DNA of 64,000 bases from Streptomyces halstedii (GTDB lineage Bacteria; Actinomycetota; Actinomycetes; Streptomycetales; Streptomycetaceae). Where the stretch lies: NCBI GenBank assembly GCA_000720535.1, contig JOAZ01000004.1, forward strand, positions 62,001 to 126,000, written 5' to 3'. The notes beneath the pieces were generated by a model, which was given only the letters and a program-made list of their open reading frames with translations, did no database searches and was not told the origin of the DNA. The translations under genes and the position numbers were made by a program. This document shows positions 1 through 64,000 of the stretch, piece after piece. The number at the start of each line of letters is the position of its first letter. Position 1 is the first letter of the stretch.

Positions 1-212
1 GGGAGCAGCTCGCCGAACGGATCGGCGCCCAGGGCGCGCTACGGCTCCGCGACAAGGGCGGGGCCCTGCTCACCGACTGCCTGGACCAGGTCCTGCACGG
101 TGAACGCGACCGGAGACTCGCCCCGCTGGACGCGCTGGAAGTCGCACCGGAACCCCAGGCGGAACTGATCGCCGCACTGTCCGTCATGAAGAAGGAGAGG
201 AGCCGGCGATGA
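1..212 (+). CDS. 3' end of a gene co-transcribed with the following GTPase (partial)
   Basis: An open frame runs from the window edge to a TGA at 210-212 and encodes the last 69 or so residues of a protein, ending in KKERSRR. Its stop overlaps the ATG of the next gene in an ATGA arrangement, so the two are probably translationally coupled. The visible tail is alpha-helical and charged, with no motif. In Streptomyces the YfjP-type GTPase that follows is usually preceded by a second dynamin-like GTPase, so this is probably the end of that partner (DynA-type). This is inferred from position; the tail alone does not identify it. Confidence 0.6.
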   Translation, partial: EQLAERIGAQGALRLRDKGGALLTDCLDQVLHGERDRRLAPLDALEVAPEPQAELIAALSVMKKERSRR

Positions 213-2440
213 CCGCCGTCACCGACCAGAACCAGGACCAGGACCAGGACAGGAGCCGCGACCACGGCCAGGGCCGCGACCCGGAGTCGGAGAGGGCGCG
301 GGAGGGCGCGGAACGGCACTGGGACGACGGGCTCATCGCACGGCGCGCCGCCGCCGTCGTACGCGAGGCCGAAACCGGCGTGCGGCCGCCGGAGGAGGAC
401 GTACGGCCCCAGGTCGAGGCGTACGGGCTCCAGACCGGCCCCCTGCGGCCGAGGCTGGACGCCCTGCGGGAACTGGTCGGGCTGTCCCGGGCGCGGCTCG
501 ACGGGGACACGCTCACCGAGGCGGGCCGGGTGCTGGACGAGGCGTCGGCCCGGCAGCGGCTCTCCTCACGGCACACGGTCGTCGCCATCGCCGGGGCCAC
601 CGGCAGCGGGAAGTCCACCCTGTTCAACGCCCTGGCCTGCTCGCAGATCAGCGAGACGGGACTGCGCCGGCCGACCACGTCCGCGCCGATCGCGTGCAGT
701 TGGACCGACGGCGCGGCCGGGCTGCTGGACCGGCTGGCCATCCCCGGCCGGCTGCGGCGGCGCCCCCTCCTGGGCGGCGCGCGGGCCGACGAGCCGTTGC
801 AGGGGCTGGTCCTGGTGGACCTGCCCGACCACGACTCGGCGGCGACCGGGCACCGGGACGAGGTGGACCGGGTGCTGGCGCTGGTCGACGCGGTGATCTG
901 GGTCGTGGACCCGGAGAAGTACGCGGACGCGGCCCTGCACGAGCGCTATCTGCGGCCGCTCGCCGGACACGCCGAGGTCACCTTCGTCGTCCTCAACCAG
1001 ATCGACCGGCTTCCCGGGGAGGCCGCGGACCTCGTCCTGGACGACCTGCGCAGGCTGCTGGACGAGGACGGCGTGGCGGTGGGGGAGCACGGCGACCCCG
1101 GAGCCACCGTCATGGCCCTCTCGGCGCTCACCGGAGAAGGGGTCGCGGACCTGCGGGAACTCCTCGGCCGGTTCGTCCAGGACCGTACGGCGGCGGCGCG
1201 CAGGCTCTCCGCCGACGTGGACGCGGCCGCCGCGAGGCTTCGGCCTGTGTACGTCGCCGAGGGGCGCCCCGGACTCGGCGAGCGGGCCCGCGACGCGTTC
1301 ACCGACCGGCTGGCCGACGCCGTGGGTGCCACGGCGGCGGGGCAGGCCGCGGAGCGCGAGTGGCGCAGGAACGCCGGACGGGCCTGCGGGACGCCGTGGC
1401 TGCGGCTGTGGCGCTGGTACGAGTCCACCCGGCAGCTCGGCGGCGGCCTGGACCTGATGGCCCAGGCGCTCGCGCCGCCCGAGGAGGAGCTGACCGCCCG
1501 GCAGCGGGTGGAACAGGCGGTGCGCAAGCTCGCGGACGACGCGGTCGAGGGGCTGCCCGAGCCATGGGCGCAGGCGGTGCGCGAGACGGCGGTGAACGGG
1601 GCGAAGGGGCTGCCCGAGGCTCTGGACGAGCTGTCGCGGAAGGCCCAGGCGGGCGCGCGGCCCGCCGGGGGCAAGGAGCGTACGGCGGACGGGGACGGGG
1701 ACGGGGACGGGGACGGGGACGGGACGGGCACCGAGACCGCGACCGGGACCGGGACGGGCACCGGGACCGGGAAGAGGCGGGGGAGCGGCGCGGAGGGCCG
1801 TTCCGTGCGGCAGCGCCCCGGATCCGGGCCGGAAGGGGCGGGGACGCCGGGCGGGCCGGAGGCATCGGAGGGGCCGGACGCCTCGGACGCCTCGGTCGTG
1901 TCGGGGGCTTCGGGGGCTTCAGGGGGTTCGAGGCCTGCGGGAGCTTCGAGACCTGCGGGGTCGGCGGGCGCGCGGGCGGTGGCCCCGGCCGGGAAGCGTG
2001 GTTCCGGGGCGGCGGCCGGGCAGGTCAAGGCCGTCAGGCCCGCGGTGGGCGCGCTCGGCGGACGCGCCGCCAAGCCGCCGCGGCCCGGCTGGTGGCCGGC
2101 CGCCGTGCTGGTGCAGGCGTCCATGACCCTGCTCCAGATCTTCGGCGGGCTGTGGCTGCTCGGCCAGATCGTCGGGGTACTCGAACCCGGGCTGATCGTC
2201 CCCGCCCTGCTCATGCTGGCCGGAGTGGTCGGCGGGCCGCTGGTGGAGTGGTCGTGCGCGGCCGCCGCCCGCGGGCCCGCGCGACGGTACGGGCAGGAGG
2301 CCGAACGGCGGCTGCGGGACGCGGCCGCCGCGTGCGGCAGGGCCAGGGTCCTTGACCCGGTCGCCGCCGAACTGGCGCGCTACCGCGAGGTACGGGAGCG
2401 GTACGTGACGGTGACGGAGTTCTCCACAACCGGCCGGTAG
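209..2440 (+). CDS. YfjP/dynamin-like membrane GTPase
   Basis: This is a 743-residue GTPase. The P-loop GATGSGKST lies at about residues 129-137, a G3-like LVDLPDHDS near 206 and the G4 motif NQID near 262. The C-terminal part has two hydrophobic segments (about residues 630-685) that would form a membrane hairpin. Between G domain and membrane part lies a long low-complexity linker rich in GD, GT and SGA repeats, encoded by a hexanucleotide array at 1691-1773. Families of this type include the Streptomyces dynamin-like DynA/DynB pair, which stabilises FtsZ at sporulation septa; the position as second gene of a coupled pair with a C-terminal membrane hairpin fits DynB, but I assign only the family. 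The N-terminus also carries a QD repeat. The start is fixed by the ATGA overlap with the upstream gene. Confidence 0.85.
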   Translation: MTAVTDQNQDQDQDRSRDHGQGRDPESERAREGAERHWDDGLIARRAAAVVREAETGVRPPEEDVRPQVEAYGLQTGPLRPRLDALRELVGLSRARLDGDTLTEAGRVLDEASARQRLSSRHTVVAIAGATGSGKSTLFNALACSQISETGLRRPTTSAPIACSWTDGAAGLLDRLAIPGRLRRRPLLGGARADEPLQGLVLVDLPDHDSAATGHRDEVDRVLALVDAVIWVVDPEKYADAALHERYLRPLAGHAEVTFVVLNQIDRLPGEAADLVLDDLRRLLDEDGVAVGEHGDPGATVMALSALTGEGVADLRELLGRFVQDRTAAARRLSADVDAAAARLRPVYVAEGRPGLGERARDAFTDRLADAVGATAAGQAAEREWRRNAGRACGTPWLRLWRWYESTRQLGGGLDLMAQALAPPEEELTARQRVEQAVRKLADDAVEGLPEPWAQAVRETAVNGAKGLPEALDELSRKAQAGARPAGGKERTADGDGDGDGDGDGTGTETATGTGTGTGTGKRRGSGAEGRSVRQRPGSGPEGAGTPGGPEASEGPDASDASVVSGASGASGGSRPAGASRPAGSAGARAVAPAGKRGSGAAAGQVKAVRPAVGALGGRAAKPPRPGWWPAAVLVQASMTLLQIFGGLWLLGQIVGVLEPGLIVPALLMLAGVVGGPLVEWSCAAAARGPARRYGQEAERRLRDAAAACGRARVLDPVAAELARYREVRERYVTVTEFSTTGR
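1691..1773 (+). repeat. In-frame hexanucleotide array inside the GTPase gene
   Basis: About thirteen units of a 6-base period are visible: five perfect GGGGAC copies at 1691-1720, then degenerate GGGACC/GGGCAC units. They encode alternating Gly-Asp and then Gly-Thr in the linker. Since the unit is 6 bases, copy-number change would alter linker length by two residues and keep the frame. A shorter array (ACCAGG units, about 224-254) encodes the QD repeat at the N-terminus. Confidence 0.85.
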
Positions 2441-2537
2441 TCCACAGGCCCCGGCGCTATCCGCCGCCCTCGTCCAGCATGGAGAACACGGACGGCGGCG
2501 GTCGGCGCCGCCGAAGGGACAGGACCGGGGGACGGGC

Positions 2538-2963
2538 ATGAACGAGACGATGGTGACGCTGGTGGGCAACGCGGCCACGGCGGTGGACTACCGGGAGACG
2601 GCGACGGGCCCGATGGCCCGCTTCCGGATGGCGGTGACGCCCCGGCGGTGGGACCGGGGGAAACAGGAATGGGCGGACGGCCACACCAGCTTCTACACCG
2701 TGTGGGCCTGGCGGACCCTGGCCTCCAACCTGGCCGGATCGGTCTCGGTGGGAGAACCACTGGTGGTGCACGGCCGGTTGAAGGTGCGCGAGGACGAGCG
2801 CGACGGCGGGCGGAAGACGTCCGTCGACATCGAGGCCGTGGCGGTGGGCCACGACCTGACCAGGGGCACGGCGGCCTTCCGCAGAGTCCTCCGCGCGGAC
2901 CCGGCCGCAACCGAACCGACGCGCCGTCAGGAACCCGCCACCGTACTGGCGTCGGTGTCCTGA
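2538..2963 (+). CDS. ssbB: Single-stranded DNA-binding protein, short paralogue (SsbB type)
   Basis: This is a 141-residue OB-fold protein. It starts MNETMVTLVGNAA and contains the SSB core pattern FRMAVTP, FYTVWAWRTLA and GEPLVVHGRLKVRE. It lacks the long Gly/Pro-rich tail and the acidic DDDIPF tip that recruits partner proteins in the essential SSB. That matches the SsbB paralogue of Streptomyces, which is needed for chromosome segregation during sporulation. It lies about 100 bases downstream of the GTPase gene on the same strand. A G-rich stretch (GGGGGACGGG) precedes the ATG. Standing next to a septum-type GTPase suggests a sporulation context; this is inference. Confidence 0.85.
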   Translation: MNETMVTLVGNAATAVDYRETATGPMARFRMAVTPRRWDRGKQEWADGHTSFYTVWAWRTLASNLAGSVSVGEPLVVHGRLKVREDERDGGRKTSVDIEAVAVGHDLTRGTAAFRRVLRADPAATEPTRRQEPATVLASVS

Positions 2964-2987
2964 ACAAGTGCGGCGCGCGGGCGGGCT

Positions 2988-3014
2988 ATAACGATTCCGA
3001 GTCGGAATGGTTAT
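2988..3014. promoter_or_regulatory. 27-base near-perfect palindrome upstream of the thioester surface protein
   Basis: The left half reads ATAAC-N-ATTCCGA and the right half TCGGAAT-N-GTTAT, mirrored around a single base at 3001. Only the centre and one symmetric pair (2993/3009) break the symmetry. It is AT-rich for this genome, lies 137 bases before the GTG of the surface-protein gene, and is not followed by a T-run. It therefore looks like a dimeric repressor or activator operator rather than a terminator for ssbB, although the latter is not excluded. The TATAAC inside the left arm could also serve as a -10 element. Confidence 0.65.
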
Positions 3015-3150
3015 CTGATGGCCGGATGGGGGACTCTCCTCCGCTTGATCCATACGATTCCTCAGTACTCATGCGGCACTTGAGTTTGCTGGCGAGGCAC
3101 CTCCCACACGCGCACCACGTGCGTGCAGGTCTCGCCCGGAGGGGAATTCT

Positions 3151-4692
3151 GTGTTTTCAGCGTCTTCAGCATCCGCTCCGTCGTCGCCCAAGGCGATGAC
3201 GGAGCAGTCCATACAGGCTCGGACCGGAGGTCGCCGGCACGGCCAGGAGCCAGGCCGGAGCGGACGGGGTCGCGGCCTCGCCCGGGTCGGCGCCGCGGTG
3301 CTCGCCTCAGGACTGGTCGCGGCCGGCACGCTCGTCGGCGCGACGGCGGCGGCGGCCGACGATGTCACCCAGCACCAGGGTGGTGCGGTCGCGGTGCTGG
3401 ACGGTCTGAAGACCTACGGCATCGCGCAGCTCAACAACGGCAAGGGCAAGCCCCAGGACCTTCCGGCCGGGCTGTTCGAGATGAACGTCGACGGCGGCGG
3501 CACGCTGAAGACGTACTGCATCGACATCCACAACCCCACGCAGGACCGCGCGAAGTACCTGGAGACCCCCTGGGACCAGTCCTCGCTCGGCGCCAACGAC
3601 GACGCGGGCAAGATCCGCTGGATCCTCCAGCACTCCTACCCGCAGGTCGACGACCTGGCCGGGCTGGCCGCCAAGGCCGGGACCGGACCGCTCACCGAGA
3701 AGACCGCCGCCGCCGGTACCCAGGTCGCCATCTGGCGCTTCTCGGACAAGGCCGACGTCACGGCCAAGGACAAGAACGCCGAGAAGCTCGCCGACTGGCT
3801 CCAGGAGAACGCGGCGAACGTCGCGGAGCCCAAGGCCTCCGTGGCGCTCTCCCCCGCCGCGGTCTCCGGCAAGGCCGGTGAGCGGCTGGGTCCGATCACC
3901 GTCCACACCGACGCCGGCCAGGTCTCGGTGGCGCCGCCCGCCGACGCCGCCGCCAGCGGTGTCCAGGTCACCGACAAGGACGGCAAGGCCGTCACCGAGG
4001 CCGCCAACGGCAGCGAGCTGTACTTCGCCGTGCCCGAGGACGCCGCCGACGGTTCCGCCTCGCTCTCCGTCCAGGCCTCGACCTCCGTGCCCGTGGGCCG
4101 GGTCTTCGCCGGGCTGACCAAGAGCCAGACGATGATCCTCGCCGGTTCCAGCGAGTCCACCGTCACCGCGACGGCGACCGCGACCTGGGCGAAGAAGGGG
4201 GCCGTTCCGGCGGTCACCGCGGAGAAGAACTGCGCCAAGGGCGGCGTGGACATCACCGCGAGCAACTCGGGCGACGAGGCGTTCACCTTCGAGCTCGCCG
4301 GTACCGAGCACACCGTCGCCGCGGGTGAGACCAGCACGGTGACCATCCCGGTCGGCGAGGACGAGGCCTACGACTTCACGATCACCGGCCCCGGTGGTTT
4401 CAAGAAGAACTTCAAGGGCGTCCTGGACTGCGAGACCGCCGGTACCCCCGCACCGGGTGACGGTGACGGAACCGACACCCAGACCGGCGCCAGCCCGTCG
4501 CCCGTCGCCTCCACCGGCACCGGCACCGGCACCGACAACGGTGGCTCGACCGGCACCGACGGTGACCTCGCCGCGACCGGTGGCTCCAGCGCCACCCCGA
4601 TCATCGCGGGCGTCGCGATCGCCCTCGTCGTCGTCGGCGGCGGCGCGGTCTTCATGCTCCGCCGCAAGAAGCCGCAGATCAGCGGTGAGTGA
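3151..4692 (+). CDS. LAXTG-anchored surface protein with TQXA thioester domain
   Basis: This is a 513-residue exported protein. After a basic N-terminus comes a signal peptide (hydrophobic VGAAVLASGLVAAGTLVG, cleavage near ATAAAADD). The thioester (TQXA) domain follows, with the reactive Cys in TYCID at about residue 123 and a downstream Gln region (AAAGTQVAIWRF); such domains form an internal Cys-Gln bond that can couple covalently to host or matrix surfaces. Ig-like repeats and a Thr/Gly/Pro-rich spacer lead to LAATG (about 473-477), a hydrophobic span and an RRKK tail, which is the sortase E type signal of Streptomyces. The GTG start at 3151 has a strong GGAGGGG six bases upstream. It appears monocistronic, with a palindrome upstream and a hairpin downstream. 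Confidence 0.88.
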   Translation: MFSASSASAPSSPKAMTEQSIQARTGGRRHGQEPGRSGRGRGLARVGAAVLASGLVAAGTLVGATAAAADDVTQHQGGAVAVLDGLKTYGIAQLNNGKGKPQDLPAGLFEMNVDGGGTLKTYCIDIHNPTQDRAKYLETPWDQSSLGANDDAGKIRWILQHSYPQVDDLAGLAAKAGTGPLTEKTAAAGTQVAIWRFSDKADVTAKDKNAEKLADWLQENAANVAEPKASVALSPAAVSGKAGERLGPITVHTDAGQVSVAPPADAAASGVQVTDKDGKAVTEAANGSELYFAVPEDAADGSASLSVQASTSVPVGRVFAGLTKSQTMILAGSSESTVTATATATWAKKGAVPAVTAEKNCAKGGVDITASNSGDEAFTFELAGTEHTVAAGETSTVTIPVGEDEAYDFTITGPGGFKKNFKGVLDCETAGTPAPGDGDGTDTQTGASPSPVASTGTGTGTDNGGSTGTDGDLAATGGSSATPIIAGVAIALVVVGGGAVFMLRRKKPQISGE

Positions 4693-4736
4693 ATGAGCCA
4701 GTGACCACCGGCGCCTCGTGGGAGTGCGCCGGTGAC

Positions 4737-4766
4737 GGGCCCGGTACGGACATCCGTACCGGGCCC
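4737..4766 (+). terminator. Strong hairpin after the surface-protein gene
   Basis: A perfect 14-bp stem (GGGCCCGGTACGGA with its complement) closes a 2-base loop 45 bases after the stop codon. No good T-tract follows, which is usual for Streptomyces terminators. Confidence 0.75.
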
Positions 4767-4770
4767 TGTC

Positions 4771-4850
4771 GCGTTCCGGACCCTTCCCGGCCCTTCCCGG
4801 GCGGTTCCGGGCGGCTCCGGGCGGTTCCGGAGGGGTCCGGGTGGTTCCGG
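4771..4850 (+). repeat. 10-bp tandem repeat array upstream of ettA
   Basis: Eight consecutive 10-base units run through this stretch. The last five are variants of GCGGTTCCGG, with one change or none in three of them. The array sits between the terminator and the ettA promoter region, about 120 bases before the ettA start. No function is visible; a period of one helical turn would place every unit on the same face of the DNA. Confidence 0.8.
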
Positions 4851-4968
4851 GGCGTCCCGTGGGGTGGGACATCCGGTACCGGGGACCGAACGGGTTTCCT
4901 TCCGGGTGCGGACGTCAGGCAAGATGGGTGTATCTGCCCACACCTCTATTGCTGCCGGACGGTTTCTC

Positions 4969-6633
<1,665 letters not shown>

Positions 6634-6635
6634 CC

Positions 6636-7058
6636 GTGGCGCGTCACCTCTACAGCTGCCCGCTGCGCTGGTCGGACATGGATGCCTTCGGCCACGTGAA
6701 CAACGTGGTCTTCCTCCGCTACCTGGAGGAGGCGCGCATCGACTTCATGTTCCGGCTGGCGCCGGGGGACGGTTCGCCGTCCTTCGCGGGCGGGTCCGTC
6801 GTGGCCCGGCACGAGATCGACTACGTGCGCCCGCTGGTTCACCGGCACGCCCCGGTGACCGTCGAGTCCTGGGTCACGAAGATCGGCGCCGCGTCCCTGA
6901 CGATCGCCTACGAGATCAAGGACCCCGAGCAGGTCTACGTACGGGCCTCGACGATCGTCGTGCCGTACGACCTGGCGGCGGAGCGGCCCCGGCGGATCAC
7001 CGCCGAGGAGAAGCTCTTCCTCCAGGAGTACCTGGATCAGGAGCCCGCTGCCGTATGA
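6636..7058 (+). CDS. Acyl-CoA thioesterase, 4HBT hot-dog fold
   Basis: This is a 140-residue protein. The N-terminal YSCPLRWSDMDAFGHVNN matches the 4-hydroxybenzoyl-CoA thioesterase pattern, with the catalytic Asp in WSDMDAFGHVN and a helix YLEEARIDFM behind it. Such enzymes hydrolyse acyl-CoA or acyl-carrier thioesters; the substrate is unknown. The GTG at 6636 is chosen because a CGAGG lies six bases upstream and the protein then begins right at the fold. It lies directly after ettA and overlaps the next gene by ATGA, so the three genes probably form one transcript. Confidence 0.85.
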   Translation: MARHLYSCPLRWSDMDAFGHVNNVVFLRYLEEARIDFMFRLAPGDGSPSFAGGSVVARHEIDYVRPLVHRHAPVTVESWVTKIGAASLTIAYEIKDPEQVYVRASTIVVPYDLAAERPRRITAEEKLFLQEYLDQEPAAV

Positions 7059-7744
7059 CGGTGCCCGTACGGTCGCTGGGGTTCGCCGACACGAGGGAGG
7101 CGGCCGATCTCGCCGCGTTCCTCGGCCGGCTGCTCCACTACGACCGGGCCGCCGCCGTCCGCCTCCAGGCGGGCGGCGGCGCGCTCGCGGTGTTCGGCAG
7201 GCCGCCGTCGTTCGAGGTCCTCGCGATCCGTACGGCGCGGCTGTCCGGCAGCCACACGTTCGACGTCACCGTCTCCGCCGGTGAACTCCTCGAAGCGCTC
7301 GACCCGCAGGGCGGCGACGGACCGGCGGCCGATCTGCCCGGCCCCGTCACCGGCCCGCCGTGGACCGGGGTGCTGCCTCCGCGCGGCGGATGGCGGCCCA
7401 CCGACGGGCTGCCGTCCCCCGTCGACCTGGGTACCGCGCTGGCCGACGCCGTCGCCGAGTTCCGGGCGCGGGACGCGGCCCTGCCCGAGGAGCGGCGCAC
7501 CCGGGCGGAGCGCGATCTGATCGGGCACGACATCTGGTCCCGCACCCTCGGCTCCACCGAACTCCCGCTGCGCGCCGTGCACGCCGCCCAGTGCCTGGGC
7601 TTCCTGCGCGCGGCACCCGGCTTCCCGGTCGCTCTGCTCACGGCCGGTTCATGGCTGCGGCTGCGTACCCCGTTCGGCTCGGTGGCCCTCAGGGGCGCCG
7701 GCGGCGGGCTCGGCACGCTCGCGGTCACCGTCCAGAGGGCCTGA
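7055..7744 (+). CDS. Conserved hypothetical protein of the ettA-thioesterase operon
   Basis: This is a 229-residue protein that I do not recognise. It begins MTVPVRSLGFADTREAADLA and has no signal peptide, membrane segment or nucleotide-binding motif. It is mixed alpha/beta with a conserved-looking middle (ERDLIGHDIWSRTLGSTELP). The ATG overlaps the thioesterase stop (ATGA), which supports translational coupling and a real gene. The downstream gene converges on it after only 29 bases, where the motif CCTGAGG is repeated three times. Confidence 0.7.
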   Translation: MTVPVRSLGFADTREAADLAAFLGRLLHYDRAAAVRLQAGGGALAVFGRPPSFEVLAIRTARLSGSHTFDVTVSAGELLEALDPQGGDGPAADLPGPVTGPPWTGVLPPRGGWRPTDGLPSPVDLGTALADAVAEFRARDAALPEERRTRAERDLIGHDIWSRTLGSTELPLRAVHAAQCLGFLRAAPGFPVALLTAGSWLRLRTPFGSVALRGAGGGLGTLAVTVQRA

Positions 7745-7773
7745 GGAGCCTGAGGGGCCTGAGACCCGAGCGC

Positions 7774-8769
7774 CTACGGCCGCCCCGACGCGTCCGGCCT
7801 CTCAGAGGTCTCCCGCTTCTCCGACGCGTCCGGCCACACCCCGATGTGGTCCCGTTCCAGCTCCAGCATCACCCGGTGCTCCATGCCCAGCGCCTCGGTG
7901 TAGTCGGCCGGCAGTTGCAGCCGTCCCGCCCGGTCGAGCATCGCGTACTCCCGGGCCACCTGGGACTCCTGGCCCGTCGCCGCGTCCACCTCGGTGTGCC
8001 GCAGCACCTCGGAGGAGGTCCGGCCGTCGCGGATCGCCACCGTACGCCGTACCTCGCTCGCCACCGCCTGGTCGTGGGTCACGATCACGATCGTGGTGCC
8101 CAGCTCGTCGTTGGCCCGGCGGAACGCGGCGAAGACCTGCTCGCCGGTGGCCGAGTCCAGCTCACCGGTCGGCTCGTCCGCCAGCAGGACCGAGGGGTTG
8201 TTGGCCAGCGCCACCGCGATCGCCACCCGCTGCTGCTGGCCGCCGGACATCTGCGCCGGGCGGCGGTCCCGGCAGTCCTCGACCTCCAGCATCCGCAGCA
8301 ACGACTCGGCCCGCGCCGCCCGTTCGCGGCTCCGGCCGCCTCCGCGCAACTGCATCGGAAGGGTGATGTTCTGAGCGGCCGTCAGATACGACAGCAGGTT
8401 GCGGGCCGTCTGCTGCCACACGAACCCGACCACGTCGCGGCGGTAGCCCAGCCGCTCCTTGGCCCCCATCGCCAGCAGGTCGCGGCCCGCCACCTTCGCC
8501 GACCCCGCCGTGGGCACGTCGAGCCCCGCCAGGATGTTCATCAGGGTGGACTTCCCGCTGCCGGAAGCGCCGACCAACGCCATCAACTCGCCCTCGGCGA
8601 CGAGCAGGTCGAGCCCCTGGAGCGCCTGCACCTCCACCCCGTCCAGGGAGAAGATACGGACCAGCCGGTCGCAGGCGATCAGGGCGTCGTGGCCGTACGA
8701 GGGCCGGTCGCGGCGTGCGGCGGCCCGCTGTTCGAGCTCCGCCAGGGTGGTCTCGGTCGACGACGTCAT
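7774..8769 (-). CDS. MacB/LolD-type ABC transporter ATPase with AbrB-like C-terminal tail
   Basis: This 331-residue ATPase has Walker A GASGSGKST, the Q-loop region FVWQQTARNLL, signature MSGGQQQRVAIA, Walker B VLLADEPTGELD and the switch His in IVTHD. These are typical of the MacB/LolD branch that works with FtsX-like permeases. After the ATPase domain, at about residues 265-310, comes AMLDRAGRLQLP followed by YTEALGM and VMLELERDHIGVWP. This matches the spacing of the SpoVT/AbrB swapped-hairpin fold. The start ATG at 8769 overlaps the stop of the upstream permease (ATGA on the minus strand). It is the last gene of a three-gene exporter operon. Confidence 0.85.
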   Translation of the reverse strand: MTSSTETTLAELEQRAAARRDRPSYGHDALIACDRLVRIFSLDGVEVQALQGLDLLVAEGELMALVGASGSGKSTLMNILAGLDVPTAGSAKVAGRDLLAMGAKERLGYRRDVVGFVWQQTARNLLSYLTAAQNITLPMQLRGGGRSRERAARAESLLRMLEVEDCRDRRPAQMSGGQQQRVAIAVALANNPSVLLADEPTGELDSATGEQVFAAFRRANDELGTTIVIVTHDQAVASEVRRTVAIRDGRTSSEVLRHTEVDAATGQESQVAREYAMLDRAGRLQLPADYTEALGMEHRVMLELERDHIGVWPDASEKRETSERPDASGRP

Positions 8770-11537
8770 CGGGTGTCTCCTGCCCTGAGTTCCTTGATCG
8801 AGCCCCGGCGGCTCGCCCACCAGGCCTGTACGCCCGCCACGGCGGCGGTGAGGAGGACCACGCCGAGCGCCGGAAGGACCAGCGAGACGGCGTCCGTCCG
8901 CAGGGTGGCGGAGCCCTGTGCCGCGGTGCCGCCGCCGGTCAGCGCCAGGGCCGCCAGGTCCACCCCGGGTGCCAGCAGGGCGATCGTCGCCCAGCCGACG
9001 AGGAGGCCGCCAGCCGCAGCCAGGAGCGCCTGCGGCATCGCCTCGTACGCGAGCAGCCTGCGGCCCTGCCGGGTGGTGAGCCCCATGGTGCGCAGCCGGG
9101 CCAGCAGCGTGGTGCGCTCCGGCGCGGACTGGAGCAGGGACAGCAGCACGGCCAGCAGCGCGTAACCGGCGCCCGCCGCCACCGCGGCCGTGTAGATCTG
9201 CCCGGCACCCGACTGGAGCGGGCTGTCCACCAGTGTGGCCCGTTCCTCCGACCGCAGCCGCACGGTGAATCCGGGGCCCGTCTCCGCCGCCGCGGCCCGC
9301 AGCGCCTTCGCGTCCGGCGAGGCTCCGCCGACCAGCAGCGTCGTCGGGTCGGACACGGGGAGGCCCGACGCGTCGACCACCAGGAAGTCGGGGGAGTCCA
9401 CCGCCGAGGTGCGCGCCCGGACGGCGACCACCTCCACCTGGATCTCCCCGCCCGGCCACCGGACGGTGTGCGCACCCCCGCCGAGCCGCTCGGCCACCGA
9501 CCGCGAGGCGAGGGCCGGCAGCACCGTGCCCTTCCCCCCGGCCGCCTTCAGCTGTCCGGCCGGGACGGAGGGCAGACCGCTCTCGCGGGCCAGCCGGGCA
9601 TAGGGTTCCGGATCGACGCCCAGCAGCGTCGCCCGCTTCGCGTCCGCCGTGCTGCCCGTGACGGGGTCCAGCGCGACCCCGTACTCGACGCGGACGGGCT
9701 GCGCCTCCCGTACCCCGTCCACCGCCCGCACCTTCCGGACGAGTGCGTCCGTGAGCGGGGTGGGGGCGCCCTCCCCGCTGATCCGGGCGTCCGCGCCCAC
9801 CGCCCGAAGCGCCGCGTCGTCGCGGGCGTCGGCGATCCCGGCGAGCACCGAACCGCCGAACGCCGCCGTGGTCAGCGCGACCAGCAGGGCCAGCAGCGGC
9901 AGCATGCCGCTCGCCGACGCCCGGCCGGCGCGGGCCAGGGCGAGGAAGCCGACCGCCCCGCGCAGCCGTGCCACCGACCGGGAGGCCAGCCGCAGCGGCA
10001 GCGGGTACAGACGGACGAGGACCAGCGCGGCGATCAGCCCCACCAGGACCGGTGCGGCGCTGATCAGCGGGTCACCGGCGGAGTCCGCCCCCGTGCCCCG
10101 GCGGCGCAGCGCGGCGACCGCCCCGGCGGCCAGGACGAGCAGGGTGAGTTCGACGACCGTACGCCGCCGCGAGGGACGGGCGTCCACCACGTCGTCGCGG
10201 GCGCCGTGCAGCAGCGGTCTGCGGTGGTTCAGCGTCGTGCGGAGCGGCAGGACCAGGCAGACCAGGGCCGCGACCGAGGCGGCGCCCACGGCCGCCGGCC
10301 ACGACCGGGCCTCACCGATCAGCAGGACCGCCACGAGGAGACCCAGGGCGGCGGCGGGCACCACGGCCACCGCGGTCTCGGCGAGCAGCCGGCCGCCGAT
10401 CCCGGCCAGGGAGCCGCCACGGGAGCGCAGCAGGGCCAGCTCCCCGTGCCGGCGGGCGCCGATCAGCCCGCCCGTCATCAGCAGGACGACGGCGGCGACG
10501 GCACCGATCCCCACCGCGGCGACCGTGACGACCGGGCTGATCGCGGTGCGGACCGCCGTGTACGTGTCGAGTACGGCGTCCAGTCCGGTGGACACCGTGG
10601 TGGTCGGGCTCACCAGGTCGCGCACCTTGAGGAGTTCGGGCCCGCTCTTCAGCGAGGTGACGGCCGTCCGCAGCGCGGGCGCGTCGGCCGAGGTGAGGCC
10701 CGAGGCGTCCGGCGCGAGACGCCAGTACAGCTCGGGCTCCCCCGTCGTGGCCAGCAGGGCCGGCCCGGAGCCGGGGGCCAGCAGCAGTGTGGCCGCCCAG
10801 TAGAAGACCGGGTTCGAGGAGCCCGGGTCGGGGACCAGGGAGGGGGCGCGGTAGAGCGGATCGACGGACCAGTAGCCGCTCTCCGGCCGCAGCGGGGTGA
10901 CGACGCCGGTGACGCGTACGGTCAGCGGCTTCCCGTTCTGGGTGGGTACCTCGATGGTGGATCCGGGCTTCATGCCCAGCTCACGCGCCGTCTCCTCGCT
11001 GACGGCCGCCTCCACCTCACGGGTGTCGAGGGTCACCGTGCCGTGCGTCTCGGGCCAGCGGCCCGCGCTCAGTTCACCGTGCTCGGCCAGCGCCGACGGG
11101 ACGGCGTAACGGAACTGCGGGGGGAGGGCGTTGGGGCGGGGCAGCCACGGCTCGTCCGCCACCACCGGCTTCGTGGTGTGCACCCCGAACGAGGACCGGG
11201 GCACATCGGCCCGTACCGGCTCGGGCAGCACCTTCACCAGGGAGCGGTAGCTGTCCGCCAGGAACTCCTCCCGCAGCGCCTTCTCCCGCGCCTCCCGCGG
11301 CAGCCCGAGCGACGGCGGCGGGGTGCTGACCTCCAGCACGCTCCGGGCCGGTGACGCGGAGCCGATGTCGTGGCGCAGCGCCTTCGTCTCGTACGCGTCC
11401 ACGGCGCGCGGGAACGCGGCGGCGAGGAACGCCGTCAGGAACACCAGGAGCGCGAGGGCGACGGAGACGCCCGGGGCGGTACGCAGCCGGGTACGCACCC
11501 ACGGGGCGCAGGCGGCCGGGATCTTGGTGGCGGTCAT
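8766..11537 (-). CDS. FtsX-like ABC transporter permease (second of the operon)
   Basis: This is a 923-residue membrane protein. One membrane helix lies near the N-terminus (VSVALALLVFLTAFLAA), followed by a large extracytoplasmic domain and several helices in the middle. A second extracytoplasmic domain follows, with a last group of helices at the C-terminus near LRTMGLTTRQGRRLLAYEA, a cytoplasmic loop characteristic of FtsX/MacB families. Permeases of this double type are fused half-transporters that probably act in envelope stress, lipoprotein or peptide export; the substrate is unknown. The stop overlaps the ATPase start, and the ATG at 11537 follows the stop of the other permease (11539) by one base, so all three are coupled. 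Confidence 0.85.
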   Translation of the reverse strand: MTATKIPAACAPWVRTRLRTAPGVSVALALLVFLTAFLAAAFPRAVDAYETKALRHDIGSASPARSVLEVSTPPPSLGLPREAREKALREEFLADSYRSLVKVLPEPVRADVPRSSFGVHTTKPVVADEPWLPRPNALPPQFRYAVPSALAEHGELSAGRWPETHGTVTLDTREVEAAVSEETARELGMKPGSTIEVPTQNGKPLTVRVTGVVTPLRPESGYWSVDPLYRAPSLVPDPGSSNPVFYWAATLLLAPGSGPALLATTGEPELYWRLAPDASGLTSADAPALRTAVTSLKSGPELLKVRDLVSPTTTVSTGLDAVLDTYTAVRTAISPVVTVAAVGIGAVAAVVLLMTGGLIGARRHGELALLRSRGGSLAGIGGRLLAETAVAVVPAAALGLLVAVLLIGEARSWPAAVGAASVAALVCLVLPLRTTLNHRRPLLHGARDDVVDARPSRRRTVVELTLLVLAAGAVAALRRRGTGADSAGDPLISAAPVLVGLIAALVLVRLYPLPLRLASRSVARLRGAVGFLALARAGRASASGMLPLLALLVALTTAAFGGSVLAGIADARDDAALRAVGADARISGEGAPTPLTDALVRKVRAVDGVREAQPVRVEYGVALDPVTGSTADAKRATLLGVDPEPYARLARESGLPSVPAGQLKAAGGKGTVLPALASRSVAERLGGGAHTVRWPGGEIQVEVVAVRARTSAVDSPDFLVVDASGLPVSDPTTLLVGGASPDAKALRAAAAETGPGFTVRLRSEERATLVDSPLQSGAGQIYTAAVAAGAGYALLAVLLSLLQSAPERTTLLARLRTMGLTTRQGRRLLAYEAMPQALLAAAGGLLVGWATIALLAPGVDLAALALTGGGTAAQGSATLRTDAVSLVLPALGVVLLTAAVAGVQAWWASRRGSIKELRAGDTR

Positions 11538-11538
11538 G

Positions 11539-14500
11539 TCAGTTGTCCCCCTGGTGGCGCAGCGACACCGCGGGATCGGCCCGGCGCAGCGTGAGCGCGG
11601 CCACGATCAGCAGCGGCAGCAGGGCGACCCCCGCCAGCAGTACGGCGATCCGCCCGGCCGGGAGCGTCACCAGCACGTCCGGCACCGGTCGGGCGGCCTG
11701 CCCGGTCAGGACGACGAGCGGTACGACGGCCCGGGTCAGCACCGCTCCCAGGGCCAGCCCGATCAGCACCCCCAGGGTGATGAGCACCCCTTGTTCGGCG
11801 GCGGTCATCCGGGCCAGCCCACGCCGTGAGGCACCCAGCGCCCGCAACACCGCGAACTCGGCCGCCCGTTCGCGCTGGGAGCCGACCAGCCCGACCGCGA
11901 AGCCGACCGCCGCGAGGGCCGCGGCGACCACGGCGACGGCCAGCAGCGCGGACTGCGGTCCGGCTCCCAGCGGGTCGTCCGCCAGCTCGCGCGCCGTCTC
12001 GTCCCGCACGAGGACCTGCGCGGGATCGACTCCCGGCAGCTCGCGCAGTTCCGCCGCCACCTTGGGCCCGTCGCCCGGCGCGGTGCTCAGCCACCACTCG
12101 GTGGGCACGAGCGTGGCCCCTGACCGGTGGGCCAGCACCTCGGACACGGCCCTGAGGTCCAGCAGCAGGCTCCCGCCGGGCCGTGTGGCGGGGCCGGCGG
12201 TCCCCGCCGCGACCGTGCCGGCCGGACCGGTCGTGGGCAGATGCCGCACCGCCTTCACCAGGGTCACCCGGACCGTGTTCCCGGCCAGGGTGAGGTCGAT
12301 CCGCTGTCCGGGCTTCGCCCCGGAGTACTCCAGATACGCGTCGGTGGCCACCGCCTTCAGCGCAGGGGCCTTCGCCCGCGCCGCGGTGATCCGGAGGGTG
12401 TCCGTCCGCTCGTCGGTATGGCCTTCGGGCGGAAGGGACCCGGTGGTGTACCGGAAGGAGGGCGCCGCGCCCGTACCGGAGAGCGTCACCGGTGTCTCAC
12501 CGGCCCGTTCGCCGCCCCCCGACGTGACGGCCGTCGCCGCCCGCCAGCGCGCGGCGTCCGAGGTCGGTACGGGCCGTTCGCCGTCGTCCGTGAGCGTCCT
12601 GAGCCCGGTCACCGACAGCAGCCGCGTCTCCGGGGTGCTCCCGGGGACGGCGCTGTCCAGCTCGAAGCCGGTGACGGCAGGGCCGTTCGCGGCGGAGACC
12701 GGGACGGACACCGGGTGCGGGCGGCCGTCCACCGGGATCTTGCCGGCGGCCACCCGATAGCCGGTGCCGTACCGGTCCTCCAGCAGCACCGTCACCACCG
12801 GCGCCGCACCGGTGGCCGAGCGGCCGTCGCCGGCCGTGGCGTCGCGCAGCCGCACGTCGAACAGCAGCCGGGTGCTGTGCGCGGGCAGGACCACCCCGGC
12901 GCGCTCGCTCCTCGGCGGGGCGATCGCCTCGAACAGCTTCTCCGGCGAGGTGCCGGAGAGGTCCTCGCGCATCAGCATGTGCTCGCCCGCGTGGGCCGTG
13001 TCCAGGGCCAGCACGTCGGTCGTGCGGCCGCCGGAGATCTCCACCGCCGTACGGAACGCCGGAGCGGCGTCGCGTACCCCCGGCAGGTCCGTGTACTCCA
13101 CCGCGTCGTCGCCGACCCCGGCCGTCACCCGCACCGACGCGCCCGACCGGAAGTCGGCCTGGTCGCTCTGCGAACGGTCCCACGACGCGGCCTGACCGAT
13201 GGCCAGCATGCCCGTCGCCACCGCCAGTACCAGCAGCAGCACCGGGCCCGCGCCGCGCAGCGGGCGGCGGCTGAACTGCCAGCCCGCCAGCGCCGCGGAC
13301 AGCCCCCGGCCACCCGCCGCACGGCGCTCCGCCAGCCGGGCCGCGGGCGGCAGCAGCCGCAGGGTCAGCACCGTGCCCGCCAGCAGCGCCAGCGCGGGGG
13401 CGGCCACCAGCAGCGGGTCGATGCCCAGGTCACCCCGCCGGTCACCGCTGAGCGCGCCGCTGCCGGACGTCGCGGTCTGCCGGTCCAGTTGCCAGTACGC
13501 CACCCCGGCGATCAGCAGCAGCCCGATGTCCGCGCCCGCGCGCACCGGCGTGGGCAGCGCCGCGGACCGGGCGCCCCGGCGCCCTCCGGCGCTCGCGGCG
13601 AGCGCCGGCGCCACCACGGCGAGCGCGCACGCCAGCGCCACGGCCACGGCCACCAGCCACACCGTGCCGCTCGCGCCGCCGTCGAGCCGCAGCCCGATCC
13701 GGGTGAGCCCGCCGTGCTCCGCGAGCAGCCGGGTCAGCGGGCCGGCGAGCAGCGGGGCGGCCACCGAGGCGGGCACCGCCAGCAGCAGCGCCTCGACGGC
13801 CGCCAGTGAGGTGATCCGGCCCCGTGAGGCGCCCCGCGCCCGCAGCAGTTCGGTCTCCCCGGCGCGCTCGCTGCTCAGCAGGCGGGCCACCAGCAGCAGC
13901 GCGTACCCGGCGAGCAGCACCAGCTGCACGGCGACGATCGCGATCGTGGAGCGGGACACCAGCAGGGCACGCTCGATCTGGTCGATGACGGTGGGCAGCG
14001 AGGTGTGGACCGTGGCCCCGTCACCGAGGGACGGGACCGCCTTCAACTCCTCCGGGGCGCGGGCCGACGCCTCCCGCAGGGCGCCGGTCCGGTCGGTGGT
14101 CAGCGTCCGGAAGTCGGCGGTGGCCAGCCAGGACCGGTCACCGGAGCTCAGCCGGTCCGCGCCGAACACCGCGGGATCGGTGAGCAGCGGACCGTACGTG
14201 GTGAAGTCGAGCGTGCGGGCGCCCCGCCCGGCGAGCGGGTCCAGCCGCCAGTAGGAGTCGGCCAGGTCCGCCGCCTCGTACAGGCCGGTGACCTCGATCC
14301 GCAGGGACGCCCCGCCCAGCCGGTCGGTGAGGGTCAGCCGGGCGCCCGGCCTCAGCTTCAGGACGTCGGCGGCGGCGCGGGGCAGCGCGACCGGCACCGG
14401 GTCCCCGTCCTTTCCGGCGCCCCCGGCGGGCAGCCGCCCGGCGGTCAGCCGGACCTGGCCGGGGTCCAGCGAGGCGAAGTGCGTGAGATCCGGTTCGCCT

Positions 14501-14841
14501 CGCCGGGCGGCCGGGGTCTGGAGCCCGCGCGGCAACGCGTACGGTCCCGAGCTCTCCAGCGTCCGCACGGTCACCGGCAGCCCGTCGAAGGCCGCGCCCG
14601 CGGCCCGGCGCACCGCCGCGTCCGCCTCGTCGCGCCGCTCCCGGTCCGTTCCGGCGGTGACGAACAGCGAGGCGGGTTCGGCGGACCGGTGGCTGAGGGT
14701 GTGCCGCAGGGCGGCGTCCCCCATGGAGCCCGAGAAGGCGGTGAGCGCCGCCAGCACGCTCGTGGTCAGCAGCACGGCCGACAAGGCGGCGGCGAGCAGG
14801 AGCCGGTGCGCCCGTACGCGCAGAAGGACGAACCCCGTCAC
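11539..14841 (-). CDS. FtsX-like ABC transporter permease (first of the operon)
   Basis: This is an 1100-residue membrane protein of the same type as its downstream neighbour. It has an N-terminal helix (RLLLAAALSAVLLTTSVLAAL), a large extracytoplasmic region, a cluster of helices around residues 280-480 with the cytoplasmic loop ELLRARGASRGR, a second outer domain and C-terminal helices with AVLRALGASRRGLARMTAAE. The two repeated 'LRALGAS' loops are the usual coupling contacts with the ATPase. The GTG at 14841 is preceded by GGGGGATCAG. It heads the exporter operon; its promoter should lie in 14842-15076. Confidence 0.85.
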   Translation of the reverse strand: MTGFVLLRVRAHRLLLAAALSAVLLTTSVLAALTAFSGSMGDAALRHTLSHRSAEPASLFVTAGTDRERRDEADAAVRRAAGAAFDGLPVTVRTLESSGPYALPRGLQTPAARRGEPDLTHFASLDPGQVRLTAGRLPAGGAGKDGDPVPVALPRAAADVLKLRPGARLTLTDRLGGASLRIEVTGLYEAADLADSYWRLDPLAGRGARTLDFTTYGPLLTDPAVFGADRLSSGDRSWLATADFRTLTTDRTGALREASARAPEELKAVPSLGDGATVHTSLPTVIDQIERALLVSRSTIAIVAVQLVLLAGYALLLVARLLSSERAGETELLRARGASRGRITSLAAVEALLLAVPASVAAPLLAGPLTRLLAEHGGLTRIGLRLDGGASGTVWLVAVAVALACALAVVAPALAASAGGRRGARSAALPTPVRAGADIGLLLIAGVAYWQLDRQTATSGSGALSGDRRGDLGIDPLLVAAPALALLAGTVLTLRLLPPAARLAERRAAGGRGLSAALAGWQFSRRPLRGAGPVLLLVLAVATGMLAIGQAASWDRSQSDQADFRSGASVRVTAGVGDDAVEYTDLPGVRDAAPAFRTAVEISGGRTTDVLALDTAHAGEHMLMREDLSGTSPEKLFEAIAPPRSERAGVVLPAHSTRLLFDVRLRDATAGDGRSATGAAPVVTVLLEDRYGTGYRVAAGKIPVDGRPHPVSVPVSAANGPAVTGFELDSAVPGSTPETRLLSVTGLRTLTDDGERPVPTSDAARWRAATAVTSGGGERAGETPVTLSGTGAAPSFRYTTGSLPPEGHTDERTDTLRITAARAKAPALKAVATDAYLEYSGAKPGQRIDLTLAGNTVRVTLVKAVRHLPTTGPAGTVAAGTAGPATRPGGSLLLDLRAVSEVLAHRSGATLVPTEWWLSTAPGDGPKVAAELRELPGVDPAQVLVRDETARELADDPLGAGPQSALLAVAVVAAALAAVGFAVGLVGSQRERAAEFAVLRALGASRRGLARMTAAEQGVLITLGVLIGLALGAVLTRAVVPLVVLTGQAARPVPDVLVTLPAGRIAVLLAGVALLPLLIVAALTLRRADPAVSLRHQGDN

Positions 14842-15076
14842 CTGATCCCCCGAACCTCAGCAGTCCCACGCCCCCCGACGCTGTCAGGATGTTTTCAGAG
14901 GACACCGGCTTTGGAAACGGCTGGTGGACGTGGGTGATGGGATCGTGACCGTTATCCGGTGGCGGAGTACCGGATTCCGGGTGCGGCGGGACGCGCGTGG
15001 GCACGGCCGGGCTCCCGCGTGGACGCTGCCGGTGCCGTGGGTGTGGGTACGGCCGGAGCCGTGGGCGCGGACCGCG

Positions 15077-15481
15077 TCAGTCGGCGGTGTTGATCATCGA
15101 CGCGGCGGCGTACGTGAGGTAGTCCCACAGCTTCCGGTCGTGCTCGGGGGAGAGGTCCAGCTCGTCCAGCGCCACCCGCATGTGGCCGAGCCAGGCGTCG
15201 TGCGCCGCCCGGTCCACCCGGAACGGGACGTGCCGCATCCGCAGCCGGGGGTGGCCCCGGCGGTCGCTGTAGGTGCGCGGACCGCCCCAGTACTGCATCA
15301 GGAACAGGGCGAAGCGCTCCTCGGCCGGCCCCAGATCCTCTTCGGGGTACATCGGCCGCAGCAGCGGGTCGTCCGCCACACCCTGGTAGAAGCGGTGGAC
15401 CAGGCGCCGGAACGTCTCCTCGCCGCCGACCTGCTCGTAGAAGGTCTGCTCCTGAAGCGTGTCGCGCGGAATCTCTGTCAC
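15077..15481 (-). CDS. glbO: Group II truncated haemoglobin
   Basis: This is a 134-residue trHbO-type globin. Visible landmarks are TFYEQVGGEETFRRLVHRFY, with the B10 Tyr in RFYQGV, the short LRPMYP turn, and FLMQYWGGP with the conserved Trp at G8. The proximal-His region is GHPRLRMRHVPF. Group II globins bind oxygen and NO and may help respiration or NO detoxification. The GTG at 15481 is chosen because the family begins just upstream of the A helix. It follows the FHA gene by 77 bases on the same strand, with a 12-base palindrome between them, so it may have its own promoter. Confidence 0.9.
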   Translation of the reverse strand: MTEIPRDTLQEQTFYEQVGGEETFRRLVHRFYQGVADDPLLRPMYPEEDLGPAEERFALFLMQYWGGPRTYSDRRGHPRLRMRHVPFRVDRAAHDAWLGHMRVALDELDLSPEHDRKLWDYLTYAAASMINTAD

Positions 15482-15517
15482 CCGTCCATGGTCGCAGACG
15501 CACCGGCCGAGTACGGA

Positions 15518-15529
15518 GGTCGTACGACC
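15518..15529. promoter_or_regulatory. 12-base perfect palindrome upstream of glbO
   Basis: GGTCGTACGACC lies 37-48 bases before the haemoglobin start, within an imperfect longer symmetry (GGAGG on one side, CCTCC on the other). It could be an operator for the globin gene or part of a terminator for the FHA gene. No regulator is assigned. Confidence 0.4.
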
Positions 15530-15558
15530 CTCCCGCACCCGGCCGGTGCCCCGGACGT

Positions 15559-16935
15559 TCAGTCGCGGCGGACCGTGATCGTCGTCCAGGCGCCGACGTG
15601 CACCTGGTCGCCGTCCTGGAGCGGGACGGGCACATAGGGCTGGATCGGGTCCTCGGCGCCGTTGAGCGTGGTGCCGTTGGTGGAGTTCTGGTCGACCACG
15701 GCCCAACTGCCGTCCGGCTGCCGCACCAGCACCGCGTGCTGGTGCGAGACGCCCGGGTCCTCCGGCGGCACGGCGAGATCGATGTCGGGCGACTCCCCGG
15801 TGCTCTGCCGGCGCCGGCCGACGGTGACCTGGTTGCCGGTCAGCGCGAGGCGCTGCTCGGGGGAGTACGCGGGCAGGTTGAGCCTGGTGGCCTCCGGGCC
15901 GCTGCGCTGCATCATCGCCAGGAAGTAGTCGCGGTCCGGGGCGACGACCGCCGTCCAGCTCGCCTCGTCCCGGTCCGGGCCCGGCCCGGCACCCTGCGGG
16001 CCCGTGGCCTGCTGGGCGGGACCCTGCGGATCCGGCCCCTGCTGACCGGGCACCGGGCTCTGACCGGGGAACTGGGGTGCCGGGGCGGCCGGAGACGACT
16101 GCGGGCCCTGCTGGAAGGCCTGCGGGGTCTGCTGCCGCGACGGCGGGGGCAGCATCCAGTCGTCGTCGCCGGAGCGCGGCGCCTGGGGCCGGGGCGGCGC
16201 GGACTGCTGCGCCGACTGCTGCTGGAACGACGGCGGGGGCGGCGGACCCTGGCGCTGCGGCTCGAACGGCGAGGGCGCACCGGGCGGCCCCTGCGCACCG
16301 GGCTGTCCGGGCTGTCCCTGCGGGCCGGAAGGCCCCGGCTGCCCCGCTTGTCCCGGCTGTCCCGGCCGGTTCTGCGGGTCGAACGGCGAGGGCCTGCCCT
16401 GGCCGTCGAAGGGCGACGGCGACTGCTGCTGGAAGGCGGGCGGGGGCGGCGGGCCCTGCCGGAAGGGATGCGGCGGCGGCGCGTCGCCCCGCTCCGGCGC
16501 CAGCGGCTCGGCGGGGCGGTTCACCTGCGAGGGCCGCGAGCTCTGGTACTCGAACGGGTCACGCTGCCGCTGTGACGACGGGCCCGTCTGCGCCGTGAAA
16601 CCGGGCGGCAGGCCGAGACCGGGCGCCGGGGAACCCGGGCCGGGCTGCGGCGCCAGCGGGGTGTACGAGGTGGCCGTGTTCGTGAGGTAGTTCCAGCGGC
16701 ACTCCTCGCAGAACGGCGCCATCGCCTCGCGCGGGGTGCGGCACTGCGGGCACAGCTCCGCCTGCGCGGTCGGCTCCCCGGGGCCGGACGGGCCCGGCGG
16801 CGGGTAGCCGTAACCGCGTGCGGGCGGCGGAGGGGGCACGGCGCCCGTGGGCGCACCCGCCCCGGCCATGCGGTGTCCGCAGACCTCGCACCAGTCCTCG
16901 GAACCCGACTGGTGTCCGTTCGGGCAGGTCGGCAT
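15559..16935 (-). CDS. Zinc-ribbon and FHA-domain protein of the PknG cluster
   Basis: This 458-residue protein begins with two Cys-pair ribbons: CPNGHQSGSEDWCEVCG at residues 4-20 and CPQCRTPREAMAPFCEEC near 62-79. A long Pro/Gln/Gly-rich disordered stretch follows, from about 90 to 330. A C-terminal FHA domain (about 375-458) has the expected VTVGRR, VSHQHA and NSTNGT phosphothreonine-binding signature. It should act as a reader of Thr phosphorylation. The ETTS phospho-switch of mycobacterial GarA is not visible, so it is not a simple GarA/OdhI orthologue. It follows the VWA gene by 80 bases in the kinase/phosphatase cluster and is a likely partner or substrate of that kinase; this is inference. 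Confidence 0.87.
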   Translation of the reverse strand: MPTCPNGHQSGSEDWCEVCGHRMAGAGAPTGAVPPPPPARGYGYPPPGPSGPGEPTAQAELCPQCRTPREAMAPFCEECRWNYLTNTATSYTPLAPQPGPGSPAPGLGLPPGFTAQTGPSSQRQRDPFEYQSSRPSQVNRPAEPLAPERGDAPPPHPFRQGPPPPPAFQQQSPSPFDGQGRPSPFDPQNRPGQPGQAGQPGPSGPQGQPGQPGAQGPPGAPSPFEPQRQGPPPPPSFQQQSAQQSAPPRPQAPRSGDDDWMLPPPSRQQTPQAFQQGPQSSPAAPAPQFPGQSPVPGQQGPDPQGPAQQATGPQGAGPGPDRDEASWTAVVAPDRDYFLAMMQRSGPEATRLNLPAYSPEQRLALTGNQVTVGRRRQSTGESPDIDLAVPPEDPGVSHQHAVLVRQPDGSWAVVDQNSTNGTTLNGAEDPIQPYVPVPLQDGDQVHVGAWTTITVRRD

Positions 16936-17015
16936 GTCGGCGCTTCCCCCTCTCCTGCTCCGGCCCGCAGGCCGTCATGCTCTGTCGACTGTGTCGTCCG
17001 TGGCGCTGTTCGTGG

Positions 17016-18374
17016 TCACTTCTTGACGCGAACAGTCTTGGTCGAGCGGGTTTCGAGCGTCATCTCGTCCGCTTCCGCCACTCTCGCTTTCAGTCGCACA
17101 GTACCGGTCGCCGCGTCGACGACGTCCACCACCTTGGCGAGCAGTTTCGCCGTATCCGCGTTTCCGGAGGCCGACGCGAGCTGCACCGCACGGCCCAGTT
17201 TGGCGGTCGCGCCGTCGACATCTCCCGATTTGCGTGCTTCCAGGCCTTGTTGGATGACCTGTGCCAGTTCGGCCTGCCCGGTGTAGTGCGCCACCTGCGG
17301 ATTGATCGAGGTGGACGCCACCATGTCGTCGGTCCAGACCGCGCGGACGAGCCCCTGCGAAAGCGTCCGCGGAGGCTCCCCGGCCGAGGCGGACGGCAGG
17401 ATCAGCGAGACGCGCGCCGCCAGCATCTCCTGGCCGATTCCGGCCTCGGGAACCCTGACGCAGATGTGGTAGTCGCGGGACTCGTCGCCCCAGGAGCCGG
17501 TCGGGTAGTCCCCCGCGCGGGGGCCCGCCTCGGTGCGGCGGCCGGTCAGGTCGGCGACGGTGGGAGCGACCTGCTTGACGAAGACGATCTCCACCCCGAC
17601 GGGGTTCCACAGCCGCAGAGCCACGTCCGCGACCTCCTTGCCCATCGCGTTCTCCATCATCCGCGTGAAGTCGTCGGCCAGGCCCGCCGGATCGGCGACG
17701 ATGTCGGCCGAGCCGAGCAGGGCGGACGCGATGGCTGTGACTTCTTTCACCTCCCAGTCCGTGCCGACACCCCGGGCGTCACAGGTGAACCGGCCCGCGC
17801 AGGCGTCCAGCGCGGCCCGCAGATCCTCCGGGGACTCGTGCTCGTTGCGGCCGTCGGTGAGGACGATGCCGTGCCGGATGTCCACGTCGACGGAACCGAG
17901 CAGCCGGTCGGCCAGCCGCAGCCAGGTGCCGATCGCCGTCCCGCCGCCCGCGGTCAGCCGGCGCAGGGCGTCCTTCGCCTGGGCCCTGGTCTGCGCGTCG
18001 GCGGTCGCCAGCCGTCCGTTGCCCGGATACACGTCCTTGGCGAGATGCGTCCCCGCCACCACGGCGAACCGGGTGCCGTCGCGCAGCGTGTCGAGGGCCG
18101 CGGCCGTGGCGTCCCGGGCGTTGCGCAGCTTCGTCGGCGGATAGTCCATCGACCCCGAGCAGTCGACCATGAGCACCACGGCGGCGTCCGGTCCCTGCCC
18201 GGAGCGCACCGGGCGCTGGCCCGCGTCGGCCGGCGTCACGCCCCCGGTGGTGCCGCCGCCCGTCGAGGTGACGGTGATGATCGCGTTGACCTCGCGCCCG
18301 CCCTCGGGCAGACAGGCGTTCTGGTACACCTCGACGGAGAACTGCGGCACGTGCGACTTGGAGAAGTTGGCCAT
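17016..18374 (-). CDS. VWA-domain protein (TerY-like) of the PknG cluster
   Basis: This 452-residue cytoplasmic protein has a von Willebrand A domain from about residue 60. The metal-binding DCSGSM near residue 70 is followed by later Thr and Asp sites (GGGTAIG; IVLTDGRNE). The N-terminal 50 residues carry a Thr/Gly-rich linker, and the C-terminal part is beta-rich, then helical (VAHYTGQAELAQVIQQGLEA). VWA proteins paired with a PP2C phosphatase and a Ser/Thr kinase are known as TerY-P triads. The ATG at 18374 has AGGAGC upstream; an earlier ATG at 18410 is possible. The leader repeats CAAGGAGC twice, offering two ribosome sites. Confidence 0.85.
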   Translation of the reverse strand: MANFSKSHVPQFSVEVYQNACLPEGGREVNAIITVTSTGGGTTGGVTPADAGQRPVRSGQGPDAAVVLMVDCSGSMDYPPTKLRNARDATAAALDTLRDGTRFAVVAGTHLAKDVYPGNGRLATADAQTRAQAKDALRRLTAGGGTAIGTWLRLADRLLGSVDVDIRHGIVLTDGRNEHESPEDLRAALDACAGRFTCDARGVGTDWEVKEVTAIASALLGSADIVADPAGLADDFTRMMENAMGKEVADVALRLWNPVGVEIVFVKQVAPTVADLTGRRTEAGPRAGDYPTGSWGDESRDYHICVRVPEAGIGQEMLAARVSLILPSASAGEPPRTLSQGLVRAVWTDDMVASTSINPQVAHYTGQAELAQVIQQGLEARKSGDVDGATAKLGRAVQLASASGNADTAKLLAKVVDVVDAATGTVRLKARVAEADEMTLETRSTKTVRVKK

Positions 18375-18490
18375 CTGAACGGCTCCTTGATGCTCCTTGT
18401 TGCTCCACATGGGTCAGGTGAAGACAGCGGTACGTGCGGGTCCGGGCAGCGGAGGGACGCGGGGCGCGCGCGGAGGGCGGCGGGCGCGGC

Positions 18491-19972
18491 TCAGCCGGCC
18501 GGGCAGGCCGATCCTGCCCCGTGCGACGGCACGGCGAACGGCAGCAGCGCCACCGTTACGTTGTCGTGGCCCCCGCCGTCCAGCGCGTGACCGACCAGCA
18601 CCTGGGCCCCGTGCAGGGGCCGTTCGTACGCGTCGTGCGGCACGGCGGCCGCCATCTCGGCCGCCGCCTCCGCGTAGTTCCACAGTCCGTCGGTGCACAC
18701 CACCACCAGGCCCGGCCGGTCCGGTTTGAAGGACGCGGTGTGCGGCTCCAGTTCGTAGGCGTCGGCGCCGAGCCACCCCGTGATGGCGTGGGCGCGCTCG
18801 TCCGCGTACGCCTCCGCCTCGCTCATCAGGCCGGTGGCGACCATCTGCGCGGCCCAGGAGTCGTCCTCCGTGAGCCGGGCGGGCGGGTGGGCGCGGTCCT
18901 GGGGCACCCAGTAGACGCGGCTGTCGCCGACCCAGCCGACGACCAGCAGGTCGCCGGCCACGACCGCGCCGACCAGGGTGCAGGCCGGGGCGTTCTGGTG
19001 GCGGTGCTGATCGTGTTCCGTCGCCCGGCCGGGGCCCTGGGCCAGCGCGTTGACCGCCTCGGACGCGGCCAGGATCGCCTCGTGCATCGCCTGCTGCGGA
19101 TGCGTTCCGCGCGGCAGCGACTCCAGCAGCGACGCGTCGGCGGCGGCCGCCGCGGCGGCGGACGCCTCGTCCGGGCGGCTCGCGGAGGAGACGCCGTCGC
19201 AGACGATCGCGACGACGGCGGGGGAGCCGTCCGGCAGGGCGGTGCCGGAGACCGCGAACGCGTCCTCGTTGCGGTGGTGGCGCAGCCCCCGGTCGCTGAC
19301 CGCCGCCACCGTGCCCAACTCCCGCTCCATGTGGTCGCGTTCACGGGGCTGGGCGTGGCCGCAGTTCTCGCAGTAGCCGTCGGTGTCCACGCGCCCGGAG
19401 CGGCAGGCGACACAGACCGTGCCGCCGGCCGGGACGGCCGCCGCCGCGTGCTCCGCCTGGCGCGGGTCCGGTGCCGCCAGCTCGAAGTCACCGCCGCCGC
19501 CGAGGCGTTCGGCGTCCGGGCCGTCCACCCGGACCGCCGACGAGACCGGTGCGGGCGCCGCCGAGGGGGCCTTGGAAGAAGCCGGCGCGGGCGTCGTCGC
19601 GGGCAGGGGGCGGCCGCCCGAGTCGGTCCCCGGGAGGTCGCTCGGGCGGTGCGTGGGCGCGGGCAGGTCGGAGCTGTCCACCTCGGACGCGGCCGGCCAC
19701 TGGACGGCCCCGGCTTCGGACGGGCCGCCGAGGGGCGTGGCCGTACCCGGCGTGGGCGTTCCCGAACCCGGCGTGGCGGTACCGGTGTCCGGCGTGGCCG
19801 GGTGCCGCGCGGGCGGCGTGATCGCGACCGTCGGGCGGTCGGCGGGAGGCGCGGGGACGGCCGAGAGGTCGTACCCGCACGCCCCGCAGAACCGGTCGCC
19901 CGACTCCAGCGGTTCCTCGCAGCTGGGGCATCCCGGCAAGGAGGCCCGCTGGTGGCTCTGTGACATCTTCAC
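18491..19972 (-). CDS. PP2C-type protein phosphatase with N-terminal zinc ribbons
   Basis: This 493-residue protein starts with a ribbon CPSCEEPLESGDRFCGAC (residues 15-32). A Pro/Thr-rich linker and a second ribbon CVACRSGRVDTDGYCENC (about 195-212) follow. The C-terminal half is a PP2C domain with RHHRNEDAF, IVCDGVSSA, GDSRVYW, CTDGLWNY and GGHDNVTV, so the Asp residues for the two-metal centre are all present. It should remove phosphate from Ser/Thr. The GTG at 19972 overlaps the kinase stop (GTGA), which implies balanced synthesis with the kinase. A start two codons later (ATG 19966) is also possible. Confidence 0.9.
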   Translation of the reverse strand: MKMSQSHQRASLPGCPSCEEPLESGDRFCGACGYDLSAVPAPPADRPTVAITPPARHPATPDTGTATPGSGTPTPGTATPLGGPSEAGAVQWPAASEVDSSDLPAPTHRPSDLPGTDSGGRPLPATTPAPASSKAPSAAPAPVSSAVRVDGPDAERLGGGGDFELAAPDPRQAEHAAAAVPAGGTVCVACRSGRVDTDGYCENCGHAQPRERDHMERELGTVAAVSDRGLRHHRNEDAFAVSGTALPDGSPAVVAIVCDGVSSASRPDEASAAAAAAADASLLESLPRGTHPQQAMHEAILAASEAVNALAQGPGRATEHDQHRHQNAPACTLVGAVVAGDLLVVGWVGDSRVYWVPQDRAHPPARLTEDDSWAAQMVATGLMSEAEAYADERAHAITGWLGADAYELEPHTASFKPDRPGLVVVCTDGLWNYAEAAAEMAAAVPHDAYERPLHGAQVLVGHALDGGGHDNVTVALLPFAVPSHGAGSACPAG

Positions 19973-22698
19973 ACCCAGGTCCGTGGGCGGAGGCGGTTGG
20001 CCCGCTCCACCAGTTCGATCCGCTCGTCGCCCCGCTGCGCGAGCCGGGCGAGCATCCGGTACGAGCGTTCGAGACCGAATCGGAGACCCCGCTCGTCCAG
20101 CTCGCTGCCCAGCAGCTTCCCCGGGGCCGAGGCCGCCGGGTCCGCCGTCCGAGGCGCGGGACCACCGGAGAGTACCCAGTCCAGCGCCGTACCCAGCACC
20201 TCGGTCGACAACCGCTCACGGCGCACCGCGTCCAGGCCGTACCCCCGCAACGCCGTCACCTGGGCGGCGGCGGCCGACAGGTCGTCGAGCAGCGGCTCCT
20301 GGGGTGACCGCCCGCGCAGCCGGGCCCGCACCGACGCGACCCGCGCCGCCGTGTAGTGGATCGACGCCTCCGGGACCGACTCCAGCGCCCGGACCGCACC
20401 GGCCCGGTCGCCCACCGCGATCCGCACCCGCGCCAGCCCGAACGCCGCGCTCACGAAGCTCGGATCGGTCGTCCACACCAGGTGGTAGTACTCGGCGGCG
20501 TTGTCCAGCTGGCCCAGCACCTCCGCGCAGATGCCGAGCGCCACCTTCGGCGCGGGCTCACCGGGGAACGCGTCGTACACCGCGTCGAAGGCGAGCGCCG
20601 CGTGCTCGTTCTCCCCGGTCACCAGGGAGGCCAGGCCCCGGTACCACACCACCCGCCAGTCGTCGGGATGCCGCTCCTCCACGGCGGCCAGCGCCCGGAC
20701 CGCGGAGTCGAGTTCGCCCATCTCCAGCCGGGCCCGCAGCTCACGCAGCCGGGTCTCCAGCGACGGCGCGGGCACGGAGTGCAGCGCGGAGATCAGCTCG
20801 GCCGGCGCCGAGGCCATCACACCGGCGAGGAAACCGGCGTTGGGGTCGTTCGCGTCGACCCGGGGGACCGGCAGGGCGAGCGAGGTGGCCCGCGCGTCGA
20901 ACGCCGCGAGCCGCGGGCGTCCGCCGGACACCATGACGGCCGGAGCGGGACCGGGGGCCGCGCGCGGGGCCGGCACCGCCGTCCGCGCCGGGGCGTACGC
21001 GGGCGCGCCGCCCGGCCCGCCCGCGCTGCCGCCCCGGACATGGGTGTCGGGGGCGTGGACCGGCCCGGCACCCGGCGCGGGGAGCGCCGGGGCCGGTACG
21101 ACCGGGGGCGGGGCGGCGGCGACGGGGCCCGGCGGCACGCCCGCGGGCCCCCCGGCGGGCACCGTCCGGCCCCGGCGCCGCACCCGGCCCGCCGGAGCGG
21201 CCCGGACACCGAGCCGCGAGACCTCCTCGGTCAGCTCCGCGAACAACTCCGTGTCGGTGACGCGGACTTCCGTCCCGAAGAGCGTCGAGAGCGCCGGGCG
21301 CGGGCGGCCCGTCTGGAGGGCCACCACCTCACGCAGTACCCCGGTCAGCTGCTCCGCCATCTCGGCCGCCGAGGCGAACCGCCGTGCCGGATCGGGGTCG
21401 GTGGCCCGGACCAGCAGCCGGTAGAAGGACTCGTACCGCCGGAACACCTCGATGTTGTCCGGGTCGGGCAGCGAGTCCACGAAGATGTTCGTGTACCCCT
21501 GGAAGTCGAAGGTGAGCACCGCGAGCGTCCGCGCGACCGTGTACAGGTCCGAGGCGACGGACGGGCCGACCTCGGCCACCTCCGGCGCCTGGTAGCCGAC
21601 GGTGCCGTAGATCGCCGACTCGTCGTCGTCCATCCGCCGCACCGCACCCATGTCGATGAGCTTGAGCTGGTCCTCGGTCTGGATCGCGTTGTCCACCTTG
21701 AAGTCGCAGTAGAGCAGATTGCGGCTGTGCAGATGGCCGAGCGCCTCCAGCGCCTCGATGCCGTACGCGCAGGCCTGCTCGACCGGCAGCGGGTCCCGCT
21801 TCCCGTCCGGGGCGCGGCGGCCGTTGGCGATCTCCTTGAGCGCCTTGCCGCCGACGTACTCCATCACTATGTAGCCGTCCAGCGACCCGGTCCGCTGGTC
21901 CAGGTGCTCCACGAAGTTGTAGATGCGGACGATGTTGGAGTGCTCGATCTCCGCCAGGAAGCGCCGCTCGGAGATGGCCGCCGCCATGGCGTCCTGGTCG
22001 CCCGTGTCCAGCAGGCCCTTCAGGACCACCCAGCGGTCCGACACCGCGCGGTCCACCGCGAGATACACCCAGCCCAGCCCGCCGTGCGCCAGGCAGCCCG
22101 CCACCTCGTACTGCCCGTGCACGACGTCACCGCCGCGCAGCTTGGGCACGAAGGAGTACGGGTGGCCGCACTTGGTGCAGAAGCCCTCCGTACGGCCCGC
22201 CCGCTCGCCGCGCGCCCGGCCCACCGGGGCGCCGCAGTCGGAGCGGGAGCAGAACCGCTTCCGCTCGGGGACCTCCGGGTTCTCCATCACCGCCGTGCGC
22301 GGGTCCGGGCGCGGCACGTCCGGGACGAGCACCAGACCCGCGCCCAGCCGGTTGCGCCCGGACGCCGTACCCGTCGTACTGCCCGACGAACGCACCGACA
22401 CCGGGCGGGAGGTGGACGCGCCCGACAGCCCGCGCGAGAGCCGGCCGGAGACCGACCGCCGTGACGTGGACGAGCGCGAGGAGGACCGCGCGGACGCGCC
22501 TGAGGCCGAGCGCTGCGAGCCGCTGTCACCGCCCCGGGTGCCCGCCCCGCCGCCCCCGGCGACGCCCGTGGGCGGCGAACTCACCATCCCCGTCGGCGAC
22601 ACGACCGGCGCAAGCCCGCACGTGTCGCAGTACAGCTCACCGCCGCCCATGTCCTCGTAGGCGCCCTCGCACGCGGGACGCTGGCACTGCGTACTCAT
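19969..22698 (-). CDS. pknG: PknG-like Ser/Thr protein kinase with rubredoxin-type and TPR domains
   Basis: This is a 909-residue protein. An N-terminal ribbon (CQRPACEG...YCDTCG) is followed by a Ser-rich region. A rubredoxin-like metal site follows at about 146-180 (CSRSDCG and FCTKCGHPYSF). The kinase domain has the Gly loop AHGGLGWVY near 200, catalytic LLYCDFKVDN near 331, DMG in place of DFG, and GTVGYQAPE. After a Pro-rich linker come TPR-like helices (about 636-800) containing PAPKVALGICAE and AAFGLARVR, which closely resemble the PknG TPR part. PknG controls glutamate metabolism by phosphorylating an FHA protein. The ATG at 22698 overlaps the upstream stop (ATGA). The Pro-to-Val change in the catalytic loop and the DMG are mild departures. 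Confidence 0.88.
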   Translation of the reverse strand: MSTQCQRPACEGAYEDMGGGELYCDTCGLAPVVSPTGMVSSPPTGVAGGGGAGTRGGDSGSQRSASGASARSSSRSSTSRRSVSGRLSRGLSGASTSRPVSVRSSGSTTGTASGRNRLGAGLVLVPDVPRPDPRTAVMENPEVPERKRFCSRSDCGAPVGRARGERAGRTEGFCTKCGHPYSFVPKLRGGDVVHGQYEVAGCLAHGGLGWVYLAVDRAVSDRWVVLKGLLDTGDQDAMAAAISERRFLAEIEHSNIVRIYNFVEHLDQRTGSLDGYIVMEYVGGKALKEIANGRRAPDGKRDPLPVEQACAYGIEALEALGHLHSRNLLYCDFKVDNAIQTEDQLKLIDMGAVRRMDDDESAIYGTVGYQAPEVAEVGPSVASDLYTVARTLAVLTFDFQGYTNIFVDSLPDPDNIEVFRRYESFYRLLVRATDPDPARRFASAAEMAEQLTGVLREVVALQTGRPRPALSTLFGTEVRVTDTELFAELTEEVSRLGVRAAPAGRVRRRGRTVPAGGPAGVPPGPVAAAPPPVVPAPALPAPGAGPVHAPDTHVRGGSAGGPGGAPAYAPARTAVPAPRAAPGPAPAVMVSGGRPRLAAFDARATSLALPVPRVDANDPNAGFLAGVMASAPAELISALHSVPAPSLETRLRELRARLEMGELDSAVRALAAVEERHPDDWRVVWYRGLASLVTGENEHAALAFDAVYDAFPGEPAPKVALGICAEVLGQLDNAAEYYHLVWTTDPSFVSAAFGLARVRIAVGDRAGAVRALESVPEASIHYTAARVASVRARLRGRSPQEPLLDDLSAAAAQVTALRGYGLDAVRRERLSTEVLGTALDWVLSGGPAPRTADPAASAPGKLLGSELDERGLRFGLERSYRMLARLAQRGDERIELVERANRLRPRTWV

Positions 22699-24038
22699 GA
22701 TGTCTCCCCGTCCCCGTAGCCGCCCCGGCCGCCCGCGCGGCGCGGTGCCGGCAGATCCGCGGCGGCCCGCTGGTAGCGCAGCACCGCCTGCTCGGCGACG
22801 CGCAGATCGCACGGAGCGCTCCACAGCATCCGGCGGGCCGTGTCGTACCGCTCGGTCAGCAGCGGGTCCTCCGCCATTCCGTGCCGGGCCACCTTGGCCC
22901 TGTACGCGTCGAGCCGGCCGCGCAGCTCCGCGCGGACCGCGAGCGGCGCCGTGACCGAGGTCAGCGACTCCCGGGCCCGCATCAGCTCGTCCTCGGCCTC
23001 CCGCTCCAGCGAGTCCAGCAGCGGCGAGAGCCGGCTCCACTGGGCGTGCCTGCGGTACGCCGCCGCCGTCGCGAGCCGCTCCTGCAACGCGGTCGGGGGC
23101 CCGCTGACCGCGGGCACCTCGCAGGCGGCGATCTTCGCCAGCACCTCGCCGCGCGCCAACCGGGCCTCGGCGAGCGTACGGGTCGTGCGCGACAGCAGGT
23201 CACGCAGCTGGAGCAGGCGCCGCTCGGAGTCCTGCCGGACCGCGAGCACCGCTTCGATCTCGCGGCGCACGTCCTCCAGGGCGAGGGCCGCCCGGTCGTA
23301 GCGCGTGGTGTCGGGCCGCCCCCCGCCGGGCGCGGCACTGCGGGGGCCCGGCACCCAGAACGCCAGGGGATCGGAGACCACCCGCGCCCGCAACGCGGTC
23401 AGCTCCTCGGTGATCGACTCCAGGTCGTCACCGGCCGGATGCTCCCCGGGCCGCACCCCGACGGAGTGCGCCAGCGAGCGGGTGCGGCGCAGCTCGGCCG
23501 TGAGCAGGTCGATCCGGGCGGGCAGCGCCGACCACACGGCGTCCGACGAGAGGACCATGTCCAGCGCGTGGGCGTACAGGTCGTTCATCCGGGCGACCAG
23601 GTCCTCCAGCGTGAACCGCTCGGAGAGCCGGGCCGGGCCGGTGAGCGAGGCGCCCGGACCCGCCGTCGCCCGGTTCGCCACGGTCACACCGTCGCCGCGC
23701 AGCAGCTCGGTCAGGGCCAGCAGGTCGCTCCTGCCCGGGTAGCGGCGCCTGGCCCGGATCTCACGGGCCGAGGCCAGCGCCCCGGCGTAGGCCTCGAAGT
23801 ACCTCCAGAGCAGCGTGATCGACCGCGTGGCCGAGGCCCAGCGCTCCTTGGTGACGCCGGTCAGCTCTGCGCCCTCCAGGAGACGGCGGCCGGCGTGTTC
23901 CTCCAGGGCGAGGAGCGAGGTCTCGATGGCCTCGTGCTCCGCGGCGAGCCGGGCCAGCGTACGGTCCGCCTCGTCCCGGCCCATCACCCGGCCGGGGGGC
24001 CCGCCCGCGTAGCCGGGGAAGGATCCCGCCACGCCCAT
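22695..24038 (-). CDS. Helical cytoplasmic protein between glnH and pknG, function unknown
   Basis: This 447-residue protein is not recognised. It has no signal peptide or membrane segment and is almost wholly alpha-helical, with heptad-like stretches such as RTLARLAAEHEAIETSLLA and ALEDVRREIEAVLAVRQ, so coiled coils are likely. Its stop overlaps the pknG start (ATGA), and its own ATG has a good GAGAGGTGAACG leader. The mycobacterial glnX-glnH-pknG operon, as I recall it, lacks this gene. By position it may be an adaptor that passes the GlnX signal to the kinase; this is inference only. Confidence 0.75.
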   Translation of the reverse strand: MGVAGSFPGYAGGPPGRVMGRDEADRTLARLAAEHEAIETSLLALEEHAGRRLLEGAELTGVTKERWASATRSITLLWRYFEAYAGALASAREIRARRRYPGRSDLLALTELLRGDGVTVANRATAGPGASLTGPARLSERFTLEDLVARMNDLYAHALDMVLSSDAVWSALPARIDLLTAELRRTRSLAHSVGVRPGEHPAGDDLESITEELTALRARVVSDPLAFWVPGPRSAAPGGGRPDTTRYDRAALALEDVRREIEAVLAVRQDSERRLLQLRDLLSRTTRTLAEARLARGEVLAKIAACEVPAVSGPPTALQERLATAAAYRRHAQWSRLSPLLDSLEREAEDELMRARESLTSVTAPLAVRAELRGRLDAYRAKVARHGMAEDPLLTERYDTARRMLWSAPCDLRVAEQAVLRYQRAAADLPAPRRAGGRGGYGDGETS

Positions 24039-24060
24039 CGTTCACCTCTCCGTTCTCTCG

Positions 24061-24117
24061 TCCCGGCCGGGGACCCGGCGGGTTCAGCTTCCCGGCCGGG
24101 GCCCGGCGGGGTTCAGT
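24061..24117 (-). repeat. Two-copy 29-bp tandem repeat in the glnH downstream gap
   Basis: A unit starting TCCCGGCCGGGG and ending GGTTCAG occurs at 24061-24089 and again at 24090-24117 with a one-base length difference. Together with the neighbouring array it fills the gap between the glnH stop and the next gene. Confidence 0.7.
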
Positions 24118-24200
24118 CGCTCCGGTACACGGCCGCCGGTTCAGTCGCTCCGGTACGTGGCCGCCGGGGTTCAGTCGCTCCGGTACGTGGCCGCCGGGGG
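24113..24200 (-). repeat. Tandem duplication of the glnH 3' terminus
   Basis: Three copies of a 28-30 base unit lie at 24113-24140, 24141-24170 and 24171-24200. The copy at 24171-24200 encodes the true end of glnH (PPAATYRSD and stop). The other two follow the stop and each would encode the same last residues and stop, with two base changes in the most distal copy. This looks like slipped replication of the gene end. Confidence 0.85.
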
Positions 24201-25205
24201 CCCGGTGACGCCGGGCAGCCCCTCCTCCAGCCACTCCTGGTACGACCGCATCCAGGGACTGCTCGCGCCGCCCCGCCGGTACTCCTCCAGCACGTGATTG
24301 ACCCGGGCCACCAGGTCGTCCGCGCCGAGCTTCGCCGCGACGCCGTAGTACTCGGTGGTGAACGGCTTGTCGCCCTTCAGCTCCACCGCGGGATCCTGGG
24401 CGGCCTGCCCCGCCGCCAGCGCGTTGTCGGTGACCACCGCGTCCACCTTGCCGAGCTGGAGCCGCACCAGGCAGTCCAGCTGGTTGGGGACGGTCAGCAG
24501 GTCCGGGTCGTCCGCCGTGCCCTCGTGCTCGTCCTTGAACACCGCGCCGTACGACTCCTTCTCCAGCGCCTCGTACGCCGTGGAGCCCTCGGCGGTGCAC
24601 ACCCGCTTGCCGGCCAGCGAACGGTCGTACCCGGTGATGTCCGACCCCTTCGAGGCCAGGACCTGCTGCCCGGCCTGGAAGTAGGCGGTGGAGAACGACA
24701 CCTGCTTCAGCCGGTCGCAGTTGATGGTCATGGTCCGGACGACGATGTCCACCCGGTCGTGCTCCAGCGCGGTGATGCGCTGGTTGGTGGGGATCGCCCG
24801 GAAGATCACCGCGTCGGGGTCACCGAGGATGTCCTTGGCGACCGCCCGCACCAGGTCGATGTCGAAGCCCTCCAGCGTGCCGCTCTCCGGATCGCGGTAG
24901 CCCCACCGGAAGCTGTTCTGGTCGACACCGGCGATCAGCTTCCCGCGCGCGCGGATCTTGTCGATGTTCGGCCCGCCCCCACCGGACGGCGGCAGGCTCG
25001 CCTCCGGGTCCACGCACGACTCGGCCGTGGTCCGCACCGCCGACGTCACCCCCCGGCCGGTGTCCCGCACGCCGTGGGAACCGTCCCCGTGCGCCAGCGG
25101 AAGCAGGGTGACCGCCGCCGTGACCGCGCAGGCCACCGCCATGCCCGTCACTCCGCCCCAGCCGCGCATCCGCACACGCGCCGACCGGTGGCCCGTCCCT
25201 CTCAT
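24171..25205 (-). CDS. glnH: GlnH-like periplasmic glutamate/aspartate-type binding protein
   Basis: This 344-residue exported solute-binding protein is of the SBP_bac_3 family. A basic N-terminus and a hydrophobic stretch (GMAVACAVTAAVTLLPLA) are followed by the mature fold beginning NIDKIRARGKLIAGVDQN. It contains the polar amino-acid pattern GTLEGFDIDLVRAVAKDI, then RTMTINCDR and DAVVTDNALAA. No convincing lipobox is present, so it may be anchored by its N-terminal helix. In mycobacteria GlnH senses aspartate/glutamate and signals through GlnX to PknG; no transporter genes accompany it here, which favours a sensor role. The ATG at 25205 has AGGGGGAG upstream. A GTG at 25220, overlapping the glnX stop, is an equally possible start. 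Confidence 0.85.
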   Translation of the reverse strand: MRGTGHRSARVRMRGWGGVTGMAVACAVTAAVTLLPLAHGDGSHGVRDTGRGVTSAVRTTAESCVDPEASLPPSGGGGPNIDKIRARGKLIAGVDQNSFRWGYRDPESGTLEGFDIDLVRAVAKDILGDPDAVIFRAIPTNQRITALEHDRVDIVVRTMTINCDRLKQVSFSTAYFQAGQQVLASKGSDITGYDRSLAGKRVCTAEGSTAYEALEKESYGAVFKDEHEGTADDPDLLTVPNQLDCLVRLQLGKVDAVVTDNALAAGQAAQDPAVELKGDKPFTTEYYGVAAKLGADDLVARVNHVLEEYRRGGASSPWMRSYQEWLEEGLPGVTGPPAATYRSD

Positions 25206-25216
25206 CGCTCCCCCTT

Positions 25217-26602
25217 TCACCGGTACTCCGAGAGCCTGCGGTTGATCCCGGCGATCGCGGCGACCGCGCCCAGCACGGCGAGGACACCGGCCCCCACCGG
25301 CAGTCCGCCCAGCGCCCCGCGTCCGTTCCTCGCCGCGCCGGTGAACTCGCTCTGCTCCTGGCCGAGCGCCTCCTCCAACGCCGTGTCCACCTGGGCGAAG
25401 GACTCACCCGTGGAGTCCTTCGCACCGATGATCTGCTTCAGCGCGCCGTCGTAGTCGCCCTGGTCGTCGGTGGTCCGCGCCCTGCGGTGGCGCTCCTGCC
25501 ACTCGGACACGGCGTCGGCCGCCCGCGCCACCGGCGCCCTGCCCCGGGCGTCGTCGGCGAGCCTCTCGGCGGTCGTCAGCTGCTCGCCGAGGGCCTTCAT
25601 ACCCGCGCCGTAGTCCGTCTCGTACTTGTCCTGGGTGCCGTCGGCCGTCAGGACCGCGCCGCGGGCCACCAGCGTGAGGTTCTCGTTGGCGCGTGCCTTC
25701 AGCGAGTTGATCCGGGCCTTGTTGAGGACGTCGAGCGACTCCTGACCGTGCGTCATCGCGGCGCGCAGCTCCGCGCGGGCGACCGTGTGGCCCACGGCCA
25801 GCCACAGCAGCACCACCGAGGCCGCCGCGGTCGCCGCGAGCAGCCCCCGGTTGAAGACCCGGTTGGTACGGCGGTAGGCGCGGCGCTGCGTCCACACCAG
25901 CGCGGCCAGCGCCACGACGCCCGCGCCGAGCGCGAGGAGGGGCCAACGCCGGGCGTCGGCCGTGTCGGTGGAGAGCCGGCCGGTCTCCGCCGCGTACAAC
26001 CGCTCGGCGGCCGGGAGGAGGTCGTTGGTCATCCGCTGGTTGGCGTACCGCAGGTAGGCGCCGCCCAGCGGCAGCCCCTGGCGGTTGTTGGCGCGGGCCC
26101 GCTCGACCAAGCCGGTGTATTCGGGGAGCAGTTCGTTGAGGGTCCTGATCTCCCCGGCGGACGAGGACGAGGCGTCGGTGCCGGCTGCGGCCTTCACCAG
26201 CAGCCGGGACGCCTCCTTGATGTCCTTCTCGTACTGGGCGTGGACGTCCTCGGGCTCCTCGGCGCCGGCCAGGAAGCCGCTCGCCGCCATCGTGTCCGCG
26301 TCGGCCAGGGAACGGTAGATGTCCGCCGCGTCCGCGCTCAGCGGCTGACTGCGCGTCACCACGTCGTCGGCGGCCGAGGCCCGCCCGGACACCTCCAGGG
26401 CGGTCACCGCCCCGAACGCCACGACCAGCAGGGCCAGTACGGCACCGATGACCTGGAGCCGGCCCGGCTCCGTCGTCGCCACGGCCCGCAGCCGCTCGGC
26501 GGCCACCGACCGGACACCGCGCTGCGCGGGTACGGCCGGGGACGCGTCCGGCCGGTCGGGCGCAGGCTCCCGCCGCGGGTCCGCGTTCGGCGGATATGTC
26601 AC
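25217..26602 (-). CDS. glnX: GlnX-like four-helix membrane sensor
   Basis: This 461-residue protein has four predicted membrane helices, at about 49-70, 220-238, 255-276 and 428-450. Two helical extracytoplasmic domains lie between helices 1-2 and 3-4, with little cytoplasmic mass. It has no enzyme domain. This topology matches GlnX, the membrane partner of GlnH and PknG in actinobacteria, which relays amino-acid availability across the membrane. The GTG at 26602 has GGGGGAGGTCAA just upstream. It is the first gene of the signalling cluster, so the main promoter should lie in 26603-26898. The assignment rests on topology and gene order, not sequence identity. Confidence 0.75.
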   Translation of the reverse strand: MTYPPNADPRREPAPDRPDASPAVPAQRGVRSVAAERLRAVATTEPGRLQVIGAVLALLVVAFGAVTALEVSGRASAADDVVTRSQPLSADAADIYRSLADADTMAASGFLAGAEEPEDVHAQYEKDIKEASRLLVKAAAGTDASSSSAGEIRTLNELLPEYTGLVERARANNRQGLPLGGAYLRYANQRMTNDLLPAAERLYAAETGRLSTDTADARRWPLLALGAGVVALAALVWTQRRAYRRTNRVFNRGLLAATAAASVVLLWLAVGHTVARAELRAAMTHGQESLDVLNKARINSLKARANENLTLVARGAVLTADGTQDKYETDYGAGMKALGEQLTTAERLADDARGRAPVARAADAVSEWQERHRRARTTDDQGDYDGALKQIIGAKDSTGESFAQVDTALEEALGQEQSEFTGAARNGRGALGGLPVGAGVLAVLGAVAAIAGINRRLSEYR

Positions 26603-26950
26603 TTGACCTCCCCCTCGGTCACTGGCGGCTGCCCGGTCCTCCGGCCGGTCGGAGGAAAGGTCCCTGGCCAGAAGTATGGCCGCAGGAACCGTCATTCACC
26701 AGGAACGCCCGGATCCTCACCCCGGTCCCCGTATTCGATCAGGACGAGCACAGCCGATCAAGGCGCGTCGCCGGACGGGCCCCGCGGGCCCCGGAACGCG
26801 CCGATCCCCCACCATGAACACGTTCGGGACATCTGATCGGTTCCCGTACGGATGAGGCGATTCGCGCGGCCGGTGCCGCCGGGGCACCGCACGACGACGG
26901 GGGCACCGGGGCGACACGCGCCGCCGGTGCCCCCGGTGCCTTTCGGTGCG
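26603..26950. other. Intergenic region: glnX promoter side and nagK-side terminator
   Basis: These 348 bases separate two minus-strand operons. The right part holds the hairpin that closes the sugar operon (26899-26934). The rest should contain the promoter of the glnX-glnH-pknG cluster. I see no clear -35/-10 pair, no conserved ORF and no RNA gene in it. Confidence 0.5.
26899..26934 (-). terminator. Terminator hairpin downstream of the sugar operon
   Basis: An 11-bp perfect stem (GGGGGCACCGG with its complement) encloses a 14-base loop, 16 bases after the stop of the kinase gene. Confidence 0.6.
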
Positions 26951-27919
26951 TCAGGCGTAGTGCGCCCGCAGCGTGCCGTGCACCCCGGGCGCCGCCCCGA
27001 GGTGGTCCAGGCCCAGCAGTCCGGCCCCCAGCACCGGCGGCTGGGCGACGACCCGGATCACCGCCTTCGGCGCCCGCTCGGCCAGCAGCGCGCCGATCCG
27101 CTCGTCCAGCCGGGCGTGCCGGGCCGCGAGCACACTGCCGCCCAGCAGGACCGGGACCTCCTCGTCCAGCAGTCCGAGCCGCTCCAGCGCCACCGAGGCC
27201 ATCGCGACCACCTCGTCCGCCAGCCGGTCCACCAGCGCGGACGCCACCGGGTCGCCCGCGGCGCTCGTCGCGAACAGCACGGGGGTCAGCTCGTGCCGCG
27301 ACTCCTGCGGTATCCGGCCCCGGTGCAGGGCCTCGATCAGCGCGTACATCGAGTCCAGCCCGAAGTGGCCGGGCAGCGCGCGCGCCAGCTCCGTCGGCCC
27401 GCCCCGCCCGTCCTCGGCCCGCGCCGCGTACCACAGGGCCTCCTCCGCGAGACCCGAACCGCCGCCCCAGTCCCCGGATATCCGGCCGATCGCGGGGAAG
27501 CGGGCGGTACGGCCGTCCGGCACCATGCCCACGCAGTTGATCCCCGCGCCGCAGACGACGGCCACCCCCCTCGGCTCGTCCACCCCGGCCCGCAGGATCG
27601 CGAAGGTGTCGTTGCGGACCTCGACCGTGCGGCCCCACCCCCGGCGGAGCAGGGCCTCGGTCAGCTCGGCCTCCTCCACCGGGAGATCGGCGTTGGCCAG
27701 ACACGCCGAGACGTGCTCGACGGTGTCCACCGGCCGGCCGGCCCCGGCCAGGGCCCGCCCGATCGCGGAGGCCAGCACGTCGACCGCCGCCTCCACGCCG
27801 ACGACCGGCGGCTGGAACCCGCCGCCGCGCGCCGTCGAGAGCACCGAGCCGTCCTCGCCGATCAGTGCCACGTCGGTCTTGCTGTTCCCCGCGTCGACGG
27901 CGAGGACCGAAGCGTTCAC
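26951..27919 (-). CDS. BadF/BcrA-type sugar kinase (N-acetylglucosamine kinase-like)
   Basis: This 322-residue ASKHA-fold kinase has the phosphate-1 motif LAVDAGNSKTDVALI at the N-terminus. Further landmarks are the BadF/NagK family region GVAVVCGAGINCVG, IGRISGDWGGGSGLA and the adenosine loop PVLLGGSVLAARH. The family phosphorylates GlcNAc, glucosamine or related sugars, or activates other enzymes. The GTG at 27919 overlaps the stop of the GH4 gene (GTGA). As the last gene of the ABC/GH4 operon it probably phosphorylates the imported sugar or its product. Confidence 0.85.
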   Translation of the reverse strand: MNASVLAVDAGNSKTDVALIGEDGSVLSTARGGGFQPPVVGVEAAVDVLASAIGRALAGAGRPVDTVEHVSACLANADLPVEEAELTEALLRRGWGRTVEVRNDTFAILRAGVDEPRGVAVVCGAGINCVGMVPDGRTARFPAIGRISGDWGGGSGLAEEALWYAARAEDGRGGPTELARALPGHFGLDSMYALIEALHRGRIPQESRHELTPVLFATSAAGDPVASALVDRLADEVVAMASVALERLGLLDEEVPVLLGGSVLAARHARLDERIGALLAERAPKAVIRVVAQPPVLGAGLLGLDHLGAAPGVHGTLRAHYA

Positions 27920-29181
27920 GCCCACGCCAGGTGCTCCCGGTTGTGCGCGATCAGCCGGTCGGTGAGCCCTTCGGCGTACTCGGACTGGCCGATCAGCGGG
28001 TGCGCCAGCAGTGCCTTGAACACCCGGTCGCGGCCGCCGTGCAGCGCGGCCCGGAGCGCCAGGTCCTCGTACGCCGTCACACCGGCGACCAGCCCCGCGA
28101 ACAGCGGGTCCAGCGCGGGGACCGCGAGCGGCACGGCCCCCGTGCCGTCCACCCGCGCCTGTGTCTCGATGACCGCGTCGTCCGGCAGGAAGGGCAGCGT
28201 GCCGTTGTTGTACGTGTTGACGACCTGGATCTCCGAACCGCCGCCGCCGAGCAGGGAGGCCGCCAGGTCCACGGCCGCCTCCGAGTAGAAGGCGCCGCCG
28301 CGCTTGGCGAGCAGCGCGGGCTTCTCGTCCAGCGCCGGGTCGGCGTACAGCGCGAGGAGGTCCTTCTCCATCGCGGCGACCTCCGCCGCGCGGGACGGCT
28401 TGGTGGCCAGCTCCCGGACGACCTCGTCGTGCGCGTAGAAGTACCGCAGGTAGTACGAGGGGACGACGCCGAGCCGGTCCAGCAGCGCGGGGGACATCCG
28501 CAGGTCGGCGGCGACCGCCTCGCCGTGCTCCGCCAGCAGCCGGGGCAGCACGTCCTCGCCGTCCGGGCCGCCCAGGCGCACCCCCAGCTCCCACGAGAGG
28601 TGGTTGAGCCCGACGTGGTCCAGGTGCACCTCGGACGGGGCGACGTCCAGCAGCCGGGCGAACTTCCGCTGGAAGCCGATCGCCACGTTGCACAGGCCGA
28701 CGGCCTTGTGCCCGGCCTGGAGCAGGGCCCGGGTCACGATGCCGACCGGGTTGGTGAAGTCGATGATCCAGGCGTCGGGGTTGGTGCGCCGGACCCGCTC
28801 CGCGATGTCCAGGACGACCGGCACCGTGCGCATCGCCTTGGCGAGGCCGCCGGCCCCGGTGGTCTCCTGGCCGACGCAGCCGCACTCCAGCGGCCAGGTC
28901 TCGTCCTGCTCGCGGGCCGCCTGCCCGCCGACGCGCAGCTGGAGCAGCACCGCGTCGGCGCCGTCCACCCCCGCGTCGAGATCGGCGGTCGTGGTGATCC
29001 GCCCCGGGTGGCCCTGCTTGGCGAAGATCCGCCGGGCCAGCGGACCGACCAGGTCCAGCCGGTCGGCCGCCGGATCGACGAGCACCAGCTCCTCGATGGG
29101 CAGCGTGTCCCGCAACCGTGCGAAACCGTCGATCAGTTCGGGGGTGTAGGTGGACCCGCCACCCACTACTGCGAGCTTCAT
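27916..29181 (-). CDS. GH4 family glycosidase (6-phospho-beta-glucosidase-like)
   Basis: This 421-residue protein begins with the Rossmann motif MKLAVVGGGSTYTPELI for NAD. GH4 landmarks include DFTNPVGIV, the metal-binding GLCNVAIG and HVGLNHLSWE, and EIQVVNTYNNG. GH4 enzymes cleave by NAD- and Mn-dependent oxidation/elimination, mostly on 6-phospho-sugars delivered by a PTS. Here the partner is an ABC importer, which delivers unphosphorylated sugar, and a kinase gene overlaps the 3' end, so phosphorylation may precede cleavage. The start follows the MalG-type permease stop by one base. Confidence 0.88.
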   Translation of the reverse strand: MKLAVVGGGSTYTPELIDGFARLRDTLPIEELVLVDPAADRLDLVGPLARRIFAKQGHPGRITTTADLDAGVDGADAVLLQLRVGGQAAREQDETWPLECGCVGQETTGAGGLAKAMRTVPVVLDIAERVRRTNPDAWIIDFTNPVGIVTRALLQAGHKAVGLCNVAIGFQRKFARLLDVAPSEVHLDHVGLNHLSWELGVRLGGPDGEDVLPRLLAEHGEAVAADLRMSPALLDRLGVVPSYYLRYFYAHDEVVRELATKPSRAAEVAAMEKDLLALYADPALDEKPALLAKRGGAFYSEAAVDLAASLLGGGGSEIQVVNTYNNGTLPFLPDDAVIETQARVDGTGAVPLAVPALDPLFAGLVAGVTAYEDLALRAALHGGRDRVFKALLAHPLIGQSEYAEGLTDRLIAHNREHLAWA

Positions 29182-29182
29182 T

Positions 29183-30085
29183 TCAGCCCTTCACTCCAGT
29201 CAGTGTGACGCCCTCGACAAACGCCTTCTGGGCGAAGAAGAAGACGGCGATCACGGGGGCCATGACCAGAACGGTCGCGGCCATGGTCAGGTTCCAGTCG
29301 GTGTGGTGCGCGCCCTTGAAGGACTCCAGCCCGTAACTGAGGGTCCAGGCGCCCGGGTTCTCCGAGGCGTAGATCTGCGGCCCGAAGTAGTCGTTCCAGG
29401 CGGCGAAGAACTGGAACAGGGCGATCGCCGCGATGCCGGGCTTCGCCATCGGCAGCACGACCCTGATCAGGGTGCGGAACTCGCCGCAGCCGTCCACCTT
29501 CGCCGCGTCCAGGTACTCGTCGGGGATGGTCAGGAGGAACTGCCGCAGCAGGAAGATGGAGAACGCGTCCCCGAACGCCATCGGGATGATCAGCGGCCAG
29601 AGCGTGCCGGACAGGTCCAGCTGCTTCGCCCAGAACAGGTACATCGGGATGATGATCACCTGGGGCGGCAGCATCATCATGGAGATGACGAGCATCAGGG
29701 AGAGCCGGCGCCCCCGGAAGCGGAACTTCGCCAGCGCGTAGGCGACGGGCACCGAGGAGACCACCGTCAGCACGGTGCCCACCCCGGCGTACAGCAGGGT
29801 GTTGCGCCACCAGGTCAGGAAGCCCGGGGTGTCGAACACGCGCCGGTAGTTGTCCCATTCCCAGGTGCGGGGGATCAGGTCGCGGGTCAGCGCCTGCTGG
29901 TCGCTCATCAGCGAGGTCAGCACCACGAAGACGAACGGCAGGACGAAGAAGAGGGCGGCTGCCACCCCCAGGGAGTGCACCGCGATCCAGTGCAGCACCG
30001 CCTTGCGGCGGGCGGCGCGCAGGGCGGGCGAGGGCGCCTCGGGGGAGGCGGCCGGCGGCCGGGGCGGGTCGAGGAGTTGGGTCAT
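29183..30085 (-). CDS. Carbohydrate ABC transporter permease, MalG type
   Basis: This 300-residue protein has six predicted membrane helices, beginning VHSLGVAAALFFVLPFVFVV. The EAA loop is EYLDAAKVDGCGEFRTLIRVVLP, the contact with the ATPase. It ends with an AQKAFVEGVT tail typical of MalG-like proteins. With the MalF-type neighbour it forms the channel of a sugar importer. No ATPase gene is present in the operon; in Streptomyces the shared ATPase MsiK usually serves such importers. Confidence 0.9.
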   Translation of the reverse strand: MTQLLDPPRPPAASPEAPSPALRAARRKAVLHWIAVHSLGVAAALFFVLPFVFVVLTSLMSDQQALTRDLIPRTWEWDNYRRVFDTPGFLTWWRNTLLYAGVGTVLTVVSSVPVAYALAKFRFRGRRLSLMLVISMMMLPPQVIIIPMYLFWAKQLDLSGTLWPLIIPMAFGDAFSIFLLRQFLLTIPDEYLDAAKVDGCGEFRTLIRVVLPMAKPGIAAIALFQFFAAWNDYFGPQIYASENPGAWTLSYGLESFKGAHHTDWNLTMAATVLVMAPVIAVFFFAQKAFVEGVTLTGVKG

Positions 30086-30088
30086 GGC

Positions 30089-31030
30089 TCAGTCACCGGC
30101 CTGGATGAGGTTGTTGCGGCCCCGCATCAGCAGTGCGGTGAAGGCCATGGCCAGGGCGAACAGGACGAGGGCGACCACGCAGGCGGAGCCGTAGTCGAAG
30201 CGCTGGAAGCCCAGGTTGTAGACGAGCTGGGGCAGCGTCAGGGTCGACTTGTCGGGATAGCCGGGCTCGAACTGCTGGCCGGAGCCCCCGATCACCCCCG
30301 AGGCGACCTTCCCCGCCACGAGCGGCTGGGTGTAGTACTGCATCGCCTGGATCACCCCGGTGACCACGGCGAAGAGCACGATCGGCGAGATGTTCGGCAG
30401 CGTGACGAAGCGGAACCGCTGCCAGGGCGACGTACCGTCCAGCTCGGCCGCCTCGTACTGCTCCTTGGGTACGTCCAGGAGCGCCGCCATGAAGATCACC
30501 ATCAGGTCCCCGATGCCCCACACGGCGAGCATGGTGAGCGCGGGCTTCGACCAGGTGGCGTCGTTGAACCAGCCGGGCGTCGGCAGGCCGAGGTCGCCCA
30601 GGATCGAGTTGACCGGGCCCGTCCCCGGGTTGAGCAGGAAGACGAACGCCAGCGTCGCGGCGACCGGCGGGGCCAGGTAGGGCAGGTAGAAGAAGGTGCG
30701 GAAGAGCCCCGTCCCCGTCTTGATCTTGGTGATCAGCATGCCGATCCCGAGCCCGAACACGACCCGGCAGGTGACCATGACGAGGACCAGCCACAGGGTG
30801 TTGGCCAGGGACGGCCAGAACATCGGGTAGTCGGAGAAGACGTACGTCCAGTTCGTCAGCCCGTTGAAGGACGGCGCCCCGAAGCCGTCGTACTTCATGA
30901 ACGAGAAGTACACGGTCGAGACCATCGGGTACGCGAAGAAGACGCTGAACCCGATCAGCCAGGGCGACATGAAGGCCGCTGTCCGCAGCGCCGATCTGCG
31001 GCGCTTGGAGCGGAGGGTGTGCGTGGTCAT
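30089..31030 (-). CDS. Carbohydrate ABC transporter permease, MalF type
   Basis: This 313-residue permease has six membrane helices, the first being MSPWLIGFSVFFAYPMV. The EAA loop EQYEAAELDGTSPWQRFRFVTLP and the family start around YFSFMKYDGFG are clear. The ATG at 31030 (MTTHTLRSKRRR) gives the normal cytoplasmic basic lead. It lies 4 bases after the binding-protein stop and 3 bases before the MalG-type gene, so it is tightly co-transcribed. Confidence 0.9.
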   Translation of the reverse strand: MTTHTLRSKRRRSALRTAAFMSPWLIGFSVFFAYPMVSTVYFSFMKYDGFGAPSFNGLTNWTYVFSDYPMFWPSLANTLWLVLVMVTCRVVFGLGIGMLITKIKTGTGLFRTFFYLPYLAPPVAATLAFVFLLNPGTGPVNSILGDLGLPTPGWFNDATWSKPALTMLAVWGIGDLMVIFMAALLDVPKEQYEAAELDGTSPWQRFRFVTLPNISPIVLFAVVTGVIQAMQYYTQPLVAGKVASGVIGGSGQQFEPGYPDKSTLTLPQLVYNLGFQRFDYGSACVVALVLFALAMAFTALLMRGRNNLIQAGD

Positions 31031-31034
31031 CGGA

Positions 31035-32369
31035 CTACTTCGCCTTGGCGATGTCGGTGTCGATCTGGGCGGCGGTCTTCTCCAGCCCCGCCTTGAGGTC
31101 CGTGACCGCGCCCTTCTCGTACTGGAAGCCGAAGTCCTGGATCGTCTGCTGGTAGGTCGCGCCGTTGACGGCACCGTCCGGGGTGTTGGACTTCGGGTGC
31201 TGGGCGATGTCGAGGAAGGTCTTGAAGCGCGGGTCGAACTTCAGGCCGGGCGACTTCAGCGCCTCGAAGGTGGAGGGCACGTTGCGGATGCCGTTGGCGA
31301 AGTCGACCACCGCCTGGGTGTCGCTGGTCATGAACTTCACCAGCTCCCAGGCCGCGTTCTGCTTCTTGCTGGACGGCGCGATGCCCATGATCGTGCCGGA
31401 CAGGAAGCCCTTGCCGTAGCTGTCGGCCTCGTCGTCGGCGACCGGCATGGGCGCCACCCCGATCTCGAACGGCACCTTCGCGTCGGTGGCCATCCCCAGC
31501 CGCCACTCACCGTCGAGCTGCATCGCGACCTGCCCGGTGTGGAAGGGGTGCTTGGAGCCCCACTCGTCACCGAACGTGCCCCGGTACTTCTCCAGCTTCG
31601 CGTAGCCGCCCAGGTCCTCGACCAGCTTCTTCTGGTACGTGAACATCTCGGCGAAGGCCGGGTCCTTGGCGATGTTCGACTTGCCGTCCGCGTCGAAGTA
31701 GGTGTGGTCCCACGAGGACAGGTAGTGGTCGGCGACCGTCTCGTAGCCGTGGAAGGTCGGCATGAAGCCGAGCTGCTCGTAGCTGTCGCCCTTGGTGATC
31801 GTCAGCTTCTTGGCGACGGAGGCCAGTTCGGACATCGTCTTCGGCGGCGCGGTGATCCCGGCCTTCTCGAAGGCGTCCTTGTTGTAGTAGAGGCCGTAGG
31901 CGTCCGCGAGCAGGGGCAGGGCGCAGCGGTCGCCCTCGAACTGCGTGTAGTCGAGGAGGACCTTCGGGAAGGTCTTCTCCAGGTCGAGCCCCGACTTCTC
32001 GATGAACGGCGCCAGATCGGCGAAGGCGCCGGAGGAGCAGAACTTGCCGACGTTGGAGGTGGTGAAGGAGGACACCACGTCGGGGCCGTTGGAACCGCCC
32101 GCGCGCAGCGCCTGGTTGAGCTTGTCGTCGTTGATGTTGCCGCCGACGTTCACGGTGATGTTGGGGTGGGTCTTCTCGAACCGGTCGATGGTGTCCTGGA
32201 CGGCCTTCACCTCCGAGGGGGCGCTCCAGCCGTGCCAGAAGTTGATCGTGGTCCTGGCTTTCGGGTCGTCGTTCGCACCGGACTCGGCCTGGCCCGTACA
32301 GGCGGTGGCGAGCACCGAGATCGCGGCGACGGCGACGGCGGCGGTGGTCATCGTGCGGCTTCTGCGCAT
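31035..32369 (-). CDS. Sugar-binding lipoprotein of an ABC importer
   Basis: This 444-residue extracellular solute-binding protein (family 1) has a signal peptide with lipobox LATAC, giving a diacylglycerol-modified Cys at about residue 24. The fold starts TTINFWHGWSAPSEVKAVQDT and contains the usual hinge regions (VGKFCSSGAFADLAPFI, VAMQLDGEWRLG). It delivers a sugar, probably a disaccharide or oligosaccharide, to the two permeases. It follows the ROK gene by 84 bases, where on the minus strand the segment CTTCACCGC is repeated, and GGGAG precedes the ATG. Confidence 0.9.
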   Translation of the reverse strand: MRRSRTMTTAAVAVAAISVLATACTGQAESGANDDPKARTTINFWHGWSAPSEVKAVQDTIDRFEKTHPNITVNVGGNINDDKLNQALRAGGSNGPDVVSSFTTSNVGKFCSSGAFADLAPFIEKSGLDLEKTFPKVLLDYTQFEGDRCALPLLADAYGLYYNKDAFEKAGITAPPKTMSELASVAKKLTITKGDSYEQLGFMPTFHGYETVADHYLSSWDHTYFDADGKSNIAKDPAFAEMFTYQKKLVEDLGGYAKLEKYRGTFGDEWGSKHPFHTGQVAMQLDGEWRLGMATDAKVPFEIGVAPMPVADDEADSYGKGFLSGTIMGIAPSSKKQNAAWELVKFMTSDTQAVVDFANGIRNVPSTFEALKSPGLKFDPRFKTFLDIAQHPKSNTPDGAVNGATYQQTIQDFGFQYEKGAVTDLKAGLEKTAAQIDTDIAKAK

Positions 32370-32453
32370 GACAAAGCTCCCAGGGGCGGGTGATGAGGAG
32401 GTGAAGGCGGTGAAGGCGGTGAAGCGGGGAGGGACGGGTGGGGCGTGAGGTGT

Positions 32454-33668
32454 TCAGCGTGAGGTGTCGAACACTTCGTCGCGGGTGTCGGCGAGGGCCC
32501 GTTCGAGGGCGCCCCGCAGGACGGGGTGGTGGTCGATGCGGCCGAGCACGAGGCGGGGCCGGGAGGCGGCCAGCTCGGCCAGCTCGGACTGGACCAGGGA
32601 GCGCAGCAGCTCGCCGCCGCAGGAGACCAGTCCGCCGGAGAGGACGATCAGCCCGGGGTCGAGGACCGCGGTGAGGGAGGCGAGGCCGGTGGCCAGCCGC
32701 TGGGCGTACTGCCGCAGCAGCTCGGTGAGCGCCGGGTCCCGCTCCCAGGCGGCGACGGCCCGGGTCAGCAGTCCGGCCGCGACCTCGGCGTACGGCTGGT
32801 GCGGGGTCTCGATGCCGAGCGAGGTGGCGAGCCGGGGCACCGCCTGGGCGCCCGCGAGCTCCTGGAAACCGCCGGCGTTGGCCTTGACCACCTGGCGTAC
32901 CAGGGGGGTGCCGGGCACCGGCAGGAAGCCGACCTCGCCCGCGCCGCCGGTGAAGCCGCGGTGCAGCCGGCCGTTGATGACGAGGGCGGCGCCGAGGCCC
33001 TCCTCGTTCCACAGGAGGACGAAGTCCTCGTGGTCCTGGGCGGCTCCGAGCCGCTGCTCGGCCACCGCGACCAGGTTCACGTCGTTCTCGTACTCCACCG
33101 GCATGGGCAGGCACGCGGCCAGCTCGTCCAGCAGGGTGGGGGAGTGCCAGCCGGGCAGGTGCGAGGCGTAGCGCAGCCGGCCCGTGCCCGGGTCGAAGGC
33201 GCCCGGGGTGCCGATGACGACCCGGTGCACCTCGGCACGGGTGATCCCGGCCTCCTTCACGGCACCGTCCAGCGCCTGGGTCACCTGGGGGACCACGCCG
33301 TCGGCGCGCCGTCCGCGGGTGGGCAGCTCGTACGTGCCGACGGTCTCCCCGGTCACGTCCGCGACGGCGGCGACGATCCGGTCCGCGGTCACGTCGAGGC
33401 CCGCGACGTGCGCGGCTCGCGCGTTGACCGCGTACAGCTGGGCGTTGGGTCCCGGCCGTCCCTCGCTGGTGCCGGTGGCGACGACGAGTCCGGCCGCCTC
33501 CAGGCGGGCGAGGAGCTGGGAGGCGGTGGGCTTGGACAGGCCCGTCAGCTTCCCGATCTTCGTCCGGGTCAGCGGACCGTGCTCCAGCAGCAGGTCCAGG
33601 GCGGCCCGGTCGTTCATCGCCCGCAGCACGCGCGGGGTGCCCGGAATGCCTGGTGTGGTGCCGGCCAT
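32454..33668 (-). CDS. ROK-family transcriptional repressor of the sugar operon
   Basis: This 404-residue protein has an N-terminal winged helix (TKIGKLTGLSKPTASQLLARLEAAGLV) and a C-terminal ROK sugar-kinase-like domain (VAGLDVTADRIVAAVADV, VVIGTPGAFDPGTG). The usual ROK zinc-site Cys cluster is not evident, so this is a regulator form without an obvious zinc site. The ATG at 33668 lacks a clear Shine-Dalgarno. A 13-base palindrome sits 25 bases upstream in its promoter. As first gene of the run ROK-binding protein-permeases-GH4-kinase it probably represses itself and the whole operon until the sugar or sugar phosphate binds. Confidence 0.88.
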   Translation of the reverse strand: MAGTTPGIPGTPRVLRAMNDRAALDLLLEHGPLTRTKIGKLTGLSKPTASQLLARLEAAGLVVATGTSEGRPGPNAQLYAVNARAAHVAGLDVTADRIVAAVADVTGETVGTYELPTRGRRADGVVPQVTQALDGAVKEAGITRAEVHRVVIGTPGAFDPGTGRLRYASHLPGWHSPTLLDELAACLPMPVEYENDVNLVAVAEQRLGAAQDHEDFVLLWNEEGLGAALVINGRLHRGFTGGAGEVGFLPVPGTPLVRQVVKANAGGFQELAGAQAVPRLATSLGIETPHQPYAEVAAGLLTRAVAAWERDPALTELLRQYAQRLATGLASLTAVLDPGLIVLSGGLVSCGGELLRSLVQSELAELAASRPRLVLGRIDHHPVLRGALERALADTRDEVFDTSR

Positions 33669-33687
33669 GGAGGATGCGCCCCGCCCT

Positions 33688-33705
33688 CTGTTAGGAAAGT
33701 TTCCT
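33688..33705 (-). promoter_or_regulatory. ROK operator over the promoter of the sugar operon
   Basis: AGGAAA and TTTCCT form a perfect 6+1+6 palindrome at 33693-33705. On the minus strand it runs directly into TAACAG (33693-33688), a plausible -10 box, giving a leader of about 15 bases before the ATG. A bound repressor would cover the -35/-10 spacer. Short AT-rich palindromes of this kind are typical for ROK regulators. No second copy is seen before the binding-protein gene. Confidence 0.7.
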
Positions 33706-33820
33706 GTTCGTTGGGAGGACGGTAGGACGCGTGTCACCCGGTCGTCAATGGGTCGGCGCCCTGTACTGCCGAAGCGTTGTCCGCGCCAGGCCACGGGAGC
33801 CCCCGTGGGCGCGGGACGCG

Positions 33821-33855
33821 CCGGAGCCCCCGCACGGTGGGTGCGGGGGCTCCGG
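33821..33855 (-). terminator. Terminator of the mscS-type gene
   Basis: A 15-bp perfect stem (CCGGAGCCCCCGCAC with its complement) with a 5-base loop lies 48 bases after the stop of the mechanosensitive channel gene. A smaller hairpin (CCACGGG...CCCGTGG) lies beyond it. Confidence 0.7.
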
Positions 33856-33902
33856 TGGATGGTCGTGCTTCGCCAGGGGCCGCGGGTCGCGGTGGGGACG
33901 TC

Positions 33903-34961
33903 CTACTTCGCCAGGGGCGGCGGTATCGGCGTCGCCGCGAGGGACTGCGGGGAGGTGGCGGAGGCGAAGGCCGACGGCGCGGACATGCCGGCGGTCGGGT
34001 CCGCGGACGCCTCGCCGTCCGGCTCGGCGGTGGGGCCGAGCATCCGGATGCCCGCCTCGTCCAACGCCTGCTTGATGCGCCAGCGCAGCTCGCGCTCCAC
34101 GCTCACCGACTTGCCCGGCATCGTCTTCGCGGTGACCCGGACGGTCATCGAGTCCAGCAGCACCGCGTCCAGGCCGAGGATCTCCACCGGGCCCCACAGC
34201 CGCTCCGACCAGGGCTCCTCCTTGGCCAGCGTCTCCGTGGCCCCGGCGATCGTCTCGCGCACGCGCCCCAGGTCCTCCGTGGGGCGGACCATGACGTCCA
34301 CACCGGCCGTGGACCAGCCCTGGCTGAGGTTGCCGATCCGCTTCACCTCGCCGTTGCGGACGTACCAGATCTCGCCGTTGTCGCCGCGCAGCTTGGTGAC
34401 CCGCAGGCCGACCTCGATGACCTCGCCGGAGGCGACCCCCGCGTCGATCTGGTCACCGACGCCGTACTGGTCCTCCAGGATCATGAACACCCCGGACAGG
34501 AAGTCCGTGACGAGGTTGCGCGCACCGAAGCCGAGCGCCACCCCGGCGACTCCGGCGGAGGCCAGCAGCGGTGCCAGGTTGATCTGGAACGCACCGAGGA
34601 TCATCAGCGCGGCCGTGCCCAGGATCAGGAACGAGGTGACCGAGCGGAGCACCGAGCCGATGGCCTCCGAGCGCTGGCGGCGGCGCTCGGCGTTGACCAG
34701 CAGACCGCCGAGCGCGGTGCCCTCCACCGCCTGGGCACTGCGGTTCATCCGGGCGATGAGGTTGGTCAGGGCACGCCGGATCACGTACCGGAGGACCAGG
34801 GCGATCGCCGTGATGAGCAGGATGCGCAGGCCGGTGTTCAGCCAGGTGGACCAGTTCTCCTGGACCCACCCCGCGGCGTCGCCGGCCCGCTCGGCGGCTT
34901 CGTCCAGCGAGCCGCCCGGCTCGGGCGACGGGGTCGCGGCCAGGAGCACGGACAGGGGCAC
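33903..34961 (-). CDS. MscS-family small-conductance mechanosensitive channel
   Basis: This 352-residue membrane protein has an N-terminal extracellular lead, helices near LNTGLRILLITAIALVLRYVI and VLRSVTSFLILGTAALMILGA, and the pore helix plus beta domain sequence GVAGVALGFGARNLVTDFLS. That stretch is the family signature, with QNLV replaced by RNLV. A soluble beta/alpha domain and a disordered Ala/Pro tail follow. It releases solutes on hypo-osmotic shock. The GTG at 34961 has GGAGG about eight bases upstream; longer upstream reading frame is not needed for the fold. Confidence 0.88.
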   Translation of the reverse strand: MPLSVLLAATPSPEPGGSLDEAAERAGDAAGWVQENWSTWLNTGLRILLITAIALVLRYVIRRALTNLIARMNRSAQAVEGTALGGLLVNAERRRQRSEAIGSVLRSVTSFLILGTAALMILGAFQINLAPLLASAGVAGVALGFGARNLVTDFLSGVFMILEDQYGVGDQIDAGVASGEVIEVGLRVTKLRGDNGEIWYVRNGEVKRIGNLSQGWSTAGVDVMVRPTEDLGRVRETIAGATETLAKEEPWSERLWGPVEILGLDAVLLDSMTVRVTAKTMPGKSVSVERELRWRIKQALDEAGIRMLGPTAEPDGEASADPTAGMSAPSAFASATSPQSLAATPIPPPLAK

Positions 34962-35292
34962 GGCGGGGACCTCCAGGAGGGGGCGACGGGGAGACCGACA
35001 AGAGTAACGAAGCCGAGGTGGTGGCCGACGGCCGTCCGGGGGCGGAGAGACACGTCTCACCCTCCCCGGAGGGCGGCCCCGGGCGGTGTGGCCGATCACA
35101 CAGCGGCCGCGGCCGCCTGACCGAACCGCCTGCTGCGGCCCGGTGCGGGGGCGCGCCCGGCCGGGTGAGCGGAAAAATCCTCCCGGCCCGTTACCCGTAC
35201 GTGGTGGCGCTACGACCAGCCATGAGGGGAGACTGAGACCGGATCGTCCCGGCGCGAGCCACGCGCCGCCGGCGTACAAGGAGGCATCCACC
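34962..35292. other. Divergent intergenic region between mscS-type and HNH genes
   Basis: These 331 bases should carry the promoters of both divergent genes. The only structure I see is a 14-base GC palindrome GCGGCCGCGGCCGC at 35103-35116 and an AGGAGG ribosome site for the HNH gene at its right end. No RNA gene or conserved small ORF is evident. Confidence 0.4.
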
Positions 35293-35883
35293 GTGCCGCA
35301 CGTCCTGGTTCTCAACGCGTCGTACGAGCCGCTCGGCGTCGTACCGCTCCGCCGCGCGCTCGTCCTCGTCCTGGAGAACAAGGCCATCAGCCTTGAGGAG
35401 TCCGGCGCCTTCCTGCACAGTGCCACCCGTGCCGTGGCGGCCCCCAGCGTCATCCGGCTCAAACGGTTCGTCCGGGTGCCCTACCGGGGTCCGGTGCCGC
35501 TGACCCGGCGCGCGCTCTTCGCCCGGGACGGCGGCCGCTGCATGTACTGCGGAGCCGCCGCGACCAGCGTCGACCACGTCATCCCCCGCAGCCGTGGGGG
35601 GCGGCACGCCTGGGACAACGTGGTGGCGGCCTGCCGCCGCTGCAACCACGTCAAGGCGGACCGCCATCTGCCCGAGCTGGGGTGGCGGCTGCGCCACCAG
35701 CCCGCCCCGCCCACCGGTCTGGCCTGGCGGATCATCGGCACGGGCCACCGTGATCCGCGCTGGCTGCCCTATTTGCAGCCGTTCGGCGCGGACGACGTGA
35801 TGGCCCGGATCGACGGCGTGTGCGCCAAGGAGTCCGGGCCCGCGCCGTCCGGGGGCACGCGGCACTACTCGGCGACGGCGTAG
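35293..35883 (+). CDS. HNH endonuclease
   Basis: This 196-residue protein has an N-terminal region VLVLNASYEPLGVVPLRRA, typical of the large actinobacterial HNH family. The nuclease core has the first zinc Cys pair CMYC, VDHVIPRSRGG with the catalytic His, WDNVVAACRRCN with the second Cys pair, and the helix HVKADR. All key residues are present, so it should be active, probably as a nicking or repair enzyme; it is not next to any phage or restriction gene. The GTG at 35293 follows AGGAGG at 35278-35283. Confidence 0.9.
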   Translation: MPHVLVLNASYEPLGVVPLRRALVLVLENKAISLEESGAFLHSATRAVAAPSVIRLKRFVRVPYRGPVPLTRRALFARDGGRCMYCGAAATSVDHVIPRSRGGRHAWDNVVAACRRCNHVKADRHLPELGWRLRHQPAPPTGLAWRIIGTGHRDPRWLPYLQPFGADDVMARIDGVCAKESGPAPSGGTRHYSATA

Positions 35884-35909
35884 CACGGGCAGCGGCCCCG
35901 GACACGCTC

Positions 35910-35983
35910 GACGTGGCGCCCGGCGTGGGCCCGGACGCGGCGCCCCGGCGTGGGCCGCGACGCGGCGCCCCGACACCCGCGTG
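35910..35983 (+). repeat. Three 25-bp tandem repeats downstream of the HNH gene
   Basis: Units of about 25 bases built around GACGCGGCGCCCCGGCGTG run from 35910 to 35983, with divergence at both ends. They occupy the gap between the HNH gene and the small ORF before malQ. No coding or regulatory role is visible. Confidence 0.65.
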
Positions 35984-36164
35984 GACGCGCCCCTCACGCC
36001 CCGCCGCGCGGCTGGGAACGGTCCCTGTGTGGCGTACGGGCGAACGGAGTGTGACCTACGGCACGATGAGGTCGTTGTCATAACGCCTGTGTCACGTCCG
36101 TGCCTGCTCCCGCGCCCGCTGGGTAGGCCTGCTGTGTCCTGTTGTCCACGGCCAGGAGGCCACC

Positions 36165-36476
36165 GTGCCCGCATCCGCACAGCTTCTTCTCTCCGCGCTC
36201 TCCAAACAGGTACCGGGCCCGGCGGTCCCCGCCCCGGCCACCGCGCCGCCGATGATCAGCGAGCTGCCGCTCGCCCACGTCTCCCACCACCTGACCGGTG
36301 AGCCCGGCCCCGCCGAGACCACCACCCCCACCGGCGAGCCCCCGCTCACCAGCGAGCCCCCGCTCGCCGACGCCACCCCCCTCACGAGCGAGCCACCGCT
36401 CGCCGCCGTCGCCCCTCTCACCAGCGAGCCGACCGCACCCGGCACCGCGGGGGGCATGGAGCTGCCAGGAGTCTGA
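36165..36476 (+). CDS. Small repeat-rich protein directly upstream of malQ
   Basis: This possible 103-residue protein is Pro/Ala/Thr-rich, with three near-copies of the block PLTSEPPLA in the C-terminal half and no signal peptide. The GTG at 36165 is preceded by a good AGGAGG, and the TGA at 36474-36476 directly abuts the malQ ATG at 36477, so translation would be coupled. I do not recognise it. The good ribosome site argues for expression; the low complexity means codon bias alone cannot prove it. It could act as a leader ORF for malQ. Confidence 0.55.
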   Translation: MPASAQLLLSALSKQVPGPAVPAPATAPPMISELPLAHVSHHLTGEPGPAETTTPTGEPPLTSEPPLADATPLTSEPPLAAVAPLTSEPTAPGTAGGMELPGV

Positions 36477-38627
36477 ATGGGCTTGTCCCGGCTCGCCGCG
36501 CTGCACGGCGTCGCCACCTCCTTCTCCCCGTCCGCGGGCGTCACGGTGCCCGTCCCCGAGCGCACGGTCGTCGCCGTGCTCGGCGCGCTGGGCGTCGACG
36601 CCGCCACCCCCGCCCAGGTGGCCAGGTCGCTCGCCGCGGCCGAATCCGCCGCGGCCTCCCGGCTGCTCCCGCCGACGGTGGTGGTCTGGTCCGGGGAGCC
36701 GCTGCCGCCCGCCCTGACCGCGCTGCCCCCGGACGCGGCGCTCACCGTCGAACCCGAGCGCCGTCCGGGCGCCACCGAGGAACCACCGCCGCTGCGGATG
36801 CGGATCCCGAAGACGCCGCAGGCCACCGGCGAGGGGACGCCGTCCTGGTGGAGCGAGCCGCCGCCGGGCGTCCACCGCGTGACCGTGCGCGCGTCGGGAC
36901 ACCGGCGCACCACCGCCACCCTCGTCGTCGCTCCCGACCGCGTACCCCGGCCGCCCGCCCGCACGCACGGCTTCCTCGTCCAGCTCTACTCGCTGCTCTC
37001 CGCCCGCTCCTGGGGCATGGGCGACCTCGGCGACCTGGCGGATCTCGCCGCCTGGTCGGGCCGGACCCTGGGCACCGGATTCGTCCAGGTCAACCCCCTG
37101 CACGCGGCCGTGCCCGGCAGGCCCGGCGACCCCTCGCCGTACCGCCCCTCCTCCCGGCGCTTCCCCGACCCGGTGCACCTGCGCGTCGAGTCCGTCCCGG
37201 AGTACGGGCACGTACCCGAGCGGGCGGCCCTGGGCGACCTGCGCCAGGACGCGGCGGCCCTGAGCGACACCGTGCTGAACAAGGGCGCCCTGATCGACCG
37301 GGACGCCGTCCGGGAGCTCAAGTGGCAGGCCCTGGAGCTGATCGTCCGGGTCCCGCTCACCCCCGGCCGCCGCGCCGCCTACTGCGACTACCTCGCCGAG
37401 CAGGGCCAGGCCCTGGAGGACCACGCCCTGTGGTGCGCGCTGGCGGAGACGCACGGCCCGCGCTGGCGCGACTGGCCCGCCCCCCTGCGCGACCCGCGCT
37501 CCCCGGAGACCGCCCGCGCCCGCACCGAGCTGATGGACCGGGTCGACTTCCACTGCCGGCTCGCCTGGCTCACGGACACCCAGCTCGCCGCCGCGCAGCG
37601 GGCCGCGCGCGAGGCCGGGATGGCCGTCGGGATCGTCCACGACCTCGCCGTCGGCGTCCACCCCGACGGTGCCGATACCTGGGCCCAGCGGGACGCCTTC
37701 GCGCACGGCATGTCCGTCGGGGCGCCCCCGGACGCCTTCAACGCCCAGGGCCAGGACTGGGGGCTGCCCCCGTGGCGCCCCGACGCCCTGGCCGCCTCCG
37801 GCCACGCCCCCTACCGGGAGCTCCTGCGCGGCCTCCTCGCCCACGCGGGCGCCCTGCGCATCGACCATGTGATGGGCCTTTTCCGGCTCTGGTGGGTGCC
37901 CGAGGGCCGCCCGCCCACCGAGGGCACCTACGTCAGCTACGACGCCGAGGCGATGCTCGCCGTCCTCGTCCTGGAGGCGCACCGGGCCGGTGCCGTCGTC
38001 GTGGGGGAGGACCTCGGCACCGTCGAGCCCGGCGTACGCGAGGCGCTGGCCCGGCGCGGGGTGCTCGGCACCTCCGTGCTCTGGTTCGAGCGCGACTGGG
38101 ACGGCGGCGGGCGGCCGCTGGCCCCCGAGCGGTGGCGCCGGGACTGCGTGGCCACCGCGAGCACCCACGACCTGCCGTCCACGGCCGCCCGGCTGACGGG
38201 CGAGCACGTGACGCTCCGCCACCGCCTGGGGCTGCTGACCCGCCCCCTGGAGCGGGAGCTCGCCGAGGACGCCACCGGTACCGCCGAGTGGCTCTCCTTC
38301 CTGGCCCGGCTCCGGCTGCTGCCCGAGGGGGACGGCGACGAGGAGGCGGCCGTCCGCGCCGTCCACCGCTTCCTGCTGCGCACCCCGGCCCGGATGACCG
38401 GGATCTGGCTCCCCGACACCGTCGGCGACCGCCGCCCGCAGAACCTCCCGGGCACCTGGGACCAGTACCCCAACTGGCGCCTGCCCGTCGCCGACGCCGA
38501 GGGCCACCCCGTCACCCTGGAGGAGATCACCACGTCCCCGCGCCTGCACCGGCTGATGGAGGTCTTCCGCGCCCCCGAAGACCCTCCCGGGGCCTCTACG
38601 GCACCCCCGGGCGCGCGTCGCCCTTAG
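36477..38627 (+). CDS. malQ: 4-alpha-glucanotransferase (GH77)
   Basis: This 716-residue enzyme transfers maltosyl and longer alpha-1,4-glucan units in maltodextrin and glycogen metabolism. After an N-terminal extension of about 160 residues, usual in actinobacterial MalQ, comes the barrel. It contains GFVQVNPLHAA, GIVHDLAVGVHPDGADTW, the catalytic region LRIDHVMGLFRLWWVP with the nucleophile Asp, VVGEDLGTVEPGV with the acid/base Glu, and STHDLPSTAARLTG. The ATG has AGGAG seven bases upstream. Ordinary sugar-uptake genes for maltose are not adjacent. Confidence 0.93.
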   Translation: MGLSRLAALHGVATSFSPSAGVTVPVPERTVVAVLGALGVDAATPAQVARSLAAAESAAASRLLPPTVVVWSGEPLPPALTALPPDAALTVEPERRPGATEEPPPLRMRIPKTPQATGEGTPSWWSEPPPGVHRVTVRASGHRRTTATLVVAPDRVPRPPARTHGFLVQLYSLLSARSWGMGDLGDLADLAAWSGRTLGTGFVQVNPLHAAVPGRPGDPSPYRPSSRRFPDPVHLRVESVPEYGHVPERAALGDLRQDAAALSDTVLNKGALIDRDAVRELKWQALELIVRVPLTPGRRAAYCDYLAEQGQALEDHALWCALAETHGPRWRDWPAPLRDPRSPETARARTELMDRVDFHCRLAWLTDTQLAAAQRAAREAGMAVGIVHDLAVGVHPDGADTWAQRDAFAHGMSVGAPPDAFNAQGQDWGLPPWRPDALAASGHAPYRELLRGLLAHAGALRIDHVMGLFRLWWVPEGRPPTEGTYVSYDAEAMLAVLVLEAHRAGAVVVGEDLGTVEPGVREALARRGVLGTSVLWFERDWDGGGRPLAPERWRRDCVATASTHDLPSTAARLTGEHVTLRHRLGLLTRPLERELAEDATGTAEWLSFLARLRLLPEGDGDEEAAVRAVHRFLLRTPARMTGIWLPDTVGDRRPQNLPGTWDQYPNWRLPVADAEGHPVTLEEITTSPRLHRLMEVFRAPEDPPGASTAPPGARRP

Positions 38628-38635
38628 CCGTTCGC

Positions 38636-38650
38636 TACGTTTGCACCGTG
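38636..38650 (+). promoter_or_regulatory. Probable leaderless promoter of the small membrane protein
   Basis: TACGTT (38636-38641) is separated from the GTG start by six bases, and there is no Shine-Dalgarno. This is the geometry of a leaderless transcript starting at the start codon. The LysR gene further on shows exactly the same spacing. Confidence 0.4.
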
Positions 38651-38875
38651 GACAAGAAGAACGCTATGCGCGCCGGCGCCGTCGCGGCCGGTACGACGCT
38701 CATGATGCTGCTCATGTCGTCCCCCGCGCTCGCACTCACCCGCGACGACGGTGACGACCCGGGCCAGGGGATCGGGGCACTGGAGACCGTCGGTGTCTTC
38801 GTCGTGCTGCCGATCGTCGTCTTCCTGGTGATCGTCGGTCTGGTCATGGTCCTCGACAAGTCCAAGAAGGCCTGA
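38648..38875 (+). CDS. Small secreted or membrane protein
   Basis: This 75-residue protein has a signal-like first segment (GAVAAGTTLMMLLMSSPALALT), an Asp/Gly-rich centre and a second hydrophobic span (VGVFVVLPIVVFLVIVGLVMVL), then a Lys-rich end DKSKKA. The pattern signal peptide plus one membrane helix plus basic tail fits a small membrane protein anchored with its C-terminus in the cytoplasm. I do not know its function. An ATG at 38666 is an alternative start. It lies just after malQ but seems to have its own promoter. Confidence 0.7.
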   Translation: MDKKNAMRAGAVAAGTTLMMLLMSSPALALTRDDGDDPGQGIGALETVGVFVVLPIVVFLVIVGLVMVLDKSKKA

Positions 38876-38942
38876 GGGCTGTCACCACGCGCCGCCGGTA
38901 CCCGCCCGTACCGCGCGGCGCGTCCGTGTGTCCCGGCACCGG

Positions 38943-38957
38943 TAGGTTGCGGCCATG
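38943..38957 (+). promoter_or_regulatory. Probable leaderless promoter of the LysR gene
   Basis: TAGGTT at 38943-38948 lies six bases before the ATG at 38955 and no ribosome site is present, so transcription probably starts at the A of the start codon. A -35 element is not clear. Confidence 0.45.
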
Positions 38958-39878
38958 ACCGAGTGGGACGTCAAGAAGCTCCGCATCCTGCGCACCCTGC
39001 GCGACCGGGGCACCGTGACCGCGACGGCCGAGGCCCTGCGGATGACCCCCTCGGCCGTCTCGCAGCAGCTCACCAATCTGGCCGGGCAGCTCGGCGTGAC
39101 GCTCCTGGAGGCCCAGGGCCGCAGGGTCCGGCTCACCGACGCCGCGCACCTCGTGCTGCGCCACGCCGAGGCCGTCTTCGCCCAGCTGGAGCGGGCCGAC
39201 GCCGAGCTGACGGGCTATCTGCGGGGCGAGGCCGGCCAGGTGCGGGTCGGCGCCTTCTCGACGGCCGTGCCCGCCCTCGTCGTACCGGCCGTGCGGCTCA
39301 TGCGGGACGAGGACCGGCCGGGGCCCGAGGTGCGGGTGCACGAGGCCGAGGCCGCCCAGGCCTACGAGCTGCTGTCCGCCGGTGACGTGGACCTCGCGCT
39401 CTCCCTCGCGGCGCACGCCCCCACGGCCCGCGACCCCCGCTTCACCGTGCTCCCGCTGCTCGCCGACCCCCTGGACGTCGCGCTGCCCGTGGGCCACCCG
39501 CTGGCCCGCGCCCCCGGCCTGCGGCTGGCCGACCTGGCCGGTGAGCCCTGGATCTTCGGCGGCTCGGGACCCTGGTCCCGGATCACCACGACCGTCTGCG
39601 AGGCGGCCGGTTTCGTCCCCGAGCAGGCGCACAGCGCGTCCGGATGGACCGCCATCCTCGCCATGGTGGAGGCGGGCATGGGCGTCGCGCTCGTGCCCCG
39701 CATGGCGGCCGCCTCCGACCGGGCGCACGGGGGTGTGGCCGTGCGCGTCCTGGAGGCCGACCGCCCGCGCCGCCATGTGGTGGCGGCGGTTAGGCGGGGG
39801 GCGGAGCGGGGACCCGCCGTGGCGCGGGTGCTGGCGGCCCTGCGCCGGGTGGCGGAGACGACCGCGCAGCGGGACTGA
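38955..39878 (+). CDS. LysR-family transcriptional regulator
   Basis: This 307-residue protein has an N-terminal winged helix (RILRTLRDRGTVTATAEALRMTPSAVSQQLTNLA). The two-lobed effector domain contains VRVGAFSTAVPALV, DLALSL and GMGVALVPRMA. It binds DNA as a tetramer and responds to a small metabolite. It stands just upstream of, and on the same strand as, the allantoicase gene, which it may regulate, although LysR genes are more often divergent from their targets. Target and ligand are unknown. Confidence 0.88.
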   Translation: MTEWDVKKLRILRTLRDRGTVTATAEALRMTPSAVSQQLTNLAGQLGVTLLEAQGRRVRLTDAAHLVLRHAEAVFAQLERADAELTGYLRGEAGQVRVGAFSTAVPALVVPAVRLMRDEDRPGPEVRVHEAEAAQAYELLSAGDVDLALSLAAHAPTARDPRFTVLPLLADPLDVALPVGHPLARAPGLRLADLAGEPWIFGGSGPWSRITTTVCEAAGFVPEQAHSASGWTAILAMVEAGMGVALVPRMAAASDRAHGGVAVRVLEADRPRRHVVAAVRRGAERGPAVARVLAALRRVAETTAQRD

Positions 39879-39892
39879 GACCGCTCGGCAGG

Positions 39893-39946
39893 TCGTCGTT
39901 CAGCAGATCGTTCAGCAGGACTGAAAGGACTGTGCGAAAACTTTCG
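39893..39946 (+). promoter_or_regulatory. Repeats and inverted repeat upstream of allantoicase
   Basis: TCGTTCAGCAG occurs twice in direct repeat at about 39895-39920. It is followed at 39935-39946 by an inverted repeat CGAAA-AC-TTTCG, 38 bases before the chosen start. These are candidate binding sites for a purine/allantoin regulator or for the adjacent LysR protein; no assignment can be made from sequence alone. Confidence 0.45.
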
Positions 39947-39983
39947 ATGGACCTGACGGGTCCCGGTGGGCGACAGTCGGAGC

Positions 39984-41132
39984 ATGACCACCGACGCGAG
40001 CGAGACGGCATTCCAGGACACCGACCCCCACGCCCATGACGCGGCCCCGTACGGCGGCGGCGACCCGTACGCGGACTACCGCGCGGCCACCGGCCTCCCC
40101 TTCACCGACCTGGTCGACCTCGCGGACCGCCGTCTCGGCGCGGGCGTGATGGCCGCCAACGACGAGTTCTTCGCCGAGCGGGAGAACCTCCTGATCCGCG
40201 AACCCGCCGTCTTCGACCCGGAGCGCTTCGGCCACAAGGGCAAGATCATGGACGGCTGGGAGACCCGCCGCCGCCGGGGCGCCGACGCCGGCCACCCCTT
40301 CCCCGCCCCCGAGGAGCACGACTGGGCGATCGTCCGGCTCGGTGCCCCGGGCATCGTCCGCGGCCTGATCGTGGACACGGCCCACTTCCGGGGCAACTAC
40401 CCGCAGCGCGTCTCCGTGCAGGCGACCGCCGTCGAGGGTGCCCCGAGCGCCGAGGACCTCCTCGCCGACGACGTGAAGTGGGAGGAGATCGTCCCGTCGA
40501 CCCCCGTACGCGGCCACGCGGCCAACGCCTTCGAGGTCACCGGCGGCCGCCGCTACACCCACCTGCGCCTCTGCCAGCACCCCGACGGCGGCATCGCGCG
40601 GTTCAGGGTCCACGGCGAGGTCGTCCCCGACCCGGCCTGGCTCGCGGCGCTCGGCACGACCGACCTGATCTCCATCCTCAACGGCGGTACCTACGAGGAC
40701 GCATCGGACCGCTTCTACTCCTCACCGGCCCAGATCATCCTGCCGGACACGTCCCGCAAGATGGACGACGGCTGGGAGAACCGCCGCCGCCGGGTCCGTG
40801 ACTCGAACGACTGGGTCCGCTTCCGCCTCCCCGCCCAGGGCGCGGTGCGCGCCGTCGAGATCGACACGGCCTACCTCAAGGGCAACGCGGCCGGCTGGAT
40901 CGCCCTGCGGGGCCGCGACGGCGAGAGCGGCGAGTGGTTCGACATCCTCCCGCGCACCCGGCTCCAGCCCGACACCGCGCACCGCTTCGTCCTGGACGCG
41001 GAGGCCGTGGTCACCCATGTGCGGCTCGACGCGTTCCCCGACGGCGGGGTGGCCCGGATGCGGCTGTACGGCTCCCTGACGGAGGCCGGAACGGCCGAAC
41101 TGACCCGCCGCTACGAGGAGTCCGTGGCGTAA
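39984..41132 (+). CDS. alc: Allantoicase
   Basis: This 382-residue enzyme hydrolyses allantoate to ureidoglycolate and urea in purine degradation. The sequence shows the family's internal duplication. The first half has KIMDGWETRRRR, DWAIVRLG and VDTAHFRGNYP; the second has KMDDGWENRRRR, DWVRFRLP and IDTAYLKGNAAG, each half a jelly-roll. The ATG at 39984 gives the standard start; a GTG at 39966 in the same frame is possible. No allantoinase or other purine-catabolism gene is adjacent, which is unusual for a Streptomyces ureide pathway gene. Confidence 0.92.
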   Translation: MTTDASETAFQDTDPHAHDAAPYGGGDPYADYRAATGLPFTDLVDLADRRLGAGVMAANDEFFAERENLLIREPAVFDPERFGHKGKIMDGWETRRRRGADAGHPFPAPEEHDWAIVRLGAPGIVRGLIVDTAHFRGNYPQRVSVQATAVEGAPSAEDLLADDVKWEEIVPSTPVRGHAANAFEVTGGRRYTHLRLCQHPDGGIARFRVHGEVVPDPAWLAALGTTDLISILNGGTYEDASDRFYSSPAQIILPDTSRKMDDGWENRRRRVRDSNDWVRFRLPAQGAVRAVEIDTAYLKGNAAGWIALRGRDGESGEWFDILPRTRLQPDTAHRFVLDAEAVVTHVRLDAFPDGGVARMRLYGSLTEAGTAELTRRYEESVA

Positions 41133-41151
41133 CCCCGGCCCCCCTCGGTCT

Positions 41152-41195
41152 CCGCCCGGCGGACGGCAGCGCCTTCGCGCCCGTCCGCCGGGCGG
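41152..41195. terminator. Bidirectional terminator between alc and the WXG cassette
   Basis: A perfect 15-bp stem (CCGCCCGGCGGACGG with its complement) encloses a 14-base loop. It lies between convergent genes, 19 bases after the alc stop and 41 bases before the end of the opposite gene. Confidence 0.75.
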
Positions 41196-41235
41196 TCTCC
41201 ACGCACCGGCGGGGTCCCGCGTCCGTGGAGGGGAG

Positions 41236-41481
41236 TCAGCGGGGGCGCCTCGTCACCCTCCGCCGGCTCGCGGCCGTGCACACGTACCCGAGCGTGAAGA
41301 AGAGCCCCACCACGCCGATGCCGAGGAACGCCAGCAGGCCGAGCACCCCCGCTCCCTCCGAGACGGCGGCGACGGACCCCGTCACACCCGCCAGGGTGCC
41401 GAGGATTCCGATGACGACGATCCTGTGGTTCCCGAAGAAGGCGCGCACCAGGAAGCTCGTCCGCCGTGGCATCTGCTCCAT
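41236..41481 (-). CDS. Small two-helix membrane protein of the WXG cassette
   Basis: This 81-residue protein has a basic start (MEQMPRRTSFLVRAF), two membrane helices (IVVIGILGTLAGVTGSVAAV; GLLAFLGIGVVGLFFTLGYV) and a basic tail ending SRRRVTRRPR. Its ATG lies 17 bases after the stop of the 345-residue protein and has GGGGAAG upstream. Small membrane proteins in this position can be immunity proteins or anchors, but nothing in the sequence proves that. Confidence 0.7.
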   Translation of the reverse strand: MEQMPRRTSFLVRAFFGNHRIVVIGILGTLAGVTGSVAAVSEGAGVLGLLAFLGIGVVGLFFTLGYVCTAASRRRVTRRPR

Positions 41482-41498
41482 CTGTCTTCCCCGACTCC

Positions 41499-42536
41499 CT
41501 ACTTCCAGTGGACCCTGCCCGGATCCTTGGGTGCCATGATCTTCGCGTCGGGGCGCTCCGAGGCGTGCATCCCCGGTGTGTAGTAGAAATCCAGCCCGGT
41601 GGCGACCACGGCGGCGGGAAATCCGAACACCTTGCCGCCGAACACCCCCGCCTTGTTCAGGATGGTCGGCTTCCGGTGCAGCCCGCCGCCGCCCGAGGTC
41701 TCCAGCAGCCACGACCCCTGGCCGGCGGCATAGGCGGGTGTGCCCCCGATGAAATTCGCCTTGGCACTCTCCCAGTCGCGTTTCTGGATGCCGTCCGCGC
41801 TGTTCATCCATGCCCGGTACGAGAGGAACTCGGCCACCGGCTTGAGGGTGCTGTTTCCGAACTTGCCCTCGGACGCCTGGTCGATCCGGGTCTGGATCTC
41901 CTTGTCGGACAGCTCCTTGAGGGAGATGTCCTCGCCGCTCTTCTTCCCCTGGTCCTCGCGCATCCGCCGGGCCTCGGCCAGCGAGGCCGGGGCGGTGGGG
42001 AGGAACCCGATGTCGTACCCGTGGCTCATGTCCCGCAGGGCCCAGCGGAGCGTGGAATCCGCTTCGTCGGCGTCCGCCAGGGCCTGACGGGTCCGGTCCT
42101 TGTACGAGGTGACGGTGATCTCGTACGCCCGGGTGAGGTCCGCGAGGTCGTCCGGTCCGACCTTGGCCGGGTCCACGAAGACCGCCCCGGTGTGCGGGTC
42201 GAGCGAGAGGTGCTCGTGTCCCTCGACGCCGTTGGCCATGTTCTGGAGCTCGCCCCTGGCGGAGCGGAAGGCGTCGAGCGCCGAGTTCAGGAGCTTGTGG
42301 ACGCTTCCCGCCTCGTTCTCGGCGTTGTCGATCTGGAAGGAGATGCCGTTGAGCGAGGTGAAGGCGGCCTGGGCCGCCTCACCCTCCCAGTCCGACTCCC
42401 TCAGACCCTTCGCCACCTCGTTCTTGAACGTCTGCCCGGCCCCGTGGACGAGCTTCGGCAGGTTCGCCCACGCGTCCACGGCCGTGGAGAGCTTCTCCAG
42501 GTTCACGTTTCTGAGATGGGTGTACGTCAACGACAT
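41499..42536 (-). CDS. WXG-type (type VII secretion-like) protein with unknown C-terminal domain
   Basis: This 345-residue protein has an N-terminal helical hairpin of about 100 residues with the turn SDWEGEAAQ (Trp-Glu-Gly at 50-52), the hallmark of WXG100/ESX-like substrates. The middle is helical and charged. The last 100 residues (LKPVAEFLSYRAWMNSADGI to the end) contain Gly-rich hydrophobic stretches and end in DPGRVHWK. There is no signal peptide. It may be a type VII substrate or toxin; the C-terminal domain is not recognised. It is followed by a small membrane protein and preceded at 10 bases by another helical protein. Confidence 0.75.
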   Translation of the reverse strand: MSLTYTHLRNVNLEKLSTAVDAWANLPKLVHGAGQTFKNEVAKGLRESDWEGEAAQAAFTSLNGISFQIDNAENEAGSVHKLLNSALDAFRSARGELQNMANGVEGHEHLSLDPHTGAVFVDPAKVGPDDLADLTRAYEITVTSYKDRTRQALADADEADSTLRWALRDMSHGYDIGFLPTAPASLAEARRMREDQGKKSGEDISLKELSDKEIQTRIDQASEGKFGNSTLKPVAEFLSYRAWMNSADGIQKRDWESAKANFIGGTPAYAAGQGSWLLETSGGGGLHRKPTILNKAGVFGGKVFGFPAAVVATGLDFYYTPGMHASERPDAKIMAPKDPGRVHWK

Positions 42537-42545
42537 GGTGGCCCC

Positions 42546-42983
42546 CTAGATCACGTCGCCCGGTTTGTACACAGGTACACTCCCGATTTTCTTCTCGCCG
42601 TCGGTGTCATCGGTGTCGAAGGTGTCGGCCGCGGACCTCAGGTTCTTGGCGAGGCCGTCGTTCCCGATCAGACCGGTCACCCGGCGTACTCCCTTCTTCC
42701 AGGAGTCGACGAAGGCGGTGAGAGCCTCGTCCGAGGCGAATCCCTTCATCGACCCCGAGACCTCCGAGGTCCTCGACACGGCCGTGGAGTGCGCGTCGTG
42801 GAACTCCTTCGCCGCCTTGTCCTCCGCGATGCCCGCCCGTGCGCGGAGCACCGCGGGTGTCACATGCAGCTTCTGCCCAGGTCCCGCACCCGGTCCGGCT
42901 CCGGCCTCGTTCAGCCGCATCTGTGTGGACCGTCTGGCCAGAGCGGCTTCCTTGAGCTGAGCCCACTCCTCGTCGAAAGACAC
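42546..42983 (-). CDS. Small helical protein heading the WXG cassette
   Basis: This 145-residue protein starts at GTG 42983 (VSFDEEWAQLKEAAL) with GGGGGAG immediately upstream. It has a Gly/Ala-rich linker and a helical bundle region (VLRARAGIAEDKAAKEFHDA; LTAFVDSWKKGVRRVTGLI). This pattern is common in actinobacterial type VII-associated partner proteins such as the EspC/DUF2580-like group, but the match is not firm. A longer frame beginning at ATG 43067 is less likely because its N-terminus is Arg-rich and unconserved in look. It lies 10 bases before the 345-residue WXG-type gene. Confidence 0.65.
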   Translation of the reverse strand: MSFDEEWAQLKEAALARRSTQMRLNEAGAGPGAGPGQKLHVTPAVLRARAGIAEDKAAKEFHDAHSTAVSRTSEVSGSMKGFASDEALTAFVDSWKKGVRRVTGLIGNDGLAKNLRSAADTFDTDDTDGEKKIGSVPVYKPGDVI

Positions 42984-43133
42984 TTCTCCCCCGTTCAACT
43001 CGTGCTGATCGCGGCCCCGTTCGCGTCGTCCGGGCGAAGGGGCCCGCCTGTGCACGGTATCCGACACGCTGTCCCGCCCGCTCTCGGGCCACCGGCTCCC
43101 ACCAGCGCGTGGGGGCTCCCGGGCCGAGGGCTC

Positions 43134-43185
43134 CGCACCGACGAAGGGGACGCCTCCGGTGAGAGGCGTCCCCTTCGTCGGTGCG
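43134..43185 (-). terminator. Very long perfect terminator hairpin after pepN
   Basis: A 23-bp stem without mismatch (left arm 43134-43156, right arm 43163-43185) encloses a 6-base loop, 12 bases beyond the pepN stop. It separates pepN from the WXG cassette, so the cassette needs its own promoter in 42984-43133. Confidence 0.85.
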
Positions 43186-43196
43186 GGCGGGACCCG

Positions 43197-45773
43197 CTAC
43201 GCGGAAGCCGCCGCCGCGTCCGCCGCCTGGGCCCTCAGGGCGCGTTCCACACCCGAGCGGGACTCCGAGATCAGCCGGCGCAGGGCCGCGTTCGGCCGCG
43301 CCGACTCCAGCCAGGCGTCCGTGGCGTCCAGGGTGGCCTGCGAGACCTGGAGGGCCGGGTAGAGGCCGACCGCGATCTGCTGGGCCATCTCGTGGCTCCG
43401 CGCGTCCCAGACGTCCTTGACCGCCGCGAAGAACTTCTCCGTGTACGGCGCCAGCAGCTCACGCTGGTCGCTCTGCGTGAAGCCGCTGATGACCGACTCC
43501 TGGAGGGAGTTGGGCAGCTTGTCGGACTCCACGACCGAGGCCCACGCCTCGGCCTTCGCCGCCTCGGACGGCTGCGCCGCACGCGCCGCGGCCGCGTGGC
43601 GCTCGCCCGCCGCCGTGCGGTCGCGCTCGTACTCGGCGGCGATCTCCTCCTCGTCCAGCAGCCCCGACGCGGCCAGCCGCTGCACGAACGCCCAGCGCAG
43701 CTCCGTGTCGACGGCCAGGCCCTCGATCTCCTCGGTGCCGTTCAGCAGGGCCTGGAGCAGGTCCAGCTGGAGCGGGGTGCGGGCCGTCGCCGCGAAGGCG
43801 CGGGCCCAGGCCAGCTGGTGGTCGCTGCCCGGCTCCGCCGCGCGCAGGTGCGCCAGCGTCGCCTCCGTCCAGCGCGTCAGCCCCGCCTCGCGCCACTCCG
43901 GTGCCGCGTACTGGTCGACGGCCAGCTTCACCTGGCGGTGCAGCGACTGCACCACACCGATGTCGGACTCCTTGGCGATGCCCGAGAGGACCAGCTCCAG
44001 GTAGTCGCGGGTGGCCAGCTCGCCGTCGCGCGTCATGTCCCAGGCGGACGCCCAGCACAGGGCGCGCGGCAGGGACTCGGTGAAGTCGCCCAGGTGCTCG
44101 GTGACGACCCGCAGGGAGTCCTCGTCCAGCCGCACCTTGGCGTACGACAGGTCGTCGTCGTTGAGCAGGACGACCGCCGGGCGTGCCGTGTCCGCCGGGA
44201 GCGGGACGGCGGTGCGCTCGCCCTCGACGTCCAGCTCGATCCGGTTCGTCCGGACGAGGTGGCCCTCGCCGTCCAGGTCGTAGAAGCCGACCGCGATCCG
44301 GTGCGGACGCAGCGTCGGCTCGCCCTTGGCGCCCGCGGGCAGGGCCGGGGCCTCCTGGACGACGGTGAGGGAGGTGAGGTGACCCGCCCCGTCCGTCTCG
44401 ATCTCCGGGCGCAGGACGTTGATCCCGGCCGTCTCCAGCCACGCCTTCGACCAGGCCTTCAGGTCCCGGCCCGAGGTCTTCTCCAGCGCGCCCAGCAGAT
44501 CGGCCAGCCGCGTGTTGCCGTAGGCGTGCGCCTTGAAGTAGGCCTGCACACCCGTGAAGAACTCGTCCATGCCGACGTACGCCACGAGCTGCTTGAGCAC
44601 CGAGGCGCCCTTGGCGTACGTGATCCCGTCGAAGTTGACCAGGACGTCGTCCAGATCGCGGATGTCCGCCATGATCGGGTGCGTCGAGGGCAGCTGGTCC
44701 TGGCGGTAGGCCCACGTCTTCATCGAGTTGGCGAAGGTGGTCCAGGAGTGCGGCCACCTGGAGCCCTCGGCGTACGCCTGGCAGGCGACCTCGGCGAACG
44801 TGGCGAACGACTCGTTCAGCCAGAGGTCGTTCCACCACTCCATGGTGACCAGGTCGCCGAACCACATGTGGGCCAGCTCGTGCAGGATCGTCGCGGCGCG
44901 CACCTCGTACGACGCGTCCGTCACCTTGGAGCGGAAGACGTACTGGTCGCGGATGGTGACCGCGCCCGCGTTCTCCATCGCGCCCGCGTTGAACTCGGGG
45001 ACGAAGAGCTGGTCGTACTTGGCGAACGGGTACGGGTAGTCGAACTTCTCCTGGAACCACTCGAAGCCCTGCCGGGTGACCGCGAAGATGTCGTCCGCGT
45101 CGAGGTACTCCGCGAGCGAGGGGCGGCAGTAGATGCCCAGCGGCACCACCTGGCCGTCCTTCTCGTAGGTGCTGTGCACCGCGTGGTACGGACCGGCGAT
45201 CAGGGCCGTGATGTAGGTGGAGACGCGCGGCGTGGGCTCGAAGGACCAGACGCCGTCCGCCGGCTCGGGCGTCGGCGAGTTGGAGATCACGGTCCAGCCG
45301 GCCGGCGCCTTCACGGTGAAGCGGAAGGTCGCCTTCAGGTCGGGCTGCTCGAAGCTGGCGAACACCCGGCGGGCGTCCGGGACCTCGAACTGGGTGTACA
45401 GGTAGGCCTGCTCGTCGACCGGGTCGACGAACCGGTGCAGGCCCTCACCGGTGTTGGTGTACGCGCAGTCGGCGACGACCTTCAGCTCGTTGGCGCCGGC
45501 CCTCAGGTGCTTCAGGGCGATCCGTGAGTCGCGGAAGACGGAGGCCACGTCGAGGGCCTTGCCGTTCAGCTCGACGTCGTGCACCGCCGGGGCGACCAGG
45601 TCGATGAAGGTCTCCGCGCCGTCTTCGGCGGAGTCGAAACGCACGGTGGTGACGGACCGGTAGGTGCCGCCCTCCTGCGCTCCGGAGAGGTCGAGATCGA
45701 TCTCGTACGCGTCCACGGTCAGCAGGCGCGCCCGCTCCTGTGCCTCTTCGCGGGTCAGATTCGTGCCAGGCAC
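43197..45773 (-). CDS. pepN: Aminopeptidase N (M1), first paralogue
   Basis: This 858-residue zinc metallopeptidase has the substrate motif GAMENAGAV, the zinc site HELAHMWFGD with the third ligand Glu in WLNESFA, an N-terminal beta domain (VPGTNLTREEAQERARLL) and a C-terminal helical domain beginning after GRDLKAWSKAWL. There is no signal peptide, so it acts in the cytoplasm to remove N-terminal residues from peptides. The GTG at 45773 has AAGGAG upstream; a longer frame from ATG 45809 (MTGNVTDQGDDR) is possible but unlike the family. A second aminopeptidase N lies 6 kb away (51820-54405). Confidence 0.92.
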   Translation of the reverse strand: MPGTNLTREEAQERARLLTVDAYEIDLDLSGAQEGGTYRSVTTVRFDSAEDGAETFIDLVAPAVHDVELNGKALDVASVFRDSRIALKHLRAGANELKVVADCAYTNTGEGLHRFVDPVDEQAYLYTQFEVPDARRVFASFEQPDLKATFRFTVKAPAGWTVISNSPTPEPADGVWSFEPTPRVSTYITALIAGPYHAVHSTYEKDGQVVPLGIYCRPSLAEYLDADDIFAVTRQGFEWFQEKFDYPYPFAKYDQLFVPEFNAGAMENAGAVTIRDQYVFRSKVTDASYEVRAATILHELAHMWFGDLVTMEWWNDLWLNESFATFAEVACQAYAEGSRWPHSWTTFANSMKTWAYRQDQLPSTHPIMADIRDLDDVLVNFDGITYAKGASVLKQLVAYVGMDEFFTGVQAYFKAHAYGNTRLADLLGALEKTSGRDLKAWSKAWLETAGINVLRPEIETDGAGHLTSLTVVQEAPALPAGAKGEPTLRPHRIAVGFYDLDGEGHLVRTNRIELDVEGERTAVPLPADTARPAVVLLNDDDLSYAKVRLDEDSLRVVTEHLGDFTESLPRALCWASAWDMTRDGELATRDYLELVLSGIAKESDIGVVQSLHRQVKLAVDQYAAPEWREAGLTRWTEATLAHLRAAEPGSDHQLAWARAFAATARTPLQLDLLQALLNGTEEIEGLAVDTELRWAFVQRLAASGLLDEEEIAAEYERDRTAAGERHAAAARAAQPSEAAKAEAWASVVESDKLPNSLQESVISGFTQSDQRELLAPYTEKFFAAVKDVWDARSHEMAQQIAVGLYPALQVSQATLDATDAWLESARPNAALRRLISESRSGVERALRAQAADAAAASA

Positions 45774-45889
45774 GCGGTCATCTCCTTGATCTGTGACGTT
45801 TCCCGTCATCCTTCCACGTGGGGCGGGCCCGGCGCGATGTCCCTTTTTCCGCCGGGCCCGCGGCGCCGTGCGGGCGGCGGGGACGCGGC

Positions 45890-45922
45890 GGGGGCGGCCA
45901 CCGGAATCCGGTGGCCGCCCCC
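45890..45922 (-). terminator. Terminator of asd
   Basis: A perfect 15-bp stem (GGGGGCGGCCACCGG with its complement) and a 3-base loop lie 19 bases after the asd stop. Confidence 0.75.
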
Positions 45923-45941
45923 ACGGCGTACGGCGTACGGG

Positions 45942-46982
<1,041 letters not shown>

Positions 46983-47079
46983 TCATGAACGAACAGGCGC
47001 GTTGCCGGTCCATGATGCGTCTGTCCACGGCTTTATTGTCCAATCCATTGTCCGGCAGGCGGACAGGGGGCGGACAGGA

Positions 47080-47117
47080 CTGTGGGGCGGGAGCCCTTAC
47101 GGGCGCCCGCCCCACAG
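47080..47117 (-). terminator. Terminator of the subtilase gene
   Basis: A 17-bp stem with one mismatch and a TTAC loop lies 42 bases beyond the subtilase stop. Confidence 0.7.
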
Positions 47118-47158
47118 CCGCGGTGTGTCGCGGGGATCACACGGTCAGCGGTGTGCCG

Positions 47159-50100
47159 TTACGGCGTGACCTTCCCGATCACGACGCTGCCGGTGCCCGC
47201 GGCGGTGCCCCGCGCGTTCACCAGCTTGACCTCGCCGAAGAACTGCCGGCCCTCGGGAGCCGCTCCGGCGACCACGACCTCGGCGCCGACCTGGGCGGAC
47301 GCGCCGTTGGCCAGCTTCACGGCCTTCGACGCGTCGACCTTGATCTGACCGAGCGACGCGGAGTAGTACACGTCGCGGTAGTCGTACTCGGTGGTTCCGG
47401 TGGAGACCGAGTAGCCGTGGACGAGGACGGTGTAGGTGCCGGCGGCCGGCTTGGCCAGGCTCACCGTCTCCTCCGAGCCCGCCGTCGTCGAGGCGCCGAC
47501 CTGGGTGGCGCCCTTGAAGACGTACAGGTCGAGGTCGGCGTTGGCGTCGGCCGTGTTGCCGATGGTGATGTCCAGCTTCTCGACACCCTCACCGATGGTG
47601 ACCGTACGGGTGTACTCGTCGCCGGTGGAGATCGACGGACGATCGACGTCGGCCGAGCCCAGCGAGCCGCCCTTCAGCGTGCCCTCCAGGTCACCGGCGT
47701 TGTTGGTGACCGTCCAGTCCACCGCGGCCGGGGTGCCGATCTTCGCCTCGGGGATGGTGCGCACCGCCGGGTCGAAGGAGGCGCCCAGCAGCGAGACGTC
47801 CAGCTTGTACGGGTTGTCCAGCAGCGGCGAGGTGCGGCGCGCCTCGACCTCGATCTCCCAGACGCCGGGCTGCGGGTCCTCGTAGGAGCGCACGTCCGGG
47901 CGGCAGGTGTTGGCCGGGTTCTCGTAGTTCGGGTAGCAGTTGACCGTGGAGCTGTTCTCCACCGGGACCCCGTAGGGGTGGAGGGAGATGAACCGGGTCT
48001 GGCTGCCCGAGCGCAGGGCGCTCATGGCGACCTCAAGGGTCTTGGCGCCCTCCGGGACGTTCAGGAAGTACGACGTGGTGCCGTTGCGCTGCACCGAGCC
48101 GGACGCCTTGAACGCGTAACCGGGCTTCACCAGGTCGTCGGCGACGACGACCGTGGTGAGGATCTGGTGGTCGGTCCCGCTGGTCTTCTTGTCGTCGACC
48201 TGGAGGATCGCGCTGTGCACGCCCGCGGTCTTGGCCTTCGCCTGCACCTGGACGGTGACCGGCTTGCCCAGGGGCAGCGAGACGTTCTTCTTACCGGTCA
48301 GCTTGAACGTGCCGTCGTCGTTCTTCCACGACAGCGTGTGCTTGACGTCCTTGTCCGGGCCCGTGGTGCGGGTGATGACGACGTCGTACGTCTTCTTCTG
48401 GCCGGTCTTGAGGCCGCCCTCGCGGTCGTACAGGCCGGTGCCGAAGCCCGGGGTCTTCAGCGCGAAGTCGATCGCGGTGTCGACCGGGGCCTTCACGGTG
48501 TACTCGTGCGCCGGGGAGCCCTTCTGGGAGATCTGCTTCCAGGCGGCGACGATGTCGATCAGACCGGCGCCCTGGGCGTGCGCGGGCACGCCGTCGATGT
48601 GCGAGGCGGTGCTGGTCAGCGCGGTCCGCAGATCGGCCGGGGGCAGCTCGATGTGCTTCTGCTTGGCGGCGGACAGCAGCAGCGCGGTGGCGCCGGCGGC
48701 CTGCGGCGAGGACATCGAGGTGCCCTGGAGCATCGAGTAGCCGGCCGGGAGGGAGTAGCCCGCCTCCTTGACCGGGCCGCCGGGCAGCCAGGTCTGGGTG
48801 GTGTTGATGGACGCACCCGGGGCCGTCAGGATCGGCGCGAAGCCGCCGTCCTCACGCGGACCGCGCGAGGAGAAGGGCAGCATGTCGTACTTCTTGGTGA
48901 CGTTCGAGCCGTAGTTGGCCGCCCAGGTCTCCTTGGAGATGGACGCGCCCACCGAGATGACGTGGTCGGCGAGACCGGGGTCACCGATGGTGTTCACACC
49001 CGGGCCGTCGTTGCCGGCCGAGATGACCAGCTGGACGCCGTAGATGTCGATGAGCCGCTTGTAGAGCTCGGCGCGGGCGTTGTTGCCGTCGTTGAGCGGC
49101 GGCAGACCGCCGATCGACATGTTGACGACGTCGACGCCGCGGTTGACGACGAGGTCGATCATGCCCTCGGTCAGCGCGATGTTGGTGCAGCCGCCGGACC
49201 AGGTGCAGGCGCGCGAGGAGACGATCTTGGCGCCGGGCGCCGCGCCGTTCATCTTGCCGCCGAACAGGCTGTTGGCCGCGGTGATGCCCGCGACGTGCGT
49301 GCCGTGCTCGCTCTCGATGACGCCGATGTTGACGTAGTCGGCCTTGTCGCCCGCCGCGTTGTAGACGACGTTCTGGCGGGTCTCGACGACGAACGGGATG
49401 CGCTCGGCGACCTCGGTCTTCGGGTTGTCCTTGCCGAAGTAGCCGATCTGGTGGCCGTCCTTGTACGGCTTCATCACGACGTCGTTCGTGAAGTCCGCGT
49501 CGTTGTCGAGGTCGACGCGGACGGTGCCCTTGACCGGGTCGTACAGCACGGCCCACACGTCGGTGGTGTCGCCGTCCCGGTTGAGGTCCCCGGCCATGTC
49601 GCCGCCCTTGGTGGCGGCCTCGGCGAAGAGCTGCATCTTGTAGGTGCCCTTGGGCGCCTTGTAGGTGCGGCCCCCGGCGGTGAAGGCCGGGCCGGTCACC
49701 GTGGTGCTCATCCGCAGCCAGGTGCCGTCGCCGTCGCTGACCGGGTCGGTGGCGGTGACCCAGTCGACGATCTTGCGCTCGCCGGTGGTGGTCTTCTGGA
49801 GCGCGGGGTGGGCGACGTCCACACCGGAGTCCAGGATCCCGATGGTGATGCCGCGGCCGTCGGCCTTCGGGTTCTTCTTCACGAAGTCGACGGCGCCCGT
49901 CTCGAAGGACGGGTTGTACGGGTTCTTCGCCGGGGTGTTCTTGCCCGGCGCCGGGTAACTGCCGGTCGCCTTGAGCTGCTTGACGCCCGCGGCCTGGTCG
50001 GCCTTCGGGGTCGGGTCGTCCAGCTTGATCTCCTGCTTGAGATCGATGCCGTGGACGCTCGACAGCTTCTGCGTCGCCTTGATGGTGGCCTCGGCCGTCG

Positions 50101-50461
50101 AGGTCGGCACGGTCGCCCGGACGTACCCGAGCTTGTCGTACGTCTGGCCCAGCACGGAGCCCTTGACGCCGTCCAGCTGCTTGACGACCTGCTGGGTCGC
50201 ACCCGGTGTGGTGGCGACCATCATCGTGATGTTCTTCTCGCCCTTGGCCTGGGCCTTCGCCAGCAGTTCGGCGTCGGCCCCACCGAGCTTGTCGCCCGGG
50301 TCTCCGGTGGCGGCGGGTTTGACGGGGGCGGTGGCCGGGTCGTCCGCGGCGAAGACCGGGGCGGCGCCGGTGGCGGCCAGGGCGGCCGCCAGTCCCGCTG
50401 CGGCCGCGATCCGCGCCGCGCGTCTGGCCCCGGGTATGGAGCTGGGGGATTCCTTGGTCAT
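47159..50461 (-). CDS. Large secreted subtilisin-like serine protease (S8)
   Basis: This 1100-residue exported protease has a signal peptide (RIAAAAGLAAALAATGAAPVFA, cut before ADD) and an inhibitor-type propeptide (NITMMVATTPGATQQVV). The catalytic triad is clear: Asp in IGILDSGVD near 210, His in HGTHVAG near 386 and Ser in GTSMSSPQA near 580. A domain with Ig-like strands follows, and near the C-terminus a PPC-type beta domain (DADLDLYVFKG; AGTYTVLVHGY). It probably degrades protein outside the cell or in the wall. The ATG at 50461 is chosen because AGGG lies just upstream; ATG 50467 is possible. It is monocistronic with its own terminator. Confidence 0.92.
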   Translation of the reverse strand: MTKESPSSIPGARRAARIAAAAGLAAALAATGAAPVFAADDPATAPVKPAATGDPGDKLGGADAELLAKAQAKGEKNITMMVATTPGATQQVVKQLDGVKGSVLGQTYDKLGYVRATVPTSTAEATIKATQKLSSVHGIDLKQEIKLDDPTPKADQAAGVKQLKATGSYPAPGKNTPAKNPYNPSFETGAVDFVKKNPKADGRGITIGILDSGVDVAHPALQKTTTGERKIVDWVTATDPVSDGDGTWLRMSTTVTGPAFTAGGRTYKAPKGTYKMQLFAEAATKGGDMAGDLNRDGDTTDVWAVLYDPVKGTVRVDLDNDADFTNDVVMKPYKDGHQIGYFGKDNPKTEVAERIPFVVETRQNVVYNAAGDKADYVNIGVIESEHGTHVAGITAANSLFGGKMNGAAPGAKIVSSRACTWSGGCTNIALTEGMIDLVVNRGVDVVNMSIGGLPPLNDGNNARAELYKRLIDIYGVQLVISAGNDGPGVNTIGDPGLADHVISVGASISKETWAANYGSNVTKKYDMLPFSSRGPREDGGFAPILTAPGASINTTQTWLPGGPVKEAGYSLPAGYSMLQGTSMSSPQAAGATALLLSAAKQKHIELPPADLRTALTSTASHIDGVPAHAQGAGLIDIVAAWKQISQKGSPAHEYTVKAPVDTAIDFALKTPGFGTGLYDREGGLKTGQKKTYDVVITRTTGPDKDVKHTLSWKNDDGTFKLTGKKNVSLPLGKPVTVQVQAKAKTAGVHSAILQVDDKKTSGTDHQILTTVVVADDLVKPGYAFKASGSVQRNGTTSYFLNVPEGAKTLEVAMSALRSGSQTRFISLHPYGVPVENSSTVNCYPNYENPANTCRPDVRSYEDPQPGVWEIEVEARRTSPLLDNPYKLDVSLLGASFDPAVRTIPEAKIGTPAAVDWTVTNNAGDLEGTLKGGSLGSADVDRPSISTGDEYTRTVTIGEGVEKLDITIGNTADANADLDLYVFKGATQVGASTTAGSEETVSLAKPAAGTYTVLVHGYSVSTGTTEYDYRDVYYSASLGQIKVDASKAVKLANGASAQVGAEVVVAGAAPEGRQFFGEVKLVNARGTAAGTGSVVIGKVTP

Positions 50462-50641
50462 CAGCATCCCTGTAAGTGAAAGAGAGAGTCCGGAATTCGG
50501 TACCGGATGACCGCTCAGCCTTTCGTAAATGACAGGGGTTTGTGGAGACTTGAAGGCCGTTAGACATGCACATGGCGTAGATCCGCCACGGGTTCCGATG
50601 CGTCACACGGGACGAACAGGGTGAAAGCCAAGCCCCCGAGG

Positions 50642-51649
50642 TCACCTGGGCAGGACCACCACCGGGACGGCCGGTTCACGGTCCTCGGCCGCCGACATCG
50701 CCGTACGCACCGCCACCGCCTGCTGCGCCGTCGCCCCCCGCAGCTTCGCCGGCGTCACCCGGACCACCGTGACCCCCAGCCGCTCCAGATGCTCCCGGTC
50801 CGCGGGCCCGGCCGCGCCGGCCGGGCGGGGCGAGCGGGTGACGATCTCCAGGGCCACCGCCCGCTCGGGCCAGTACGCGTCCACCCCGCCCAGCAGCGCC
50901 CCGCCGGGCAGGCACAGGTCCACGTTCCACAGCGGCTCCGGCAGCCCGTGGCGGCGCACCATCGCGTAGAGCCGGCCCTCCGCGACGGCCCGGCCCTCGG
51001 CCAGCAACTCCTCGACCGCGTCCACCACATGAGGCCGGCCCAGCAGCTTCGCCGCGCTCAGCTCGCGGACCACCGACGCCGGCTCGCAGTACCCGGCGCG
51101 GACCGACTCCGTCAGCAGCCGCCGCACGGCGGAGGCGTCGGTGAGCGAGGCCACCGCGTCGGCCAGCGCCCGCTCCACCGGGGCCACCGGCGTCCCGAGC
51201 CGGGTCTCCGGCCGGTAGGGCACCGAGGCCCGGACCACCTGGACGAAGCCGGTCGAGCGCAGCCGCCGGGTACGCGGCACCAGCACGTCGATCCGGTGCC
51301 GCGCGTCCAGCGGCGGGACGGACGTGAAGCCGTGCAGGGCCAGCGCCGCGGGCCCCGTCACCATCGCCTCCCCGTACTCCGGGCCGGGCCGCGCGGGGGC
51401 GGTCCGCCGCGCCGGCACGGGCGGCCGGCCCGCGTACAGCAGGGCGCCGTGCACCCGCTCCCGCGCGGTCGGCGGATGCGGATGGAGGAGGAAGACGCCG
51501 GGGAGCAACTGCTGCCACGGGCCGCCGGGCAGGCACGCGGCGGCGGTCCGCGCGGCGCTCACCCCCGCGGCCCGTAACTGCGCGGCCGACCGCACGCGGT
51601 GGCGGACGTCATGGAGGGGGTGCGCGGAGAGCGGGGTGTTCCGGTTCAT
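50642..51649 (-). CDS. AbiEi-like / DUF559-like protein
   Basis: This is a 335-residue cytoplasmic protein. The N-terminal part (RTAAACLPGGPWQQLLPGVFLL, GPAALALHGF, RIDVLVPRTRR) resembles the winged-helix and following domain of AbiEi-type antitoxin proteins common in actinobacteria. The C-terminal part contains VDAYWPERAVALEIV, which resembles the D...ExV core of VSR/DUF559 nuclease-like folds. No toxin gene (AbiEii type) is adjacent, so a toxin-antitoxin role is doubtful. It is a lone gene between two proteases on the same strand. Function is not known. Confidence 0.65.
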   Translation of the reverse strand: MNRNTPLSAHPLHDVRHRVRSAAQLRAAGVSAARTAAACLPGGPWQQLLPGVFLLHPHPPTARERVHGALLYAGRPPVPARRTAPARPGPEYGEAMVTGPAALALHGFTSVPPLDARHRIDVLVPRTRRLRSTGFVQVVRASVPYRPETRLGTPVAPVERALADAVASLTDASAVRRLLTESVRAGYCEPASVVRELSAAKLLGRPHVVDAVEELLAEGRAVAEGRLYAMVRRHGLPEPLWNVDLCLPGGALLGGVDAYWPERAVALEIVTRSPRPAGAAGPADREHLERLGVTVVRVTPAKLRGATAQQAVAVRTAMSAAEDREPAVPVVVLPR

Positions 51650-51819
51650 GCACCGCAGGTTCCCCGCCCGCCCGCCGGATCGTGACCGGTGTTACACGTC
51701 CGTCGACGTACCAGGACAACGCCGTACGGATACGGGAGCCCGACGGCCGGGACGGGCGGCCCGCCGGAGCCCGCACGGCCGCGCGCCCCGCACAGGTGTA
51801 CGGGGCGCGCACGGGTGTG

Positions 51820-54405
51820 TCAGGACGCCGCGTCGCACTCCTGCGCCCGCAGCGCGCGGGCCAGGTCGTCCCGCGCCTCCAGGACGAGGCGCCGCAGCGC
51901 CGGGGCCGCGTCCGGGTGCGAGGTGAGCCACGCGTCCGTCGCGGTGAGCGTCGCGGGGTCCCCCTGGAGCCCCGGGAACAGGCCCTTGACCACGTCCATG
52001 GCGATCTGGATGGAACGCTCGGCCCACACCCGCTCGATCGCCTCGAAGTACGCGGACGTGTACGGCGCCAGCAGCTCTCGCTGGGTGGGCTGTCCGAAGC
52101 CCGCGAGGGTCGCCTCGACGAACGCGTTGGACAGCTCGTCCGACTCCACGACCGACGCCCACGCCTCGGCCTTGACCGCCGCCGAGGGGCGCGCGGCCAG
52201 GCACCGCACGTGGTGCCGCTTGCCGGACGCCGTGTCGTCGCGGGCCAGTTCGGCGTCGACCGCCGCCTGGTCGGCGACGCCGTGCGCGACCAGCGGGGAC
52301 AGGAACGCCCACCGGAGCTCCTGGTCGACCTCCAGGCCCTCGATCACGGCCGAGCCGTCCAGCAGCCCGCCCAGCAACTGGAAGTCGGCGCCCGAGGTGG
52401 CCACCGCGGCGAAGAACCGGGCCCACGTCAGCTGGTGCTGGCTGCCCGGCTCCGCCCGGCGCAGCTCCCGCAGCGCGCCCTCGGCCAGCATCCGGCCGCC
52501 CTCCTCGCGCCAGCCGGGGGCCGCGTAGTGGGTCAGCGCGGACTGGGCCCAGGCGTGCAGCATCTGGAGGACACCGATGTCGCTCTCCCGGCCGGCGTGC
52601 GCCAGCACCAGCGAGACGAAGTCCCGTGCGGGCAGCAGCGCGTCCCGCGTCAGGTTCCACAGCGCCGACCAGCACAGCGCGCGGGCGAGCGGGTCGTCGA
52701 TGTCACCGAGGTGCCGGCGCAGGGTCTCCAGCGACCTCGCGTCGAAGCGGACCTTGCAGTACGTCAGGTCGTCGTCGTTGACCAGCACCAGATCGGGCTT
52801 CTCGGCCCCGGCCAGCTCGGTGACCACGGTCCGCTCCCCGGCCACGTCCGTCTCGGCCCGCGCGTAGCGCGTCAGCCCGCCGTCGGGGGAGAGGCGGTAG
52901 AGGCCCACCGCGACCCGGTGCGGGCGCAGCTCGGGGTGCGAGGCGGCGGCCTCCTGGGTGACGGCCAGCTCCGCGACGCGGCCCTCGTCGTCGTACGTCA
53001 CCACCGGGGTCAGCACGTTGACGCCCGCCGTCTGGAGCCAGGAGCGGGACCAGGCCGTCATGTCGCGGCCGGACGTCTCGGCCAGCACCGACAGCAGGTC
53101 GCCCAGCTCGGTGTTGCCGTAGGCGTGCTGCTTGAAGTAGCGGCGGGCGCCTTCCAGGAACGCGTCCCGGCCCACGTACGCCACCAGCTGCTTGAGCACC
53201 GAGGCGCCCTTGGCGTACGTGATGCCGTCGAAGTTCAGCTTGGCGTCCTCCAGGTCGCGGATGTCGGCCGTGACCGGGTGGGTGGAGGGCAGCTGGTCGG
53301 CGCGGTAGGCCCAGGCCTTGCGGTTGTTGGCGAAGGTGATCCAGCCGTTGGTGAAGCGGGTCGCCTCCACCATCGAGAACGAGCCCATGAAGTCCGCGAA
53401 GGACTCCTTCAGCCACAGGTCGTCCCACCACCGCATGGTGACCAGGTCACCGAACCACATGTGCGCCATCTCGTGCAGGATGACGTTGGCGCGGCGCTCG
53501 TAGGAGGCCGAGGTGACCTTGGACCGGTAGATGTACTCCTCACGGAAGGTGACGAGGCCCGGGTTCTCCATGGCGCCGAGGTTGTACTCGGGCACGAACG
53601 CCTGGTCGTACTTCCCGAACGGGTACGGGTAGTCGAAGTGGTCGTGGAAGAAGTCCAGGCCCTGCTTGGTGATCAGGAAGACGTCGTCCGCGTCGAAGTA
53701 CCGCGCCAGCCCCTTGCGGCACATCGCGCCGAGCGGGATCTCCAGCGTCGAGCCGTCGTCGGACGTACGGGTGTAGAGGTCGCTCACGCAGTGGTACGGG
53801 CCCGCGAGGACCGACGTGATGTAGGTGGAGATCGGCTTCGTCTCCGCGAACCGCCACACCTCGCCCTCGTGGAACTCCTCCGCGCCGTTGGAACGGACCG
53901 TCCAGCCCTCGGGCGCCGTCACCTCGAAGCGGTACGGGGCCTTGAGGTCGGGCTGCTCGAAGTTGGCGAAGACGCGACGGGCGTCGGCCGGTTCGTACTG
54001 GGTGTAGAGGTAGACCTCGCCGTCCTCCGGGTCCACGAAGCGGTGCATGCCCTCACCGGTCCGGCTGTACGCGCAACGCGCGTCGACCACGAGCACGTTC
54101 TCGCCCTCGGCGAGGTCGTCCAGCGCGATACGGGTGCCGTCGAAGACGGCCGCCGGGTCCAGCGCCTTCCCGTTCAGCGTCACCTCGGCCACCGACGGGG
54201 CGAGCAGGTCCGCGAAGGTCGAGGCGCCCGCGCGGGCGGCCCGGAAGCGGATCGTCGTCAGCGAGCGGAAGGTCCGCGGGCCGGCCGCCTCCCCGTCGGG
54301 ATCGCCGACGGCGGAACGCAGGTCGAGGGCGACCTCGTAACCGTCGACGGTCAGCAGCTCGGCCCGCTGACGGGCCTCGTCGCGGGACAGGTTTTCACCG
54401 GGCAC
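51820..54405 (-). CDS. pepN: Aminopeptidase N (M1), second paralogue
   Basis: This 861-residue M1 metallopeptidase is closely related to the one at 43197-45773. It keeps GAMENPGLV, the zinc motif HEMAHMWFGD and WLKESFA, and the same domain order; the N-terminus reads VPGENLSRDEARQRAELL. Differences include a short insertion near residues 30-45 (SAVGDPDGEAAGP) and EKPDLVLVNDDDL for the paralogue's ARPAVVLLNDDDL. The GTG at 54405 has AAAGGAG seven bases upstream. It should be cytoplasmic; different specificity from the first paralogue is likely but not visible. Confidence 0.92.
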   Translation of the reverse strand: MPGENLSRDEARQRAELLTVDGYEVALDLRSAVGDPDGEAAGPRTFRSLTTIRFRAARAGASTFADLLAPSVAEVTLNGKALDPAAVFDGTRIALDDLAEGENVLVVDARCAYSRTGEGMHRFVDPEDGEVYLYTQYEPADARRVFANFEQPDLKAPYRFEVTAPEGWTVRSNGAEEFHEGEVWRFAETKPISTYITSVLAGPYHCVSDLYTRTSDDGSTLEIPLGAMCRKGLARYFDADDVFLITKQGLDFFHDHFDYPYPFGKYDQAFVPEYNLGAMENPGLVTFREEYIYRSKVTSASYERRANVILHEMAHMWFGDLVTMRWWDDLWLKESFADFMGSFSMVEATRFTNGWITFANNRKAWAYRADQLPSTHPVTADIRDLEDAKLNFDGITYAKGASVLKQLVAYVGRDAFLEGARRYFKQHAYGNTELGDLLSVLAETSGRDMTAWSRSWLQTAGVNVLTPVVTYDDEGRVAELAVTQEAAASHPELRPHRVAVGLYRLSPDGGLTRYARAETDVAGERTVVTELAGAEKPDLVLVNDDDLTYCKVRFDARSLETLRRHLGDIDDPLARALCWSALWNLTRDALLPARDFVSLVLAHAGRESDIGVLQMLHAWAQSALTHYAAPGWREEGGRMLAEGALRELRRAEPGSQHQLTWARFFAAVATSGADFQLLGGLLDGSAVIEGLEVDQELRWAFLSPLVAHGVADQAAVDAELARDDTASGKRHHVRCLAARPSAAVKAEAWASVVESDELSNAFVEATLAGFGQPTQRELLAPYTSAYFEAIERVWAERSIQIAMDVVKGLFPGLQGDPATLTATDAWLTSHPDAAPALRRLVLEARDDLARALRAQECDAAS

Positions 54406-54592
54406 GGGAACACTCCTTTGTGTCTCGGACCGACCGGCGACCGGGGCGGTGCCGCGGCGCCCGGCCATCGGTCGGTCCCGATTCGAACGGCTTTGATCCT
54501 CGCATGCGGCCCCGGACGGCCGCGCACGGGAATGGCGGGAGGCCCCGGTGGTGTTTTCGCACACAGGTACAGCCCCGCTCATGAGGAGAGAC

Positions 54593-55243
54593 ATGCCCGA
54601 GAACAGCACGTCGAACGGCAGGACCCCGGTCGACTTCTGGTTCGACCCCCTCTGTCCTTGGGCCTGGATGACCTCCCGCTGGATGCTGGAGGTGGAGAAG
54701 GTCCGCGACGTCGAGGTCCGGTGGCACGTGATGAGCCTGGCCGTCCTCAACGAGGACCGGCTGGACGACCTGTCCGAGCAGTACCGGGAGATGATGCGGA
54801 CCCAGGCCTGGGGCCCGGTCCGGGTGGTCGTCGCCGCCCGGCAGAAGCACGGCGACGAGGTCGTCGGCCCGCTGTACACCGCGATGGGCACCCGCTTCCA
54901 CAACAAGGGCGAGGGCCCCACCCGCGAGGCGATCGCGGGCGCCCTGGCGGACACCGGCCTCCCCGCCGGCCTGCTGGAGTACGCCGACTCCGACGCGTAC
55001 GACACCGAGCTGCGCGCCTCCCACCAGGAGGGCATCGACAAGGTCGGCCAGGACGTCGGCACGCCGGTCATCGCGGTCCCCGGCCCCGACGGCGAGCAGA
55101 TCGCCTTCTTCGGCCCGGTCGTCACCCCCGCCCCCAAGGGCGAGGAGGCGGCGAGGCTCTGGGACGGCACCCTGCTGGTGGCCTCGATCCCCGGCTTCTA
55201 CGAGATCAAGCGGACCCGGACGCGGGGGCCCGTCTTCGACTGA
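54593..55243 (+). CDS. DsbA-family thioredoxin-fold protein (mycothiol-dependent reductase type)
   Basis: This 216-residue cytoplasmic protein has a thioredoxin-fold start VDFWFDPLCPWAWMTSRWM, an inserted helical domain and the cis-Pro loop VGTPVIAV, features of the actinobacterial Rv2466c-like group. Those relatives have CPWC and use mycothiol to reduce disulfides or nitro-drugs; here the second Cys is Ala (CPWA), a single-Cys active site suited to a monothiol mechanism. The ATG at 54593 has GAGGAGAG upstream. It diverges from the second pepN gene, with 187 bases between them for both promoters. Confidence 0.85.
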   Translation: MPENSTSNGRTPVDFWFDPLCPWAWMTSRWMLEVEKVRDVEVRWHVMSLAVLNEDRLDDLSEQYREMMRTQAWGPVRVVVAARQKHGDEVVGPLYTAMGTRFHNKGEGPTREAIAGALADTGLPAGLLEYADSDAYDTELRASHQEGIDKVGQDVGTPVIAVPGPDGEQIAFFGPVVTPAPKGEEAARLWDGTLLVASIPGFYEIKRTRTRGPVFD

Positions 55244-55357
55244 CGCGCACGGACGGTGACCGGCCGGCCGCACGGGGGTACCGGGCGGCCGCGCCGGGTC
55301 GTCGGGCGACCGGGCACGGCGGCGGGCCGGGCACGGGGGTCTGCCGGGCGCCCATGG

Positions 55358-55394
55358 GAGAACCCCCGCGAGTCACGTCCTCGCGGGGGTTCTC
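55358..55394. terminator. Bidirectional terminator between the DsbA-like gene and sodF
   Basis: A perfect 15-bp stem (GAGAACCCCCGCGAG with its complement) with a 7-base loop lies between these convergent genes. Confidence 0.8.
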
Positions 55395-55458
55395 CGGTGA
55401 TCCGCCTGCCAGGTGAAGGTGGAGAAGACGATCACGAGGCAGGACGTCTGCGAAACCG

Positions 55459-56100
55459 TCAGGGGGCGAGCAGGAGCACGTCCGCGCGCTCCTTGGCGGC
55501 GGCGTACCGCTGAGCCACGTCCTGCCAGTTGACGACGCGCCACATCGCCTCGATGAAGTCCACCTTCTGGTTCTTGTACTGAAGGTAGAAGGCGTGCTCC
55601 CAGGCGTCGAAGACCAGGATCGGCACGGAGCCCTGGCCGATGTTGCCCTGGTGGTCGTAGACCTGCTCGACGATCAGCTTGCCGCTGACCGGCTCGTACG
55701 CGAGGACGCCCCAGCCCGAGCCCTGGGTGGTCGCCGCGGCCTTCGTCAGCTGGGCCTTGAAACCGGCGTAGGAGCCGAAGGAGTCGGCGATGGCGTCCGC
55801 CAGGTCGCCCACACCGTCCGCCGCGAGGGGCTCGCCGCCGCCGTCGCCGCTCATGTTGTGCCAGTAGATCGAGTGGAGGATGTGGCCGGAGAGGTGGAAG
55901 GCCAGGCTCTTCTGGAGGCCGTTGATCGCTCCCCAGGTCCCCTTGTCACGCGCCTCCTCCAGCTGCTCCAGGGTGTCGTTCGCCCCCTTGACGTACGCCG
56001 CGTGGTGCTTGTCGTGGTGGAGCTCGATGATCTGCGGGTTGATGACCGGTTCGAGCGCCGCGTAGTCGTACGGGAGTTCCGGGAGCGTGTAGGTGGCCAT
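55459..56100 (-). CDS. sodF: Iron (Fe-Zn) superoxide dismutase
   Basis: This 213-residue Fe/Mn-type SOD begins [17 protein letters not shown]. Metal ligands are visible: His in [13 protein letters not shown], His in [13 protein letters not shown], and Asp/His in [15 protein letters not shown]. The length equals the Streptomyces SodF form. It removes superoxide when nickel is scarce. The ATG at 56100 has GGAGGG upstream. A Nur-type operator lies 35 bases before the start, so repression by nickel-bound Nur is strongly suggested; a nickel SOD gene (sodN) would be expected elsewhere in the genome. Confidence 0.95.
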
Positions 56101-56134
56101 GGGTGCGAACCCTCCAACTGCTGGCTGGTTGTTA

Positions 56135-56151
56135 TTGCAACTCTGTCGCAA
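56135..56151 (-). promoter_or_regulatory. Nur box (nickel-responsive operator) of sodF
   Basis: TTGCAA-N5-TCGCAA fits the described S. coelicolor Nur consensus tTGCaA-N5-ttGCAA with one change. It lies 35-51 bases upstream of sodF, over the expected promoter. Nur is a Fur-family repressor that blocks sodF when nickel is present. Confidence 0.85.
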
Positions 56152-56351
56152 TTGCAGGCTAGCAGGAGGAGCGTGGGGAAGTGATCAGCCGATGGTCCTA
56201 GGCCGTGTCCGCGGAGGCCCGGCCCCGGAGGCCGGGCCGCACGCGCGCCGTGTGTGTCGCGGGAGGCCCGGCGGGGCCGGCGGTCCGTGCGTAGGCTGGA
56301 CGCGCCGGTCAGGCGGGCGGGACACGTACGGACGACGGTGAGGGACGCGGG

Positions 56352-57083
56352 ATGAGCGCCACGAGCACGACGGCCACGGCACTCGTGGTCCAGCACGGAC
56401 CCCAAGGAGGGCTCGGCCGCTGGACGGGCTGGCTGGAGGAGCGCGGCGTCGCCGCACACGTCGTCCGGGCCCACGAGGGCGCGCCGCTGCCGGACCGCCT
56501 GGAGCACCCCGCGCTCATCGTCCTCGGCGGCGGCTACCTGCCCGACGACGACGTCCGCGCGCCCTGGCTGCCCGCGACCCGCGCTCTCGTGCGCCAGGCC
56601 CTCGCCGCGCGGACCCCGGTGTTCGGCATCTGCCTCGGCGGCCAGATGCTCGCCCAGGTCGCGGGCGGGGAGGTGCGCGGGCGGTACGGGACACCCGAGT
56701 TCGGCTCCACCCGGCTCGACCTGCGCCCCGAGGCGGCCGACGACCCGCTCTTCCACGGGCTGCCCGCGCACCCCCGGGCCATCGAGAACCACGTCGACAC
56801 CATCACCGCGCTGCCCCCCGGCGCCCGTTGGCTGGTCGGCGGTGAGGACTGCCCCTACCAGGCGTTCCGGGTCGGTCCCTCGGCCTGGGGCGTGCAGTTC
56901 CATCCGGAGACGACGGCCGGGACCATCCGCCGGTGGGACGCCGGCCGGCTGGCCGGACACGGCGCCCCCACCCCCGAGGTGCTGCACGGACGCGCGCTGC
57001 GGGACGAACCGGCCGCCACCGCCACCTGGCGTACGGTGGCCCACCGCTTCGCCGGTGTGGTCACCTCGGCGGACCGGGCGTGA
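56352..57083 (+). CDS. Class I glutamine amidotransferase-like protein
   Basis: This 243-residue protein has the nucleophile Cys in VFGICLGGQMLAQ, the His in GVQFHPE and the oxyanion region VLGGGYLPDD, so it is a complete class I amidotransferase fold. Such stand-alone enzymes resemble GuaA-type domains or gamma-Glu hydrolases acting on amide side products. The ATG at 56352 follows GAGGGA. It diverges from sodF and precedes an acetyltransferase gene on the same strand. Substrate unknown. Confidence 0.88.
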   Translation: MSATSTTATALVVQHGPQGGLGRWTGWLEERGVAAHVVRAHEGAPLPDRLEHPALIVLGGGYLPDDDVRAPWLPATRALVRQALAARTPVFGICLGGQMLAQVAGGEVRGRYGTPEFGSTRLDLRPEAADDPLFHGLPAHPRAIENHVDTITALPPGARWLVGGEDCPYQAFRVGPSAWGVQFHPETTAGTIRRWDAGRLAGHGAPTPEVLHGRALRDEPAATATWRTVAHRFAGVVTSADRA

Positions 57084-57165
57084 GCCGGGAGAAAACCCGG
57101 TGGACGACGGGGCGTTCAGACCTAGGCTCGGGCGGAGCGGCATGACCGGGACGAGGAGGACGCCG

Positions 57166-57621
57166 ATGACCCACGTACGGGACGGACGGCCCGACGACGC
57201 GGCGGCGCTGACCGCGCTGGCCCTGCGATCCAAGGCGCACTGGGGGTACGACGAGGAGTTCATCGCCGCCTGCCGCGACGAACTCGCCGTGTCCCCGGAC
57301 GAGGTGGCCGCCCGCCGCACGGCGGTGGCGGAGCGGGACGGCAGGATCCTGGGCTTCACCATGCTGGACGGGGAGCCGCCCCGGGGCGCCCTGGGCATGA
57401 TGTTCGTCGAACCGGACACCATCGGGCAGGGCGTGGGCAGGCTGCTCTTCACCCACACGACGGCGCGGGCCCGGCGGTCGGGCTTCCGGGCGCTCACCAT
57501 CGACGCCGACCCGAACGCCGAACCCTTCTACACGGCGATGGGCGCGGTGCGCGTCGGCTCCACCCCGTCCGGGTCGGTCCCCGGCCGTGTGCTGCCCCTG
57601 CTGGAGCTGGCCCTCACCTGA
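57166..57621 (+). CDS. GNAT-family N-acetyltransferase
   Basis: This 151-residue protein begins VRDGRPDDAAALTALALRSK and has the acetyl-CoA loop QGVGRLLFTH preceded by the strand LGMMFVEPDTIG. The usual Q/RxxGxG pattern is present, and the C-terminal strand is followed by a neutral Pro-rich turn. The ATG at 57166 has GAGGAGG in front; ATG 57142 is an alternative. It lies 82 bases after the amidotransferase gene and may share its transcript. Substrate unknown. Confidence 0.88.
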   Translation: MTHVRDGRPDDAAALTALALRSKAHWGYDEEFIAACRDELAVSPDEVAARRTAVAERDGRILGFTMLDGEPPRGALGMMFVEPDTIGQGVGRLLFTHTTARARRSGFRALTIDADPNAEPFYTAMGAVRVGSTPSGSVPGRVLPLLELALT

Positions 57622-57693
57622 CCCGCCTGAGACGGCGGGCCCCCGGCCCCGGTGCGCGGGCGGACGTGTGTGAGGGTGTCCCTCTGCTGAACC

Positions 57694-57705
57694 GTACAGC
57701 TGTAC
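57694..57705. promoter_or_regulatory. 12-base perfect palindrome before the Gly-rich protein gene
   Basis: GTACAGCTGTAC is a perfect inverted repeat ending 13 bases before the chosen start at 57719. It partly precedes a G6 ribosome site. It is a candidate operator; no regulator gene is adjacent. Confidence 0.45.
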
Positions 57706-57718
57706 ATGGGGGGTGTTC

Positions 57719-58810
57719 GTGAGCCAGGTGCTCTATGGCGAGCGGTCGTGGAATCCGCTGGCGCAGACCGTGGAGTTGACCGAGGACCGGCTCCGCAGGG
57801 GCGGCAGGGTCACACCGCTGGGCGAGCTGAACCTCGCCGCCATGGCCGACGCGTACCTGCGCGGCCGCTGGCTGGGCGGCGGCGGGACGGAACGCCCGCT
57901 GGACGGCCTGGCGAAGGCCGCCGGGATCGTGCCGGTGACCCGCGTGACCGGCACCGCCACCCCGGTGAAGGCACGTCGGGCGGCGGAGTTCGCCCGCGCG
58001 CTGGGGGAGTCGGCGGTGCGCGGGTGCGGGGGGCCCGAGCAGGTGGCCGCGCTGGCGGCACGGGCCGGGGCCGAGGGCGTACCGCTGTGGATGGCGCGGA
58101 GAACCGTGCCGGGGCCCGCCGGACCGGTCACCGTCGCCGTGGACCGCCGCCTGGTGCGCGTGGACGTGTGGGGCCCGCACGCCCCCGCCGTACGGATACG
58201 GGCCCCGCACGGCTTCCGGCCCGACGCCGCCGACCCGGACAAGGGCCTGTGCGTGACCGTGGGCGAGGCCACCGCGGAGCTGGAACTCAGGAAGGAGCGG
58301 CGCAAGTCCAAGAGTTCGGTGGAGGTGCGGCTGCCCACCACGCGCTGGGTGCTGCGGCGGGAGAACGCGACGCGTTCCCGGCTCCTGCGCGACGAACGGC
58401 GGGTCGCCCTGCTCACGCGTCCCCCGCGCCGCCCGGCCCGCGAACCGGGCACGGTCCTGGCGCCGCTCGCCCCGGTGCGGTACGAGAGCCCCGACCCGCT
58501 GGACGCCGTCATGGCCCATGTCTTCGCCGTCACCTTCGGCATAGGGGACACGACCGGCACGGCGCGCTTCCGCCCGGCGCCGTACCCGGCGAACACCAGC
58601 GGCGGCGAGCCGCTCGCGCCCGACACGGACTGGGGCCGCCCCTGGTTCAGCAACCTCGGCAGCGGCGGCGACGACAACGAGCGGGGCGGCGGCGACGGCT
58701 GGGGCGCGGACGGCGGTGACGGCGGGGACTCCGGCGGGGGCGGTCACGGCGGCGGGGGCGACTTCGGCGGTGGTGACGGCGGCGGGGGCGACTCCGGCGG
58801 TGGTGACTAG
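57719..58810 (+). CDS. TIGR04222-like protein with Gly/Asp-repeat tail
   Basis: This 363-residue protein has a conserved-looking N-terminal domain (TELTEDR-like start VELTEDRLRRGGRVTPLGELNLAAMA), a basic middle (RKERRKSKSSVEVRLP) and a C-terminal tail made almost only of Gly, Asp and Ser, encoded by 30-bp repeats. It resembles the TIGR04222 group, which has a similar opening and Gly-rich end, but no membrane helices are evident here. The GTG at 57719 sits five bases after six Gs; GTG 57713 is in frame. Function unknown. Confidence 0.6.
   Translation: MSQVLYGERSWNPLAQTVELTEDRLRRGGRVTPLGELNLAAMADAYLRGRWLGGGGTERPLDGLAKAAGIVPVTRVTGTATPVKARRAAEFARALGESAVRGCGGPEQVAALAARAGAEGVPLWMARRTVPGPAGPVTVAVDRRLVRVDVWGPHAPAVRIRAPHGFRPDAADPDKGLCVTVGEATAELELRKERRKSKSSVEVRLPTTRWVLRRENATRSRLLRDERRVALLTRPPRRPAREPGTVLAPLAPVRYESPDPLDAVMAHVFAVTFGIGDTTGTARFRPAPYPANTSGGEPLAPDTDWGRPWFSNLGSGGDDNERGGGDGWGADGGDGGDSGGGGHGGGGDFGGGDGGGGDSGGGD
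58748..58807 (+). repeat. Two perfect-length 30-bp tandem repeats at the gene end
   Basis: Two 30-base units differing at one position (58748-58777 and 58778-58807) encode the last 20 residues, GGGGD(F/S)GGGD twice, just before the TAG stop. Degenerate copies extend upstream. Confidence 0.8.
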
Positions 58811-58851
58811 CCGGTCCGTCCGGCCGCGGGGACGCCCGGCGGTCCGGAGGG

Positions 58852-60057
58852 TCAGGCGCGCCCGTCGGCCGGTGCCGGTGCGGCCCCGGCCTGACCCCCC
58901 TCGCGCCGCAGCCCCGGCGCGAGGGCCAGGGTGACCGCGATCGAGGCCGCCGCCATCAGGGCGATCGCCGTCCCGGCCGGTACCCACTGCGCCACGGCAC
59001 CCGCGACCGAGGCCGCCACCCCCTGCGCCGTCAGCATCCCGGAGGAGTGCAGGCCGAGCGCCTGACCCGCCAGGGCCCGTGGGGTCAGCGCCACCAGCCG
59101 CCCCTGGAGCAGCAGACTCGCCGAGAAACCGGTGGAGGCCACGGCGGCCAGGGCGAAGGCCCAGGGCGGGCCCGGCCGCAGGGCGAACAGGAGATACGGC
59201 GCGGCGAGGAGCAGGAGCAGCCAGGTGGACGCGGCCCCGCCCCGGACACGGGCGGGGAGGAAGCGGCCCGCCAGGGTGTCCCCGGCCAGCATCCCGAGCG
59301 CCGCGCAGGCGAACAGCGGCCCCGCCCGGTCCGGGGCGTAGGGGACGAACAGCGATTCGCAGCCGACGACCAGCCCGTTGGGCAGCCAGAGCGCCAGGTA
59401 GACCCGCCGGCGCGGCACCGACGACCAGAGCAGCGCGTTGGTCCGCCAGGTCGCGGACACCGACGGGCGCCCGGCGGACCGGGGCGGGACGCGTGCCAGG
59501 CCGCACCGGACGGCGAGGGCGCCGGCCAGGTACAGGGCCGCCGCGACCAGGAGCGTGCCGCGCGGCGACAGCACGGCCACCAGGGCGCCGCCCACGGCGT
59601 ATCCGGCGACCTGGGCGGTTCCCGCGCACATGTTGAGGAGCGAACGCCCCAGCAGATAGGCGTCCTCGGGCAGGATCTCGGTGAGCAGCCCGTACCGCAC
59701 CCCACCGGCCACCGCCGCGACGGCGCCCTGCCCGAGGAGCAGGGCGAACAGCACCGGCAGCGGCAGACCGGGAAGCGCCAGGACCGCCGTGCCGACGCCG
59801 AAGAAGAGGGCCGAACCGGTCAGCGCGGCACGCGGCGGCAGCCGGTCCGCCGCCGACATCAGCAGCGTCGCGCCGAGCAGTTGGGCCAGCGAGGAACCGA
59901 ACATCGACAGGGCGGACAGCAGCGGCGACCCGGTCGTCGTGAACACCAGGACGCCCAGGGCCAGTCCGCTCGTCGTGGAGGCGGCGCCCTGGAGGGCGCC
60001 GGCCGTGAAGAGGGGGCCGAAACGCGGGACCCGGAACACGTCGCGGTAGGTGAGCAT
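58852..60057 (-). CDS. MFS transporter (probable drug exporter)
   Basis: This 401-residue protein has about 12 hydrophobic segments, starting FGPLFTAGALQGAASTTSGLALGVLVF and including the first-half loop SAADRLPPRAALT and the second-half loop RFLPARVRGG. This is the MFS multidrug type. It is divergent from an ArsR-like regulator gene, with 59 bases between the start codons and an inverted repeat between them, so that regulator probably controls it. Substrate unknown. Confidence 0.88.
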   Translation of the reverse strand: MLTYRDVFRVPRFGPLFTAGALQGAASTTSGLALGVLVFTTTGSPLLSALSMFGSSLAQLLGATLLMSAADRLPPRAALTGSALFFGVGTAVLALPGLPLPVLFALLLGQGAVAAVAGGVRYGLLTEILPEDAYLLGRSLLNMCAGTAQVAGYAVGGALVAVLSPRGTLLVAAALYLAGALAVRCGLARVPPRSAGRPSVSATWRTNALLWSSVPRRRVYLALWLPNGLVVGCESLFVPYAPDRAGPLFACAALGMLAGDTLAGRFLPARVRGGAASTWLLLLLAAPYLLFALRPGPPWAFALAAVASTGFSASLLLQGRLVALTPRALAGQALGLHSSGMLTAQGVAASVAGAVAQWVPAGTAIALMAAASIAVTLALAPGLRREGGQAGAAPAPADGRA

Positions 60058-60095
60058 GCCCGGAGTCTTGGCCGGGCCGCCGCGTGGCCGTTACC

Positions 60096-60115
60096 GTTTC
60101 GCGGGGAGGCGAAAC
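60096..60115. promoter_or_regulatory. Operator in the MFS/ArsR divergent promoter region
   Basis: GTTTCGC and GCGAAAC form perfect 7-base arms with a 6-base spacer (GGGGAG). The right arm ends one base before the regulator's ATG, and the spacer holds its ribosome site. Binding would shut off the regulator and could influence the MFS promoter on the other strand. This is a typical autoregulated divergon; no second copy is seen. Confidence 0.7.
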
Positions 60116-60116
60116 C

Positions 60117-61094
60117 ATGGGCTGGTGGCACATCGGCGCGGACACCCTCGCGGCCGGCCGCTTCCTGGTGTCCGAGCTGGTCGAGACGACCGCGACCCTC
60201 CAGGCCCTGGAGCGCGGCACGGCCTCCCATCCCGCCGAGCGGGCGTGGTTCGACACGCACCGGCCCGCCTACCGGGCGCGGCTCGCCGGGGACCCGGCCA
60301 CCGCGCAGCTCGTGGCGACCGGCCTCGGAGGTCTCTGGAACGCGGACTTCCTCACCCCCACCCCCACCGGCACCCGCACCTTCGCCGAAGACCTGGCCCT
60401 GGTGCGGCGGACACCGCCCGACCAGGCGCGCGCCGACCTGGAGGTGTCCCGGGGCGGCCCGCTGCCCTCCCCGCTGCGCCGCCCTGACCTGCCGGCGAAG
60501 GCCGCGGACCTGCTGGAGTGGGTGTGGGAGCGGATCGTGGGCCCCGACTGGCCGCGCCGCCGCCGGATCATGGAGGCGGACATCGTGGCGCGGGCCGCAC
60601 GGGTGAGCCAGAGCGGCTGGGCCGCCGCGCTGGAGTCCATGAACCCCGGCATGCGGTGGCTCGGGGACAGCCGGCTCCAGGTCAACCCGCGTCCCTACCC
60701 GCCACGCGAACTCGCCGGTGCCTCCCTGGTGTTCGTCCCGGTCACGCCCCGCCAGGGCTGGGTGTCCTGGGACGCGGAGGAGCGGCGGTACGCCGTGGTG
60801 TACAGCAGCTCCGGCGTCCTGTCCGGCACCGAGCGGCCCCCGGTCCCCGACAGCCTCGGCCGCCTGCTCGGACCCGCCCGCGCCGGGGTCCTCGTCCTGC
60901 TCGACACCCCCAGGAGCACGACACAGCTGGTGGCGCTGACCGGTCAGGGGCTCGGGTCGGTGGGCCGTCACCTCAAGGTCCTGCACGACGCGGGACTGGC
61001 CGGGCGGCGGCGGTCGGGCCGGTCGGTGCTGTACTTCCGGACGGAGGCGGGCGAGGTCCTCGTCCGGGCCGGACGCCCGCCGGACGCCCCCTGA
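60117..61094 (+). CDS. ArsR-type winged-helix regulator with large N-terminal domain
   Basis: This is a 325-residue protein. The first 240 residues form a mixed domain (MGWWHIGADTLAAGRFLVSE, ALESMNPGMRWLGDSRLQV) found in Streptomyces ArsR-like regulators (DUF5937 type, from memory). The last 85 residues are a winged helix: GPARAGVLVLLDTPRSTTQLV, recognition helix GLGSVGRHLKVLHDAGLA, wing RRRSGRSVLYF. No metal-binding Cys pair is seen, so it is likely a small-molecule sensor. It should repress itself and the divergent MFS gene through the inverted repeat at its start. Confidence 0.85.
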   Translation: MGWWHIGADTLAAGRFLVSELVETTATLQALERGTASHPAERAWFDTHRPAYRARLAGDPATAQLVATGLGGLWNADFLTPTPTGTRTFAEDLALVRRTPPDQARADLEVSRGGPLPSPLRRPDLPAKAADLLEWVWERIVGPDWPRRRRIMEADIVARAARVSQSGWAAALESMNPGMRWLGDSRLQVNPRPYPPRELAGASLVFVPVTPRQGWVSWDAEERRYAVVYSSSGVLSGTERPPVPDSLGRLLGPARAGVLVLLDTPRSTTQLVALTGQGLGSVGRHLKVLHDAGLAGRRRSGRSVLYFRTEAGEVLVRAGRPPDAP

Positions 61095-61199
61095 CCGGGC
61101 CGGCGCGTCCCGGCCGACGCCCCGGCCGGTCGGGGTCGGGGTCCGGCCGACACCCCGGCCGCCCGGGGCCCTGCCGGCCGCCGACCCGGACGCCCCCGC

Positions 61200-61847
61200 T
61201 CAGCCGGGCTGCGGAGCGGCCGCCTCCAGCGCGTCGACGCTCCCCGCCATGAGCGTGCGTACATGCGCGGTGAGGTGCTCGGCGGGCCAGTCCCACCAGG
61301 CGAGCGCGAGCAGCCGGGCGATGTCCGGCTCGGTGTACCGGAGGCGGATCAGCCGGGCCGGATCGCCGCCGACCACGCCGTAGTCCGGCACGTCACGGGT
61401 GACCACCGAACCGGCCGCGACGATCGCGCCGTTGCCGATCCGTACGCCCGGCATCACGGTCGCCCCGTTGCCGAGCCACACGTCGTGGCCGACCACCGTG
61501 TCACCCCGCGCCGGCAGATCGCTCAGCAGGTCGGCGTGGTCGGCCCAGGCGCCGCCCAGCATGGGGAACGGGAAGGTGGACGGGCCGTCCATACGGTGGT
61601 TGGCGCCGTTCATGAGGAAGCGCACCCCGGTCGCCAGCGCGCAGAACCTCCCGATGACGAGCCGCTCCGGGCCGTAGTGGTACAGCACGTTGTGGGTCTC
61701 GAAGTCGTTCGCGTGGTCGGGGTCGTCGTAGTACGAGTAGTCGCCGGCCTCGATCAGCGGCGAGGTCAGCAGCGGCTTCAGCTGGACCACCCGCGGCTGG
61801 CCGGCCATCGGGTGCAGCACGGTGGGGTCGGGAGGCGAGGAGTTCAT
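61200..61847 (-). CDS. Vat/CatB-type hexapeptide O-acetyltransferase
   Basis: This 215-residue protein has left-handed parallel beta-helix repeats ([36 protein letters not shown]) and the xenobiotic acetyltransferase front ([33 protein letters not shown]), with the catalytic His in GANHRMDG. Relatives acetylate streptogramin A or chloramphenicol. Whether this protein gives resistance cannot be told from sequence, since many housekeeping members exist. It is a single gene between unrelated neighbours. Confidence 0.85.
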
Positions 61848-61891
61848 CCGGTCACCGTCTCAACCCGGGCGCCCCGTCGGCCACCGGAATA

Positions 61892-63298
61892 TCAGGCGCC
61901 CGGACCGCGCTCCGCCCGCTTCTGCCGTACCAGACCGACGGCGACCAGCAGCGCCGTCAGCGCACCCGTGGCCAGCAGCTGGTCACGTGTGTCCGGCTGA
62001 CGCAGCATCAGCAGGAAGATGCCGGCCATGGCGAGCAGCGCCACCACCGTCAGGACCGGGAAGAGCCACATGCGGACGACCAGCTTCTCCGGCGCCTCCC
62101 GCTCCGTCCGGCCCCGCAGGATCAGCTGGGAGACGGCGATGAAGATCCAGACGACCAGGATCACCGCGCCGATCATGTTGAGCAGCCACGGGAAGACGTC
62201 GTCGGGGCGCCAGTAGCTGAGCAGCACGCACAGGAAGCCGAAGAGCGAGGAGACCAGCACCGCGGTGCGCGGGACCCCCGAGGAGACCGTGCCGAGCCGC
62301 TTCGGGCCCTGGCCGCGTGCCACCAGGGAGCAGGCCATGCGCGAGGCGCCGTAGATGTTGGCGTTCATCGCGGAGAGCAGGGCGATCAGGATGACCACGT
62401 TCATGATCTCCGCCGCGCCGCCGATGCCGAGGTGGTCGAGGGTCGCGTAGAACGGCCCGACCTCCGTGACCTTCGGGTCGTCCCAGGGGACGAGGGCGAC
62501 GACGACCGCCATCGAACCGACGTAGAACACCGCGATCCGCCACATCGCCGTGCGTACGGCCTTGGCGACGCCCCGGACCGGGTTCTCGGACTCGGCCGCC
62601 GCGATGGTGACGGTCTCCAGACCGCCGTACGCGAACACGGACGCCAGCAGCCCGATGATGAAGCCCTCCGAGCCGTTCGGCAGGAACCCGCCCCCGCCGG
62701 TGAGGTTCGAGGTGCCGGGGGAGTCGTGGCCGGGCAGCGCGCCCAGGAGCGCGAGCACCCCGAGCACCAGGAACAGCGAGATCGCGATCACCTTGAGCGC
62801 GGCGAACCAGAACTCGAACTCGCCGAAGTTCTTCACGGCCGCGAGGTTCGTGCCGAGGAAGACCACCATGAAGAGCGCCACCCAGGCCCACTCCGGCGTG
62901 CCTGGCAGCCAGCCCGTGACGATCTGCGCGGCGCCGATGCCCTCCAGTCCGACCGCCACGCAGAGCAGGACCCAGAACGCCCAGCCCGCCGTGAACCCGG
63001 CCCACGGGCCGATCGCCCGCTCGGCGTGCACGGAGAAGGAGCCGGAGGCCGGGTCGGCGGCCGACATCTCGCCCAGCATCCGCATCACGAACATCACCAG
63101 CAGGCCGGAGATGCCGTAGGCGAGGACGACGGACGGGCCCGCGGCGGCGATACCGGCGCCGGAGCCGACGAACAGCCCGGCCCCGATCACACCCCCGAGG
63201 GCGATCATCGAGAGGTGACGCTGTTTCAGGCCGTGGGTGAGGGCGGAGTCGGCGGGGGGTGCGGCGTCCGTGGGGGGCGGCGCGGAGGTCCGGGACAT
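61892..63298 (-). CDS. Amino acid permease (APC family, GABA-permease type)
   Basis: This 468-residue protein has 12 predicted helices. The first shows the APC signature LSMIALGGVIGAGLFVGSG, followed by GRMLGEMSAADPASGSFS-like sequence (MRMLGEMSA) and the helix-6 region GGLETVTIAAAESENPVRG. It belongs to the amino-acid/GABA permease group and imports an amino acid with protons. The ATG at 63298 is the family start; no strong ribosome site is seen. Its gene stands alone. Confidence 0.9.
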   Translation of the reverse strand: MSRTSAPPPTDAAPPADSALTHGLKQRHLSMIALGGVIGAGLFVGSGAGIAAAGPSVVLAYGISGLLVMFVMRMLGEMSAADPASGSFSVHAERAIGPWAGFTAGWAFWVLLCVAVGLEGIGAAQIVTGWLPGTPEWAWVALFMVVFLGTNLAAVKNFGEFEFWFAALKVIAISLFLVLGVLALLGALPGHDSPGTSNLTGGGGFLPNGSEGFIIGLLASVFAYGGLETVTIAAAESENPVRGVAKAVRTAMWRIAVFYVGSMAVVVALVPWDDPKVTEVGPFYATLDHLGIGGAAEIMNVVILIALLSAMNANIYGASRMACSLVARGQGPKRLGTVSSGVPRTAVLVSSLFGFLCVLLSYWRPDDVFPWLLNMIGAVILVVWIFIAVSQLILRGRTEREAPEKLVVRMWLFPVLTVVALLAMAGIFLLMLRQPDTRDQLLATGALTALLVAVGLVRQKRAERGPGA

Positions 63299-63672
63299 GA
63301 ACGGCTCTGTTCGCTGGGCGGTACTCGGTCGTCCCACAGTTTTGGCACGCGCACCGCCCACAGGGAACGGATGTCCGCAATACGGTCACCAGGCTCACAC
63401 ACGGTGCACACCCGCGTACCGCCGCGGCGCCCGCCCGCGTTATGGGGACCCTACAGTCGCGGCGTCGCGGGGTCATGAGCGTGTATCAGGTGAATCTCCG
63501 CTCCCACCACCGTGACCAGCATCACGCCGACGGATGATTGCGCCGGGGTCTTTGTGCGAACCCCACCAACCCCTCACCGGCCGCTTTGTGGGCGGCTGAC
63601 GGTGATCGCGCGAGGCCGGGTCGGCTAACGTCGCCCTCAGTCCCCTGCCGACCCCTCACCCGCGGAGTCCCG
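63299..63672. other. Divergent intergenic region between the permease and bioY
   Basis: These 374 bases must hold promoters for both divergent genes. A TACAGT at 63452-63457 and a TAACGT at 63626-63631 could be -10 boxes on the plus strand. CTTTGTG occurs twice about 35 bases apart near 63550-63590. I found no clear biotin-regulator or arginine-regulator site, no hairpin and no RNA gene. Confidence 0.45.
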
Positions 63673-64000
63673 ATGAGTACTGCTGCCGCCCCCGTCCGCT
63701 CCGGAGCGGTCCTCGCCGACCTGCTGCCCGCCGCCCGGCACCGCTACGCGGTGGACACCGCGCTGATCGTCGGCGGCGCCGCCCTCACCGGCATCGCCGC
63801 CCAGATCGCCGTGCCCGTCCCCGGCTCCCCGGTCCCCGTCACCGGCCAGACCTTCGCGGCGCTGCTCATCGGTACCGCCCTCGGCGCCCGCCGCGGCTTC
63901 CTCTCCCTCGCCCTGTACGCGCTCGTCGGCATGGCCGGCATGCCGTGGTTCTCCGAGGGCAGCTCCGGCCCCGGCGGCGCCTCGTTCGGCTACGTCCTCG
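63673..64000 (+). CDS. bioY: Biotin transporter BioY (5' part, cut by window end)
   Basis: The visible 109 residues include the BioY signature PVPGSPVPVTGQTFAALLIGTALG and RRGFLSLALYALVGMAGMPWF, with three membrane segments so far. BioY is the substrate-binding S component of a biotin ECF transporter and can also work alone. The ATG at 63673 begins MSTAAAPVRSGAVLADLLP. Whether bioM/bioN follow is outside the window. Confidence 0.9.
   Translation, partial: MSTAAAPVRSGAVLADLLPAARHRYAVDTALIVGGAALTGIAAQIAVPVPGSPVPVTGQTFAALLIGTALGARRGFLSLALYALVGMAGMPWFSEGSSGPGGASFGYVL

What the first reader, a model, noticed from the sequence alone, without database searches (positions are those of the whole stretch)
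15559..26602. GlnX-GlnH-PknG amino-acid sensing module fused to a VWA-PP2C-FHA set
The minus strand carries, in order, a four-helix membrane sensor, a glutamate-type binding protein without transporter genes, a helical unknown, a PknG-like kinase with rubredoxin and TPR parts, a PP2C phosphatase, a VWA protein and an FHA protein. The first and kinase parts match the glnX-glnH-pknG module of mycobacteria and corynebacteria. VWA plus PP2C plus kinase is the composition of TerY-P triads. The two have been described separately; having both with an FHA reader in one cluster would make a complete sense-write-erase-read circuit for extracellular amino acids.
Basis: partly seen in the sequence, partly recalled or inferred. 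Interest (0 to 1): 0.8.

Follow-up and report, generated by a model that had tools for sequence, protein, structure and literature searches.

The report
PknG amino-acid sensing operon, extended form
A soil bacterium carries, in one conserved row of seven genes, a known nutrient-sensing kinase pathway together with a phosphatase and a pair of proteins that resemble a starvation switch known from archaea; the short version studied in tuberculosis bacteria may be what is left after losing them.

Summary
On the minus strand (15559-26695) lie GlnX, a GlnH-type binding protein, a helical unknown (Hel), PknG, a PP2C phosphatase, a VWA protein and a zinc-ribbon FHA protein. The set is collinear in all 63 fetched loci of 22 kb or more (62 titled Streptomyces). 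VWA_3_C (PF18571), the domain ending this VWA, is in 66 of 98 sampled genomes with PknG and 2 of 198 without; 57 of 82 copies lie within 10 kb of PknG, always downstream on the same strand. The halves stay together where the order differs (family f84 and Nonomuraea). Family f3 (probably Mycobacteriaceae) mostly has GlnX-GlnH-PknG alone. The TerY-P label is not supported. The VWA belongs to the family of 4FX5, solved but of unknown function; its nearest other fold is archaeal ArnB, whose zinc-finger/FHA partner ArnA also matches the cluster FHA protein over both parts. Two Ser/Thr in the VWA's last nine residues are kept in 26 of 26 chosen rows. Best reading: GlnH-GlnX-controlled PknG phosphorylates the VWA tail, the FHA protein reads it, PP2C resets it. 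The interactions are inferred, not shown. A GarA-like protein, the known kind of PknG target, lies elsewhere in this genome. New variant of a known kind.

The parts
25217..26695 (-). GlnX-family membrane sensor, 492 aa from ATG 26695 (GTG at 26602 also possible), four hydrophobic segments
   Evidence: NCBIfam NF058618 E 3.1e-145, over its cut-off; four hydrophobic segments; the Streptomyces profile matches GlnX in nine f3 loci at 5e-58 to 9e-81
24171..25220 (-). GlnH-type solute-binding protein, 349 aa, no transporter genes in the cluster
   Evidence: SBP_bac_3 1.9e-22; best solved relative 6H1U GlnH 6e-48; pocket residues R148, T163, T165, R170, D265 kept, Q247 in place of Trp (mapped by hand; column counts)
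22695..24038 (-). Hel: helical protein of unknown family, 447 aa
   Evidence: no Pfam, NCBIfam or PADLOC family of weight; model all-helical apart from short strands, mean pLDDT 89.7; no fold match; recurs in Streptomyces, f84, f85 and L212
19969..22698 (-). PknG: N-terminal zinc-ribbon-like Cys motif, rubredoxin, Hanks kinase, TPR domain, 909 aa
   Evidence: its ATG overlaps the stop codon of Hel
18491..19972 (-). PP2C Ser/Thr phosphatase with N-terminal zinc ribbons, 493 aa
   Evidence: PP2C_2 2.6e-14; Stp1 model 1.7e-28, under its cut-off; motifs NED, DG, TDG and DN kept in 112 or 113 of 116 rows, most others gaps
17016..18410 (-). VWA protein (VWA inside a beta-sandwich, helical C-terminal part VWA_3_C, Ser/Thr tail), 464 aa or 452 from an internal ATG
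17019..17045 (-). last nine residues of the VWA protein (S456 to K464), which hold S456 and T459
   Evidence: S or T in 26 of 26 chosen rows at both places, while most neighbours vary
15559..16935 (-). FHA protein: two N-terminal zinc ribbons, Pro/Gln-rich linker, conserved W..V..D..Y segment, C-terminal FHA domain, 458 aa
   Evidence: FHA 1.7e-15; in 16 rows C4, C16, C19, C62, C76, C79 and FHA residues R374, S397, H400, N420 are invariant, C65 nearly; FHA motif pattern in 99 of 107 rows

Best explanation
It is the long form of the actinobacterial GlnX-GlnH-PknG nutrient pathway. Steps taken from the known system: GlnH binds a polar amino acid outside the cell and GlnX passes this through the membrane to the TPR domain of PknG, which becomes active (itself a published model). 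Inferred here: PknG phosphorylates the Ser/Thr tail of its VWA partner; the zinc-ribbon/FHA protein, perhaps already loosely bound through its zinc ribbons, docks on the phosphorylated tail and the pair switches from a loose to a tight complex, as ArnA-ArnB does in Sulfolobus; the PP2C enzyme encoded next to PknG removes the phosphates. Hel is proposed as a cytoplasmic adaptor between sensor and kinase. What the VWA-FHA pair then acts on is unknown. PknG probably still controls a GarA-like protein encoded elsewhere. The three-gene form in family f3 (probably Mycobacteriaceae) is best read as having lost the PP2C, VWA and FHA arm.
For: Linkage: VWA_3_C in 66 of 98 sampled genomes with PknG and 2 of 198 without (Fisher p 1e-38, not corrected for kinship); 57 of 82 VWA_3_C copies within 10 kb of PknG, 57 of 57 downstream on the same strand. 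The link survives a change of order: in f84, GlnX-GlnH follow PknG in 16 of 18 loci, 8 of them holding all seven genes, likewise in Nonomuraea. Coupled genes: 4-bp overlaps; PknG-PP2C spacing within 20 bp in 77 of 78 loci of the Streptomyces set. Competent parts: phosphatase motifs; FHA pattern in 99 of 107, kinase patterns in 118 of 138, MIDAS patterns in 109 of 112 rows. Switch model: VWA fold nearest to 4FX5 (5e-63), then ArnB in the ArnA-ArnB structure 8S05 (8.8e-21, TM 0.62) and vWA2 5A8J; the FHA-protein profile matches ArnA (5A8I 3.5e-8, 8S05 4.5e-8) across zinc ribbon and FHA, while the GarA and OdhI entries among the 42 matches cover the FHA part only; published behaviour of ArnA-ArnB (PMC6509490, PMC12852372 passages); S456 and T459 S/T in 26 of 26 rows. 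Direction: L212, with all seven genes, branches first within f3. GarA-like protein elsewhere: L232.
Against: No interaction, phosphorylation or expression was tested. FHA and VWA are not strictly tied: three f84 loci (L171, L174, L175) keep FHA without a proper VWA, L176 keeps FHA with a degenerate VWA lacking the tail, and VWA occurs without FHA found nearby in L181, L190, L208 and L225-L227; of these L181 and L208 do not match the tail pattern (though S/T remain at the aligned places), L190 and L225-L227 keep S-T-x-[TS]. In one search GarA entries score as high as ArnA on the FHA domain, the plain search with the FHA domain alone did not list ArnA but did list GarA, and zinc ribbons are common, so kinship of the FHA half is suggestive only. 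ArnB's phosphosites lie in its helical bundle, not in a matching tail. The GlnH specificity residue differs. 25 of 82 VWA_3_C copies are not near PknG, 23 of them in f85. Gain or loss rests on an unrooted quick tree.
Confidence: 0.52

Rival explanations
1. The FHA protein is a second PknG substrate or adaptor of GarA type. It docks on the autophosphorylated N-terminus of PknG, not on the VWA, and PP2C resets PknG and GarA; the VWA has another task, such as metal-dependent scaffolding.
For: PknG recruits GarA/OdhI through its phosphorylated N-terminus (PMC8546545, PMC6069109 passages). The Streptomyces PknG N-terminus is rich in Ser/Thr. Three f84 loci keep FHA after losing a proper VWA. GarA is among the solved relatives of the FHA domain.
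Against: The cluster FHA protein scores 20.6 bits with the OdhI model against 188.6 for the protein at L232. No strictly kept Thr motif was seen by eye in the PknG N-termini printed; many rows did not match the anchor used.
Confidence: 0.25
2. PP2C, VWA and FHA form a TerY-P-like stress or conflict module that became attached to PknG by chance or by sharing a promoter, without a common task.
For: Kinase-PP2C-VWA neighbours are described for actinobacterial conflict systems (PMC7159879 passage). PP2C-VWA-FHA occurs without PknG nearby at L210, and a trypsin-like gene stands beside PknG-VWA at L226 and L190.
Against: The association persists through a change of order and in several families. No PADLOC model of weight for VWA, FHA or PP2C. 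No TerY model among the matches.
Confidence: 0.15
3. The Streptomyces GlnH senses something other than aspartate or glutamate, and the cluster is a general envelope or nitrogen sensor whose output is not central metabolism. This does not exclude the switch part of the best explanation.
For: The residue matching Trp232 is Gln in 80 of 80 Streptomyces rows, Tyr in 16 of 16 f84 rows and varied in f85 and f7. Related PknG-VWA loci pair with sugar-type binding proteins.
Against: The residues matching Arg147, Thr162, Ser164, Arg169 and Asp250 are kept or conservatively changed in the window protein.
Confidence: 0.3

Closest known systems
GlnX-GlnH-PknG operon (Mycobacterium, Corynebacterium)
   Same: Same three proteins, same order in Streptomyces; known to control GarA/OdhI phosphorylation in response to Asp/Glu; conservation of sensor, signalling and effector proteins in Streptomyces already stated (PMC6069109 abstract and passages)
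   Different: Here PP2C, VWA, FHA and usually Hel are part of the same gene row; the passages read do not mention them
ArnA-ArnB switch of Sulfolobus with kinase ArnC and phosphatase PP2A
   Same: Tripartite VWA/beta-sandwich/helical protein and a zinc-finger plus FHA partner, Hanks kinase, phosphatase, nutrient control (PMC6509490, PMC12852372, PMC7472852 passages); profile and fold matches to both halves
   Different: Archaeal, controls motility; phosphosites in the helical bundle; phosphatase is PP2A; no GlnX-GlnH sensor is mentioned in the passages read; match of the FHA half is weak
4FX5, von Willebrand factor type A protein of Catenulispora acidiphila
   Same: Same protein family over nearly full length (profile E 1.5e-173; Foldseek 5e-63)
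   Different: Likened to ArnB's paralog in PMC6509490, but no function and no link to PknG in the passages read
TerY-P triads
   Same: VWA, PP2C and Hanks kinase side by side
   Different: Kinase of PknG type with TPR and rubredoxin; no TerY model among the matches; definition of TerY-P recalled, not read
GarA/OdhI
   Same: FHA protein in the PknG pathway
   Different: The GarA-like protein of this genome is at another locus (L232); the cluster FHA protein is longer and shows no ETTS stretch (that ETTS is the PknG site is recalled)

Membership tests
GlnX-GlnH-PknG pathway | GlnX-family membrane protein | tested here: met
   NF058618 484 bits, cut-off 250; the stricter equivalog NF041460 is matched but under its cut-off, 188 of 780
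GlnX-GlnH-PknG pathway | Asp/Glu-type binding protein of GlnH kind | tested here: inconclusive
   best solved relative is GlnH, five of six named ligand contacts kept or conservatively changed, Trp replaced by Gln
GlnX-GlnH-PknG pathway | GlnH is a lipoprotein | tested here: inconclusive
   a loose lipobox pattern is in 42 of 79 Streptomyces rows; the window protein has AVAC, which fits it, but the hydrophobic stretch runs on after the Cys
GlnX-GlnH-PknG pathway | PknG with rubredoxin, kinase and TPR | tested here: met
   PF16919, PF00069, PF16918 all over cut-off
GlnX-GlnH-PknG pathway | GarA/OdhI target in the genome | tested here: inconclusive
   L232: OdhI model 3.6e-56, 188.6 bits, just under the cut-off of 200; next model 63.6; holds an ETTS stretch
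ArnA-ArnB-like switch | VWA split into a beta-sandwich with C-terminal helical part | tested here: met
   model pLDDT 90.1 and Foldseek ranks 1-4
ArnA-ArnB-like switch | partner with zinc finger and FHA domain encoded nearby | tested here: met
ArnA-ArnB-like switch | homology of the FHA half to ArnA beyond the FHA domain | tested here: inconclusive
   profile of 16 rows: ArnA at 3.5e-8 and 4.5e-8, spanning zinc ribbon and FHA; FHA domain alone: ArnA not among 7 matches at E up to 0.001
ArnA-ArnB-like switch | VWA C-terminus phosphorylated and bound by the FHA domain | not testable with these tools
   only conservation of S456 and T459 was seen
TerY-P triad | kinase of TerY-P type (zinc ribbon, no TPR/rubredoxin) | tested here: not met
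   kinase is PknG type; definition partly recalled, partly from a passage of PMC7159879
TerY-P triad | TerY-type VWA | tested here: inconclusive
   no TerY model among NCBIfam matches; whether the library holds one was not checked
TerY-P triad | linked tellurite-resistance (ter) genes | not tested
   no search for ter families was made

The most novel reading that the evidence does not exclude
The old form of the PknG pathway is a complete nutrient circuit: sensor, kinase, phosphatase and a two-protein phospho-switch that is the bacterial counterpart of archaeal ArnA-ArnB. The pathway known from mycobacteria and corynebacteria is a reduced remnant with GarA as its known output, so Streptomyces and many other actinobacteria would have a second, unstudied output of amino-acid sensing.
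Probability: 0.41. Interest if true: 0.85.

Novelty: new variant of a known kind. Interest (0 to 1): 0.66.

Why it matters
PknG is one of the bacterial Ser/Thr kinases with a known stimulus. In C. glutamicum the phosphatase Ppp acts on its target OdhI (PMC9769921 passage), but outputs beyond GarA/OdhI in other actinobacteria are little known. A conserved PP2C, VWA and FHA set beside PknG gives named candidates for a local phosphatase and a second output. It also gives a setting to a solved protein (4FX5) and links two nutrient-signalling fields, bacterial PknG and archaeal ArnA-ArnB, that the papers read treat apart. In Streptomyces, amino-acid signalling may bear on development and antibiotic production (general knowledge).

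Tried and rejected
TerY-P membership: dropped because the kinase is of PknG type and no TerY model was among the matches. Anti-phage defence: PADLOC gave generic kinase models for PknG and one weak PP2C match. Hel: sequence and fold searches gave only coiled-coil or chance-level matches, best Foldseek E 0.27. The cluster FHA protein as GarA itself: rejected. A sigma-70 promoter and terminator scan found none of either, not informative in such G+C-rich DNA. A repeat of about 30 bp at the end of GlnH and behind it was not found at the same place in L011, so it is not taken as a feature of the system.

Errors of mine, mended: a PP2C pattern was written wrongly (R..NED) and replaced by column counts. 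The tail columns are biased because rows were chosen by the motif; one search is used instead. Its 26 rows are the window and 25 of the 112 VWA rows found, chosen by hand; the truncated or degenerate L176, L199 and L230 were not among them. One search used a wrong frame and is void; one search replaces it. The globin query was in a wrong frame; one search repeats it in the right one.

Rows dropped before counts: hits under 40 bits; L230 (no row was under the length limit); nine f3 loci left out of the print. Of the 80 loci of the Streptomyces set, 6 plus the window went into the tree. Gene content beyond the Streptomyces set was read in 60 fetched loci, a part of the 131 PknG and 82 VWA_3_C places; for f3 in 10 of 28 PknG places, for f85 in 10 of 39 plus one VWA_3_C place. 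Some 'absent' states are contig ends (L173, L200, L229), so its 11 changes are too many.
Full report
What is there. The window belongs to a 7.74 Mb genome (G000) whose nearest relatives found are Streptomyces. On the minus strand, in transcription order: GlnX 26695-25217, GlnH 25220-24171, Hel 24038-22695, PknG 22698-19969, PP2C 19972-18491, VWA 18410-17016 and FHA 16935-15559. Pfam confirms kinase, rubredoxin and TPR of PknG, PP2C, VWA with its C-terminal domain VWA_3_C, FHA and a family 3 binding protein. GlnX has no Pfam family of weight, but NCBIfam names it GlnX family well over the cut-off. Three joints overlap by 4 bp, including PknG/PP2C, which couples the known and the new half.

Conservation in Streptomyces. 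In all 80 the genes that are present stand on one strand in the same order; 72 of 80 hold all seven and the other 8 are short stretches that end inside the set. Of 63 loci of at least 22 kb, 63 hold all seven.

Conservation beyond. In 296 genomes drawn from the class, PknG_TPR (E up to 1e-15) was found in 98 and VWA_3_C (E up to 1e-4) in 68. From the two lists, 66 of the 68 VWA_3_C genomes have PknG; the exceptions are G423, whose PknG lies in pieces (L230), and G310. Fisher's test gives 1e-38, without correction for kinship. At the level of places, 57 of 82 VWA_3_C copies are within 10 kb of a PknG_TPR place, 57 of 57 downstream on the same strand, at 1.1-4.2 kb; of the other 25, 23 are in family f85 and 2 in Streptomyces. 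One of these two, G555, is a contig break: the halves sit at contig ends (L228, L229). Seen from PknG, 56 of 98 genomes have VWA_3_C beside a PknG: f1 25 of 26, f84 10 of 17, f85 11 of 21, f7 6 of 6, f3 1 of 24, f78, f104 and f108 1 of 1 each, f93 0 of 1. None of the 14 control genomes has VWA_3_C, C. glutamicum included, which has PknG_TPR.

Gene content of 60 further loci. f84 (18 loci): GlnX and GlnH stand downstream of PknG in 16, as Hel-PknG-PP2C-VWA-FHA-GlnX-GlnH with all seven in 8. Nonomuraea gerenzanensis, a named member of Streptosporangiaceae, has this same order. f7 (6 of 6), f78 and f104 (1 of 1 each): GlnX-GlnH-PknG-PP2C-VWA-FHA without a Hel match. f85 (11 loci): all seven in 7, one of them with only a faint Hel. 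f3 (10 loci): GlnX-GlnH-PknG in 8, PknG alone in 1, and all seven in 1, L212, a further copy in genome G552. f108: one GlnX-GlnH-PknG locus and one PknG-VWA locus. f93: PknG, PP2C, FHA and a weak VWA, contig cut. Ten further Streptomyces loci hold four lone PknG-like kinases, three PknG-VWA pairs, the two halves of G555 and the broken set of G423. Family codes carry no names; that f3 is Mycobacteriaceae is an inference. Because the two halves stay neighbours although their order differs between families, a shared task is more likely than chance adjacency.

Direction of change. In a tree of 64 PknG rows, f84, f3, f85 and f7 each form one side of a well supported branch, and L212 is the first branch within f3. 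The simplest reading is that the long form is old and that most f3 members lost PP2C, VWA, FHA and Hel. VWA presence needs 11 changes on this tree as coded, some of them contig ends; the root is only a midpoint, and transfer of L212 from elsewhere is not excluded.

The VWA protein. A profile of 26 rows matches 4FX5, a protein of Catenulispora acidiphila, at 1.5e-173. The predicted model (pLDDT 90.1) matches 4FX5 at 5e-63; the next matches are ArnB in the ArnA-ArnB crystal structure 8S05 (8.8e-21, TM 0.62) and its paralog vWA2 5A8J (5.1e-18), ahead of inter-alpha-inhibitor and Sec24. Authors of the Arn papers already noted the likeness of vWA2 and 4FX5 (PMC6509490 and PMC12852372, passages), and the later paper says that such proteins are mostly not involved in multi-phosphorylation processes like ArnAB; the passages read do not mention the operon context. 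[quoted passage not shown] quickly phosphorylated T353 lies in a SIETT motif (PMC12852372, abstract, passages and section 2.2).

The FHA protein. It has two zinc ribbons followed by an FHA domain; the ribbon cysteines and the FHA residues R374, S397, H400 and N420 are invariant or nearly so in 16 rows. A profile of these rows matches 42 solved sequences at E up to 0.01: 1UHT, listed as 'expressed protein', first (9.7e-12), then GarA (1.1e-8), and ArnA at 3.5e-8 (5A8I) and 4.5e-8 (8S05). The two ArnA entries are the only ones of the 42 whose best stretch spans zinc ribbon and FHA together (profile 86-281); one other (9SFA) covers only the ribbon part and the rest the FHA part. A search with the single FHA domain listed 7 matches, GarA but not ArnA. 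'Works like ArnA-ArnB' is claimed; 'is an ortholog' is not.

The tail. In the 26-row alignment only 12 of 61 Ser/Thr positions of the window protein remain Ser/Thr in 85% of rows or more. Seven do so in all rows: T46, four residues (S85, S87, T158, T185) in the DxSxS, GGT and TDG motifs that I read as the MIDAS metal site, and S456 and T459 in the last nine residues, most of whose neighbours vary. The wider motif [LI][ED]-[TAVS]-x-S-[TVS]-x-T is found in 101 of 112 rows; the 11 without it include truncated and degenerate ones. Nonomuraea has ELDAGSERT. In Streptomyces it mostly reads LETRSTKT. The GarA-like protein of this genome has SETTSTIS. OdhI is phosphorylated by PknG at Thr14 (PMC9769921 passage); that this Thr lies in an ETTS motif is recalled. 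The likeness is suggestive only. Against a strict bond of tail and reader: PknG-VWA loci without FHA found nearby fail the pattern in L181 and L208 but keep S-T-x-[TS] in L190 and L225-L227; three f84 loci keep FHA without a proper VWA.

Enzymes and sensor. The phosphatase motifs are kept in 112 or 113 of 116 rows. In GlnH, residues matching Arg147, Thr162, Ser164, Arg169 and Asp250 of the M. tuberculosis protein are R148, T163, T165, R170 and D265 (mapped by hand); the residue matching Trp232, which contacts the ligand side chain (PMC6069109 passage), is Q247, and Gln in 80 of 80 Streptomyces rows, Tyr in 16 of 16 f84 rows and Trp in 8 of 9 f3 rows. The ligand in Streptomyces is therefore open. 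Whether GlnH is a lipoprotein here is unclear. GlnX shows four hydrophobic segments in the window and in 85 of 121 rows, three in 34 and two in 2. Hel is helical with no known relative.

What was known. The three-gene operon, its function and its wide occurrence in Actinobacteria are in print (PMC6069109, PMC8546545, PMC9769921; passages). In the main text of the first two, 'phosphatase' and 'von Willebrand' do not occur. A held-library search for PknG with von Willebrand, FHA and phosphatase gave one paper, a 2005 domain survey that does not describe this set in the passages seen. Of 98 papers and 27, 20 each were listed; none of these listings describes the set in title or abstract start. 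Of 14 papers holding PknG, GlnX and GlnH, 13 were listed and three read in passages. Subscription papers are mostly not held, and a published STRING view (Fig. 2B of PMC6069109, legend only seen) may show some neighbours, so priority is not claimed with certainty.

Verdict. The mechanism beyond GlnH-GlnX-PknG is inferred.

Noticed in passing
L226:6282-13795, L190:5959-13577, L208:7754-14156: A second kind of locus pairs a PknG-like kinase and a VWA protein with a sugar-type binding protein (SBP_bac_1), and in L226 and L190 with a trypsin-like protein; the sensor part of PknG-VWA systems seems exchangeable.
   Followed up: partly
L210:6884-11082: PP2C, VWA and FHA together without PknG nearby in an f85 genome (G327) that has PknG elsewhere.
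   Followed up: no
15077-15481: A bacterial-like globin gene (Bac_globin 1.2e-35) follows the FHA gene; a match is in 66 of 80 loci of the Streptomyces set, within 1.5 kb behind FHA in 61, and of the 60 further loci only in L228 and L230, both Streptomyces.
   Followed up: partly
24103-24199: A repeat of about 30 bp, three copies, from the end of GlnH into the gap before Hel; not found at the same place in L011.
   Followed up: partly
L232: GarA-like protein of this genome carries an N-terminal zinc ribbon and an ETTS stretch.
   Followed up: partly
L211, L212, L213: One f3 genome (G552) holds three PknG copies, two short-form and one full seven-gene copy.
   Followed up: partly
L230:8130-15408: In G423 the whole set is present in order but GlnX, GlnH, PknG and VWA lie in pieces, by decay or poor assembly.
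   Followed up: no
L239: A Nonomuraea record of 11.85 Mb is filed as a plasmid but has chromosome size.
   Followed up: no
15562-22698: Zinc-ribbon-like Cys motifs occur in PknG, PP2C and FHA proteins of the cluster, and at the end of the VWA proteins L225-L227; a shared assembly role is possible.
   Followed up: no
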